A DNA stretch of 64,000 nt. It comes from Pomacea canaliculata. Its lineage: Eukaryota > Mollusca > Gastropoda > Architaenioglossa > Ampullariidae. Under the pieces are notes generated by a model. It saw nothing but the letters and a program-made list of their open reading frames with translations. It did no database searches and had not been told where the DNA came from. Position numbers and translations under genes: made by a program. Every line of letters begins with the position of its first letter. The first letter of the stretch is position 1. The DNA is taken from positions 15,648,550 through 15,712,549 of the forward strand of contig NC_037596.1 in NCBI RefSeq assembly GCF_003073045.1, written 5' to 3'. Positions 1 to 64,000 of the stretch are shown here, piece by piece.

Positions 1-1435
1 AGACTGAGGTCATACACAACAAATATCAGGAAATGTTTGCTGACAAAGTTGCCCCCTGAGCCAATCTCTGGGGAAGTGACGTGTGAATTAAGCGGAAGTG
101 TCCCGGAGTTGACCCTAACTCTGCACCTTGCTTCAACCTTGTGGATTGGTGAAGGGATTTGGACATTACATGCCTTAACAGAACTTGGCGATTCAAATAT
201 CACTTTTGTGCTCATCAATGGCACTGGTAAGTAAAATTAAGACGACGTATTATTAATTATTCTTGCATCAATCAATCTTGAATCTTAAGCTAACGTCTGG
301 AAAAACATTCAAACAAAATTATAATGTTGTGCTATTTACAATGTACATTTTTACTTAGTGACAAGTTTTCTATACAAATATTACTATACTTTAGATAGCA
401 AATTTGCTCACGATTGGTATTCCTCCACCGTTGATGTATCAGGAAATCAAGCATATTTCAAATTTTTATGTTTTAATTAATGTAAAAATCTTAAGTTTCT
501 CGACATTTCTCTCCATGCCAGACATGGTATACATGCATAACCTCTTCTTTTCATAAATGTTGTCTGTGTAAATGAACATTTCTTTGTCTACTGTAGAGTA
601 TTTGTACTCGATTCAGTTGTTCAATTATTACTACCAGTATAAAAATTTGCATGCATACATTAATGTGTTTACATACACACGCACTGGTGGGCACATACAC
701 GTTAAAAACAAGAGATTCCTATATTCATATATAAAAGTACTGGAGTCCTCAGAAGCCCACAAAACACGCGTGCAACACTCACAACTTGGTATATTTACAC
801 ATTTTTATTTAGCAGAATAACAAATTAAAGTCGTATTTTAATTTTGTCGTTGGCAATCTTTAGTTGGTGATCGAGGTCCTGCAATAATAAACGGCAATAA
901 CAGGACAATGACGGGTGAGTAAAATTTTTTTTTTGAAATGTATTGTTCTTTTAAATAAAGTGGTAATGTTGTGTACTTTCTATTATCATTGTCTGTTTTT
1001 CTTCTTTGGTCCCTCTCTCACAAAATCTTTTCATTTTTTTCACTGTCATTCTGTCTCTTTGTATCCCTCTCAATTTGCTTGCGTTGTCTTTACTATTCAT
1101 GTGGACCATCGTTTGTAGAAACATTGAAAACATTTAATATTCAGATATGTTTTGACTCCATGTTAGCCATATGGTTATTTTTTATGAAATGTGCTTAAAT
1201 TAATAAATTACTCTTAATTATAATAAAACTAAGTAAGTAAAAGATTTATAAATAGAAAAAAACCAAATGATAAAAATAAGTGATTGAAAATGAGAGATGG
1301 CATTACTACTTATTCTCAGTACTAGGTGAACGATCAAATTTTGAAAAAAGAGATTAAGGTTAATACTTATTTGTCCCTTTCACAGCAACTATCATACTTC
1401 TGTGTGATTTGCTTGCAATACTTGCTTTTCTTTAA
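1..1435 (+). CDS. B0: 3' end of a three-Ig-type receptor gene with a GPI-like hydrophobic tail (5' end outside window)
   Basis: Three joined exons give an open frame of 108 codons plus stop: <1-226 (third Ig-like domain, matching the 12651-12956 exon of B2, e.g. RSYTTN.{2}KC and GEGIWTLHALTELGDSNITF), 864-914 (17-codon linker, same length and phase as B2 exon 13366-13416) and 1386-1435 (acceptor tttcacag, then ATIILLCDLLAILAFL and a stop). All junctions are phase 1. There is no basic cytoplasmic tail: the protein stops directly after a hydrophobic run of about 16 residues preceded by a small-residue and Asn-rich linker. That is the layout of a GPI-anchor signal, so a GPI-anchored surface protein is inferred. 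The linker holds an N-R-T glycosylation sequon. The signal exon and first two domains lie left of the window. The last exon is the least certain; a TM exon further on is the alternative. Confidence 0.65.
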
Positions 1436-3283
1436 AATGTTCTTCTATATAACCTTTGTCGTCCTGTAACGGACAGAGATATATCAATAGCCATAAACAC
1501 AGACACCGTAGAGACTGTTATAGAATGTTAGCTGATAAAGGTGAGATTAAAGTCCGCTCGTACCCGGCAGAGCCCGGGTCATACATATTAGATAGGTCAA
1601 CGACGGAGCAGGGAGAATTCGGCGACGGATAGTTTTCCACTCGCGGCGAGGCAAACACCCGTATGTTGGTGACGTGAGGGACCTGAGCCGAACTTTGTCG
1701 ATCCTGAAGTTGCACACACTGGTTTGTCTTCTTAAAGCAACATTGATTTCGCAATGGATGTTTATTTCTTCTGAGAGCTATAAACCCTGCGTAAATCCAG
1801 TTTAATGATTCATAATTTGGAGTAGATGTTGGCCGGAATTTATTTGTAAAATTTTAGATGTGACAGAAAAACATCAGACGATTACAATAGCGTGATAACT
1901 GAGCTCGCGTCAAGGAATACGATTGCTCTGAAAACGAGGTTTGTAAACACATGGCTTGTGCATGAGAGCTGTCGGCTTTTATGCGAAATCACGACACCGT
2001 TCAGGGGATCACCTGGTGAGTACCGCTGTATTCAAAATGATTATTTATTTCAAAATATACTGGAATGTTGATCTCAGATAGCAGACGTTGAAAATAGTGA
2101 GTGATAGTAAGATGTTTCTTTAATTTACACAATTTTTTTTTCTCTCAGCTTAGTGAGTAAATGTACTTTATACTTCTCGTCGCTATAATGACCCACAATG
2201 GAACACTTGATATACCCGACACAACATACAACTCAAAATCAGCCACCATTTTATTATTTTAGATAAATACGTTAATAAAGATACAGAGTAACCATCTGAA
2301 GCTGTCAAGGTTAAGTATAATCCGTAAATACCTTTAGAGAACTTTGCTATTCTGTTGTTAGTATCTACCTTGTTTTCCCTAGCAAGTAAGCCAGTTGTGT
2401 CTGGCCAGGTGTTCTCGCTGTCACACGGATCTTTCCCGTGACTCTGTGACCCTGGCGCTTTCTTTGCCTTCTACAGTTTCAGCTCATGAGTTTGTCAAGC
2501 AGTCTTTCTCTCTCCTTGTTTGTATATCTAAATCAGGTTTTGCGTTTGCACGTCGATAGCAAAATAAACCTGCAGAGGTTTGACTTGTAGATAGGCTTAT
2601 TCTGAATATTCTTAATTAATCTCTCCTTGAGATGATGTAAGCATCTGCAGGTCTAAATGGTAAATCCTGGAAGGTAAAAAGTGAAACTAGGCTATAAAGA
2701 CAACTGTGGTCCATAATTTTCTTTAGTCTTCGGGATATTTTCCATAATAAACTAGGAACATTTTGAAATGGTTGCATTTGTTCTGCTTTTAACAGGCATT
2801 GGATAAGGAAGTACTTTGTTTAATCTGTCTACCTAGTCACTAAATAAGACAGCGCCATACTGTTTCCTAGTCCAAACTTTATCTCTTCTCATTTCCTATT
2901 GTTTTGACTGGGTTCTCTCGTATCTTCGAATCACGATTCTTTTTCTTATTATTTGTAAAGCGTAATCAGCTAGTCTGCTAGTTCATAAAGTTAGAACTTG
3001 AAGCGAGATAAGTGAGTTTCTTTTTTAGTAGTTATAAACGTTTATCATGTGCACAGGTTTATCGGTATCTAAAATGGTGCAACATCCTATTTTCATGTAA
3101 TGATCTGATAAAGAAAAGTTAGGTACGTAAATGCATTTTGACCAATGAGCTTGCAAAAACCTATGTAAGAGACATTTTATTAATACTATTTTTTTATATT
3201 TTAACTTAAGAAATATTTCAAGCAGCTTTCATTATCATGATGAGTATTTTATGGTAAGAAATATATTTCCCTGTTAATTACAG
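1436..3283. other. Intergenic B0-A1, with possible 5' leader of A1
   Basis: There is no recognisable protein gene. A GC-richer island at about 1540-1760 is open on the - strand for 78 codons (1518-1754), but I recognise no family and it may be a repeat. A consensus donor (cctg|gtgagt at 2015) followed by a good acceptor at 3282-3283, 7 nt before the A1 start codon, would fit a non-coding first exon of A1 ending at 2014. I see no TATA box upstream of it. The rest is AT-rich and featureless to the eye. Confidence 0.35.
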
Positions 3284-3290
3284 GCTTGAG

Positions 3291-6200
3291 ATGAAAGGAA
3301 TAACGATATGTCTACTCCTGTTCCTTGTTCGACAAGGTAAATAAACCTTACAATAAAAGAGTTAAGTGCACTGTTTGTAATGATTGGTGAAGGAGGTTAC
3401 TATGTCCCCAACAACAAGTAGATAGACGCTGTTACAGTGGAAGATAAATGATGTGTGTGCCCTCGACCGTGTACTACTGGCAATCTGCCAGACCTACGCA
3501 AAGATGTCGAGATAGGCGAGCAGGTAGAAAACATGACGTCACTCGTGGCAGGGGGTGGGTGGGGGGTTAGTTCTGAAGCGAGGACAAGTAGTTGGCAAGT
3601 AGTTAACATTACAAGAGCTTCTTGATTACAAAATAAAACACCGTTGCTCAGACACGGCAGATGTTTTAACCGCAGAGCTGTAGTTATAAAGTGCAGGCCA
3701 AGGTGCCATCAGATAAACAAACACGAAGAAAGCGAGAAGTCAATAATACAAATATCAGGGTAGTTTGTTAAACTTCTTTACTTTGTGAAGGCTTCATACA
3801 AGTGGAGGTCTGGGAACATTGAGTAATAGAGTGCAACATAACTGTACGATTTAGACCGCTTTTTACATGGTATTTTCTAATGCCGTTAGCCAATCATTAA
3901 TAGAGTAAAGTAAATTAATTGAAAGTTATTACATTGCTTTTAGTATTGTATGTTTAAAGACTGTTGGTCACTGCAATGTGTACTAGTTTTCTTTTTTATA
4001 ATTTATCAGTGTGTACATGTGTGCATCTTTATTTGTGTGCTTGCGTGCACCTGCATTCTATTTCTACCATTTCAGGTAACACAGCTACAGAATGCAACAC
4101 AATAAAAGAAAGAGCAATACAATGCAAATTTACGAATGACATCTCTTCTACTAAAACTAGCTTTGCAGTATATTTTCTATCACAAGATGGGAAAAAAGGT
4201 ACATTTTCTATCTCTAGTGTCAGTGCCTCTTTCTATGTCTTTGCCTCTACTTCTGTCTTTCAGTTTTTTAAATTAATGTTTTTATTCATGTCTAGAAGTT
4301 CTTGCTGAATATCAAAAGTTTAGTGTCGGCAGATAAGAGTTATTTTAAGTGTGTATGCTGACTACTAAACCTTTTGTTTGAAACGCATTGATAACAATTG
4401 ACACTGTTGTTTCTTTTTACAGAAATAGCTATAACATAGAAAAGTAACAAACAATAGAGAATGTTAATATGTTTAAAATTGTGTAAAAGCATTTGATTTT
4501 CACCCTTATTTGTCGTTCTTCAATGCATTGCACAGAGCTGCTGATTGACTGTGTATGGGTGGACGACAAGCTTGAGTGCATCGAGCAGATAGGTTTTGAG
4601 TGCCAGCAGCCGGTGTCAAACATTGCTGAGATCAGCGTGCCTCCACGATTTACAAGCAAACCTGGATCATACTTATGTCTACTTGAAGGTCACATCACCC
4701 AAGACTCCAAACCCTGTCATTTTTTCGAAAACCAGCATAAGAACCAAACCGAATTAGTTGAGGACAACGTAGACGTAAGCCACCCTGATCAAAAAGGTAG
4801 AATTGCATGCTTAAAATATGCTGGGGCCTCAGCCTGATTATTCACAGATTTATCACAAATATATTTTAGGAATCACTATAAATTATATATATATAGAGAG
4901 ATAGCGAGTCAAATAGAACAGACAGAGACACACATACACACAAAATTGTTCACACTATTCTCAATGTAATGAAACTTGGCATTATTATCGTCATACATCT
5001 TATCAGTCAATAAAATGTACTTTACATAAATACTAAGTTATCGATATTTGTTATAATTAGTATCAGCAGGAACAGCAGTTAAAGTATTAGTACACAAATG
5101 CATAGTCATATATTACTTATACATGCTTTTGAAAAATCACTATTCTATTCACTGTTAGAATTTTCTTTGAAAGCATACAGTCAAATTATATTATAGTTTT
5201 GTATTCTTCTATAATTAAATTGAAATGCGCTAAAACAATACTTATTCAACAGAAAAAGGCATTTCTACAACAACGATTTTCGCCATCTCTGGAACTCTGT
5301 TAGGATGTGTTGCCATTGGCATTGTGACTGTGATACTGGTTAGGCGATGGAAGACGAAAAGTAAATATATTATTTCTTAACTGAAATAGACAAATCAGTT
5401 TTAATTACAGGCCTTAAAAAATGTTCTATAAAGTTTATTAATAATAATCTTAGTCATGGAACAGTCTCAAACGTTTAAAATGTTTTAAACAGCATGGACA
5501 CTTCTTGATCCTCTTAGGATGTGACTTCTTAGACCCGAGAAGCTTGTCAGCTGTAAACGACAATTTAATCTTGAATTCTGAACTCGTCTTAAGTTTTAAT
5601 TGTTTAGGGGATCAAAGGTTAACGAAGATGGATTTCGAGTCTTTACTCAGAGCAGTCGCAAATCCATGAGTAAAGGGAGATAATTCAAAGGCAAAAAGAT
5701 TATAATAGCAAAACGAATCTTCGAAAACGAAGGTTTTTTGTGTGTGTGTGTGTGTTTGATTTTGTGGCACAACATTGATGAGGGATGTGAAGCATTTTAA
5801 ACTTAACTACCAGAGATAAACCTGTTTGAAATATACTTTAAATTGCAAAGGATTTGTGACCTATTAGAGTTTAGCATTCTGTTTGTTCATAGCTTTGTAA
5901 TTCAGCAAATATTATTAAAGTAAAGGTAAAAGAAGAGAAGATGAATGATTTAAGATATCTGTTCAGCGCTAATTTCGAAGTAAGCAAAAATGTGGTCAAA
6001 AGAACTTCTATTTCAAATCTGCGGAAGAAAAAAATTATTACTTTTTCCCTTGCTGTTTCAGATTATTTAAAACATGAACGGTAAGTTTAATGAATTGATT
6101 TTTTTTTCATTTTTACGGCGCAAGTCATTTGTAGAAAAGCGAAAATTGAGTACTTTCCCCTAAAATAAATTACTATTTTTTGTTCTCTTTAATCCTTATA

Positions 6201-6797
6201 TTCTAACTGATAATCTCTGATTTTCCTGACATAAAACCATTCTAATTATGTTTGTGATGAAAACATTATACCATTTTCAATTACTTTGAGATTTATACAA
6301 TGCATTCACCCGTTTCATGTCATTTCACATCGGTCATTTAGACTCCTCTGATAATTCAACACGTGAACTCAGCTATTACTTAGTCGATTAACAATCGTAA
6401 TATAAAAGAAATTGTTCAGATGTTGTTCATGTAAGAAGCTGATTGATTTATGGAAAACATGCTCAGTTTCATCTTTTGAATTAGGAACATAATTAAAACC
6501 TTGCTTTATAAGTTAATTTGTTTACTCTCTCTCTCCCGCACACGCATTCCCTTTCTCACAAAAAAGGGAAAGAGAGAAAATTAGTGAAAAGGAAGATAGA
6601 CGTAAAAGCAGTGACACCACTATTAACACTGAGTCTTTTGTAAATAATAATTCATTTATTTCCTACAATTATGATTGCTTTTCAGTGAGAAATCCTATCA
6701 ATTCAGCAAAATTGACATTATGGACATGGATTCACGGCTGGCAGACGAAAGAGGTCGTATGCATGCAATGGACAGAACGTCAAGCCACTTTCTGTGA
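3291..6797 (+). CDS. A1: single-Ig-domain type I transmembrane receptor, 222 aa
   Basis: Six exons join to 669 nt: 3291-3336, 4076-4198, 4536-4796, 5253-5360, 6062-6080, 6686-6797. Residues 1-15 are a signal peptide (MKGITICLLLFLVRQ). Residues 16-143 are one Ig-like domain split over two exons; visible are QCKF (strand B), FAVYFL (strand C), DCVWV and GSYLC, the last being the G-x-Y-x-C of strand F. Residues about 150-173 are a TM helix, followed by RRWKTK and a 49-residue tail ending SSHFL. The tail has a tyrosine (SYQFSKI) but no ITIM or ITAM. Introns 1-4 are phase 1 and intron 5 is phase 2, the same pattern as B3. All junctions are GT-AG. A possible poly(A) signal lies just after the stop. 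The intron-1 block at 3395-3625 is GC-richer and probably a repeat. The ligand is unknown. Confidence 0.85.
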
Positions 6798-7124
6798 ACT
6801 ATAATAAAAAAACAACAGGCTATGCTAGAGAAAATTATGAATTAAATAATCAAAAACTTTCTTTAGAATTATATCCTGCAATATTCCAGGTAACCTTTAT
6901 TACTTTTTAAATGACTTTCTTTTCAATTTTATTTTAGTAATGCATTGTAAGCACATTACTCCATGTAACTGAATCACATTTGCATAGTGAAAAATATTCA
7001 ATATCTAAAAATTTAGCTCTTTACTGGGTGATATTGGAAGTTCTCTCAATCATCTTTCTTCCGAACTAAGCTAGAATAACTAGTAACAGACACATATATA
7101 ATCACACAGAACTCAGCCAGCATC

Positions 7125-8400
7125 TTATGTGTGTGTGTGTCGAGTAGCAGAGGCTATGCTCAGACATAGCGTCTCGTGTGTGTGCATATAGAGTAGTAGA
7201 GGCTATGGAGCTTTGACCTAGTCAGTCTCCTGTGTGTATATAGAGTAGTCGAGGCTATGCTCAGACATAGCATCTCGTGTGTGTGTGTGTATAGAGTAGT
7301 AGAGGCTATGCTCCGACATAGCATCTCGTGTGTGTGTGTGTAGAGTAGTAGAGGCTATGCTCCGACATAGCATCTCGTGTGTGTGTATATAGAGTAGTCG
7401 AGGCCCTTGAGCTTTGACCTAGTCAGTCTCCTGTGTGTATATAGAGTAGTCGAGGCTAAGCTCCGACATAGCATCTCGTGTGTGTGTATATAGAGTAGTC
7501 GAGGCCCTTGAGCTTTGACCTAGTCAGTCTCCTGTGTGTATAGAGTAGTCGAGGCTATGCTCCGACATAGCATCTCGTGTGTGTGTATATAGAGTAGTCG
7601 AGGCCCTTGAGCTTTGACCTAGTCAGTCTCCTGTGTGTATATAGAGTAGTCGAGGCTAAGCTCCGACATAGCATCTCGTGTGTGTGTGTAGAGTAGTAGA
7701 GGCTATGCTCCGACATAGCATCTCGTGTGTATGTATATAGAGTAGTCGAGGCCCTTGAGCTTTGACCTAGTTAGTCTCCTGTGTGTATAGAGTAGTCGAG
7801 GCTATGCTCCGACATAGCATCTCGTGTGTGTGTGTGTAGAGTAGTAGAGGCTATGCTGAGACATTGCATCTCGTGTGTGTGTGTGTAGAGTAGTAGAGGC
7901 TAAGCTCCGACATAGCATCTCGTGTGTGTGTGTGTATATAGAGTAGTAGAGGCTATGCTCCGACATAGCGTCTCGTGTGGGTGTATAGAGTAGCATTGGC
8001 TACCCAGCTCAGACATAGCGTATTTTGTGTGTGTGTGTGTAGAGTAGCAATGGCTACCAATCTCCGTCTTAGTCATCATATTGTTTATGTGTGCGTACAG
8101 GGTTGTGGTTTCTACCAAGCCCTTCTAAGCGTATTGTGTGTGTAATGCGGAGGTTACCAAGCTCTGACTCAGCGACTGTTGTATATGTTATATATAAAGT
8201 TTTGGAGTCTGCCGAGCTCCGACACAGTTTGTCTTGTGTATGTCCCTAGTGGTCAGTGAAACACATCTATCACTAAGTTTCTTGTGTGTGTTCAAAGTTT
8301 TGGAGGCCAAAGAGCCCCAATTCAAAAGGTGTAGGCACAAAAAGAGTCCTGACTCACCGTTTTGTGTGTGTTCGGAGTTGTGTTTCGCTTTTTTCCTCGT
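7125..8400. repeat. Complex minisatellite with two alternating ~50-bp unit types
   Basis: About twenty tandem units each begin near gtagt[a/c]gaggc and end in a (GT)n run plus tatagagta. Type 1 contains ctatgctccgacatagcatc; type 2 contains cccttgagctttgacctagt. From about 7380 to 7790 the two types alternate as a higher-order dimer; elsewhere type 1 runs alone. Units degrade to the right of about 8040. The array lies between A1 and B2. The open frames read across it (His/Thr/Leu-rich) follow from the repeat and are not genes. It is not CRISPR: the units are contiguous variants without unique spacers. Confidence 0.9.
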
Positions 8401-11137
8401 TTAGGTAGTAAGAACTGCTTCTAGAGTAGTTCTGAAGTTGTGCTGTTGATGATTATTTGCTGTCAGCGTATGCCGGTGATTTGCAAGCTTGCATACAAAA
8501 GAATGCTGTTCTATATAGCTGTAAATAAAAATGCTTGTTCGAAATAACTTTTACTTTAAGGACTCATTTTCTTGGAGAGGCTGGTATAGTAAATTTAGGA
8601 CCCGCAACGAGACATTGACGTCAGTTCTTAATTCTAATCTTAAAACCACTTCTGACAAAAGCAAATAGTTGGTAATACCATTTATTTGGCAAATGAGTTG
8701 GGTTAATTCTTTCTTAACAAGCACAACTAGCACTCTCCACATTGTTAAATCACAGAGGTCTTGTCTAACATAAATGTTTAATCTGTATGAGGGATATGAA
8801 AACGATTTTCAGACTCATCAAAACACTTAGTGTCTGATTGTGTCAAGTCAGATATAACCACCAACCCTGAAAAAGTTAGATGGGCCTTAAAACAGTGATG
8901 CACATTCCAATAGAAGGCATACACATTATTTTAAAGCTTACGTGAGATGAAATAATTAAACAACAGTCTCTTGTAAAAGTCACCTAGCCCGGCGTCAGAT
9001 ACCAATATTGGCTATACCAAAGATATAAGCAATTAAATCATAAATAAAGAGGAGGTAATTGTATTAATTGACCTAGTTCAAGCACTAAAGAAGCAAAACT
9101 TTCACTTCGCACTGGAGTATACCAAAAGTGGATTGGGACTAGACCATCCTCCTCCCCCGTTTCTACCTCGTTACAAATATAGAAAAAACTCTTACTGTTT
9201 ATTTACTTACTGTGATACGCGGCTGCCCTGTGGGTGGCAGTCCTCGTACCCGTATCCGCGCCTGACTTATAATGAGTAGACGACTCATCAAAAGCTCCAG
9301 TAACAGCAGCAACCCCATCAACGGCGATTGCAGCAGTGACAACAACAACAATAACCAGCCGCGGAAATTCAAGCGACGGGAACACGAAGGCAGGGTTAAT
9401 AACTGATCTGTAAAGAAGATTAAAGTATGCATATAAGCATTTCAAATGGATTTATTTATGCTATTTCAATAATGCATTCCAAGAACATCACTCCATTTGA
9501 TTTGACTACATTTGTTTAAAGGTCAACTCTTTGTTGTCTTTAAGCTGGGCTCACCATCGGATGAGAGTGAAATTCCTTCGGATCATCCATCTTCCGAGCT
9601 AAGCGTGCGAAAAAACCTTAACCCATACTCACAAATTCATTTACAAAGAAACACATTTCTAAAAAGCATTTTATTTGAAAATTTTATTTATCAGCAACGT
9701 GTCTTTGACCTTTGATATCCAGATGCCTGCTAAGTTCAGGGTTATTGAATGGCTTGTAACGCTAATTATAAGGCAAACTTCTTATGCACACATGTATATA
9801 TATATTACTTGTCATAGCTAAAGTAAACAAAGAAATGAGGAATAACTACAAAATAAAGATGAACAAACAGACTAATACAGGCTTTAAACCATCATCAATA
9901 TTTTCTGGTAAATCTATCAGAAATGAGATATAGTTTATTAACAAAACACCATTGCATACAGCTTCACGTAAAATGTATTATTGTTGTAATGATATGGTCT
10001 TGTCCACATTAAATAATGGAAAACACTGTGGGAAAATTTGCTATACAAAATGTTATTATTAGTACTCTATCTGAATTTCATTTTATAGAGATCCTGGTAG
10101 ATGATGAAAAACACAGCACACAAATGCCGCACACAAATCTTCCTCCTATGCCTTAAAAAGGGGAGGTCACTGGGATTATAATTGCAAGAGCGCTTGATTT
10201 AGTTATCTCTCTTTCTGAATGCAACATTATAAGGATTACAATAATAATAATAAAAGTAATAAAGTAACATTTTGTGTACCTCTTTGCTGCGGACGTAGAC
10301 AAGCTCAGTGCACTTTACATTCACAATCTATGAGAAACTAAAGTGAAACACAGTAAAGAGACAGCCGAGATATGAAGTAGCTACACTGTGTATCACAGGG
10401 TGAGGTTATGATTTCAAAGAGCTTTTTTGTTGACTCTTTGTGCAAGTTTCTGCTGTGAAGTAAAACGACTACTTCACTTGATAATATTGGGATTTGTTAA
10501 GTCGTTTCCTTTGTCACTAATGAATGCATAAGGAAATAAACTGATGAAAGCGAACTAATACAATGTTGGTTACTGCAAGTTTCATGTCGATACAAGGAGG
10601 AGATTTGAGACAAGTTTCCTTTTTTTTACCCCCTTCTTCCTTGTCGGAAGTTATTCTCAATCGCTATATTGTATCTCTACATACTTCATGATTATTTGCA
10701 GCTATGTTTGTAAATATATACTAATGTTAGTGTTTGTAGCTGGTTATCGAAATAGACGATTGATATCACATAATAAAAGACAATTGAGATAACTTCCAAA
10801 AACGAAACTGTCAAGAATAAGAAAGAAATCGGAAAAAAGTTAAAGTATCAATCAAGAAAATAAATTTTTAAAAAATAGCTGCAATGCCTGAAACATAAAT
10901 TTTCCAACTGTATCAAAGAGTGGTTCAAAAATAATAAAAGGACTCCCTGTAAAGACAAGCTCAAGACATTGACTCTTAACATGAGTCACAACCGTTTCCT
11001 TCACGGGTGTGTGGAAGAAAACGAAATTGAAAGAAAATAAGGAACTGCAGATGGCTAAATTGGTTGATCTCTATCATTTACACAGCAAACCTTTATCGTG
11101 CGCAGCTTCAGAGGTTCCAAAGAAAAAGAAAATAAGA
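8401..11137. other. Intergenic DNA upstream of B2
   Basis: Apart from the possible - strand exon at 9211-9407, nothing is convincingly coding. The open stretches at 8551-8742 (-) and 9512-9715 (+) have no recognisable motif. The sequence is AT-rich. The B2 promoter must lie in the right part, but I see no clear TATA box. The frame holding the B2 start is open upstream to 11009, with a Lys-rich sequence that does not resemble a signal peptide. Confidence 0.4.
9211..9407 (-). CDS. Possible internal exon of an unrecognised - strand gene
   Basis: On the - strand, a GC-richer 197-nt block is bounded by a good acceptor (cttctttacag) and a consensus donor (gtaagt). Two frames stay open across it. 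One is Val/Ala-rich (LVIVVVVTAAIAVDGVAAV, then a polar THYKSGADTGTRTATHR stretch) and the other is Leu-rich. The first reads like a TM helix followed by a short tail, but (GTT/GCT)n codon repeats alone can produce both. No neighbouring - strand exons were found. I do not recognise a family; a repeat-derived open stretch is the main alternative. Confidence 0.25.
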
Positions 11138-13416
11138 ATGAAAATCCAAGAGTACTTTTTCCTGATAGGTTTTTTGTCCTTCGACTGTGAAAATGGAACA
11201 AGAATTATTTTTGCCTGTAAGTAGTTTACATTTTTCTACGTTCCATACAGCTGTTTGTTTGATTAATTTAACTATCCCTAATTATATTGAAAATTTTCTG
11301 ATTCTTTATTCTTAATTAAGTAGTAATATCATGACCTTTGAAATTTTTTTTTTATTGTCCTTTTGTTTCGCATATTTTTGTTATGAATCGCGATAGTATG
11401 TTTTAAATATCTTAGATCATTTTTCTTTACTAACTCTTAATTACACAATTTGCAAATTAAAATCTTTGTCATTTTTTTTTTATATTATGTCCTAAATTAT
11501 ATTTCTTGTAACTGAAGATCGAAACCTCTATTCTTTTAAAGGTACAGTAACGGACAAAGAAGCACCCCACGAGAACATAACAATTCAAGATAACACACAA
11601 GCTGATTTCATTTACCACCTAAGAGTCAACACCAGCCAGACTTTCAACGATACGATTTTCGTAATTGAAACTAAGTTGTGCGAAATTGAAAAATATCACG
11701 ATGTGTGCCGATGCCGATGGATTCCTGGGAAGAATGCCGAGTGTAGAAAACACAGAGATGTTTTCATGTGTGAGGCTGACAACCACGTGATGCGCTTCTC
11801 TCTACTTGTCAGGCGGACATATAGCCACATCCTGTGGGAACTCTACAGACCAAATTTGGCTCTGGTTATGCTAAAAACTAGTAATCTACAAGTCATTTGT
11901 AAGCGAATTTTATTTTGGCAATCGTTAATTGTGCTTATTTTTAGATGCACGGCAAATATCTTTATTGGTGTGTTCAGCCCCACATTTTTAAAGATTATTA
12001 TGTCTAGCTACTAATAACATGTATTTTGGTCTTTTTTCTATTTCAACTATTTCTCCTGTTGCTTTAAAAATTCCTTACTTTATCATTTTTTATTCCCTTG
12101 TGTGTGTAGCGTATATAACTAAGTGTAAGAGGGATGATCGAGAGAAAAAAAGAGAGTGAGAAGCAGAAAGGAGAGAGAGGGAATATATATCTTTATAAAA
12201 AAAATTACAGATTTTTTGTTAAAAAAAGTATAACTTGTTAGAATATTTGTGGATTACATTGTTTCCTACAGACCCGCCAAAAGTCACAGGGCTGCAGGTG
12301 AATGGACGAGAAACTAACGAGACTTTCGTAGTTGACGAGAACCAGATGCTCAGAGTCTCGTGCACCTTCGAAAATGGAAATCCTCCTGTCAGTTTTCTTA
12401 TCCGAGACAAAACAAGACAAAGACATAATTCTACAAAACAAGAAGGGGGACCTCTCGTGATTTCTCTGGAAGGTTCTCACTGTCACGACATCTGGCCGGT
12501 CATCACGTGCGAGGCACCGGGATCGGAACTAAACAGATCTGTCGCCATTCTTGTCAGATGTGAGTATCGAAGCAAGTAAGATTTCGTCGTTGCAATCAAC
12601 CAACCTTTCAATAAAGATGTTATCATCAACTTTTTCTGCTTTTCTTTCAGGTCTCCCTGAATTGTTCCACACAGGATACCATTTATTAGCGTTGGACAGA
12701 GTTCTCCAAGAGGGTTTAACTTTTAGAATGAGGTCCTACACCACAAATATAAAAAAATGTATGATGACAAAATTTCCTCCACAACCTATCATTAAGCAAG
12801 TACCATGTGCATTAAAAGGAAGAGTTCCAGAACTTAGACTGTTCCTGAGTCCTGCTATGGTTTCGTGGACTGACGAAGGGATTTGGATGTTACATGTATT
12901 TACAGAGATGGGCGATTCAAACATCACTTTTGTACTCACAAATACCACTACTGACTGTAAGTATCGTTATTTTTAATTTAAACATTTACTAAAATATTAC
13001 AAAAGCAATGAATTGTCCACTCTAAACGATTTTGTCAACTTGATGAAAAGGTCAAACCCTCTCTCTCTTGAACACATACACAACGTTCCCTTCCTCCCTT
13101 CCGGGTAATTTTTACTGATGCTGATGTTTTAAGGGCTTGTAAGCAACTGTTATAATTGTGTATTTGTTTCTTTACCTTGATAAAATTAGTTTGCCGTACC
13201 ATTCATACGCTTATTTGATATCAACCTTTCTTCTCATGGTTATTTTTCTCACACCGATGTTAGGACACGCATCAGCTACGGAAATGCATACAATTGACAC
13301 CTACATACACATATAAAAACAAATTAATCTAATTATACTTTTTTCGCATCACTGAAAATTTGCAGCTCGTGGAGGAGACACTGCAGTTACGGACGGAAAC
13401 ATAACGATCAAGACCT
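11138..13416 (+). CDS. B2: three-Ig-domain receptor or GPI/secreted protein, 3' end unresolved
   Basis: Exons 11138-11216 (signal peptide, MKIQEYFFLIGFLSF start), 11542-11898 (119 codons), 12272-12559 (96), 12651-12956 (102) and 13366-13416 (17) all join in phase 1 with GT-AG borders. Domain 1 carries the Cys cluster KLCEIE..VCRCRWI..CR..MCEAD and MRFSLLV, shared with B3. Domain 2 has LRVSCTFENGNPPVSFLI and ITCEAPGSELNRSVAI, a clear Ig B-strand/F-strand pair. Domain 3 has RSYTTN..KC and EGIWMLHVFTEMGDSNITF. The linker SRGGDTAVTDGNITIKT matches B0. I chose the ATG at 11138 because only that one gives a signal peptide and a 79-nt exon like B3. No clear TM exon follows; see 15586-15786 for a weak candidate. 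No ITIM tail was found. Confidence 0.8.
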
Positions 13417-13505
13417 GTGAGTTCAACTTCTAAAGCAGAATGCAAGATTGTTTGAAGCACAATGATACGTTTGTCCTTCTTCAACTTTATCTAATTATCA
13501 TTTAT

Positions 13506-14119
13506 TAAAGACCATTCTAAATGGTTTGCATTCTTAACAGATATCGGTAGATATAAGCGATATCAACCTAACCTGTAAATTTCAATCTCCAAATCCTCTT
13601 CATTAATTAATTATCTGCTATAATTCCCACCTGTGATCAAAGAGCGCTGCAAATGGTGTACTACGTCACGTTGGTGCACCATTCGCACCTTGGTCAGCCT
13701 TCAACACCAATCAGAGCGACAGTTCGGTTTATCCGAACGATGAAAGTCTGCATTTCTGGAGCTTAAGTAACTTTTTTTTTTCAGTACCACGCGAAATGCA
13801 GACTGTAAGCTTCCGAACAAATTGAACTGTGGCTCCTTGTCTCTCTGATTGGTTCTGACTTCTGGCAATGTTGTGAATGGTGTACCAATGTGACGTAGTA
13901 CACTGTCATCAACGCTCGTTGATCGCGGGTGCGATTCATAGCGGATACTTAATTAACTTATTGGATTTGGAAGCTTAAATTTACATGCTAGTTTGATATC
14001 GCCTGTATCTACTGATATCTGAAAACAACTCAAACCATTCACATTTTTCTTTAAAGCTGCTTTTTCCCCAAATCTCTGATGGGATGGAAACAATACTTCT
14101 AAGATTAGAATGGTCTTTA
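13506..14119. repeat. Foldback element with ~290-bp inverted arms, each carrying an exon-like segment
   Basis: The ends are a perfect 15-bp inverted repeat (taaagaccattctaa / ttagaatggtcttta). The left arm (to about 13765) and right arm (from about 13785) are diverged reverse complements around a short centre; the right arm has about 60 bp extra near 14045-14104. In each arm a splice-acceptor-like ...cag is followed by a peptide of the form ISVD..DI.L.CKF..PNP, then a stop. It sits 3' of the last firm B2 exon. It may be a non-autonomous DNA element or an inverted duplication of a former Ig exon. Confidence 0.7.
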
Positions 14120-16298
14120 CGTCTTTTAGACAACTAAAAATTATAATGACTATGTAAACACACATACCTCCTTCTGACAAAATCTACATTAAAAATAGTT
14201 ATGCTGAAACATTTCTTCCATCCAATCATTTCATACATTCAAATATCACGAAAATTGAAGACAAAATGTAGAAGGCTTTTGCTGTTGTGGCTGTTACTCA
14301 AATCGGGAAAAGATCAATTTTAAGTACTTGTTCCTTTGGTCTTATGTATGGAAATGTCGAATAGAGAAAAGGTAAGTTATTTCAAATTGAAGGGACAATA
14401 GTAGGGAGAGGTTGCGACCCATAAGTTTTCTTTCATTTCGACTGGGAATCACGAAGGCTTGAGAATCAGATGAAGAGCGGAAAGACTCTGAAGAAACAAA
14501 GAAAACGTAAGAAAATTTTGGTTTTACTGCTTTTTGAGAAATTAATACCCTCTTCTATCTTTCTGTGCTATTATTTAAACTTTCTTTAAAATATTTCATA
14601 CTTAACCGTTTATATGATTTCTGTTATTGGTAATTAAAAATGAAAAACTCTTCTACTTGTTTATTAAGACATGTATCTTACTTGTCAACTGCTATTTTTT
14701 TTTTTTTGTACTTGCGTGGTTTTTACGGTCTTCTGTGTTGAAATACTTTCATACGTCCTTCATTTTAAGTACAAACATAGTAATTAGGAGTTTTTACAAT
14801 AATTATATATCAGTGTATATCTATATATCAGGCAGATGACTTAGGCATTTGTAGTTGATACATTCTCTGTGCCGTAATGCGATGCATCACATAAGAAGTA
14901 TAATCTAATCAAACTAAAGGAGTGAACCAGACCACTTTATACTACAGGACTGAGAGAATTATAGCAGACGGAAAAAGGACTAAAGATTTAGAGAACAGCA
15001 AATGTGCACGTATAAGGAACTTATACTACATTTTCACACCAAAGGTAGGAGAATCATTATGACAACTTTGATATGGGTGCCTGTATGATCCTTTTTATTT
15101 TTGCTTATTATTTAGTGTTCCAAATGTATTTCTGATGGTAGTCAGCACTGCAATTTTTCAAAAAGTCTTTTTCTGAACCTTTGACATACAGGCAGAAACG
15201 TTTTCCTGTATCGTAAGATCTTCTTCATCTGTTAATAAAAATCAAAGCTTGCACATTCCTTTTTTGTACATCCGTGTAGAAGCAGCTCATCTTCGGTGTC
15301 ACGACCTAGTATTAGCATATCGTCAGTTGGGAGTTGTTGAAGCGAATAAAGCAAGACTTACCTGATGTTTCAGCCTTGAAGGCGCAATTGCGTGTTAGCC
15401 TACATAACAAGGAAGTCTACTTTCTTTTGAGGAAGATTGCTAAAACGTAGAAATTTCTGTTATAAATCTTCAACTATAAAAATGCAAAATAAATCGGAAA
15501 ATATTAACAAAAAAAAGAGTGTAACAAGTTTAGTGTCGACTTGAAACCCTCGGTTTGCTTACCTAGTGGTGAGACAAGATTTCAGATTGCTTTGACACCA
15601 TCATTGCATTACTTTTCTTGGCTGTGAAACAGTTTAACAAAACATCATCATTCGGTAAGTTGCATGATATTTGAAACTTTTATTTGCTTGTTTCAAACTT
15701 TATCGGAAAGTTCTTATTTTTGCTCATCACTTTCAGAGAATGTACATTCAAAAAAAGTGATTGTTATGCACATATATGGGTTATAAGTATATTTGATCCG
15801 CATATAAGCATATACATACACTTAATCAAACACATGGGCAGTGACGATGAAAATACTTGATTTATCCTTCTGGTAATCAGAAGCAGCCCTAAACACATTC
15901 ATGCGAACGAGTGCATACAGTAACACCATAACATATGCATGTATTTATATATACACACAAAGCGTGCAACGTAAGTAAATAAAGAATGAAAAGGTAATAT
16001 GATCGACCTTACTGAATTACACTCAGTACAGTGTAGCAATACAGAACATTTTAAAATTACAATTACAAGGTAACAAGCTTGTCACAAGCAGCAAATCAAA
16101 GTTTTGCCACCAGTAACAGCAGAATGTTAAGAGCTAGTTCCAAAATATTCTTCTACGTATGACTTAACTGAAGTAGCAATAATTGAAAATGCAGCTAATG
16201 GTTTTCCCATATTCATTATAACTGCCCCTGATCTCCTCTAAAATGCACGAAGCTCGCCTTCGTAAGCGAAAAAGCTCTTAGCAAACCATATTGTTGCT
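14120..16298. other. Non-coding stretch between the foldback and the 16.3-kb repeats
   Basis: Apart from the weak B2 tail exons I see no gene here. The region is AT-rich with scattered poly-T tracts. A basic-residue open stretch ending at a gtaag donor near 14508 is too short and isolated to call. Confidence 0.4.
15586..15786 (+). CDS. Weak candidate for the last exons of B2
   Basis: Two segments would extend B2 in frame to a stop: 15586-15654 (23 codons, phase 1 to 1, DTIIALLFLAV then KQFNKTSS; donor gtaagt) and 15737-15786 (acceptor ctttcag, ending HIYGL and a stop). Joined to the five firm exons they give 1200 nt (399 aa). The hydrophobic run resembles the TIILLCDLLAILAFL tail of B0 but is short for a membrane helix. 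The acceptor of the first is only moderate. A chance fit, or a B2 tail lost to the foldback insertion, are real alternatives. Confidence 0.3.
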
Positions 16299-16766
16299 GT
16301 TTACCGAATCGTCGACGAGACTTAGTCGATTCACCCACAACCCTGAGTTGATTTGACCACAGCCTGCAGTTAATTTAACCACTGGCTTCAGCTGATTCGA
16401 CTTCGTGGGCCTATATTAGAACACTTCAAATAGTTTGTAAAACTACAAAAACCTATCTTACCTATTGTGAGATTTTAGCTGCATATGGATTTTGTGAAAA
16501 CTTGCTTTGATTGATTAAAGCTTTGAAATAGGTAGAACACAACATATAAAGAAAGGATTAATAAAATCAGGTAGAGCCATGTTATTGAATACTCCTCATG
16601 GAATAGTTTAGTAAGATGATGATCTGATCGAATCGAGTATAGGTAGTGGTCAAATTAATCGACTATATGCTCTACGGTTGAATTGACTACAGGATTTTGT
16701 CGTTATCACATCGAATTTTGAGTTGTGGTCGAATCGATGTGTTCCGTTGTCAATCGACCGTTCTCC
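16299..16766. repeat. Two arrays of ~22-bp degenerate units in opposite orientation
   Basis: The left array (about 16323-16410) has four 22-bp units starting AG[T/C]-[T/C/A]GATT and including GACCACAGCC-like segments. The right array (about 16625-16762), read on the - strand, contains about six similar 21-29-bp units (for example atcgattcgaccacaactca). About 200 bp separates them, so the block could fold on itself. It resembles the subterminal repeats of foldback or MITE elements. I could not define exact ends or a target duplication. Confidence 0.45.
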
Positions 16767-16840
16767 CTCTCCCTTCCTTCACACACTGAGTTTGGCTATC
16801 TTACCTCTTCACCCAAGCTTTATCGTAAATATCTATCGAC

Positions 16841-16982
16841 AAATTTCGGCTTAGGCCCCTTGCGATTCAGTGTCATGTAATACAATAAAACCAGTACACC
16901 TATGAAAGTCCCAAACTTGCTGTATGTATTAATCTTGGTCTATGGAGTCTGAAGCAATTGAAAAGGGCCTAAGCCGAAATTT
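16841..16982. mobile_element. 142-bp MITE-like inverted-repeat element
   Basis: The left end aaatttcggcttaggccc is mirrored exactly by gggcctaagccgaaattt at the right end. The internal ~100 bp is AT-rich and has no open frame. The size and terminal inverted repeats fit a non-autonomous DNA transposon remnant. I found no obvious target-site duplication. Confidence 0.6.
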
Positions 16983-17641
16983 CTAGGCTGCTTAACAGAG
17001 CCCTGTTCGGGAATCGAACCTTTAAATAGAACAGAAAACAAGTAGGGGACGTTGCATAGGGCAACTAGAGCTTGGTAGCACTGTGCACGCATCATTACCT
17101 ATCATTTGTAAACTGAACTGAAATAGTTAGCGGGTAGATGCTGTTTTAATAATATTGTCAAAAAGATATTGGCCTTTGTTCTTTTTTATACATAATTTAC
17201 GCGATTTTTAGAGACCAAAAATCTAACGACGGATGGCAAACTCATTCAACTTAACGCTTCCGTTTGGCATCCATTATTTCAAACGTCGTCGAGATGCACT
17301 TGGACGCATAGACATATATGCGGATTCTTACCTCTAACACAGTATACTCAACATGAGGACAGTTTTAAAAATCTGATTTAAATGCAAAAAATTACGAATT
17401 TATCGTTTTTCTCACGTCTTGCCCTGTGGCGATTGTATTAAATGTAGTTTAACTATATTTAAATATAGTTGAAGAAAGCAAGCTACCCACTACCCACTTT
17501 GAAGTCACGTATCGCGCAACATGCAATTGATAAAATTATTTATGTAACAAAAGGTTTTTTTATATTTAAAGTGAAATTATATATTTTTTCAGGAAGAGAA
17601 CTGAGGGGCAACTATCCAGCACTGAAGTTCATCCGTTAAAA

Positions 17642-19696
17642 ATGAGTAAAATTCTGTGGTTTGCTTTCCTATTCGTTCTTTTTCATAAAGGTAGGCATAC
17701 GGAATAAATTCAACGTTGCATGCTGTTTATAGAACATTTAATTTTGTATATTGCGTACTGTTAGGAAAGGGATGTCGGAACCCCTTTTATGATTTATTTT
17801 TTCTTTAAGAGAAGAGAGAGGTTGCACTAAAAGAAAATCTCGACACTCAGACACGTAAGCAGGTGCCACGACTTGGGAGACAATCCACGCTGAGCCGAAA
17901 TCTGAGCAAAATAACCAGTGTCAGAAAGAAAAAAAACAACAACTGCAAACTCATTATTGTTGCCTGCCATCAGATTAATTTTGTCAGCAATACAAATATT
18001 GACATGGATGTGTGTAATCTTTTCTTTTTAAGTTTTATTTCTTGTCAAAGTGTATTGCAGCAATACAAATAGCAGAAACTAAACTCAACAAAAGGTAAGA
18101 AACACCCCTCCCCGCCATAAATAAACAAAACAAAAGTAATCGATCTCTAACACGACTTGATTATGTTACTATGTGTTTTTATGTGGTGAAAGAAGTTTAT
18201 GTTATTTGAAAACTAATCAACGTAGCTCTTTTATTTTATAATTTATAGTTTACTTTATCCTGTATTTTATTAGACACAGTTGTGATTAATAAACCCGGAA
18301 TTCGTACAAAGTTCAGATAGGATTCGTTTTTTATGTCTACAAATAATTACAAGTCCTTGCTGGTAAGTAAGGGGTGTCTGTATGTGTGTGTGGTTTAGTT
18401 TTATTTCTGAATCATTTTTTGCAGGTAACGCAGAAACAGAGTGTGATGCATCTGACGGCACAAACGTCAAATGCAAATTTTTTGAAGACATCAGCTCTAC
18501 ACGGACAAACTTTGCATTATATTTTTATTACGAAAATGGCAAAACAGGTACATCACCATTAATTCAGTCTCCCTCTCGTTTTTTCTCTTATTTACTTACT
18601 GCGAACGCTTATAATACATTAATACTGCTAAAATGATTTTTTTTTTCAAAAGCAAAATACACCATTTGCAAATATCGGTCTGCTTGCATGCTGCAGAATT
18701 GCTGGCTGACTGTTCATGGGTGAATGACAATCTTCATTGCATCGAACAGGAAGGCGTTAAATGCAAACAACCTGTGTCAGACGTGGCTGAAATAATCGTG
18801 CCTATAAAATTTGCAAGCAGACTTGGGGCATACGGATGCACGACTGGCACTTTAAGCCTTGAAAACATCAAACTCTGCCGATCTTTCAACACCCAAAGTA
18901 AAGTTGAAGAAGGTCAAAATGACTTAAAATACCAGCACCTCCCGAAAGAGAACGGTAATTGTATATCATTCTTAAGATGGTGGTATATTTGTTTTTAACT
19001 TATATTAATACGTATAACCTATTTCAAAGTAAACTCTTTAAAAAAAAGGGTTTCTTTTTTCTCTGAATACTCTCTTTTTCTCTCTATTTCTCTCACGCAC
19101 ACGCACATGTTCTCTGTCTTGCTCTGTACACTTTAGAAGCAGCAAATGAAACATTTCTTTCTACTGTTTGTTTTGAGCTCAACCCACACAAATATACGCA
19201 CAAAGCAGGACTTAAGAAATATACATTTCAATAGTCCCACTTCATAGAGGTTAGTAGTGTCTGTAATTAAGAAAATCGTTAAACTTACCTTAATATATAA
19301 GCATTTAGACAGTATTTACTTATAATAAATAGCGAGTAACCTTTACTTCTTGTTGTTTTAACTATTAGTTATGTTTTTATTAATTTCATTCAAAAGTACT
19401 TTTCCTAATTTATGGACTTAACTTTTTAAACAATTTTGCTCGTATATTGTAATCCAGCTAATAGATCACAATGAATTTTTTTTTCAGCAGATTTCGACAC
19501 CATTACAAATTTTATTGGTTCTGTTCTTCCTGCTTTCTTTGCTGGTTTGATCCTAATGGGACTAGTAATTGGACTAAAAGATTTCGACATCATTGCAAAT
19601 TTTATTGGTTCTGTTCTTCCTGCTTTCTTTGCCGGTTTGATCCTAATGGGACTACTAATTGGACTGAATAATGTGATGAAAGACGTCAATCATTGA
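17642..19696 (+). CDS. A4: single-Ig-domain membrane protein with tandemly duplicated TM segment, 212 aa
   Basis: Exons 17642-17690 (signal peptide MSKILWFAFLFVLFHK), 18425-18547, 18697-18954 and 19488-19696 join to 639 nt, all phase 1. The Ig-like domain (residues 17-143) closely follows A1: VKCKF, FALYFY, DCSWV..LHCIEQEG. The usual G-x-Y-x-C of strand F reads GAYGC. The last exon encodes two nearly identical 30-residue blocks, D145-K174 and D175-N204, each a hydrophobic helix (NFIGSVLPAFFAGLILMG), then NVMKDVNH and the stop. If both span the membrane, the C terminus is outside and there is no cytoplasmic tail. A 5' leader exon boundary is visible at 17592|17593 (tttttcag). A plausible poly(A) signal lies near 20058. 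Confidence 0.85.
19490..19669 (+). repeat. In-frame 90-bp tandem duplication of the TM segment in A4
   Basis: Copies 19490-19579 and 19580-19669 differ at only 6 of 90 positions by my count. Two of the differences are silent (gct/gcc, cta/ctg) and the others change T/I, T/A, V/L and K/N. The duplication keeps the frame and lies within one exon, so it looks recent relative to the divergence between family members. Confidence 0.95.
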
Positions 19697-21510
19697 ATAA
19701 GACCCTGCAATGAATGCTATCCTTCCGAGGGAAAAAATTACGTAATTACAGATTAAATCCCTTTGTAGCACCATCAACTGTCTGCGATGGATCGTGGGAA
19801 TCCTAGGTCTTGAGTTCCGGAGAACTAGACTATTCTGAGAAGACCATGTGTAGCGGAATTATTGGCTCCTTACCGGACACACTACGCTGACATCAACTGT
19901 GCCGCTCTGACAGCCAAAGTGGAAATTCATGAAGATAATTTCCACATGTTTTCTGTGTTTTGGTTATATATTATCCTACTTGGACAACTTAATCTCTGAA
20001 ATATCCCTTGTTTAATATGCAAAATGTATTTATGATACTAAGGTTATTTACAGTGTAAATAAAAATATATTAGTAATTAAAATTTGCACGGTTTTCTGCT
20101 GAAATACGAACACATTTCTTTAGTTCAGCTAATTTGTGCCAGTATTTTTTCTAAGTACTTAAATTAACATATCCAAACCTCAGCCTTTATAGTAACTAAA
20201 TTATAACGCTCATTTTTAACTTTTTAAAATCCCTTTCACTATAGAGCATTATTTTTATTGCAAATTATCTTACGGTACAATATAATATCATGAGTTCAAA
20301 ATTGTTTAAACATTTCAATTATGAAATGGCTCCTTCCTCAAAAATAAAGTTTTCTGCAGTTTCTAAGCAGCTGCTAAACCTTGAAGCTGGTGATATTTAT
20401 TAAATAGGTGTACACGAGCATACGCATAAGCACACGATAAAACAAGAGAAAAAGAAAGGCACTGGGCAAAACTGTAAAATATTTTAATTTTTTTATAGCC
20501 ATTCAGCTGCCTGATCACCTAAAACCGTTTGCTCCTCACTTCGCATGTCGAGCATTGTGAAAGTTAAATGTAATCATACAAACTCCCTTTTCTCCCTGTA
20601 TCCATGTTTTCTTCTCATTTGTAATTTCTTAAATTGTTTTACCAAAATCTATGTATAAGTGTATTTAAAATGATATAGATATTAGATTTCACATTTTATG
20701 TATTAAATAAAGTGTAATTATTTATTTAATTATTATTAATTATTTATCAGCTCTTGTTCTTGTTTTTTTGTTCCTGATTGTGTTTTCATTTTTTATTATT
20801 ATTTTTTTAATTATTATTAAATAATCCATATAGAAAACATAACATACTGCCACATAAAACAATTTACATAAATAGATAAACAAACATATCCCTGGCAATG
20901 TACACAAATCTTACTTCAATTTATTAAATCCTACCCTATGAAAATAGCAGCTGACAATAGAAACAGAGGTTGTATAGGTTTAATTTTTAGTTGTAACTTA
21001 CACAAATATAGATAGCTGTAAACACACGGCAATAAATAACACATAATACATCATTTTAAAAAATTTTCATGCTCCAACTACAACTTTTTTTTTCAGGCAA
21101 AACGCATACGCTTTAGGAGTGTTGTCATGGACGTGGTCTATGCACACTTTCGCTCACTTCACGCACACTTCCCCTTTCGTGTTCTTTCACTCACAAATCA
21201 CATAGATTTGTCGTGGGCAACAAAAATTTTTATTAATCAACATTAACTAAATATATACAAAGTCCGTAGGTCTTCCACACAGCGACCTGTAACTCCAAAC
21301 TGTCGAATGTTTTTGAATAAGTCTTAGTTACTCACACCCAGAAATGAAACGTCCAGGTAAAATCCTTTCTGGCCCTTGTTCAACAGTTTTGCAGTCTTGC
21401 CCACACTTGACTGATATCCACACACACAACCGTTTAGAGGAAACCACATACACGTTCCGATGCTTAATAACAATAAGTGCTGACTATGCAGACACCTAAT
21501 CGACGGCTCA

Positions 21511-21649
21511 GAATATATTTGCTGGGATCAACACACCAGATCCAAAGCGAGCACCACAAATATATTCCCGGGGATCAACACATGATCCAAAGCGAACACC
21601 ACGCATAAATCCTCAGGGATCGACACACACAATATCCGAAACGAACACC
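21511..21649. repeat. Three ~46-bp tandem units in a GC-richer repeat block
   Basis: Units at 21511-21556, 21557-21601 and 21604-21649 share gggatc[a/g]acacac...atcc[a/g]aa.cgaacacc. The surrounding block (about 21,100-21,750) is richer in GC than its flanks and looks like a dispersed repeat, but I see no coding domain that would classify it. Confidence 0.6.
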
Positions 21650-21894
21650 TCTGCGGGCTCTGATGCCCGCAACCGCGCGTAGTCCACTTCCGCTCGACGG
21701 GCGTACAGGACCGCCGTGTTTTTAAAATTTTTTTGGCGTTTACAGCGCTTTTTTTGGTAAAGAAATCGCTTAGTTACGATAGCATTGTGCATTTCTGAAC
21801 ACAGTTATTTCCCTTGCTAAAGGGAGGGTACTCTGTCTTGACTTAACTATCGGTCGATTTTCCAGAGTAACCTTTCTTTTCCCTTGAAAAAAAA

Positions 21895-22164
21895 TTGGCG
21901 AGACGATGCTACGATAAATATGCGGCTAGTTCCTCGGATTTTCAAAAATCTGGCATCATTTGTGAATTTTCTATGGACAAGAACAATGTGTGCATTTCTT
22001 TTTGGTTTCAAAGATCAAAATGTGTTCCTATAATTCATCTTCTTGTTGGACTTCGTGTACGTGACAACTTGTGTAACACGTGTAGAAAAAAATTTCTATT
22101 TCAATCTACCCGATTCTGTATGGATACAATAATAAAAGTGAGCTCTCAAGCAAGTTTCAGGTAG
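21895..22164 (+). CDS. Unrecognised open frame with a Cys-rich motif
   Basis: This is an 89-codon open frame, about 70 codons from the first internal methionine to the stop. It contains a C...C-x2-C arrangement (KCVPIIHLLVGLRVRDN, then LCNTCRKKF), which looks like a small zinc-binding knuckle of the type found in transposon-derived invertebrate proteins. The track start is a non-ATG codon. There is no signal peptide, TM helix or splice evidence. It lies just after the GC-richer repeat block, so a fragment of a mobile-element protein is as likely as a host exon. Confidence 0.2.
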   Translation: MARRCYDKYAASSSDFQKSGIICEFSMDKNNVCISFWFQRSKCVPIIHLLVGLRVRDNLCNTCRKKFLFQSTRFCMDTIIKVSSQASFR

Positions 22165-23329
22165 AATTGTTAAAATTTTACACATTTTGATCTATCATTA
22201 TCAATTTGAATTATTTTTCTAGCTCTTTTAGTTATTTTTTTATAAATTTTTGAAAATCCTTAAAATTCGTGCGTACCGGTGTGTAAAACTGCCTCTAGCT
22301 CTTCCGTCCGCAGTGAGTTAACAGGACTTCTCTTTTACCTTTATTAATGGTAAATGCAGAGCAATACTTAAATGTACCAACAAGGAAATAAACATGTCGT
22401 CAGATACACACCATTTAGGGTAAGTCAAGTTTAAAAATGAAAAATCCATGACAAGCATGACATTGTTATTGCATTGATATTGTTTGTTTGGTCATATCTT
22501 CAAATGTCAAAACATGTTGACATAGATAATGCTAACGGTTGCCATAAAACTGTCAAATATCGCGCCTAAGCAAACGGTGTAAAAAGTTTACAGTTATTGA
22601 TATTATTGAGTCTATTGATTCTTATATAATATTTGATTATTTATTTCTGTAGAGGCCTTAGGTTCATTTCAAACGAAATCCAAGCAGTGCACAATGCAAT
22701 ATAAAAAAGCAATACCCCATATATCATAATATACACAGACTGCATAAGGAGTTAAATAATCAAGTATCAGTATTGATAGTATTATGAATTATTTGTGAAT
22801 AAATAACTGGAAGTAAGATCTATATTTTAAACAATAGACATAATGAGAAATAACTGTTATTCTTATCATATGTGTGTGTGTAAAACACAATGTTCATGAA
22901 ACTGATTTAAAACAGACTAGTAAATTTCTCATTTCTTATCTTTAGAGACATATAAATAACCACTTCACAACCTCTCGGCCTGTATCACTTACGTAACTAT
23001 GAAAATATAAAATTTTGAAGCAAACAAATGTAACAAATAAGAAAACGAACAAAGTAATAGCTTTGTTTGATCTGCATATATCAGTTAATTAGGCTGCTTA
23101 ATGAAGAAGCATAACCATCGTTTAAGGTTTTCCTTAACATCGCGAATAACATTCACAGTGACTCGTCAACATCTTGGTGTATAAATAAGCACACATCCAC
23201 CAAAAAAACAACACTGGTATTTCATTCTCTGTACATAAACAGATGGGTGAGATTGTGCTTGCAAAGCGCAGTGTTCCTAACTTTATCTACAACACTGAGC
23301 TGTAGGAACAAACATTATTATCATGTCTA

Positions 23330-24330
23330 TATGTTCTTAAGGAACATTGTTTTCTTGCTTTGGTTTTCATGTTGTTGACTACATTTGTCCTCGAACCTCG
23401 TGATTTAGGTCAAGGACGAATGTTGTTGTCCCCCCTCCCCACCCAACTGCTCCAACTTGTGATGAAAGGGCCTAAGCCTTTAAATGACTACATGGTATAT
23501 TTATATTTAACCACAAACATATAACTGAGTCATTCTGTTTGAGAGTTGCACGAACCCACTGATGTGAATGATTTAATATTTACAGATTGTGTACGCTTGG
23601 GTTCGTATGCGTGCATGCTATGTTTTTATATGCGTGTATGCTTGTTTGTGTTTGTGTGTGTGTGTGCACGCGCAGAGATGACGCGATGTTAATTAATGCT
23701 TATAGATCGTCATGTTTATTTGTGTAGAATATATGTGAGCGTGTTAATTATTTAACGATTGAGCGAGTATGTTTTTATTACCTGTATAGTGAGGAACATG
23801 TTTTATTGGATGCAAGATTAATTGTAGAGGATTCATTCTGGTACTGCGTAATTGTTGATGCACTCACCACAAAGGCTCTTCTAGGTCGTATTTACAAATA
23901 TTTTTCAAGCCTATCAGCTGCTTCTATTTATAAACATTTACTGGGATATTGTTCTTTCTATTGAGAATTTCGAGAATATCTTGAACATTCATTTTAAAAG
24001 GTAAGCAGCGAAAGGTATTGCACGTATTAGATAAAGTTGGAACTTTATATAGGCAGGTGTGTGACCATGCAATCTTTCTCAGAAAATTAAATAAGTTTTA
24101 ACGCTATAGTCAACATTTACTGTAGTTTATACCAATTTGATATAATCAGGAAAACCTATTTTAAACATAATATAAATGTGTCTCTATTTACGCATATATA
24201 TGTCCCGTGGAAATAATGCGTCTCTAATTAATATAAAACAAAGAAGAAGAATTACAGTCATCCCTTAATCATAATATTATGAGACTTTCTTCCCCATTCA
24301 TCTGTATTTTTTTTTATTTCTGTGCTCTCT
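23330..24330. repeat. Repeat block I, copy 1 (second copy at 32,690-33,640)
   Basis: It shares long diverged stretches, in the same order and orientation, with 32,690-33,640. Examples are gaacctcgtgatttaggtca, a gatgacgcgatgt segment, aaaaggtaagcagcgaaagg and a final cagtcatccc[t/c] segment. A GT-rich tract near 23,650 is present in both. Nothing in it looks coding. Copy 2 sits immediately 5' of A5, so this is either a dispersed repeat or an old segmental duplication of receptor-flanking DNA. Confidence 0.7.
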
Positions 24331-24488
24331 TTTCAAATGTAGTGAACTGTGAAACGTACTAGTGTGTTCACAATTGACACTACTGCAATCGCCATACCCG
24401 ACATTGTAACAAAAAAGAAGACATGAGATACCCATGTTCATTCGCTTTGTATATGAATACTCATCAACATATGGTATATTTTATGTGT

Positions 24489-24650
24489 TATTCGGTCTGC
24501 TGGACCCGGTTGCATTGCTCGGGCGTAGCTAGTCCCCTGCTAGTCCCGACTAAACCCCCTTATACCCGACTAGCTAGTCTCCTCGCTTACGCCGGTTGCA
24601 CTGCTCTGGACTAGGCTCGCGACTAGCCACGTCCGAACTAGTAACTACGG
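24489..24650. repeat. GC-rich repeat with CTAGTC/GACTAG units
   Basis: This is a short GC-rich island in AT-rich DNA. It has two related copies of a segment (cccggttgcattgctcgggc and gccggttgcactgctctgga) and multiple gctagtc / gactag motifs that can pair. It is probably a small dispersed repeat of unknown class. Confidence 0.4.
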
Positions 24651-25019
24651 ACTAAGGGTTTTACAAAAACCTTCACGGGCTTTCACCGCGAAACACCAGC
24701 GGAAACATTAAGTACAAACATTAATACTAATAGGATATATAATTCTTTTTACAGTGCTAAAGAGAGAGATAATGAGTTTCCATCTACCATTTTTCCAAAT
24801 TTTATTCGATTGAAAGCATGCTTTGTTCTGAGTATAGACGATAATAGCAATGATGAGGTTAATGGAAGACACTTACAAAGTCATTTTCTGGGTTTTTCTC
24901 TAAATAGTATTCCTTTCATTAGTTTTTTTTTTGACATCTTACATAACGAAAAGCAAAATGACAACATGAAAGTTTGACTTTGTGCTTAACAACGTTTTCT
25001 GTTATTTAAAATCATTCGC

Positions 25020-25480
25020 TCACTAGTTCTCCGTTACATTTACTAAACACACAGATTTAAATGTAAACATTTTGCCAGGCATGCCAATTTAGAAAAAACT
25101 CGATATCTTACGATTTAATGACGAAGACAAAGAAAAAGAATCTGAGGACTACATAACAACTGTTCCAGCTTTCCCTATACTAAATAAATGTTTCACGATC
25201 TTTTGAACAAAATATATAAGGGCTTGGTCAATAAACAAAGATTGACTGATTACAAAGACAGGAAATAATACAATTTTTAATATCGAGTTTGATCCGCGAG
25301 TTTCGGGCGAAATCAGCTGTCGCTCATCCCTAAGTCGATCGGAACAAAAGCTGCAGGGAAACACGCGGGATGATAATATCAGACAGAACATGGGTCAGAC
25401 AACCCTTGACATGTCAGTAAAATATTTCCTTGTGTATTTTAAACTTCACAAAATCCTTCAAAGACAAACATAATGAATAG
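25020..25480. repeat. Repeat block II, copy 1 (second copy at 40,200-40,665)
   Basis: The block aligns by eye with 40,200-40,665. Shared segments include aaaaactcgatatcttacga, gacaggaaataat, cccttgacatgtcagtaaaa and aatcctt[c/t]aaag. Weaker similarity continues (26,130-26,220 versus 40,750-40,830, tgtgtgatc[t/a]cg.aaaataag). Copy 1 lies upstream of B3 and copy 2 upstream of A6. It is probably duplicated gene-flanking sequence; a dispersed repeat is the alternative. Confidence 0.7.
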
Positions 25481-26573
25481 TCTACTTTAGTCAAGCTTTC
25501 AGTATAAACACGATGTTTTTGCAAAATAATAAAAAGGACAAGCTTTCGATACAGATAATTAAACAATCTTCCATTATGTATAATAGTGAAATAATAAAAA
25601 ATACAATTGGTTTAAAAACACAGTCACAAAATGTCATAATTAAAGTGTAATACTGTTTGATATATCTAGACAGTTCGATGCAGTTTTTCAAAATTATAGG
25701 TAACGAATACCTGCACTATTTCCGGTGAAAGAGCGATTATTGAATACTTAATAAATGTCGTACACATGTTGTACATTATTTTCTCTCTCGATGTCATCAC
25801 CTCGCCTGTCGCTAAAATATGTGAAGAAATGAGGAAAACAATGAGTCTACTAAAACTACTACAATCTTATGATGGTATTAATATAGATAGACTAGCTAAA
25901 GTCTAGTATCCCTACGAGCACTGCATATCAGCGTGGCTATATTTATTAATCCACTAATCCGCTTTACTATAACAATATTTCCCATCTTGTTCGAGTCCGG
26001 ATGTAGTATTATGTTATTCTTTCGTTTGATTCAAATTTTACCACTAAAAGGATGTTTACATCAGAAAATTAACTGCTAGAAATAATGAAATAGTTGAGCT
26101 ACTAAAACTAGGTTTATTGCTCATAATAGACTATGTTATTCTTAGCGATTTTTTTGCTTTATTATAAGAGTATTGTTGATTTTATATCCTGTATGTGATC
26201 TCGGAAAATAAGGAAGATATTAGTTCTAACTTCCGGACACGAAACTGAGTGAATGTGAGAGTGGTGAAATGCACATAGCATTATTTGACCGTGTTTTGGG
26301 GTTTGAACCTGACAGCTGGCAATTAGCATAAAGCCTATTTTGAATGGTCTCTCCAGTTTTTCCCACAGCTTGCAGGTTCGTGTGTTGACTGTTGACTAAG
26401 GGGTCACGCTTTAAACTTTGGATGGAAAACTACAGTCGGCAGGACAAGGCCTCATAGCTGGTTAAAGAGAACAGAATTTCCTGGTGGATGCACTTCAGAC
26501 AGTAAGATACTTAATTACCAAGGCAACCACTTCCTTCGACTCTGTTTCACAGAAACAATTACCAGTGTAGAGA

Positions 26574-26957
26574 ATGGAAAGAAACAACGCAGTTTGCTGG
26601 ATGATACTTTTATTAGTTTTTCAAGATAATAAGGCAAGCAGCATTATAAAGTGTGAGTGTTTAAATGTTTGTAATTCACTATGATAGTAAAATAATAAAT
26701 TAAGCATTGACTCTCATTATGTTATCTTTAAAAATCGTTTAAATATTCAAACTTTTTGTATAAAAATCGTTTATTTTGTAGGTCGTTGTTCTTACTAAAA
26801 AGACAATACAACATTTCCAGTAACTTCTTTTCTAATATAAAGTTCAGTAAAAGGTTAATGTAGCACAAATGAACCCAGTGTCATTTCATTGTACACAGCT
26901 TATTTAAATGTTACGGAATAATAACACTAGTGCGAAATCGAAATATAGCAAATGATA

Positions 26958-27005
<48 letters not shown>

Positions 27006-30000
27006 TATTATGATTCACAGGTGAACGTACAGACAACAATCTGACTTACTACGAAAACAGTGTGCATGCAGAAAATACTTACGCCGATTTCAGCCATCCA
27101 CTGACCTCTGGAGACTCTGATTTTCGAATTGAAATAAAGTTGTGTGAAAATGGCACTCTGGCTGCTCAAGGCGTGTGTAAGTGCCGATGGATCTCTGGTC
27201 AAGGTCCTGTTTGTAAAAACTTAACTAATGATTCCATCTGCGGGGCCGACAACTCTACAATGCGCTTCTCTCTGCTCATTAAGAGCGAGTACAGTGATGT
27301 CCTGTGGATATTCTTTAAACAAAACGCAACTGCAGTTGTTCTGAAACACACCACTTTACATGTCACATGTAAGTTTACCTTTGCGATATTTTAATATATT
27401 ACAATAAAAACATTTAAAATATTTATATTTGACCATAACTAATAATTTCTTCAAGTACTTTATTTAAAATCTGTTCTTCCAACAGACCCTTCAAAAATCA
27501 CTGGAATGTATGTGAATGGCGAGGAAATAAATGATACACACCTTCTTGACGAGAACCGGGAGGTTAACGTCTCCTGTTTGTTTACCAGAGGAAGCCCTCC
27601 TCTCAACGTTTGTCTTGTAAGTGACACTGGACAGGAACAATCCATCTGCCGTGAAGAAGGTCCTCTAACTCTGTCCCTAGGTGTTTACAAATGTGATGAC
27701 ATGTGGCCAACCGTCAGGTGTGAGGCGCCGGGCTCTGAACTGAACAGATCTGTAGCTATTCTTTTTAAATGTGAGTTTTTTTAAATTAGTTTACATGTAT
27801 GGATGACGTTGTAGATATAGTTCAGTTGTATACATTAACTATGATGTTTTCGCTGATGCGATGCTGTGATTTTAATCAGCGATGATAGTTTTACAAAAAC
27901 AATGAATGTAAACAGATAAGGTAGACACAAACGTAATCGAAATTATTGTCCCTTTTCCAGGTCTTAGGATTTTCTCTGACACAATAAGTCAAGTTTTAGA
28001 CCTGACAAAATTTATAGGTCTTACATTTCGACTGAAATCCTACACAAATAACAGTATTAAATGCACCATGGCGTTGGCGTCATTGCATCCTCAAAGTTTG
28101 GAATTATTCTGTGAACTAAGTGGAAAGGTCCCTGATTTCAACTTGACTCTGGGCTTTGGTGATAACAAATCACGGATTACAGAAGGTAACTGGACGTTGA
28201 AAGTCACAAATGAGCAAGGAAATGCAAGCATATCTTTTGTGCTTTGCAATACCACAGCTGAAGGTTAGTCTTGAATAACATTAATTTTACATATTTAAGA
28301 ATGTATGGTTCCAATTTTAAGTTGCAATTGATATGTCTACTAAATCCAAAGATATTGTTATGCAATTTTTTAATGCAAGTTAGTATTTTTTTTTTAAATT
28401 TTGTTTCAGACAAATCGCAGGGAACAGGATATGTTTCCCCAGTCTCGCCAAACGCTCTTATAATCACTTGGTGTCTTCTATGTGTGGGCATCTTCATTGT
28501 ATCTTTTTCATCTGTTTCAGTTATCTACATAATTAAACTGCGTAGACGTGGTGAGTTCTTAGCGATAACGTGTTGAAGATTATGCATGCGTATTATTATT
28601 TTTTATTTCAACAGAAACAAGCGATAAACTGTAAAATCGTATATTTTAAATGACCTCCAGGTAGATGGAAACAGTCACACCTATCTGTTTTTTATATTTT
28701 CCAGGACGACGTCGTAGGTATGTTGTTTACATTTTGTTTAATATATATATATATATTTAGTTAGATGTGCAGCCTACATGTAAAATACGTGTAAATATAT
28801 CTTTAGCACATATGTTTGGTCAAAAGTGTTGTGTATTGATTGCGTTGTTTGTTAGTATGATTTTACCGCTAACATGAACTGTATTTTAAAAAAAAATTTA
28901 ACCTATTTTTTTTTCTTTAAAGCTGTATACTGCTTTCATTGCACAGCATGATAAAGAAATAGCAGAGAAACAAAAGAAACTCGGCAATTGATAAGAAAAA
29001 TTGGCGAAACATCTACTCTAATGACAGTCACGTAGGAACTAAACAAAGGTTTTACTTCACAAAATAATTACAAAAATCCAAACTTCTTTTCTTTTTATAT
29101 TTATTATTAAAGTTTTAGATTTATCGATGACGATGATGATTGGTATTTCTTCTTTTCTTTAGACTGCATGTCACGGAAACTGAAGCAAATACAAACAACG
29201 GAGCAGAGGAGGACGTGGAATTTGATGCCACTTGTACGTTACTAAGAAACAGAGCTGTATTGTTACACATTATCATTTCATATAGTTAATGAATAAAAAC
29301 AGAATTTCTTCTTTAATTCCTAAAGAGCACAGTTTCTTTAAAGGTGCTTAATAATTCTTTTTGCTTCTGTCCAAATGTTAAACAATGCCTACAGTTATTA
29401 AGGTATTTTTAAAAAAAATAGAAACCGCAGTTTCCCTCAAAGTTCACTGACATTTTAATTTTGGAAAACGTTTCATTGAACACATTATGGTAGTTTAGGT
29501 GCTGGTATAAAACGAACTTATCTCACTACAAGCTGTTGTGTCTATGAGAACAACTTGTTGTCATATGTTAGTCTTATGCATGCTTTCCATTAATAAAGAA
29601 CGACATCTTTAAGGAGAAAAATGAAGAAAAATGTAATGCAAACCAACCAAAAGAGCCCCTCTATTATGGTTTTCAGTTAAGGTAGCAAATCCTTTCTGTC
29701 TAATATTCATTTGAATTTTTCTTCAGACAACGACACCAGGTACCATACCTTTGCTTGTTCTCTAGCTACATTCCAGGTAAAGATAACAACACTTCTCACT
29801 TTTATTCTATGCAATGTGACACAATAATGACACATTATCCTTATTTGAGTAAACATTGTAGGTAATCTTAAAACGGAAATTAATTGTCGTGACTTTTAAA
29901 AATTTTAATACCAATGAAATTTATTTTTTGCGTGATGCTTGAAACGTCTGTCCATACTATAATATTCCGATTTTTTAACATTAGAATTTAAATTATATAT

Positions 30001-30405
30001 TGTCACTTATATCTTATGCTTATTTAAATGCACTTTTTATATTGCGCATTAAGAGAGTTTTCTTAAGGACTGAACTTTTCTAAATCAGGTTAAGATCGGT
30101 GCAGAGCATTAAAATCTGATAGCAAGTGATGTAGCTTATAAAATTTAAGCTGTGTTGGGTGTAGCCACACATATAAAATATATAAATATAGGAATAAACA
30201 GAGGGAAGAGTTTTTTGTGTTATTGTTCTTGTTCTTGTAATAGCACCGGATGTCTACTTCGGCCAGTACCAATGATCGTCTCGTTTACCTGGAGCTAGAC
30301 TTCACAGAAAAAGCAACATCTGATGTGGTTATTGGTTCCAAAGCCGAGACACAGTATGCCGACATTAACTTTGCAGCGACCGTTACATCAAGTACGGAAC
30401 GGTGA
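26574..30405 (+). CDS. B3: three-Ig-domain type I receptor with ITIM and ITSM in its cytoplasmic tail, 483 aa
   Basis: Nine exons join to 1452 nt: 26574-26652, 27021-27368, 27486-27770, 27961-28263, 28410-28550, 28705-28717, 29163-29233, 29727-29776, 30244-30405. A signal peptide (MERNNAVCWMILLLVF) is followed by domain 1 (KLCEN..VCKCRWI..MRFSLLI), domain 2 (VNVSCLFTRGSPPLNVCLV, VRCEAPGSELNRSVAI) and domain 3 (ELFCELSGKVPDFNLTL, GNWTLKVTNEQGN). A TM helix spans about 355-380, then KLRRR. The tail of about 100 residues ends with LVYLEL (Tyr445), which fits the ITIM pattern [SIVL]xYxx[LIV], and TQYADI (Tyr468), which fits the ITSM pattern TxYxx[VI]. In known receptors such motifs recruit SH2 phosphatases or adaptors once phosphorylated; that role here is inferred. 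Ectodomain junctions are phase 1, tail junctions phases 1, 2, 1, 0, all GT-AG. A likely poly(A) signal is near 31,083. Confidence 0.9.
26958..27006 (+). repeat. (CAT)n microsatellite just upstream of the B3 domain-1 splice acceptor
   Basis: About sixteen near-perfect CAT repeats end 12 nt before the acceptor AG (27019-27020) of B3 exon 2. The tract occupies the place where a branch point and polypyrimidine tract are expected, so length changes could alter use of this exon. Skipping it would keep the frame (348 nt, phase 1 on both sides). Confidence 0.95.
28923..28962 (+). CDS. Possible alternative short-tail terminal exon of B3
   Basis: A strong acceptor (tttttttctttaaag) lies in the intron after the 13-nt exon 28705-28717. 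Reading on in the phase-2 frame gives CILLSLHSMIKK and a stop at 28960-28962. If used instead of the 29163 exon it would yield a receptor with TM helix but no ITIM or ITSM. This rests only on a splice-site-like sequence and frame. Confidence 0.3.
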
Positions 30406-32395
30406 TGGTGATCATCAATGGCGACGAAATTTGCTGTTTTCTATCGATACTGTGATTGCTTCCCTTTGCCAATATTTATTTTGAGCTGCTATTTGTTTTC
30501 TGTAAAGTCATGTTCTCGATTTATGACGGAGATACTTTTTTTAAAACAGTGCTTCGTAATTGTGTTGTTGAGTGTACACTGTTATTTTTTTCCGGAGCCT
30601 CACTTAAGTTTAATGTTTTGTGCTTTTAGCAAACACCTGGCTTGCTGTATGGCAGTGGGTAATATGTAAGTATATGCAATACAAGAGACTGTACAGTAAA
30701 TTTTTGTTGTTGCCTTGTATGTAAAATAATGTCATCTATGTTTTATCTAAAAAGCAAGAATGTTTTGATTATAAATTAACTGATTTTGTTATGGGAAGAT
30801 TGCCTCATATCAACTATTAAAAAAAGTTTGCTTCCTTTTGTCTCACAATTATTTAAAATTAATTATTAAGATTATTTCACATGTCTTCTTGGTTTTTATT
30901 ATTAGTAGTTTATAACTGGTATTCTCGCCTGTGTTTTGTATACAGCGGTAAGTGTCCAAAATAAAGAAATGCAACTAAAATATAATATCCGGGACAGATG
31001 CAGTAGGTAAAAATTATGGAATCGTGTTATTGCTTACTATGATTTTACTTAAAAGGGGACCAGCTCTTAGAAACTGTAAATAAATAAAGATTTTAAAAGC
31101 CATTTTATTGTTATTTGTATTTGTTGTTTTTATTTTAAATGCAGAAGAACATGCATACATAATCCTATTAAAGCCTAAAACTGAAATTATTTAAGTTTTG
31201 GCCACCTTTTTTATAGAACACTGATTCACTTGCCCTCTCTCTATATATATACACACACACTGGCATCCGTTTTATCTTTCAAAACAGCTATTCAAATATC
31301 AGTAGGAGGAAGAATGCGGCTTAGATTGCAATAAATTTAATACTAACATTGTAAAGGTAGCAAAACAAACAATAGGAGTTAAATGCACTTTTAAAAAGCT
31401 GCCAAATATTGCAAAATATTTGTGCTCTTGCATAAGTCTGCCTTTTCCGAAACAGCTACAAGGAGTAGTTATTCACAAACTAACATGACACTGACGAATC
31501 AAGAACTTTTTTGTTATCATTTAGCTTACACATTTATTTCCCTTTTGTAATTTCATTTGAGTGAATTTTTATGTTGTGGTTTTATAAGTAAAGTTTATCT
31601 AACCTGTCATTTTTCGTGATGTTATTTTCACAATTAGAAGTCAGCAAAGAAAATAAAGGTTGCATTCTTTAGGGTTTGATACAGTAATTATGGTGAAACT
31701 TCTCTTCGCATATTGATGCAAATAAAACGTTTTAATTACAAAATGTTATCCGTGGTTGACATATTGTCGGTATAACAATATTTTGTGTGTGTGTGGGTGA
31801 TAAATAAAAACTCAACAGTATTGTAAAGACAGATAATTGCAGATACACAATCCAAACTTTATTTTTTTGCTGATAAATCATAGTCTATTGCTATAGTTAC
31901 GTCTCTTTAAAATCCTCATTGGGTCTGGGTCATACTCCATCAAGCCTAGGTCTCTATATTGTAAAGAACATAGACACAAAATTCTGTTCTCTTTTACTTG
32001 CTGCAAACATCTACCAAAATTCAGTGCACCGATGTCAAAAGAAAATAATCAGTAAGTTTTAAATATAAGAAATTAAAACATAAATACATTTAAACTAAAT
32101 AATTTAAAAATCAATGATAATTAAAAATATTTGTTTTAATTTGCAAGTGCTAAAATAGGTGCAATGTCACGCACTTTTCGATTTCTGATGTTAAATTCAG
32201 ATAAACTATTAGCAACTATTTCCTTCTTTTCGGAACGAACTTGTAGTTTTGTTGCAAATGATAAACAACTCTCTGTTTACTCCCATAGAACATTCATAGA
32301 TCCCGATATCTTGGTATCAGCTTTTACGAAGCTCTTAAACCTCGAGGTGCAAACACCAGCTTGAAACAAAGCATCGCCTTGGCGAACGGTGCGAC

Positions 32396-32445
32396 ATACG
32401 CACACGCACACGCACACGCACGTGCACGCACGCGCACACACAAAA
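32396..32445. repeat. (CA)n/(CG CA)n microsatellite
   Basis: This is an alternating purine-pyrimidine tract (acacgcacacgcacgtgcac and similar) lying directly 5' of the LINE fragment. It is a simple sequence repeat with Z-DNA-like composition and no coding value. Confidence 0.9.
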
Positions 32446-32533
32446 GAAAAGCCTTAACTTCCTAGGATCAGTACCATTCGTGATTATATCACCATTGATG
32501 TAACTTAAACTCTAATCTGTTGCCTTTGTGCTA

Positions 32534-32638
32534 TCAAAGATGGACTATTGTAATTCTCTTTTAGCTCGCATTCCCAAGTATCTTCTTGACAGACTTCAAA
32601 GGATCCAGAATAGCGCTGCTCACCTCATCTGTACATCA
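32534..32638 (+). mobile_element. LINE fragment (CR1/L2-like reverse-transcriptase C-terminal motif)
   Basis: Read from 32534 the sequence is SKMDYCNSLLARIPK followed by YLLDRLQRIQNSAAHLI. This is the well-known xDYCNSLLxGxPxxxxxxLQxxQNxAARL segment downstream of the reverse-transcriptase core in CR1/L2-group LINEs. Only about 35 codons are clear and the frame closes just after. It is a short, old fragment. Confidence 0.85.
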
Positions 32639-32689
32639 GTAAATTAACTCGTTGAAGGCTCTCTTTATTATCATCGTCAACATGTGATC

Positions 32690-33640
32690 TGAAGAGCATT
32701 GTTTCCCTGGTTTGTTGACTGCATTTGAACCTCGTGATTTATGTCAAGGACGAAGGTTCATATCCCCCATCCCTTCGCGACCCCTTCTGCGCAGTTCGCA
32801 GTCGTAAGGCCTAGGCCTTTAGATGACTAGATAGTATGTTTATATTTTACCACAAAACGTGTCAGGCTGTGTGAGAGTTGCGCACATGAACAGATATAAA
32901 TATTTTCTTATTCACGTATTGTGTGCGCTTGGGTTCATCTGTGTGCATGCGTGTTATGTTTGTGTGTGTTTTCATAGATGACGCGATGTGCGTTGATATT
33001 TATAAATAGACATGTTTATTAATGGGCTATTTAAGTGTTCGTTATTTGACAAGTATGCGGATGAATTTGTATATCTTTATTATCTGTGGAGTGTTGAGCA
33101 TGTTTTAGTGGATCTAGTGTCATTTGAAGATAGTAATTTTGGACCTACCTAATTTCTGATGTTTTCTTTGCAGAGGGGCTTAAGCCCAAATGAGTAGATC
33201 GCCATACACTTCGACTGAGATATAGTTTTTACAGCTCGACTGAAGAACTCGAGGAAATCATTCATTGTAAAAGGTAAGCAGTGAAAGGCATTGAGCCATT
33301 TAGATAAAGTGGGAGTTGAATTTAGCAAAATTTGCGACTATGCAATCCTCCTTAGAGAAATTTCGAAGTTTTATTGCATTAGTCAACACCTTCTGTAGCG
33401 TGCACCAGTTTGATATCATTGGGGGAAAGTTATTTAAGGCATAATATATATATATGTTTTTATTTATTTCACTTTGAACGGGTCGTTGAACCATTAAATG
33501 AGCAGTTCAGATAAGTTCTTCATATGTACATGAAATAATATGTGCCCCAATGGAAATAAGACAAGATATTTGAATTAACAAGCAGGAGTGAAAACACAGA
33601 GCCATCCCTGAATCAAATTATGTTAATTTCTTCCCCTAGC
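32690..33640. repeat. Repeat block I, copy 2 (first copy at 23,330-24,330)
   Basis: Shared landmarks are gaacctcgtgatttatgtca, gatgacgcgatgt, aaaaggtaagcagtgaaagg and agccatccctgaatcaaat. The copies are clearly diverged, with many substitutions and small indels. This copy ends about 200 bp before the A5 signal-peptide exon. Confidence 0.7.
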
Positions 33641-33844
33641 ATAAAGGGCGTTATGGTTTGAAATGTATTTACCTCAGACATTGTGTTGACGACTGACTGT
33701 AACGCATCCTACGCTAAGCAAATGTAACCACGCTAACTGTAATGTGAAGTGCAATGGTTGGTCTGGAGACTTATTATAGAGGCTTTACATTTTTCACAGT
33801 ATTGCTCAAGTACCTTCTTGATATCAAATTCATCTTCAGCAAAT

Positions 33845-36800
33845 ATGAAACCTGTCCTTTATTTGATTCTGCTGTCACAACTTGTCCCAAAAGGTGCGTG
33901 TGCCTCCCGTTAAACTGTGGTTAACAGAAAGTGCTCCCTACATTAATTAAAAGGCACTCTTGAGCTTTAATCATTTAAATTTCTTTTTTTTTTTTTTGGT
34001 ATCTGTAATGTATTAGAATTGAAGGAATACAGATTTTCTGTAAATAAATTTGTAACTCATGGTACTTTATCTTCTTATTCCGAGGAAGTTGGAGTACCTT
34101 TTGTTTTGATTATGCTTTAATAAACCGTCTCAGACGTTAAGTTTGCTTAGACTGTACTTTTTAAGTGCATGACTTCCTAATTTTTTTTAATTTTTTGTAA
34201 TGAAATTCTTTGAAATATCTTAATCGATGGTTATCATACTTTTTACTCAAAATTACCTTGTACTGCCTTAATTTGTTTGGGTCAAGAATCCCATGGTTAA
34301 AGCTGTTTACATGTGTTGCTGCAGGCACGACAGAAGCAGGATGTTCAGCAGATGGTGAGACGCTGTTTTGCAAATTTTCACAAGACCTCAACTCAACACA
34401 AAGTGATTTTGTAGTCAGCTTTTATCCAGACGATGGCGGTGAAGGTTAACTGATTTTTAAATGATTGTATAATTCATGTGTTCATGTATAACAGTTTTTG
34501 TAAATTTTTGTAGTCATTATTGTTTCAAGTTGTATTCACTTAACGTTGATTTCTGTTTTCTCTTTTAATTTTTAGCTATTTGGAACGTCAAATCTTTACC
34601 AATAGCAAATAATAACAACATAATGAAATTATTTTTTTTCCTGTATGTATATTATTGTTAGTAGTGACAGTTCTTAAAGAGATATGAGGAAAACGTTACC
34701 TTTGACGGAAAGAATTCCACATATGCTGTGTTTATAGTGATAAAAATTTAAGGAACAGATGTACCTACAAATCAAACTAATGAGTCTTCCTCTTTGGTGG
34801 AATTTTTTTCTTTTTGATGATTTATATATTTTTACTTTGATTTTTTATTTCATTTTGAAATCTAGTGTTTATAACTTTAAGCACTTACAGTTCAAATTAC
34901 TAATTTTTGCTATTGGTCTCTTTTTTCAAAAGCAGGATTTTTTTTCAGGTTATTGTTAATGAATTGGTGTAAGTGCACATCTACCTCGTTATCTGGTTTA
35001 TGCCATGATTAATCCAAAAATTTGAGCATAAATGAAGGGACATATATAGATATACACATTATTTTATTATTAAGAATAGATTTGCATAAAGCAAGTGTTA
35101 GATGGTTAAACGTTTTTACATCAAATTGTTTCGGTCTCATGAAATAGGAAATTTAAAATCTTCTCTCACATAACTTTTATCAAGAATTTTGCTTTAAAGA
35201 AGAGTAATCTATTTAGTTAAATAATCTTTCTTGTTTATTTAGGAAAAAGTCATGTCAACTTATGTCAGGCTGTTGTATTATCTATTTCTTGGGTATTCAG
35301 GTTTTTTGTTAAACTCTTAACGACATGAACTGTTCCAGCTTGCTTTCTTTCAAAGTTATGATTATCAGAAACTACAAATGACCCGTGAGTGTTACAGAAG
35401 TTTGTAAACACTATTGATCAGATTTGGGTTTTATCTGTACTCTCTACAGTCTACATAATGAATTCTAAAATATTAAAACTGCTTTATTAGTCAATTCTAA
35501 TGCAAATTTAATGTAACTGATTAGGTCACGTCCTTGGCGAAAAAAGATTAAAAAATGTTTGTGCTCTAGATTTTCTGTGGAAATGAACGGAGTCGTTTGT
35601 TTTAACGAACATATCTTGGAAGTGCTTAAACATCAGCTTATTCTTCTACATTTTCTGTAAGGGTAAGTAAATATTTTATCAATATCGTTTACATTTGACC
35701 AGATATCAATTGAAAGAATCATACTTTATCAATAGCGAAAAGACATTACGATCTGATGTCTAGTTTAAAAAAATTCCATATGTGCTCAGTTTTTCTTTTT
35801 TTCTCTATTGCGCTAATGAAACCCTATAATGTTAAAACTATTTTTAAAATTGTGTAATCTCTATAAGATGCTTAGTCTATTTCATGGATTTAATATTTGT
35901 GTTAATTGTTCTTTCTCTTTAACAGCTACTTTGTGGAATTTTCTTTAAAAAATAAAATGTGGCTTTACAAATTTGTGTATTATGTGTTTGTTTGGAGCGA
36001 TCTCTAACCGGACAGCGAGGTACTGTGCACATTTTTCTGTGTCCTAATACTTAATTTCGTTGCTTAGTTTGGAACTACAATGCTATTAAATAACACTGTA
36101 TTTAAAACACATAACTAATACTAATAAGCTGTGTCAATTGATCTAAACAGAGCCACTGCTGGACTGTGCATGGATCAAGTCAGATATTCATTGTATCAAT
36201 CAGAAGGGAGTAGCTCCCCAAACACCGGTGTCAAACACCGTTGCCATCACAATACCCACGACTTTTCTAAACGGAAATGGAAGTTACAAGTGTGTACCTG
36301 AAGGTTTTACACACAACAGCATTAATGAGTGTCGATTTCGAGGTAAATATGAGTTTGTTTTTTTTTATATAATATTCAGTTTCCACTATTTCCACGATTT
36401 AATCTATTTTTGTACCATTTACTGGAAAAGGCCTCTGTTTTGCTTTTCAGCCAGAACTAATGGGGTCGTTGGGTAGATTAGATAAACAAAGCTTTCGAAA
36501 GACCTTGTTACAGAGACATTACACAGGCAGCGGTAAGCAGGTTTTTCTTTTAGTCATTCCTTTATGTTTTCCAGAATTTTTTACCACTGTCTGTATCATT
36601 TTAAGGAGGTCAAGAACAGCTTACATCGACTGTCGAGCCAGATTACATGACCAAACCAAACAAGCTTGAGTCGTTTAACTGTCGCTAGTCTTGGTGACCC
36701 ACCAATGTTGTGGTCTGTTGCAATCCTATTGTTATGTTGTAATATCATTTCATCACCAAAGTACGATAAAGTATAGTATAGTCTACTGCAGTTTTTTAAT

Positions 36801-38896
36801 CTACTCTCCGTGTATACGTGAAACAAAGCATGTCTATCTGTCCAAATTAATAAATCTTAAGAGGTAAAACTCATTCAGTTATATTGGTTTTTAAATGCAT
36901 CTGTTCTTTACAGCTGTCTGTACTACTGATAAAAGATTCGGTATCCTGTACTTTAGGAAACCCCTCAAACATATGCTATTCTCATATGCATATAAAACTT
37001 TCATTTTAAAACAAAACACTACTGTTTCTTTTAGACAATGTCCGCTTTTTTACTATTTCATTTCAACTTTTAAGAGGAGCATAAGTGCTAAGATCTATGC
37101 TTTATTTATCTTGAGGAAAGATTTATAACTTTCAAGTTTAAAAGGGTTTTTAAATGCAGAAGACAAAAATACATGAGATCTTAAATCGTTCAAATTATTT
37201 TAAAAAACGTATCTTGTAGTGGTGTGGTGGCTTGTGTGCCTTGTCGATCCACAGAGCGATGTCGGCGGGAGCCATGTGCTCCTGGCAGGTGTAACCAACC
37301 CCAACAAGTCTGTCAAGGGAGAGACCAGACTCGGCACCTGCAACAAAACCTCTTTAAACTATTACTAAATGGCCTTATTATTTTGTAAAAATATAATTTC
37401 ATTGGTTTCAGGTCAAAATCATGTCAAAGGGAGAATGGAAAGCCTGAACAATGAAGAAAACAATTTTAATGGTAGGTTTTTCTTCTGATTACAAATACAC
37501 TTTCTAAAGGAATAATGATATGTTTCACGTATTTCAATATTGTATACATTTAAAAATGGTATATAAATGCGCTTATGAATCTGCAAGTGCAGTTCATGAT
37601 ACTGTGAACATTAAAATGTGACGGCAAATTTTCCGAATACCCTAGTGTGTGTGTTTATAATTATAGATAGAAAAACTTACAACTCAATGAGTGGATTAAT
37701 TATTTTTACACTCAAAATTAAAAGAAGTGTAGCTGTAAGGCGAACACAAATTCTGAAAGTGAGAGGCTCGTTAATAAGTTGCTTTCTCGTAGAGCTGAGA
37801 AATGATTACAAAATTTTACAAAAGAATTTTGCATGAGAAAAATGTCTTAACATTAGCTTTTACAGCTTTTTTGTGAAAGCCTCAAATCTTTAAAATCAAT
37901 ATTCAGAAATCACTTTTAAATTACGTTAAAAAAGAGTACTAATAGTTTATAATATTTGGTGGGTTGATTTAGTATAATAAGTACAGACAATTTTATCCAC
38001 TATTGTGTTACGTTTTTATCACCTAACCAAAGGATTTCGATGAACTGTAGTTTTATCTATACAATTTAAAAAAAAGCTTAACTCCCTTTGATGAACTGTT
38101 TCATATATTAACAGTACATGTGGTTCATTCACTGTTGCCGCATTGGTGACTTGCTACTGGTTGTGTATACAAGCCTCTTAAATGGAATTGCAGGTTAACA
38201 AAAGAACATTTAACAAAAGAATTATTTACAAACAAAAAGCTTGCATTTATTGTTGTTCCAAGGATCACCCTTGACTGACTCTGCAGTGCTTGTGTGGCAT
38301 CTCTCTTTTGTAATGGCTTCGGTGTCTTCAGCGACTTCTGCATTTCTTTTGTGAAGAAAGGTTTAGTTGATGCTGCTTCGTTACTTAACTCTGAAAGTGT
38401 TCTTTTATAGCAAAGTTATGAAACATTTTGCATTATTTGAATTTAATAACAACTTTTTATTTCATTTCCTGGAAGTGTATGAGAGATATGACAGCAATAA
38501 TTTTTAATTTCTAAATATTAAATAAAATAGTAAATGTAAGATATAAGAGAATAGAGATTTGGTCGCTTTTTTAAATCAAAGCATTATTATGTAAATATAT
38601 TAAGAAATGTAAATACGATTCATAAATGTATACAATACCCAAATGTTTAGGTTTATTTTATGAAACCATCTAACTAAGAGGCACCAGTGAAGTTTTGTCC
38701 CCCTTACTTGACCTTGCAGAAAAATCCTGCCCGGTCGTGTGACACCATTTCAACGCCAATAAACTCTTCTGGGAAAATATTTTAGAATAAATTAGAATTT
38801 TCACATTTTGATCACAGTAAAAACTATTGTCATTTACAGAAAATTTATTTGAATTTCAGTTGAATTGGATATTTTTTTCTTGCAGATAAACAGTAA
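33845..38896 (+). CDS. A5: single-Ig-domain protein, apparently secreted, 143 aa
   Basis: The firm exons are 33845-33893 (signal peptide MKPVLYLILLSQLVPK), 34325-34444 (ECxx-type half domain with LFCKF, FVVSFYP, DDGGEG) and 36151-36342 (LDCAWIKSDIHCINQKG, GNGSYKC). The probable end is 37412-37471 (20 codons, acidic and Asn-rich, phase 1 to 1) and 38886-38896 (strong acceptor ttttttcttgcag, then DKQ and a stop). The total is 432 nt in frame. The donor after 34444 is GTTAAC, which is weak. No TM exon was seen between 36,343 and 38,885, so the product would be soluble: possibly a decoy of the A-type receptors, or a copy that lost its TM exon. A poly(A) signal lies near 39,480. The first three exons are sure, the ending less so. 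Confidence 0.7.
36629..36691 (-). mobile_element. LINE fragment (RTE-like C-terminal motif) in an A5 intron
   Basis: On the - strand, RLATVKRLKLVWFGHVIWLDS matches the common xxxVxRRKLxWFGHVxRxDS segment near the C terminus of many animal LINE reverse-transcriptase proteins. The open frame extends to 36,826 but only this motif is recognisable. It is a short relic within the A5 intron between exons 36151-36342 and 37412-37471, antisense to the host gene. Confidence 0.75.
37195..37337 (-). CDS. GC-rich terminal-exon-like segment antisense inside A5 intron, family unknown
   Basis: On the - strand a good acceptor (ttttgttgcag) precedes 46 codons and a stop, entered in phase 1: AESGLSLDRLVGVGYTC, then QEHMAPADIALWIDKAHK, PPHHYKI and a short end. 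It is far richer in GC than the flanking intron and its codon use looks like conserved coding sequence. I do not recognise the protein. It could be a captured exon, a retained 3' exon of a fragmented gene, or part of a mobile element. No companion exons were found nearby. Confidence 0.35.
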
Positions 38897-40199
38897 CAGA
38901 TGTTTTGGTTAACAGCAGAATCCATGTATTGCAAACTGCTTCGTGAGAAAGTAGGAGTCGGCTTTGAAGAAAGTTTCGCAAGGCATCGGTAATGTTAAGT
39001 TGTCACATCCGCAAAATTCACGAGAGTCAGAAATGTTTAAATTTTTTTTCCAAGTGTGCCACTCATAAGGATATTACTCTACGAAAGTCCAACTTTTAGA
39101 ACCTAAGCGATTCTAACTTTATGGACTTAAATGTATATATGTGAAATAATATTTGTCGAGTTAAGCCGATTTTTTTACCACTGACATAGAAAGTGGAAAA
39201 ATATGCAAAAGATAACTATGTAAATTAAAAAGAAAATAAATAATAGGTCTACTTTTCTTAAAACTCAGAGAACGGCTTAGACACACACAAGTTAGCCTAC
39301 CTATGGAAAGATTTGAATTCACGCCCTCATTCAAATTTGCATAAAATGTCTTGCATTTATTTATTAGTCTATTATTCATTAGAAAACAACCAATGTTCAA
39401 AATTATTATTTATTTATCTTTTTAACTTTTCATTACAGATTTTTTTTCTTTTTGTTTAGTATGCATTTTGTTTTTGAACAATAAAGTTTAAAAAGCGATA
39501 AGCTGTTTAATTTTTTCTGAGATGTGTTTGTTAAGTACCGATGTTGCATTTATTTACAAAAATAGCTTGTCTAGACCGAGATATGCATGTGTAAGTGTTT
39601 ACTTGGTAATGAATTTGTATTTTGTCTTGTATGACAAAACCGTGTTACCCGCTGTTTGCGAGATGGACTAAGTACATCTGCCGAAGAGATTCGCTAATTT
39701 CAAGGCTAACTTTCTAAACTATTTCCTTTTAAACTGGTAGCAGTGTATTTCTCTACAGCATAGACTTTTTCAATTATTTTTTTTCGAAATGCATAAAATG
39801 CATATCTTCATATTTATTTTAACTTTCTACTTCTTGCACACACATAGCTATTCACTGTCAGTTATTTGTTATTAATATATTGAGTCTAGCGATTGTTGTT
39901 GTAAAGCTACAGAGGGACAATAAATAGTTGAAACCTTTTTTCCAAAGGTTTTTGCGAGAGGAAATGCTTTACGATAGGAAAAGTTCACTGGCGTCGCTAT
40001 ATGGGGCACGTGAGAAATCATCCGACGCTGTGACTAGAAGATATGTGTAGTAATCAAGAGGAAAAGGAAAGACAGTGATTTTCCTGTTTGTTTGGTTTTT
40101 TTTAGAGTAGTCTTCCTTCGAGGAATTTTTTGTTCCCTTTAAATAGCCTTACACTACCAACAGTGAAATGTCAACAGGAAAATTTGAATTTGTACTTCT

Positions 40200-40665
40200 A
40201 TTATTTAAATCATGCGCTCACTATTTTTGAGTCCTATTTTCCACCCAGATGTAAATGTAAACGTCGCTGCCAGCCATTAGAATTTTCCAGAAAAACTCGA
40301 TATCTTACGACTTATAACGGGAGCAAAGAAAAAGAATCTTAATACCATATAGTTGTTGTCACTATCTCGTAACTAAACAAATATTTAACGATCTTTGGAA
40401 TGGTAATACATATGAAACCTTGGTCAAGGTCAAAGACTCACCAGTCAAACAGACAGGAAATAATAAAATATCCGATATCAAATTTGATCCCTGAACACCT
40501 TGCAAACGCAGCTGTTGCTCATCAAGTCGACAAGAAAAAATGCTGCTGGGGAACAGGCGTGATTTTGAGTGGGAAAACCCTCGACATGTCAAGTAAAATT
40601 CTTCCTTTGTTACTGAAAGCTTCAGAAAATCCTTTAAAGAAAAAGATAATGCATTGCTCTTAGCT
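40200..40665. repeat. Repeat block II, copy 2 (first copy at 25,020-25,480)
   Basis: It is related by eye to 25,020-25,480 over its whole length (gatgtaaatgtaaac, aaaaactcgatatcttacga, gacaggaaataat, ccctcgacatgtcaagtaaa). It suggests that DNA 5' of B3 was duplicated to a site 5' of A6. Confidence 0.7.
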
Positions 40666-41601
40666 CCTCAAGCCTTCATTAATATAAATTATTTAAATAA
40701 TTAATAAAAACTTACGCTTGGTTTATGCAAATAACTTGTTTGTTAGTGCAAATTTTATTAGTTTCTTATTAGAATGTTATCGATTTTTATATGCTGTGTG
40801 TGATCACGTAAAATAAGTAGGGTATGGAACTTTTATGCTTGTAATGTATTATATGTATTATAATCACGAACACAAGCACATAAATAATATAAGTACTCAA
40901 AATCAACAGTACATATGCTAAAAGCATACACGCAACTTTCACGTATCGTACATTTGTTGTGATCATGTCAGGTCCAAAGGGGAAGGAAGGCCAGTCCCAT
41001 CTCGATGGCCAGTTTTACTATTTGCGGGTTGTTTTATTTTACACTATCTTTAAATCAGTTTTCTGTTTTAGGGTAAGTGTCTTTATCCTGTTTTTCCCTG
41101 TTTCCTTTGTTTGATTAGCCGTCACCTGCCTCTGGCTGAGCAAGTGACTGATGCTTGCAGGGAACCCTTGACAGTGGAAGTGTTTCTTGACCTCTGTTGA
41201 CACCGTACAAGTTTGGTGTGTAGTGGGGGCTTATCGGTGTTAAAGTTCTGAGAAGGGGAAAGCTACGTGATTCATGTCCTGTTCGGCCAGCTCAAGAACA
41301 TGGGAAAAGTCATTTTCCTTGTTCTCGGTTTTCGAGAACGAAAACAAAGAGGTCAACAGTCATACAAATGAACTCGAGCGACTCATGTTAACTTCAGTGA
41401 GGCAGGCCGTAGAGCATGTGCATTAATTACACATTTCTAGTAAAAGGAGCTGTCCTATTAGACGCAGCTAGCACTATCGACAATTAGACCACAGGTGACA
41501 ATAATGATTTGTAACAGCTCTTTGTCACTTTGAGCGTTTCGCTGGTGTGTATAAAGGAAATAACAGGCTGTGTGGATCGGCTCTCCTTAATATTGCTACG
41601 C

Positions 41602-41883
41602 TTATATTTTGTTGTCGATCGTCGATTTGGATAGAAATTGTGGACCTTCATGTTTACATGGGCTTCTGCTGCATTTTCTTTCTCTTCTGGTTTGCAACAG
41701 AACTGTGTAAGCGGCTAAGACAACAATGACTACGTAAAATAAAGCCCCTTCCTCTGCTTGTAACCGCGAGTCCCACAGCTGTGCGATGTGTTGTCGTAAC
41801 CACAGTAGTGTCTGAGGTTGTAGTTTTGTGCGAAAATGAATACATAAGGGAGAAAACGCCGGAACCTTTAGGAATTGTTCCAC
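41602..41883 (-). CDS. Small open frame with one strong TM helix, unrecognised
   Basis: A 93-codon open frame on the - strand, GC-richer than its flanks. A hydrophobic helix (ALFYVVIVVLAAYTVLLQ) is followed at once by TRRERKCSRSP, obeying the positive-inside rule. The frame begins at a GTG, so the true start would be a splice acceptor or lie elsewhere. An overlapping frame is Thr-rich. I considered a KCNE-like single-pass subunit because of length and layout, but no diagnostic motif supports it. It may be a TM exon of an unknown - strand gene or chance. Confidence 0.25.
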   Translation of the reverse strand: MEQFLKVPAFSPLCIHFRTKLQPQTLLWLRQHIAQLWDSRLQAEEGALFYVVIVVLAAYTVLLQTRRERKCSRSPCKHEGPQFLSKSTIDNKI

Positions 41884-43212
41884 TATTGATTGCTTCCCTT
41901 TAACACATGAATAAAAGTCATCCGATCTGGTATTTCATTATGTTTGAAAGTAGGCGAAGGTTTAGGCGACACGCACCATGTCGAAGTCGGTTGCCAGTTG
42001 CTCAATTCAACATGGATTTGTACTCAAAGAACTGAGAATAAGAAGAAAACAGTAAGTAGTATTTAAATTCTAATGTATATTCTAATAACATTCATGCTTG
42101 TTTGGTATTTTATGTGTGTAGATATTATATATTTTTTTTATTAATATCTAAGTTGTGACCTACTTCCTGCGATCGCGGGAACTCGCTCGAATGGTTGATT
42201 TAAGTAGAGCGCGAAAGACACGATAATCGACAAGAACTAAAGCCGTCTGGGTCTGCCTTAGCACAGGTAGGTAACAGCAACAAAATTACTAAGCGTTAGT
42301 GGACGCATTCATTCATTTGCTTCTTGTAATTCTTCTGTCCACAAGCTTGATCAGATATGCTTGCAATAAATTTAAAAAAAATTACCAGCAGATAAAACAA
42401 TGTACATCGGCCTGTTTCTTTGTCTTAGAGTGCATCCGCGATTTATCAAGTCCTCTTCTTTGTGATACAAACCAAGATAGGTAGCATATCAGCCTACGCT
42501 CTGGACAAAGCAGCTATGTTCTAACATGTTTGATTGACTTCTTGCTTGGACGTGCCTTTTTTTCAGGAAAGCCTAAAGAAATGTTCTTTGTTCAGAGGAA
42601 AAATGTCACTGCATTAGGTCTTAAACATTTCGTAAAATTTTTTTTTTCCATATCGACGAGGTTACCATTGCACGCATTACATGCTGAGAGAGTTCTTACA
42701 TGGATTTTAATTTATGGTTGCAGGCTTTGGTAATTGAAGCGACCGAGTTGTAATTCATCATTTTCTAATATGATATATGTTTTCATTTTACTCATGCTGC
42801 CACAGCTAGTCTCAAGCGGTAGCTGTGCACTTAGTATTCACTTTATTTACCACCAGAAGTAAACTCATTCAAAAGCGTTTTCACAATTATTTAGACATTA
42901 AATATTGCAGAGAGTAATGTATAAGTTATTGCAATATTAGTTTAACGATATTTAACATAAATATAAATTAAAAAAATTAATATAAAAAAATACTAAAAGG
43001 GATACGTATTAGAGAAGTGGCTGATGTAATTTTTACTTTAAAGGTTTAGAACCTCAGAAACAGCTCACTAAGTGTTAGTTTATATATATATATTTGTAAT
43101 AGTACTAAAGTGTGTGAATCCTGTTGTCAGTTCTGATTGCATCAAAATGTGTTAGTGGTAGCAGTTAATCGTCTAATCACGTGTATGTATGATGCACATA
43201 CTTCTATTCCAG

Positions 43213-45075
43213 GTGAGGCAGAAATTGGTTGCAACGCAACTGTTGAAGGACACTTGATGTGTACGTTTCCAGAAAATGTTAACATTACAGAAACAGACTT
43301 CGGGGTATACTTTTATCCTGTTCATGGTGGTGAAGGTAACTCATGAAACAGCATTTATTATGCCTTTCTTTTGCTTGAAAATTGAAATGCTTGATTCATC
43401 AAACCATAGTGGAGGTAACAACAAAAGTCTAATTAAGCATTTTCTTCACTTCTAAATGTCTAAGAGTAGGCACCTGACATCCATATCCTTCGTTCCCGGT
43501 TTTTACTATCATATGGCAAACACTATCATGCATGGAGATTTTAAAATATTAAAATTTTTTTAAATGTGTATGTTTAGCTATGGCAACAGGGCTCCACATA
43601 TATAATGTTGTTGTAATGATTACTGCCAAAAAAGATAGAGCTTATAGGTTTTATCTTAAAATAGTATTAAAAGCCGTCTGAAAAAGGCTTTTAATATGAA
43701 TGGCTTTCTTTCTTAGATTTCCACGAACGTGATTATAAATTAGGAGCACAAAATAGTGTGTTCTGAAAAAAAACCTACAAGAAATTTGACAAACAAATTA
43801 TTTGTAAATCCTTTTTGCTTTGGCAGTTTGAAATCCGGAAAGTTGTATTTAACTAGGTATAGAAGGATAAGGAAAGTCTGCTGTTTAGGCGGCATTCTGA
43901 AGGGAAAAAAATCAAATAATAGATAGCATCAATAAACATAAATGACACATAGTTAATTGTTTTTGAAACAAAGAATTTAAAAAAATTAACAGGTTACAAA
44001 CTAATAGATGTTAAGCTGCAGTTGAACGAAATGACGAAAGTATTTTGTATGTCCCCGACATGGCCTGAGATAAAAGTACTGTCAAGAACAGCCTGTGCTA
44101 AACAAATGTATACCACCTCGCCCAAACATGTTTGTTTGTTCAGAACCACTTCGTGTGTGTCTCGTTTCTGCCCCGCCCGTATCCCAACTATATGCTTGCG
44201 ATGTCATGGTTACTGGTGACTAAAATATGGAATTACTCCAACTGAGGTTTTTTGCCATCCACCGGTATACATTTTTGAATCATTGATTAAAAAATACAGC
44301 ATTCAAAAAAAAAACAAAAAAAAAAAACAAAAACAACCCATGTTTGTTCTACAGAAGACAAAACATCCGTGCGTTGGCTTCCTGTTTGTTATTTGCTCGC
44401 CCATAACATATGACTGGTTTTTGCTTGATCATGTTTCTTTTTTAATTTTTTTTTCTTCGTGCACACACTAGGTTAAAATAAAAACATCTTTTGAAGATTG
44501 CTCTGTAGCCGTGACGGATATCTCGTGAGGAATGTCATTCTTTTCCTCATCCCTTTAAAGCTGTGAGATGACCTTCCATTAACGGATTCTCTTACGCACA
44601 AAAATCACAACTTACACTTTGCGATCACTTTTTTAATTACTAAATACTGCATCACAGAGCATTTCAAAGTTTTGTTCTTACATATTAGTGTTGCCATCAT
44701 CTTTTTAGCTTTATTTAACTTTAAATTACCACAAAGCTTAACGCACATGTATATAATAGATAACAATGTAGAAAATTAAGATGTATTTTTTTATGGTATA
44801 GATTTTTTATAGAAAGTATAAAAACTGCTTGAAAACATGATTAAAGAATGATTACATGTGCTAAATTCGCACAGAACCTCTTTTGGACTGTGGATGGGTC
44901 AATGCGCAGCTTCACTGCATCAAACAGGAGGGAGTTGAGAGTAAAAGCCCAGTAAACCACACTGCTGTGATCATCATACCCACAAGGATTTTGGAGGAAA
45001 ATGGAAAGTACAGATGTGTTAGTGACGGCCACAGGCATAACACCATTAAGCCATGTCAGCTTTCTAGGAAGCAAG
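43213..45075 (+). CDS. A6: Ig-domain exons of a receptor copy lacking a clear start and end
   Basis: Two well-kept exons are present: 43213-43335 (EAEIGCNATVEGHLMCTF, FGVYFYPVHGGEG) and 44875-45075 (LDCGWVNAQLHCIKQEG, NGKYRCVSDGHRHN). Both are phase 1 with consensus borders and most similar to A7 (same 123- and 201-nt lengths). No signal exon of the usual ~49 nt was found. The best candidate, ATG at 41,300, lacks a proper donor. No TM exon was found between 45,076 and the A7 leader; acceptor-like ttttacag at 48,641 could give a short hydrophobic end (VFLQYSLITSFF). The hAT element at 45,900 lies about 0.8 kb downstream. This is probably a dying copy with intact domain exons. Confidence 0.6.
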
Positions 45076-45891
45076 GTATAATAGCTTGTGGGTTAATACA
45101 ACCTTGCCATTCCCTTTTGAACCTTTACTTTCACAAACATCTTCAACTGTATGCATACTAAAGCAACACTGTATTAATCAATGCATTAGTACAAAAAAAA
45201 GCAAATAAATACTTGAAAAATATATGGCAGCACGCTAGACAACTTTGCTTTTCATCTACCACACAAATATATAAATATATAGCTAAAGAAAGCACAGAAA
45301 TGTACACACATAATGTTGGTAAATTATATACAAGAAAATACTAAATACACTAAAATGGAAAATATTTAAAGCACACAAAACGATGAGTGAATGAATGATA
45401 TTATATTTTACTTTAATAGAATAAAAAGAAAAAAATGAAAATACATAATATAAGTAATAGAAAATATAATTTGCATAAGCTTATTAAAATAATGACAAAA
45501 GTAATCCAGATTTAATCCAGATATATGTCTGTAAATGAGAAAGTAAACTTTTTCCTAGTTTCCTCTTTTAAATAAAATGTCAGCTTTTTATTTGTATTCC
45601 AATAGTTTTTTTAAAAGTTGTCTTAAAATGGTTACTTAAAAATCCCTAATATATGATTGGGTTTGACAGAACGAATATAAATCAAATGCAGTGACACTAA
45701 TAAAATTCTGTCTACATGTAAATGAAGAAGACAAGGACATAAAAGTAATCGTGCATATGTGCATCTACATTATTTAGTAAGCTCAGCCAAAACAAATCGT
45801 GGTGAAACTACTTTGAATCCCCAAAATGTGCAATATTTGTATCTAATCATTAATACTAACTTCAGAGACACATGTGTTTTAATCCATATTC

Positions 45892-45899
45892 TGCTAAGG
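45892..45899. repeat. Left 8-bp target-site duplication of the hAT element
   Basis: tgctaagg directly abuts the left terminal inverted repeat and is identical to 48556-48563. Confidence 0.95.
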
Positions 45900-48555
45900 C
45901 AGCGGTTCTCAACCTTTTACATGTGGCGACCCCCCTGACGAACACCGGTACGTCCGCGACCCCCCTTAGCCGGCTAGGTCGGTGGAAGAGCGGGGGGGGG
46001 GGCGCTTAGCTAACCTAGAACGCCGCGTCGAGAAATCAATGCAATTCAACAACGGAGAGAGCAAAGTTCGTATCTGCAAGAAGTATAACTGTTAATGAAA
46101 TTTACTAAAGCTAATAAATATTATTTTATTGGACACTCACTTTGATTAATGAGAAGGTTGAGCCTGCTTGCTGTTGCAAAAGAAGCGAACCTGGGTGCGA
46201 TGTTCGTACCCACTGCTATTCGCAGCTCAGCCTCTGCGTCCACACGATTTCTGTATTTCGACTTCAGTGCTGCCAATGCTGAAAATCCTTGCTCACACAT
46301 ATATGAAGTTGAAAATGGCAGCAGAACTTTCATTGCTTTCTCAGAAAGGAGAGGGTATTCACCGTTGACGCCTAATCCAGAATGTTGGCACTGGTGTTGT
46401 GGAAGACCATTTTCAGGATCTGGTCACTCGAAAGGTCGATGAGCTGCTCTTCTTCTTGCGTGGACAACCCGCTTGTGCTAGGATCAGCCAGAAATGGATT
46501 ACGAAATCCAATTCGTATTTAGTCACATCAATTTCAGCGAAATAATGCTGAAACCTTTCTTGCAGTCCGTTTAGATGGGCAATAATCACATTCTTCACCT
46601 GATCAAGATTCAAGTTGTCAGCCTTGCACTTACACAAGCACGGAAAACATATCAAAAATATTTTCTTGGCGTATCTTTTGCGTCCACAACGAAATTTTCG
46701 GACGAAGCATTCATCTTGTCAGTTGTTTGTAATATGGTGGTGTCCTTCCCTTGCATAGAAGTATTCACAACGTTCAGCTTCTCAAATATGTCAGATAAAT
46801 ATGCCATTAGCAGCAGCCATCGGTCGTTCTTAAGCAGGTCAGCCTTGTTGAAAGAGTTCTCCTTCAGAAACACCCACAATTCTTCCCGCATTCAAAGACT
46901 CTTGCGAGAGCTTTTCCACGCGACAACCACCTTGATTCGCAGTAATAGAGCAAGGTGTCATAGTCGGCTCCCATGTCTTGACATATAAGAGAAAACATTC
47001 GAGATCTGCAGAACTGTTCTTTACAAAGTTCACCATTTTTATGACATCTGTTAGCACTGTGTTCACTCAACACTCAAATCTTTGGAAGCTAGAACTTCAC
47101 AGTGGATCATGCAGTGAGTCCAAACACATCTGGAGCAACCTTTTTAATAAGAGATTGCAACCCTTGTTTCTTTCCAGCCATTGCAGGGGCGCCATCTGTG
47201 CACAAGCCGACGCAGGAACTCCAGGAAATGCCTTGGTCCTTAAGGAAGTCATCGACAATCCCAAAAAAATCTTGGGCTGTTGCTCTGCGTTCAATTTTCT
47301 TGCAAAATAAAAAGTCTTCCAGAAGAGTATTTTCCCACACGTAACGAATGTAAGCAATCAAATGTGAGTCACCTGCAGTGTCAGTAGCTTCATCTAACTG
47401 CAAAGCAAAATTTTGGCTTTTTGTACGACTGATCAACTGATCAGACACGTCTTCAGATATCTCAGTTATTCTTCGGCGAACTGTGTCATTTGACAAAGGA
47501 ATGGCTTGCAGTTGCGTAGCAGCATCTTCTCCTATCATGGTCCGTACAATGTCCATTGCTGCAGGCAGTATTAATGACTCTCCGATCGTATGTGCTTTTT
47601 TGTTTTGAGCAATGCGATAGGAAACTTGATACGAAGCCATCAAAGCTTTCTTAGGAATTGATGTATGTGAGACAAATGTTTTTTTGGCTCTTTTGTATTC
47701 TTGCAATTTTCTTTCAAAAATTCGAGAGGTTTGCAAGCTAATTCCGCATGCTGAGTTTCCAAATGGCGCCGTAGTTTGTTTGGCTTCATACTCTCTGGAG
47801 CTAATATTGCGAGGCAAACAACACACTGTGGCCGTTCTTTACCATCAACAATAATGTTTGTAAAACCAGTTTTCAAGTATTCATTGTCATACCTTCTTAC
47901 TTTCGTAGCAGGCCTTTCTGGTTTTTCATCGGCTCCAGCACCCAAAACTTGCACATCGCTCGTTTCTTCACTTTTTCTTTTCAAAAAACCACCGCAATCA
48001 GTTCCTTTTCGCAGCACAAATTTATCCATGGCTATCTTCTTCAGGACAAACACGTGTACTTGCATCCAAATTTTGATTAAAACTGCGGTCTTTATCCAGT
48101 CGCAGCGCATTGTCTGGTCATGGCCTTCTGTCAGGGACCTAGAGTACTAGGACTGAGCACGTGCGAATGAAAGGGTTGTGAATGATGGACGTTTCCTGAA
48201 TGCGTGCCTTTTAGATGTTTAAAACAAAGAGAGGGTGTGACTGGAGAGGGAGAGGGTAGTCAGCGATGAGAAATTGGGGAAGAGAGAGGGCAAAAGGTGA
48301 GAGGAGGGAGATTGGAGACTTAATTGTTTAGAGGGGGATTGTGTTTTGAGTTTTGGAAGTGAGAAGTCACTGCATTGCCGAGACAGTGTACTTGAATAGG
48401 AAGAAGAGATTTGGAGTTTGAGCCCCCGCACCACTCGGTTACACAATGTAAACTAATTTCACTAATACCAGTATAAGAAACTTTTTTTTAAAAAATGACC
48501 ACCTTCGCGACCCCCTTGTAGGCACGTCGCGACCCCCACAGGTTGAGAACCGCTG
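45900..48555 (-). mobile_element. hAT-family (Charlie-like) DNA transposon, 2.66 kb, decayed
   Basis: The terminal inverted repeats cagcggttctcaacct and aggttgagaaccgctg mark the ends, followed inward by runs of gcgaccccc on both sides. The element is flanked by a perfect 8-bp target duplication, tgctaagg (45892-45899 and 48556-48563), as expected for hAT. It encodes a BED-finger transposase on the - strand. The left end includes a G10 tract. Intact ends with an exact target duplication suggest an insertion younger than the LINE relics. Confidence 0.95.
46121..48110 (-). pseudogene. hAT transposase (ZBED5/SCAND3-like), frameshifted
   Basis: About 660 codons' worth of transposase reads through several - strand frames. 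48,110-47,640 carries the BED zinc finger (CVVC...HLETQH, with DNEYLKTGFTNIIVDGKERP before it). 47,826-47,107 carries the hAT core (FALQLDEATDTAG, LCTDGAPAMAGKKQG). Further pieces lie at 47,066-46,839, 46,891-46,652 and 46,655-46,413. 46,333-46,121 carries the C-terminal dimerisation region (MCEQGFSALAALKSKYRNR). Successive pieces fall in different frames, so at least four frameshifts break it and it should not make active transposase. The best family match from memory is the domesticated ZBED5/SCAND3 (Charlie-type) group. Confidence 0.9.
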
Positions 48556-48563
48556 TGCTAAGG
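48556..48563. repeat. Right 8-bp target-site duplication of the hAT element
   Basis: tgctaagg directly abuts the right terminal inverted repeat and is identical to 45892-45899. Confidence 0.95.
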
Positions 48564-49098
48564 CAACTTGATTCAAACTAAATTTTAAGCTTTGAGATAT
48601 TAATTTAATCGGCCACAACATTAACAAATTTTCTTTTACAGTATTCCTCCAGTATTCCTTAATTACATCGTTTTTTTGTATTTGCTAGATTTGCTTGCTT
48701 AAATTGTTACTTTTCACGTTGTAATCTTATGCAAGTGATTTTTTAAACATAATTATCCATGTCATAGTAATTTTATTTAAGATCAGGTTAAATATAATTA
48801 TTTGAAAACATGTATCCACTTTCTTTGTTTCAAGTTCGATTTAATGCTGCAAGGATGCTGTCTGATCTCTCCAATGTAATGAATTGTGTGTACTTGGTGA
48901 CTATTTTACTGTTTTGTTAAAGAAAGGTAAGATATTGCTTTGTTTCTAAGATATAAAGTTTTTCAGATTTTTTAAACTACACAAAATCAAAACGATTAAT
49001 ATATTATTCTACAGGGATATACATTAGTGTACACATAACTTTCTGGATATTTTCTGCACAGTGTTTAATTATAAAGCTATGTGACTACATGTTGCAAG

Positions 49099-49440
49099 TC
49101 AAAACCTGTTCTGTCCTTTTGAGTTTCCAATATGTACAAAATCATTTAAAAAGGCTTTGTGACTTTGTAAGATTTGGTCAAAACAAAGATAAATGTCTTT
49201 AAGCTTTTTTTCTGGAATGCAAATCCTCTGTTTGTCTATGTCTTGAAAATTGTGCTTTGTTTGCAGTTCCTTTACAAATACCTCACAACACTGAAATGAA
49301 TTGTCCACACATGCAGTATATCATCTACATCGAGTGCATTTTGTGTGAGAGGATAAAGAGCAGACCTAAGTTTAGAAGCGTCACATGTTCCATTTATATT
49401 AAGGTGACGGATCAGCGGACTGCTTGAAATAATGCATTTA
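49099..49440 (-). pseudogene. Unrecognised coding remnant with one apparent frameshift
   Basis: On the - strand one frame reads SSPLIRHLNINGTCDASK, LRSALYPLTQNALDVDDIL. After a shift near 49,305 another reads CCEVFVKELQTKHNFQDID, KQRICIPEKK and FDQILQSHKAFLNDF before a stop. Composition and continuity across the shift suggest a once-coding segment, not chance. I do not recognise the family. It could be a fragment of a host gene or of a mobile element. Confidence 0.35.
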
Positions 49441-50639
49441 TGAGACAAGTCTCAAGTCATCCCGCATCAAGGAAATTTTGCACCAAATTTGACTAAATAG
49501 ACATTAAGAAGTAAAGATGGGTGCAAATCAACTAAAGGCAGCATTTTGAATAAGCATTTTATGATCTTAACATTTACACAATCAAAAAAGCTTTATATAT
49601 ATATCACCATATATTCTCCGTCCACTCATACATTTTCCGTACAGAATTGTCTTTGTGCAAAAAGCAAATGATTTTATGAAACAAGAAGAGAATGAGAAAA
49701 AAATCATTGAACGAAATATAAAAAGAAAAACTGTAAGGAAGCAAACAAAGAAGACGAAAGAGGGCCCTTGATAGTCACTTACATTTAATGGTCATTGTAA
49801 AATTTCCACAAAATGTAACACTCATCCAATTCATTAATGCATAACAGTATTTGTTCAACCGATATATTTTTTATAATTTTTAAAACACAAGTAAGAAAAA
49901 TTTACAAACTAAAGCATAAGCCTTTCTCATTTTTGCAATAAAACACGAAAGGCAATGTTGTTTGGTGATCTTTCAGTGTGAAATGAACTACATACTGTGA
50001 AATGTGAGTCTGATTTGTATTTAAATGACCTATTCGCTTGTTCTTATTCTTTTTATTAGTTTCTCTTACTACTTTGAAAACATAAAATTAACCTAAGATA
50101 CATTCAAAAGGGCAACATTTTTGGTAAAACACATCTTCCTCTGCATAAAGTGTGCATAATGTATATGTATAAGCGCTGTTCATTGAATGCTAAACCTAAA
50201 CAAATTACCCCGTAGGAGGACATCTGATCCGAGAGGAGTGGGTAGAAGAAAAAATTAGAGATCTTTCAATCGGCGAATTTCTTAATCAAACATTCAGTCT
50301 GGGTTATTCCCCTTAGCTCGTCCAAGCCCTAATCGCACATTTACTTCCAGTGCACTCCAGTGAAGTTCACAGACCACACTGTTACATGGAGGTATATAAT
50401 TATTATCATAAAATTTGCGCAGTTTGTTAGGGTATGTACATTTAATTTTTGCTGTAGTTTGATACTTTACCGCACATTGTTTTCCTGGGTTAATTAAGGA
50501 AATGACTATCGACATACTTTAAACTTCCAGTTTTGTTTTAGTTAGATTTTAACTTTTACATTTGTTGTTATGAGCTAAATAATTTATTAGATTCGTTAAA
50601 TGCAATGCCAAGCAAAGCAAATTACTAGATAAGGAAATG

Positions 50640-50765
50640 AAAGAACACACACACAATCACATTCAAACAGACACTCACACAACCACACTCAAACACAGTC
50701 ACAAACACACACACACACACACATATATTCAAAAGGACACTTTGACAATCACACACACAGACATG
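50640..50765. repeat. CA-rich simple repeat
   Basis: An irregular run of cacaca tracts interrupted by ttcaaa and atcaca blocks. The open frame across it is low-complexity Thr/His and is not a gene. Confidence 0.9.
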
Positions 50766-51705
50766 CACACGAAGAATATTAAAAACAAACTTGGATTTGT
50801 AAAAGTAACAATGTTAGTCAAATGGCAACCCTAAATTCCAGCAATGTGTTTAACTTAAATATTACACATTAAATCACATGCACATATATAATATATAATA
50901 TTATATATATACCCAACCCCCCACTTCCCTTACAGTCACAAACACTGATACACAGATATATACAGATATATAATCTATAAATTTCTAAATGAAACCAAAA
51001 ACAAATATGACACCAGGGCATTATTACTCACAGTAAAGGAAACCGGGCAAAAGTCCCACTGAATACTTACTATCCCGACAGTTCCTTCTCGGTACACAGC
51101 TCGTAGTTAACACAAATATAGGCCGATGTAAATATAATATCCAGTCACGCGGTTCATTTAAGGCATTTCATTACTGGCACAACTCCAGCTCATGCCTTTC
51201 CCCTCAATAAAAATAACATCGACCGAGCTTTGACTCTACAGGGAAATATGCGTCTGTGGGTGTTGCTGCTCCTCTGGTAACACAACACTGAACACTTCCG
51301 ATTTGAAAATACGTGAACCTGTTTACTGTATTTACATGATGACATTAAGCAGTTGAATTTAGAAATCCTTTGAACTTTGAGTTGTTGAGTACACACACAC
51401 TATATATATAAAATGAGAGTACCTGGTCAGCTAGTACTTTTATCATCTGAATTAGCTTATTTTTCTCATGTTTTGGATACCGACCAAAGGAGATATAATT
51501 TATAATAAACATTCTGACATTAATTTATGAGCACAACATGGCTGAAGGTTGGTTGTCTGGCTTAGAGAAAGGTAGCCAGCCTTTCCAGAAAAGTTTTATA
51601 TTCTTTGTTCTTTGTTATTATCTTCCATAGCTGCGCTCATTTTGCCGTAGATTTTTGCCATTGTAAAACGGAGTTAAGAAGTGAAGGCATTTGGTCATAA
51701 TAGAA

Positions 51706-51890
51706 CAGTGGGTTCTTAACCTTTGAGTTCTTAACCTTGCCCTGTTTGAGGTACCGAACCCTTCTTTAGTTTCATATGCACATTCACCGAACCCTTCTTT
51801 CGTGTCATCACGAATTGCGGGTGTGTCTTGACCTCCGGGGCGGAGGCTCCGCCGAACCCCTGAGACCGACTCACCGAACCCCTAGGGTCT
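51706..51890. mobile_element. hAT-like non-autonomous scrap with one visible end
   Basis: It starts cagtgggttcttaacctt, like a hAT/Charlie-type terminal repeat, followed by repeated ccgaacccctt and ccgaacccctgaga segments, which resemble the subterminal repeats of such elements. I could not find the matching right inverted repeat, so it is truncated or degraded. Confidence 0.45.
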
Positions 51891-52744
51891 AGGTTTTCAT
51901 CACGAACTCGGGATGGTGATTAGTGCACTGGACGACATTGTGAATGAAACACTTCCGGATGTGTTTGCCAGTGAAACTGAATATAAACGAAGTAAAGTGA
52001 AAGTTTGTTGCGTTTATTGTAATGTAGGGGAATCTTTGGGAGCAGTAAGTAAACAGAAACTTCCTCTTCCTCCATCCATGTGAAAAAACTCTCGGATTTT
52101 TTCTCAGCTAGAATTTAAACTTGCTTCACTCTTTAACTGTGTCCAGTGCAGAGATACATTCCCACCAAATCTCAACTAAGCTAGTATTCAAAACGGCATT
52201 GGGTGACGACGTATAACATTAGCCTTTCAGACCAGACCTAAGCAATCTATCAAAAGAACAAACTAAATACTGATCGTAATGTCATTAATCAGTCCGTTCC
52301 CTTTTGTTGCTCAAGAAAATAGGAAAGAAGTTCCCAAGAAAAATTTTCTGCTATAGCCCTTTTTCGAACTTGTCATGGGTGCTACATTATTAATACTAAT
52401 GAGGATTTATATTGAGCCTTTTTAAAGAATTACTTATAATGCTTTATATAAACCATACATAGACTAAATTGTAAACAATCATGCGCCCGTATTTGCATAT
52501 AACAGACAAGCTCGCTTCTGCAATATATATATATATTTTCAGTCATACATAGAGTAAATTACTGACACACGTTATACACATTCATGGTTAGGACAGTGTC
52601 ACAGTAAGGAGTTTGGAAATGAAGTGTTCTTTGTGTTGTATTTGTTGATGCTACACACCTGACCATAAAGTCCTCAAAAAAGATCATGCTGTATCCAAAA
52701 ATCTCTTTCGTGCGTCGTTCTATCTATCTATTCCTCTTCGTACA

Positions 52745-53011
52745 TCAGGTTGCACATAAGGCCTCAACCAGAGTCCGCCACCGATGTCGATCGGCTGAAA
52801 CCCGCTCTAGGTGACCCCATGTCCAGCCCTTTCCTTTCATCTCCCTTTCCACTGTTCTTCTCCAAGTTTTCTTTGGGCGGCCTCGTTTTCTTCGGCCGTC
52901 TGGAGTCCATCGTAGGGCGTCGTTAAGCTCCGAATAAGATGACAGCTTCTTTGGTTGAGACTTTCCTGTGATCAAGGCAATACAAGCTTCATTCAGTTCA
53001 ATCGACGACAA
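52745..53011 (-). mobile_element. 3' end of a LINE (endonuclease-RT C terminus)
   Basis: On the - strand the final ~88 codons read RWTPDGRRKRGRPKKTWRR, VEREMKGKGWTWGHLERVSA, DRHRWRTLVEALCAT and stop. This is the classic C terminus of RTE-like animal LINE proteins. A (TCTA)n tract lies about 25 bp beyond the stop (52,720-52,732), fitting a simple-repeat 3' tail. The element is 5'-truncated; upstream sequence has no further RT motifs. Confidence 0.9.
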
Positions 53012-53385
53012 ACTTACAACACGTGCTTAGTCACACACATATTTACACATACATACTGATTTAATCCGCCTACTCTTCTAATTCTTAAGACATGAATTTG
53101 CAATGCTCTATTCTACATTAGGTTACTAAGTAAATATATACCAATGGCTAAGCACAACGGAAAGAGGTCACACCTCAATCACGCGCGGAGAAAGGGGAGG
53201 ACTGGTATTTTACACCGAGAAGTAATCAAAGCAAATATCAGATAATATTCAACACACTCACAATGACACCCACATTGACAGGCACGCCTGGAACACCCAC
53301 GATCAAATCACAAAAAGCCCCGCGTTGATGACGACGGGCTTTCCCGGACAGCCGAACTTATCTGTTATTTTTCAGAGAGGAAGAG

Positions 53386-53392
53386 TATAAAA
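53386..53392 (+). promoter_or_regulatory. TATA box and leader exon of A7
   Basis: TATAAAA at 53386-53392, followed about 70 nt later by a consensus donor (aaaag|gtaagt, exon end 53461), forms a good promoter plus non-coding first exon. Transcription would start near 53,415-53,425. The next exon probably starts at 54,727 (acceptor cttgcag) and holds the A7 start codon at 54,776. It is the clearest TATA box seen upstream of a cluster gene. Confidence 0.55.
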
Positions 53393-54775
53393 CGAAATGT
53401 TACCCTGTTCTAGAAACTAAAGTGGGCTCATCTCAGAAGAAAACATTTCTTCGTTTAAAAGGTAAGTATAACCCTCATTAACATTAAATTATTTATTTAT
53501 TTGTGGACATCTCGTTGCGGCTTGTTAGTTACGTTTCTCATTGCCGCGACCAACTATTTTACCATTAGTGTTTAACAACTTTCAAAACAGCAGTGTATAA
53601 ATACTTATACCTATTACCCTACAATAAAGACAACCATAAGTGACACACTGCTTTGAAGAGCATATCTTAAACATTTACATACTTTCTTTGTGTTTTACTA
53701 CTAAATTCGAATTAAATATGTTAACTCACGAATCAGGATACTTCATGCTTAGGATGCAGTTCACAAAATAGAAATTCACAAAAGATGTATTAAGAAAATG
53801 TACTTAAACATGATGTTTATACAAGAACATATTTCATAAAAATTTTAATGTTACTATTTTCTTGCTACTTTTGGTTGTTGTAGTATAAATCCTTGTCCAA
53901 TGGAGAAACCAGCACCAAAACATATTTTTCAGCTTGCTAGGGGTTGTAATAAATAGTAGAACGATTCCTAAATGTACCAAAACTTATTTCCCCTACATTT
54001 TCATTTATTTGGGCTAGTTGTGATGTGGTTTTTGTTGCTACTCTACTGGGTGTAAACTTCACACGCGGAAAAGTTGTACACCAAAATATAATTTTCTGTG
54101 ACTAAACTTTTTAATCAATGTATAAATATTTAAGAAGATTTTTATGCAATGTATTGTTTTCTTTGATTATAAATATGATACACAAGACACTCTTCGGTCT
54201 AAAACGTTTATGCTTCAAATTTCAAATCGAAATTATATAAGTACTTGTGAAGTTTTGCTAGCTACACGAGTATTATGTTAACTATTATATACACTAATAA
54301 TCAGCATTTAATACCCAGCTTACCTGTTAAAAAATCTGTGATTGAGGTACATTAAATGATGATAGATCCTCAAGGAAGCCATTTTGGAACGAAGTACTTC
54401 TATCTAAAATAAGTTTATATATGTTTCAGACTCCTGTAAAAAACAAGCCCGTTATAACCTGTCAAGAAATGTGTTCGGTGGATGCTTAGCGCAGGTAGCA
54501 GATCAAGACAGTATTCAGAATTGCACTTTCCTAATAAGCCAAACTTATCGACATGAAAACAACATCACTTAATTTATGTGTGTTAACAGTTTTTAATTTA
54601 TTTGGTAATGTTAAAAATGTTGACCATGTGTATTTTTCTATAGGTTACTACAAATCAGTATATACAGCAGACAGACAACTTGACGTATATCAACGCAATG
54701 ACCTTTTAGTCAGTCATCTGCTTGCAGGTGCTGAGAAATTTACATCACTTCTGATGATCGAGTTGCCCAATTAAT

Positions 54776-57700
54776 ATGAAGGGTGTCTTCATTTTCATTT
54801 TCCTCTTACAGCACGTTATATGCGGTAGGTGAGCACCTTGAAAATAATATTTTATCTTTTATGATCAGTCAATATTTTAATTTTTTTTACATACTAGAAT
54901 ATGAAAGCCACTGTAAGGCGACTAAAACGACATAGCACATCAAACTTAAATGGAAAGTATTATTTCTGCTGTAAAAAAAATCTGAATACTGGATAACAAA
55001 TGCTGTGGTAGGAATTTATCAGGCTTATACTTTAAAAAAATGTTGCAGTACTGACACTTTATTTCGGTATTTTTAAAGATGTCGAGACACGTATATACAT
55101 AACTTTTTTCAAGCCTTGAACTTTTAAATAAATGGCAATTTAAAAGATAAGATGATTATGTATACTTGCTATCTGTTCATAATTGCATAGTTGCTTGTGC
55201 CAAGTAATCAGAAATGTGCCAATATTGTCTCAGTCTAACGATGTGTTTCAATTGCCTTTTAGGTGAGTTGAAAATAGAATGTGCGGCAACAAGTGAAAAA
55301 AACTTAGTATGCAAATTTCCAGACAACGTCAACTCAACTCAGAAAGATTTTGGAGTCTACTTTTATCCTCATGATGGTGGCGAAGGTGAATACCTAAAAA
55401 TGGGTACTATCTAGTTATCTCTTCTCTATCTCATCGTACATTTATAGCAAAAATCAAATCATTTCTTGAACAAATATGATAGAAAAAATGCTGAAATATA
55501 TGTCAAGAGGAGAATTTATATGTTATGATTCGCCAGCTTATATTTATGTCTTTTCTTAACTTTTGTAATTTGTCCTTTTCTTTCTTTCTTTCAGCTAGGA
55601 ACAGCAATATTTCTAGAGCATTAAAAAAAATTCTTCACCTATTCGCGATTCTTAGATGACAAGAAGGAAAAACTGACATCAAAATTGTCAACTTATTTCA
55701 TTAGATTGTCAAGATTACCGCGAAAGAGAGAGAGTGGACGGTATAATTATATTCATTAGGCGTATTTGTCTATAATCATCGCGTCACTTCTCTTTACTCA
55801 GAATGAGGCTAATACACTTAAATCGAGAGAAAGAACGGAGGATAAACACATATTTTGGTAAATATTATAAGATGAAAAACACAACACAGTGTAAAAAAGT
55901 TACTATCGTCTTCAAGTTAAAAGAAAAGTTACTCACTCATTATGACATGTTTTGGTACTCTTAACTATCCAAAAAAGCACTATGCGTTCTGGTCTAATTA
56001 TCTTAATTTATGATGTAAGTGATCTTGTTCTGAAAATAAAACTTCTCTATCTTTATAAAAAAAAATCGAAAATAGCTCGTCTCCCATTTCTTTCTATCAT
56101 TTCACTAGCTTAGTAGAGCTAATAAATGTTGGTTTTATGCGAAGTGATGAAGACTTCAGACTATGTGTTGAATATCGAACACCACTCACTTGATGAAACT
56201 AAGAAAAAGTGAGGATATATAAATACTATAAAGAAAGAAAACAAAGTGTTACGATGTTTGTAACTCTTTTGTGTTGAAACTCTCAAAGGCCATGTCATTT
56301 GCTTTATCCTCATAATATTTTCGAAGAATTTTTTTTATTTGTGAGAAAATATCACGTGCTCTGCTTGTGGTCAGGGGTTCATTTAAATAACTCCGGGGTT
56401 TTAGGGAGCTTTGGATGTGACATCGATAGATAATTACAAAGAGAGAGGAAGTAAAGGGTTAGGGAGGCAGCAAGAGCGAGCGGAATGTCACCTAAATAAT
56501 AAGCAACAGGGGATATTCTGTACATTTTTGAAATGGAAACATTAAAATATCATTTCAATTTATAATGTCCAGTCAAAGGTTTTTACTCTGTCTCACTCAA
56601 AGGCATACATTAGGACGTCTTCCCCCGTCCAAGTAAAGTTTCGGATTATCTAATTACTATTTCTGAAGTCTTAGAATTCTGTCCACGACGAGTGTGGTAC
56701 ATAGTAAATGCGGGCGTACTGAACCAAGACTTTAAATTGGTCAATGACTGTATATTATACACAATACAGAAAATTGATATTCTGTGATCTGATCATTTTA
56801 ATCGATTTAAACTCTCTACAGAACCCCTGGTTGACTGTGGATGGGTCAAGTCACAGCTTCACTGTATCAGACAGGAGGGCTTTGAGTGTAAAAACCCGGT
56901 GAACAACACTGCTGTAATCACCATACCTACAGAGTTTTCAAACAGAAATGGAAGTTACAAATGTGTAACTGATGGTTACAAACATGACAGCATCAGACCC
57001 TGTCAGCTCTCTAAGAAGCAAGGTATAACACAGGTTTGAAAAAATAGTTTTCTGTAAGTCCTTTTTTGTCAAAGTATTTGCAAAATAAATGCGATTATCC
57101 AAAAGTACTTAACAAACTCTCAAACCGTAAACGAAGTCTGTTGGTAATACTTTAGTTATTCCATGTGTATTCTCTAATATATCTCTAATGTGAGAAAATT
57201 GTGAATGTGTAGAGAAGTTATAGTTTGTCCTCACTTTATAAAATTTCCTTTTAGTTTTTTTAGTGCGATAGATGATTGCTTAGAAATAAAACGACATGGA
57301 ATGGCTGCGTGAACTATCCTAGCAAAGTTGTGACTTAATTTTACTGACTTTTTGAAAGCAGAAAAAAATTATTATTATAGTTGAATCATCGCAAAATTAA
57401 TTTAAACCATTGAATACTTCTAGATTACACCATTGCATGTATTACGCACACTACTTCAACATTTCCAAACTCTGTGCTCTAAATTTTTAAAATGCTATAT
57501 TTCATACTAAAATGTTATTATTTTTGTTTGTTAAAAAAGAAATTCTCAACAGAATTGTGAATTCTTATTTTAAATATACGTAATGAATTTGAAGATTAAG
57601 CGAGCAAGACTCTCAAATATAAACATTGCTAAGTAGCAATTATTTGACATTTCTTTTTTAAAGACAATATATGCGTGGCTCTTGTATATCTTTTTTTACC

Positions 57701-59444
57701 ATATAGGTAGGGAGAATGTTTCTTGTCTTCCCTTAATTAGTAATTCTGTCTGCAGATATGAGTCATTTTGCACTTTGTGATGCAAACGCAACTGTGGAGC
57801 ATACAGTGGTAATAAAATGCAGGTTTTCTTTCAACGTTTCCAATTTTAGTATTGTCAACAACAACAAAAACAACAGTAAGTTGAAAAACATTGCGCTTTT
57901 AAACGATTATGCAAAATTCAGCAATATATGATGACATATGTATCCAGTTCATCGATGTTGTAAGTTTGTAAATGTGCATCTCACAATAAAAAAAAATATG
58001 CAAATGAATATGAGTTGTTTTTTTTTTCTGCAGACATTGTGCACAACTTCTCAAAAACATTTTGTGAAACTTCAAACAAGTGTAGCTATAAGATCGAGGA
58101 CAGCGTTAACATCTTTACTGTGGAAGTGGAGACTGAAAATAATCCTGGGTATGACGAGTATCGTTGTCTCCCGAATGTTATCTTTCCTCGACACGAGGTT
58201 AAGAGCTGCAGTGCGAAAATGGAAACAGAGACACAAAGTAAGAAAGCTGTAATTACTCGTTTCTTTTTAAACTTATAAAATGGTAAACGTAAAAGTGTAA
58301 AAAATAATTTTAATATTTACAGAATATAATTACCGATAATATGTTTTTAAGAAATCGATTATAAATGTTTTGGTGGTGGGGGATAAATTTTTAATAATTT
58401 TTTTCTGCAACGTCTTAAATCTTTCATCAACTTTAATTTCATAAATGAAGTTTAACAAACACCAAAGTATTTGTTATTAAAATACCACCAGTCTAAGAAA
58501 ATATCAGATATTTCTGCTCCTGATCATTTTGCTTCACAAAAGTGTTTACTGGCTATTAAATTAACGGGAAAATAGTTTGCTATGTTAAAATAAAAGTTAC
58601 AAATACAGTTTAATCGAGGTACCCCAATGTGACCCATCCCTGTTTCAACAGGAAAATGACCAAAATGCAAACGGATTTTCGGTACCATTTCCGATACTGA
58701 ACTCTCATTTGTAAAGAAAAGAAAGCCGCTAAGTGATTGGATCAAGGGGACGGAAAAACAGATTGCGTTCAGTGTACAACGATGTCATATAATTTGAAAA
58801 ACAAATAAAATGTTTGGTATTAGTTTACATGAAAAGCATCTACAGTTCTTATGTTGAAAATTGACTCGGACTAATAAGACCCTTTCACTAACAAACCTAA
58901 AAACCCATAAAGGCACTAAAACATAGAAAATCTTTATAAACATGAATAATTCCGGGATATGATCATGCTACAGTCCTTTGTGCCGTGATCGAATATGTCA
59001 CAAAAAATGAACCGTCAATAGGTTAGAATGTCGATGTATGAAGGCATGTTACTACTGAAAGAATGGATAACTAGCTTAAAATTCGTTTTATAATAAAATA
59101 AAATTAAGAAAATCTCTTTTGAAAATTTCTTTTGCGTATAATTCCTTTTTATATTTATTTATATTTCATTCAAGGTTCAAGTGTACCTGTGAATGTTACA
59201 ATAATCTACATCGTTGTCTCTGTAACAACTGGAATGGTTTTAGTGATTGTGATATTTTGGATTGTTCGAGCATCCTTCAAACGACGAATGGTGAGTAACA
59301 GTTTTTTAACGTTTGTTATTAAAATGCAAAATTTTTTCACGAAATTTTAATTATTTCAATTATTGCCCCTATTTTGTATCACAGGAAGGAAATCGGCAAA
59401 ATCGACACAAAGAAAACGAACTAATTCTTATGGGGACTGATTAA
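54776..59444 (+). CDS. A7: type I receptor with two split Ig-like domains, 290 aa
   Basis: Seven exons join to 873 nt: 54776-54824, 55263-55385, 56822-57022, 57756-57875, 58034-58237, 59175-59290, 59385-59444. A signal peptide (MKGVFIFIFLLQHVIC) is followed by domain 1 (LVCKFPDNVN, FGVYFYPHDGGEG, VDCGWVKSQLHCI, GSYKCV) over two exons, and by a second domain, also over two exons (ALCDANATVEHTVVIKCRF; KCSYKIEDSVN, DEYRCLP). A TM helix (residues about 242-263) is followed by RASFKRR and a tail of about 27 residues with no tyrosine. Ectodomain introns are phase 1, the last phase 0. The 120- and 204-nt lengths of the second pair mirror the first pair, implying duplication of a two-exon domain. A poly(A) signal near 60,062 would place a MITE in the 3' UTR. 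Confidence 0.9.
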
Positions 59445-59755
59445 TTCCATCGATGCGCTACAAAATAACAGAGCAGCTCAAAATCACTCCCTAGGGAGCG
59501 CCGAGTGCCCGCGAAACAAATTTTGATGGATGTTTTTAAAAATTTATATCTATTAACCTGCAACAAAGACACCTATCTGTGATACACCGTTTAAAAGAAC
59601 ACTTTAAAATTTCTGCGTTTTATTTCTAAGAATTATAAGTTTTAGTAACCTACTACTACCAATATCTTTTTTGTTGGTCAAGTCTGGAATAGTGATCTCT
59701 TGGTACTATAGCAATGCAAACATATTTTGTTACTTATATGTAAGGTCAAATGTAT

Positions 59756-59926
59756 CAGGGCTTCTGCTTATGCAAAAAATTGCGTACAGTACGCAAAGTT
59801 CGGAGGACCCCTTCAATTTTCGTCAGTGGGGTCCCCTCCAAAGTTGGGTGAAGAACAGGGACCCCTTAAAAATCTGAAGAAGGGGTCCCTGGGACCCCAA
59901 AGAATTTAGCCTTAGCAGAAGCCCTG
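59756..59926. mobile_element. 171-bp MITE with 13-bp terminal inverted repeats, within the probable A7 3' UTR
   Basis: cagggcttctgct at the left end is the exact reverse complement of agcagaagccctg at the right. Both ends are flanked by TGTAT (59751-59755 and 59927-59931), a likely 5-bp target duplication. The interior is rich in ggggtccc/gggacccc and can fold. If A7 ends near 60,080 the transcript would carry this hairpin. Confidence 0.8.
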
Positions 59927-61068
59927 TGTATGCATAATGCAGTGGTTCGAGGAAAGCTGATAACGTTAGATAAGTACATCTGAAATGATTTATAAGAAAA
60001 AACTTTAAAAAGAAAAGTTTACCTGCAAATATAGGACGTCTGTGATAGCTTTACAAAAAGCAATAAAACTGACATGTCAAAAGAGAAATATATTTAATGT
60101 CCTCAGGTAGAACGAGTTCACTTATCGCGTAGATATGCAATAATATGGTAATGAATATCTGTAACTTACATTTACGACGTGGTGGACGCGAGTGGGATAT
60201 GCTTTATGTATCCATGTTATTTGATAATGTTTTAGTTCACCATTTTTAAACTCGATCACTAGCAATGGCTTTGGGTGAAGCGACAATACCTTTGATAGAT
60301 GATGACTACATGTGGGGAACGATAATCAAGCTCAAGTATTGTAGGTGTTTCTTAATGTTCTGTTCTGCATGTACGTGTGCATGGTGTGTGTGTATAGGGG
60401 TTGTGCGCATATGTAAATAAATTTATGATACATGTATAAATAATTTTTTCTACATGTACATATCTGTCTTAATGATAATTAGAATGTACCTGTTTTTTTC
60501 TAACTTTACCAAATATATTTTATGAGTTTACAACGCAACAAAGCAAATGAAAAATATTTATTAGTTTTTCTCATTTTTTATTTTTAATTTTGTTATGAGT
60601 GACATACGTCACAATAAAGAATCTCCTTTTGAAAATATCTGCATATCATAACTCTCTAAATTTCGCTATTTCTTGTTTTCAAGTAATATGAAGCACGTGC
60701 AATACACAGTCGACAAAAAACCCCTAAATGAATACTAAATTAGATAACAAGGAGCAACAAGGAATAAATTGAATTAAATTAGGGATCACAGAGACAAAAG
60801 CGTGTGAAAAATCATAATGTTAAAGGAATAAAGCGAGATAAAAGGTTGCTATGAGCTAAATCCGTGGAAAGGGTAAGCATTCGTTTGAAGCAAGTTGCAA
60901 AGTTTGAGACACAAAGTATTCCTTAAAAAGCCAAATACGAAGAAACATCAAATCTGCGACAAAGAAAAAGAAGTAGAAGAAGAAAAAAGCCGCAACACCT
61001 TCATCCGGACCTTTAGTTTGCTGGATTTGGTGTTTTCTACAATGATCTTGCTCTTGTCCTCACTGTTC

Positions 61069-61335
61069 TCATTCACGCACGCACTCGCACTGGTAGCAAG
61101 TTTTTTCCGTTAGACCCTGTAACTTGTTTCTTCTTCCTACCATCAGATCGTTGCCTCCAGTTAAGAAAAGATTACTGAGCGGCTTCCACCCTTCCCCGAT
61201 CGACACAGAAATATGGTGATGCTGAAGTGTATTGCATAAAACTTTCTCTAGATAGATGCTAAACAGAACTAGAGACATAGGACTTACCTGACACAGACCG
61301 CTAGGAAGAGCTAACTTACATGACATGTTGGGCAA
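61069..61335 (-). mobile_element. LINE reverse-transcriptase fragment
   Basis: On the - strand the frame reads GLCQVSPMSLVLFSIYLEKVL, HHHISVSIGEGWKPLSNL, then FLTGGNDLMVGRRNKLQGLT. This follows the LINE RT pattern GCxLSPxLFNIxLE...SIGGRxLxNLRFADDIxLM. The catalytic FADD has decayed to LTGGND, so it is an inactive fragment. It is similar in type to the LINE scraps at 36.6 and 52.9 kb. Confidence 0.85.
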
Positions 61336-63233
61336 TGTTAATGTCTTACACCCTAAATAAATTATTTTCTATAATAACAATAATAAAACCACCATTTTTA
61401 TAGTGCCTTTCTCTAGTATCAGCCGGACTCAGCGCTTTACAAACAGCTTATGATTATTTTCCTAAATTATTCTCATCCACGTTAACGTAGAATCTGAGGT
61501 AGACATTGGAAATATTTCTACTATCATGTGAGCAGCTATTTTATAATACCATATGAAGCTCAAATACGTAATAGAAGATGCACAAGTGTAACACACACAG
61601 TTATAAGCTAAGCTTTTGATTTGTTGTTGTATTACAAATTTTGCTAACGGGTGAGCAGTCAAAGCGAGCCGTAAGTACATTTATAGCAACAACGTAGCAA
61701 ACTTTATATATTTGTCTTCTTACCTCTCGCAAAGGCTGAAGGTAGGTCTATGATATCCTGTTTGCCACTAAGAGTGTTCTTGTCTAAACTTCATCATTAA
61801 TGAAACTAAGAGTTTGTAGCAATATTAAGTTTTGACAGCAACGTTCGACAACATAGTCATTTCTGTAATTGTTGTTATAGAAAAGATAACACTGTGTGAA
61901 AATTAACGGAATCATCGTTTTACTATCAGAAATATCTATCATTTTGTTTTATCCACAAGTGAGCACAGTAGACACAATCAGAGCCAAAGACATTTACATA
62001 TTATTTCTGGTTCTAACTCAAAAATTAACTTACATGTTGCATGCATTGGCGTAAGTACTTAAGAGAAGTTGAAATGTGATATATTTCTTACGATATAAAA
62101 ATATACAAATTTGGACTCACATGTTTGTGTGTTTGATCATTGACCTCTTTCAAACGTGATTGTAGGAAAAGATCAACCACTGAACAGGTGCTAAGACTTG
62201 ATGTTTTGTAAGGATTGAAGTAGTGGGAAGGGAGGTAGTGTTTCGACCTCACTCAGTCTTGGCCATTTTATAGGGTACCGTACTCAGAAACGAAAGAGAT
62301 AGAGAACAGTGTTTACTGATAATGTTCATGTTATAAGTAAATATGTCACTACTTCTTACACTGAAGCGAAAAATTCTAGCTAATAGGCTTATAATGCGAG
62401 GATCACATCAGGTGATACATTTTAATGACACTGAATTAAACTTTTAAAAATAGAACGGAGAATCAGTGTAATATGACCAACGTACTTATCTTCCATACGC
62501 ACGGCGTATTACACACACACACATCGCTCGACGAGCTCCCTTCAGATGATGATGAGGATGAAGAGATTTCTAGGTGAATAGAATTGAAGTTCAGAGGAAT
62601 GTCACTGAGCGAGTTATTAAGAAGATGGCGGAGAAAACTGTAATTTTCTCCCGCTTACTCGGCCATTTTTAGAACAAATGCTTTCCTTTTATATGTGACG
62701 TCTTTTTCTGCCTCAATTGACGTGGAACAAATGACGCACACAAGACGTCAGACACATGCGCAATGAGCATTCTTCGGAACGGATACCTGCGCATTACAAA
62801 TCGACATCATCATCAACATGACGTCAGACACAAGACGCCATTCGTACACGAGACAACACGAGACTTATCACAACTCATTACAATCAGCGCCATATATAGT
62901 GTGAGACAAATCCCTTGAAAACCGAGTAACTTAAGCGAAATTAGCGCCCCTAACTTATATTTCCACAAAGACATTTTCTCTAACCTTAAAGACAAACATT
63001 TGCATGTATGTGAGTAATTTTTACATTTTAAAAATAGAAGAACTATAAAAATTAAATTCAACTAATACAAGAAATCACGATATTGTACAGACAGTTTCAA
63101 CTGGTATGAATGATTAATGTTATAATATTTTACAGAATTGAAGGGCCAACTTCTCACCAAATTCACAAACTCACAGCCCAAACTTAGTGAATAAGTTGTC
63201 ACTGGTTCTAACCCTGGGTGTACCTGAGCTTAC

Positions 63234-63275
63234 CCGGACTCGGTGCCCTTGTTGGCTTGGAGGTTGTACTCACAG
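63234..63275 (-). CDS. Possible Ser/Thr/Pro stalk exon of B8
   Basis: A 42-nt segment with acceptor ttcttttgcag and donor gtaagc on the - strand is phase 1 on both sides. In the frame entered from B8 it reads SVSTTSKPTRAPSPG, a mucin-like stalk. It is comparable in position to the 51-nt linker exons of B0 and B2. The small size makes chance possible. Confidence 0.35.
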
Positions 63276-63604
63276 CTGCAAAAGAAAACAGTATTCAGTG
63301 AAAAACATACTGTTCATATTTCTTGCAGCTTTAAAAAAATGTTCAGTTCTTTAACTAAAATTAAATCACGTTGGGGAATTTAATCTTTTTTTCTTTGCTT
63401 AGTCTTTTCCTGCCTTATTTTATAGTTAGCTTATGCACACAAAACACATATTTTTTCTAAGAATAACTTAATCTTTTTATGACAGATTTTTATTCTCCCT
63501 CATAACACGTATTTGAGAACACAGTGTGTTCATTAGTAAACTACAGATGGACTAATTCACTGATTGATGGATAGATAGATTTATTGAATAACTGACTGAC
63601 TTAC

Positions 63605-63948
63605 ATTCACGAACATTTACGGTGGCAGAAATTCGATCATGGCCCATTATTTCCAGTTGCAACAGGCAGGCATCTTGATTTGTAAAGATCATCTTCAGCC
63701 GGTAGCCATATGATGAGCCTGGACCTTCCCCCAGACATAGGCAAGGTCCGATCTGAACTGTACAGCCACTGGTTTTCGAGTGCGTTATCAGACATTTTCT
63801 CTGTAAAGCTCCATTACCTCGTTTATGCTGAACAATGATCGTTATTCTTGTGCTTAAAGATGGGTAATCATTGAGAAAAAAAATCGACGTTCGATTCCAC
63901 CCCTTTCTCCACAGTGATGGTGTTGTTGTTGTTAGTCGGTAATCTCAG
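63605..63948 (-). pseudogene. B8: domain-1 exon of a B-type receptor on the opposite strand, with two 1-nt insertions
   Basis: On the - strand an exon with acceptor ttttttttcaag and donor gtaagt has the B-type domain-1 layout: an N-terminal SEITD, NNNNTITVEKGVESNVDF, then LNDYPSLSTRITIIVQHK, KCLITHSKTSGCTVQIGPC and YRLKMIFTNQDACLLQLEI, ending ATVNVRE(C). Compare KLCEN..VCKCRWI..MRFSLLI in B3. Two single-base insertions break the frame, one after the SEITD codons and one in a run of eight T. Without them the exon is 342 nt, phase 1 to 1, matching the 348 and 357 nt of B3 and B2. The signal exon would lie right of the window. It is a young pseudogene, or the homopolymer change is an assembly error. 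Confidence 0.65.
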
Positions 63949-64000
63949 CTTGAAAAAAAATCTGTTGCCTCATCTGGGGTCAAATTTTGTCGTGGGAATA

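Follow-up and report, generated by a model that had tools for sequence, protein, structure and literature searches.

A clustered snail family of candidate inhibitory Ig receptors with a conserved ITIM-ITSM tail exon

Gene B3 and its neighbours

The window analysed here, a stretch of 64,000 nucleotides, corresponds to C7:15648550-15712549 of the 440,159,624-base, 24-contig host genome. Read from the sequence, B3 is a single gene on the forward strand, with nine exons, GT-AG at all junctions and an open frame of 483 residues free of internal stops. Its layout is that of a signal peptide, three extracellular domains of one exon each (phase 1-1), a stalk with a transmembrane helix, and a cytoplasmic tail. 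Exon 1 (26574..26652) provides the ATG, a signal peptide recognised by eye (MERNNAVCWMILLLVFQ...) and a gtgagt donor in phase 1. Domain 1, of predicted V-type Ig fold, is encoded by exon 2 (27021..27368), the Ig-like domain 2 by exon 3 (27486..27770), with about 150 matches along its own chromosome, and domain 3 by exon 4 (27961..28263). Exon 5 (28410..28550) contributes the stalk and a transmembrane helix without charged residue that is followed by KLRRR, and exon 6 is predicted, from GT-AG and phase, as a micro-exon of 13 nt (GRRRR; 28705..28717). Exons 7 (29163..29233) and 8 (29727..29776) are cytoplasmic, the latter with a relative (E 0.001) that adjoins the tail L010 of another family member. 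Exon 9 (30244..30405), directly preceded by ...cttgtaatag, joins exon 8 in phase 0 and encodes HRMSTSASTNDRLVYLELDFTEKATSDVVIGSKAETQYADINFAATVTSSTER up to the stop codon at its end. The cytoplasmic tail of about 100 residues extends from the end of exon 5 through exons 6-9, and its last exon holds the motifs LVYLEL (30280..30297) and TQYADI (30349..30366), with 23 residues from tyrosine to tyrosine.

The first-pass annotation had read these two motifs as an ITIM and an ITSM in the tail of a molluscan-type Ig receptor, encoded by its last exon, and this reading stands. Both motifs fit their consensus, B3 combines one transmembrane helix with a cytoplasmic [SILV]xYxx[LIV] motif, its nine exons join in phase, and the tail is conserved in paralogues. 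We infer that the exons are spliced as modelled, the tail exon included.

Pfam returned nothing over the cut-off for the B3 domains, domain 3 among them, or for the transmembrane part, and for domains 1 and 3 the sole Ig match had an E of 0.13. When 12 domain-2 sequences including that of B3 were compared with Pfam at E ≤1, six matched Ig_C17orf99 (best E 1.4e-5) and six Ig_2 (best 0.0088). The structure predicted for domain 2 (mean pLDDT 84.8, 12 sequences) had Ig domains as its top fold matches, the best at E 1.6e-3 and none at E ≤0.001, and the best PDB sequence match was nematode SYG-2 (E 0.0081). The predicted fold of domain 1 (pLDDT 86.9, six sequences) gave 88 PDB matches at E ≤0.001, of V-type Ig, including sodium-channel beta4, 2B4, CTLA-4 and antibodies. 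An Ig identity is well supported by fold prediction for domain 1 and fairly supported for domain 2, and it is through the predictions for these two domains that B3 has the extracellular Ig part of an ITIM-bearing inhibitory Ig receptor.

Two further three-domain genes lie upstream on the same strand. B1 is represented by its 3' part (1..1435), consisting of domain 3 (1-226), a stalk exon (864-914) and a terminal exon (1386-1435) without tail. Its C-terminus, ...NGNNRTMTATIILLCDLLAILAFL-stop, is hydrophobic and, by eye and hydropathy, of GPI-anchor type. A paralogue at C7:15.33 Mb resembles B1 in its stalk exon (82% identical, E 8e-7) and weakly in its end (53%, E 0.08). The first-pass annotation had proposed short-tailed paralogues as activating partners of B3; this part is unsupported. 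B1, the one nearby three-domain paralogue that could be traced to its 3' end, and the paralogue at C7:15.33 Mb look GPI-anchored and tail-less rather than activating. No partner with an ITAM or a charged transmembrane segment was seen among the few relatives' 3' ends read. B2 (11541..13418) comprises domains 1-3 and a stalk exon, and no convincing transmembrane or tail exon was found; three scans for the transmembrane exon gave only poly-T-rich stretches or the signal peptide of the next gene. Behind the B2 stalk exon, at about 13530-14060, inspection by eye shows a long inverted repeat that may be a small transposable element.

Interspersed with the three-domain B genes are one-domain (C-type) genes with a split domain exon, five of them in the window (4078-4741, 18427-18953, 34333-36335, 43218-45092 and 55277-57006); this family has 46 matches at E <1e-4, all on C7. 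One C-type gene on the forward strand (17642..19696) consists of a signal peptide, a split domain exon and a membrane exon that ends at once. This membrane exon (19489-19696) encodes two near-identical tandem hydrophobic copies (DFDxIxNFIGSVLPAFFAGLILMGLxIGL). Behind its stop (19696), on the same strand, lies a frame-broken relic of a tail exon (19819..19906; found in the 64-kb window at a best E of 1.2e-4) that has lost its first tyrosine and its frame. The decay of this relic gives a picture of a tail exon without selection. A link of C-type genes to tails was rejected, since the roughly 1.5 kb flanking each of 26 tails on both sides held no C-type match better than E 0.1.

The tail exon and the receptor family on C7

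The domain-2 exon has at least 151 matches in the genome. Among the 150 matches listed, a few of which are halves of one exon, 149 fall into three clusters on C7, with 91 at 11.2-13.3 Mb, 35 at 14.9-15.8 Mb and 23 at 17.1-18.5 Mb. These clusters hold 17, 13 and 0 intact tails, respectively, and comparison with the domain-2 counts suggests that roughly one family member in five has a tail. Of the 30 tails, 27 have a domain-2 exon less than 10 kb upstream in the same orientation, a count made without an orientation control. Accordingly expressed from the other side, 27 of the 149 clustered domain-2 matches are tied to a detected tail, and relatives with and without a tail share the clusters. From its sequence, B3 is a predicted type I membrane receptor of a large single-chromosome snail family, about 30 members of which share the tail exon. 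In its nearest paralogue (C7:15348264-15348551), domain 2 is interrupted by an in-frame stop although the tail, L010, keeps both tyrosines, and this paralogue may for that reason be a young pseudogene.

Searching the genome with the B3 tail returned 26 places, all on C7, and both tyrosines are kept in every one. Further searches added 11 places, including the intact cluster tails L044, L045, L048 and L068. Together with the relic in the window, the 37 places in the genome make 38 tail-like places; 33 have both tyrosines, two have the first motif only (L076 and L077), and three are frame-broken (L078, L079 and the window relic at 19819-19906). All copies were found by their likeness to a tail with both tyrosines, and the counts independent of a motif pattern are 26/26 and 33/38. 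The set of 30 tails used for the following comparisons consists of the intact two-motif tails of two clusters, selected by a pattern in which both tyrosines are obligatory.

Within this set the ITIM consensus fits all 30 tails, with LxYxxL invariant, and the strict ITSM consensus fits 25 and fails in five. Around the first tyrosine, L is found at -2 and +3 in 30/30 and F at +5 in 29/30; T precedes the second tyrosine at -2 in 28/30. The distance between the tyrosines is 23 residues in 27 tails, 24 in two and 22 in one. A random stretch of 53 residues would contain an ITIM with an ITSM behind it in about 2/10,000 cases at generic composition and in about 12/10,000 at the tails' own composition, and a lone ITIM in about 10% and 16%, respectively. 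A chance origin of the motif pair in B3 is ruled out because both tyrosines are conserved across the tail copies.

The codons point in the same direction. The first tyrosine is encoded by TAC in 22 and TAT in 8 of the cluster tails, the second by TAC in 16 and TAT in 14. By parsimony on a short codon alignment, with a tree from which the two tyrosine columns were left out, each of the two codons changed four times and the residue never, giving about eight changes together, all synonymous; on the same tree, two or more residue changes fell in 31 of 37 gap-free columns. Taking one change in six at a tyrosine codon to be synonymous (a hand calculation with transition/transversion 2), we arrive at a probability of about 6e-7 for eight out of eight. 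Purifying selection on both tail tyrosines is the best explanation of this pattern. Gene conversion could add to their conservation, because the comparison is among paralogues of one genome. By a strict rule, an in-phase splice acceptor precedes 19 of the 30 tails, that of B3 included. None was found by this rule before 9/30, and in two of these nine, L016 and L023, the expected position appears to have lost its AG, so that some tail copies may be dead or otherwise spliced. The near-identical L076 (C7:10.340 Mb) and L077 (C7:9.667 Mb) keep the ITIM (LIYGEL), but their second half is unrelated and lacks an ITSM.

The proposed mechanism and its alternatives

We consider it likely, with some reserve, that B3 is an Ig receptor whose ITIM-ITSM tail, once phosphorylated, recruits an SHP-type phosphatase and inhibits the cell. 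Once B3 is clustered with an activating receptor, a Src-type kinase would phosphorylate both tyrosines, the phosphatase would dock on the two phosphotyrosines through its tandem SH2 domains, and the docked enzyme would damp signalling in a haemocyte or similar cell. A candidate phosphatase is at hand. SH2 matches at C2:35208148, 35209235 and 35210141 are followed by phosphatase matches at C2:35215646 and 35217443, all on the forward strand, and this co-location on one strand probably marks one SHP-like gene at C2:35.2081-35.2176 Mb. An inhibitory precedent is provided by an amphioxus LRR receptor with ITIM-like motifs which, according to the abstract of PMC8211107, inhibits signalling in Jurkat T cells and associates with SHIP1, and less with SHP1/2. 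Because of this association, SHIP would be an alternative partner for B3.

The tail could instead be a switch or activating platform, its second motif binding a SAP-like or kinase SH2 protein and promoting phagocytosis or activation. This is rather unlikely, as the first motif meets the ITIM consensus in all 30 tails and the 22-24 residues between the tyrosines differ from the spacing of an ITAM, which rules out an ITAM reading of the tail. On the other side, vertebrate ITSMs can act both ways, inhibitory and activating. The oyster receptor CgIgIT2, moreover, is called ITAM-bearing and activating via ERK in the text seen of a review (PMC11999971).

We regard as unlikely, too, that the tail tyrosines of B3 belong to endocytosis or sorting signals and that the receptor, with no inhibitory signalling, serves in scavenging or adhesion. 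YLEL/YGDL and YADI both match YxxPhi, the consensus for such signals, but sorting needs neither the L at -2 (30/30) and F at +5 (29/30) of the first motif, nor the T at -2 of the second (28/30), nor a near-fixed spacing of 23 residues.

Inhibition might also serve cell recognition in neural or developmental settings rather than immunity. The SYG-2 match of domain 2 (E 0.0081) would be in keeping with this, but B3 belongs to a many-copy, clustered and diverged family on a single chromosome, with relics and tail-less members, a usual pattern of immune or allorecognition receptors, and we hold a neural role to be quite improbable. That exon 30244-30405 lies outside the B3 transcript, or that B3 is a pseudogene, is hardly credible: exon 6 has just 13 nt and the nearest paralogue (C7:15.348 Mb) carries an in-frame stop in domain 2, but every splice site and phase of B3 fits, and the tail stands behind a domain-2 exon in 27/30 and behind an in-phase acceptor in 19/30 copies, B3 included.

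Relation to known receptors

The order and spacing of the B3 motifs had been likened to the PD-1 tail, and the likeness is borne out, with an ITIM followed by an ITSM at 23 residues as compared with 25 in PD-1. PD-1 is a vertebrate gene with one V domain, whereas B3 has three extracellular domain exons before its transmembrane exon and thus departs from a single V-set ectodomain. In the text available from PMC5149523, the PD-1 tyrosines are Y223 and Y248 and the motifs VDYGEL and TEYATI. YGEL occurs in 8/30 and the exact TEYATI in 4/30 snail tails, but the likeness is confined to these short motifs, and the B3 family counts about 150 domain-2 exons. Given its three extracellular domains and large clustered family, B3 is not PD-1; the likeness does not imply homology and is more simply, and probably, put down to convergence on motifs that bind SH2 domains.

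The Siglec, LILRB, SIRP and FCRL families have Ig ectodomains, clustered genes, and members with and without ITIM tails. They belong to another phylum, and in the snail set no charged-transmembrane or adaptor-linked partner appeared among the few ends read. The parts of B3 fit the PD-1 or Siglec scheme, with two tyrosines at a near-fixed distance suited to two SH2 domains.

Invertebrates offer further comparisons. Draper-II, to our knowledge neither an Ig receptor nor part of a many-gene cluster, is an invertebrate ITIM receptor with binding of an SHP homologue, as proposed for B3. In the passage from PMC9008705, the ITIM of this Drosophila protein is bound by the SHP homologue Corkscrew. Oyster IgIT/CgIgIT2 is, like B3, a mollusc Ig receptor with a tyrosine-motif tail; compared by description, it has five Ig domains and, per the review text, an ITAM (PMC11999971), as against three extracellular domains and an ITIM-ITSM pair in B3. 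Two titles cited by the same review call it inhibitory. Oyster CgSiglec-1 has inhibitory activity according to the title of the paper, and the passage from PMC5877582 does not mention an ITIM. Dscam tails can include an ITIM in Daphnia and are without one in shrimp and crab, according to the part of PMC6851185 consulted. Biomphalaria polymorphic transmembrane clusters (PTC) are likewise clustered snail membrane-protein genes. A word search of PMC7494358 and PMC10875847 for immunoreceptor or tyrosine gave no hit, and homology to these resistance clusters is unsupported by such searches.

The earlier statement that tails of this kind are rarely described outside vertebrates has to be tempered, as oyster IgIT/CgIgIT2, Draper-II and the amphioxus LRR receptor have already been described, and Ig receptors with tyrosine motifs are a kind already known in molluscs and other invertebrates. 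The snail family itself was not found among the papers listed on ITIM or tyrosine-motif receptors of molluscs and invertebrates or on Pomacea immunoglobulin, covered by titles and abstract openings with few subscription papers. What is new here is how large and clustered the family is, how its spacing resembles that of PD-1, and the evidence that both tyrosines are under selection.

The sequences suggest that molluscs evolved their own large set of inhibitory receptors, and the tail module may be older than the B3 receptor family. We tentatively raise the possibility, which we would not call probable, that gastropods independently evolved a polygenic checkpoint-like system, in which about 30 clustered Ig receptors, each joining a diverged ectodomain to one selectively fixed ITIM-ITSM tail with PD-1 spacing, are accompanied by more than 100 relatives without detected tail, some of them GPI-anchored, that serve as decoys or competitors and not as ITAM-coupled activators. 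If this were true, the vertebrate principle by which many diversified inhibitory receptors converge on one phosphatase switch would also have arisen outside vertebrates, and the snail receptors would be a tractable entry to the limits on haemocyte self-attack and its possible exploitation by parasites.

Outside the clusters, L080 (C7:27.47 Mb), L081 (27.10 Mb) and L067 (22.30 Mb) have both tyrosines, in the motifs LIYSSL..TEYVSI/TEYISI and LIYADL..VNYETI, and an open stretch within L089, upstream of L080, contains TVYENV.
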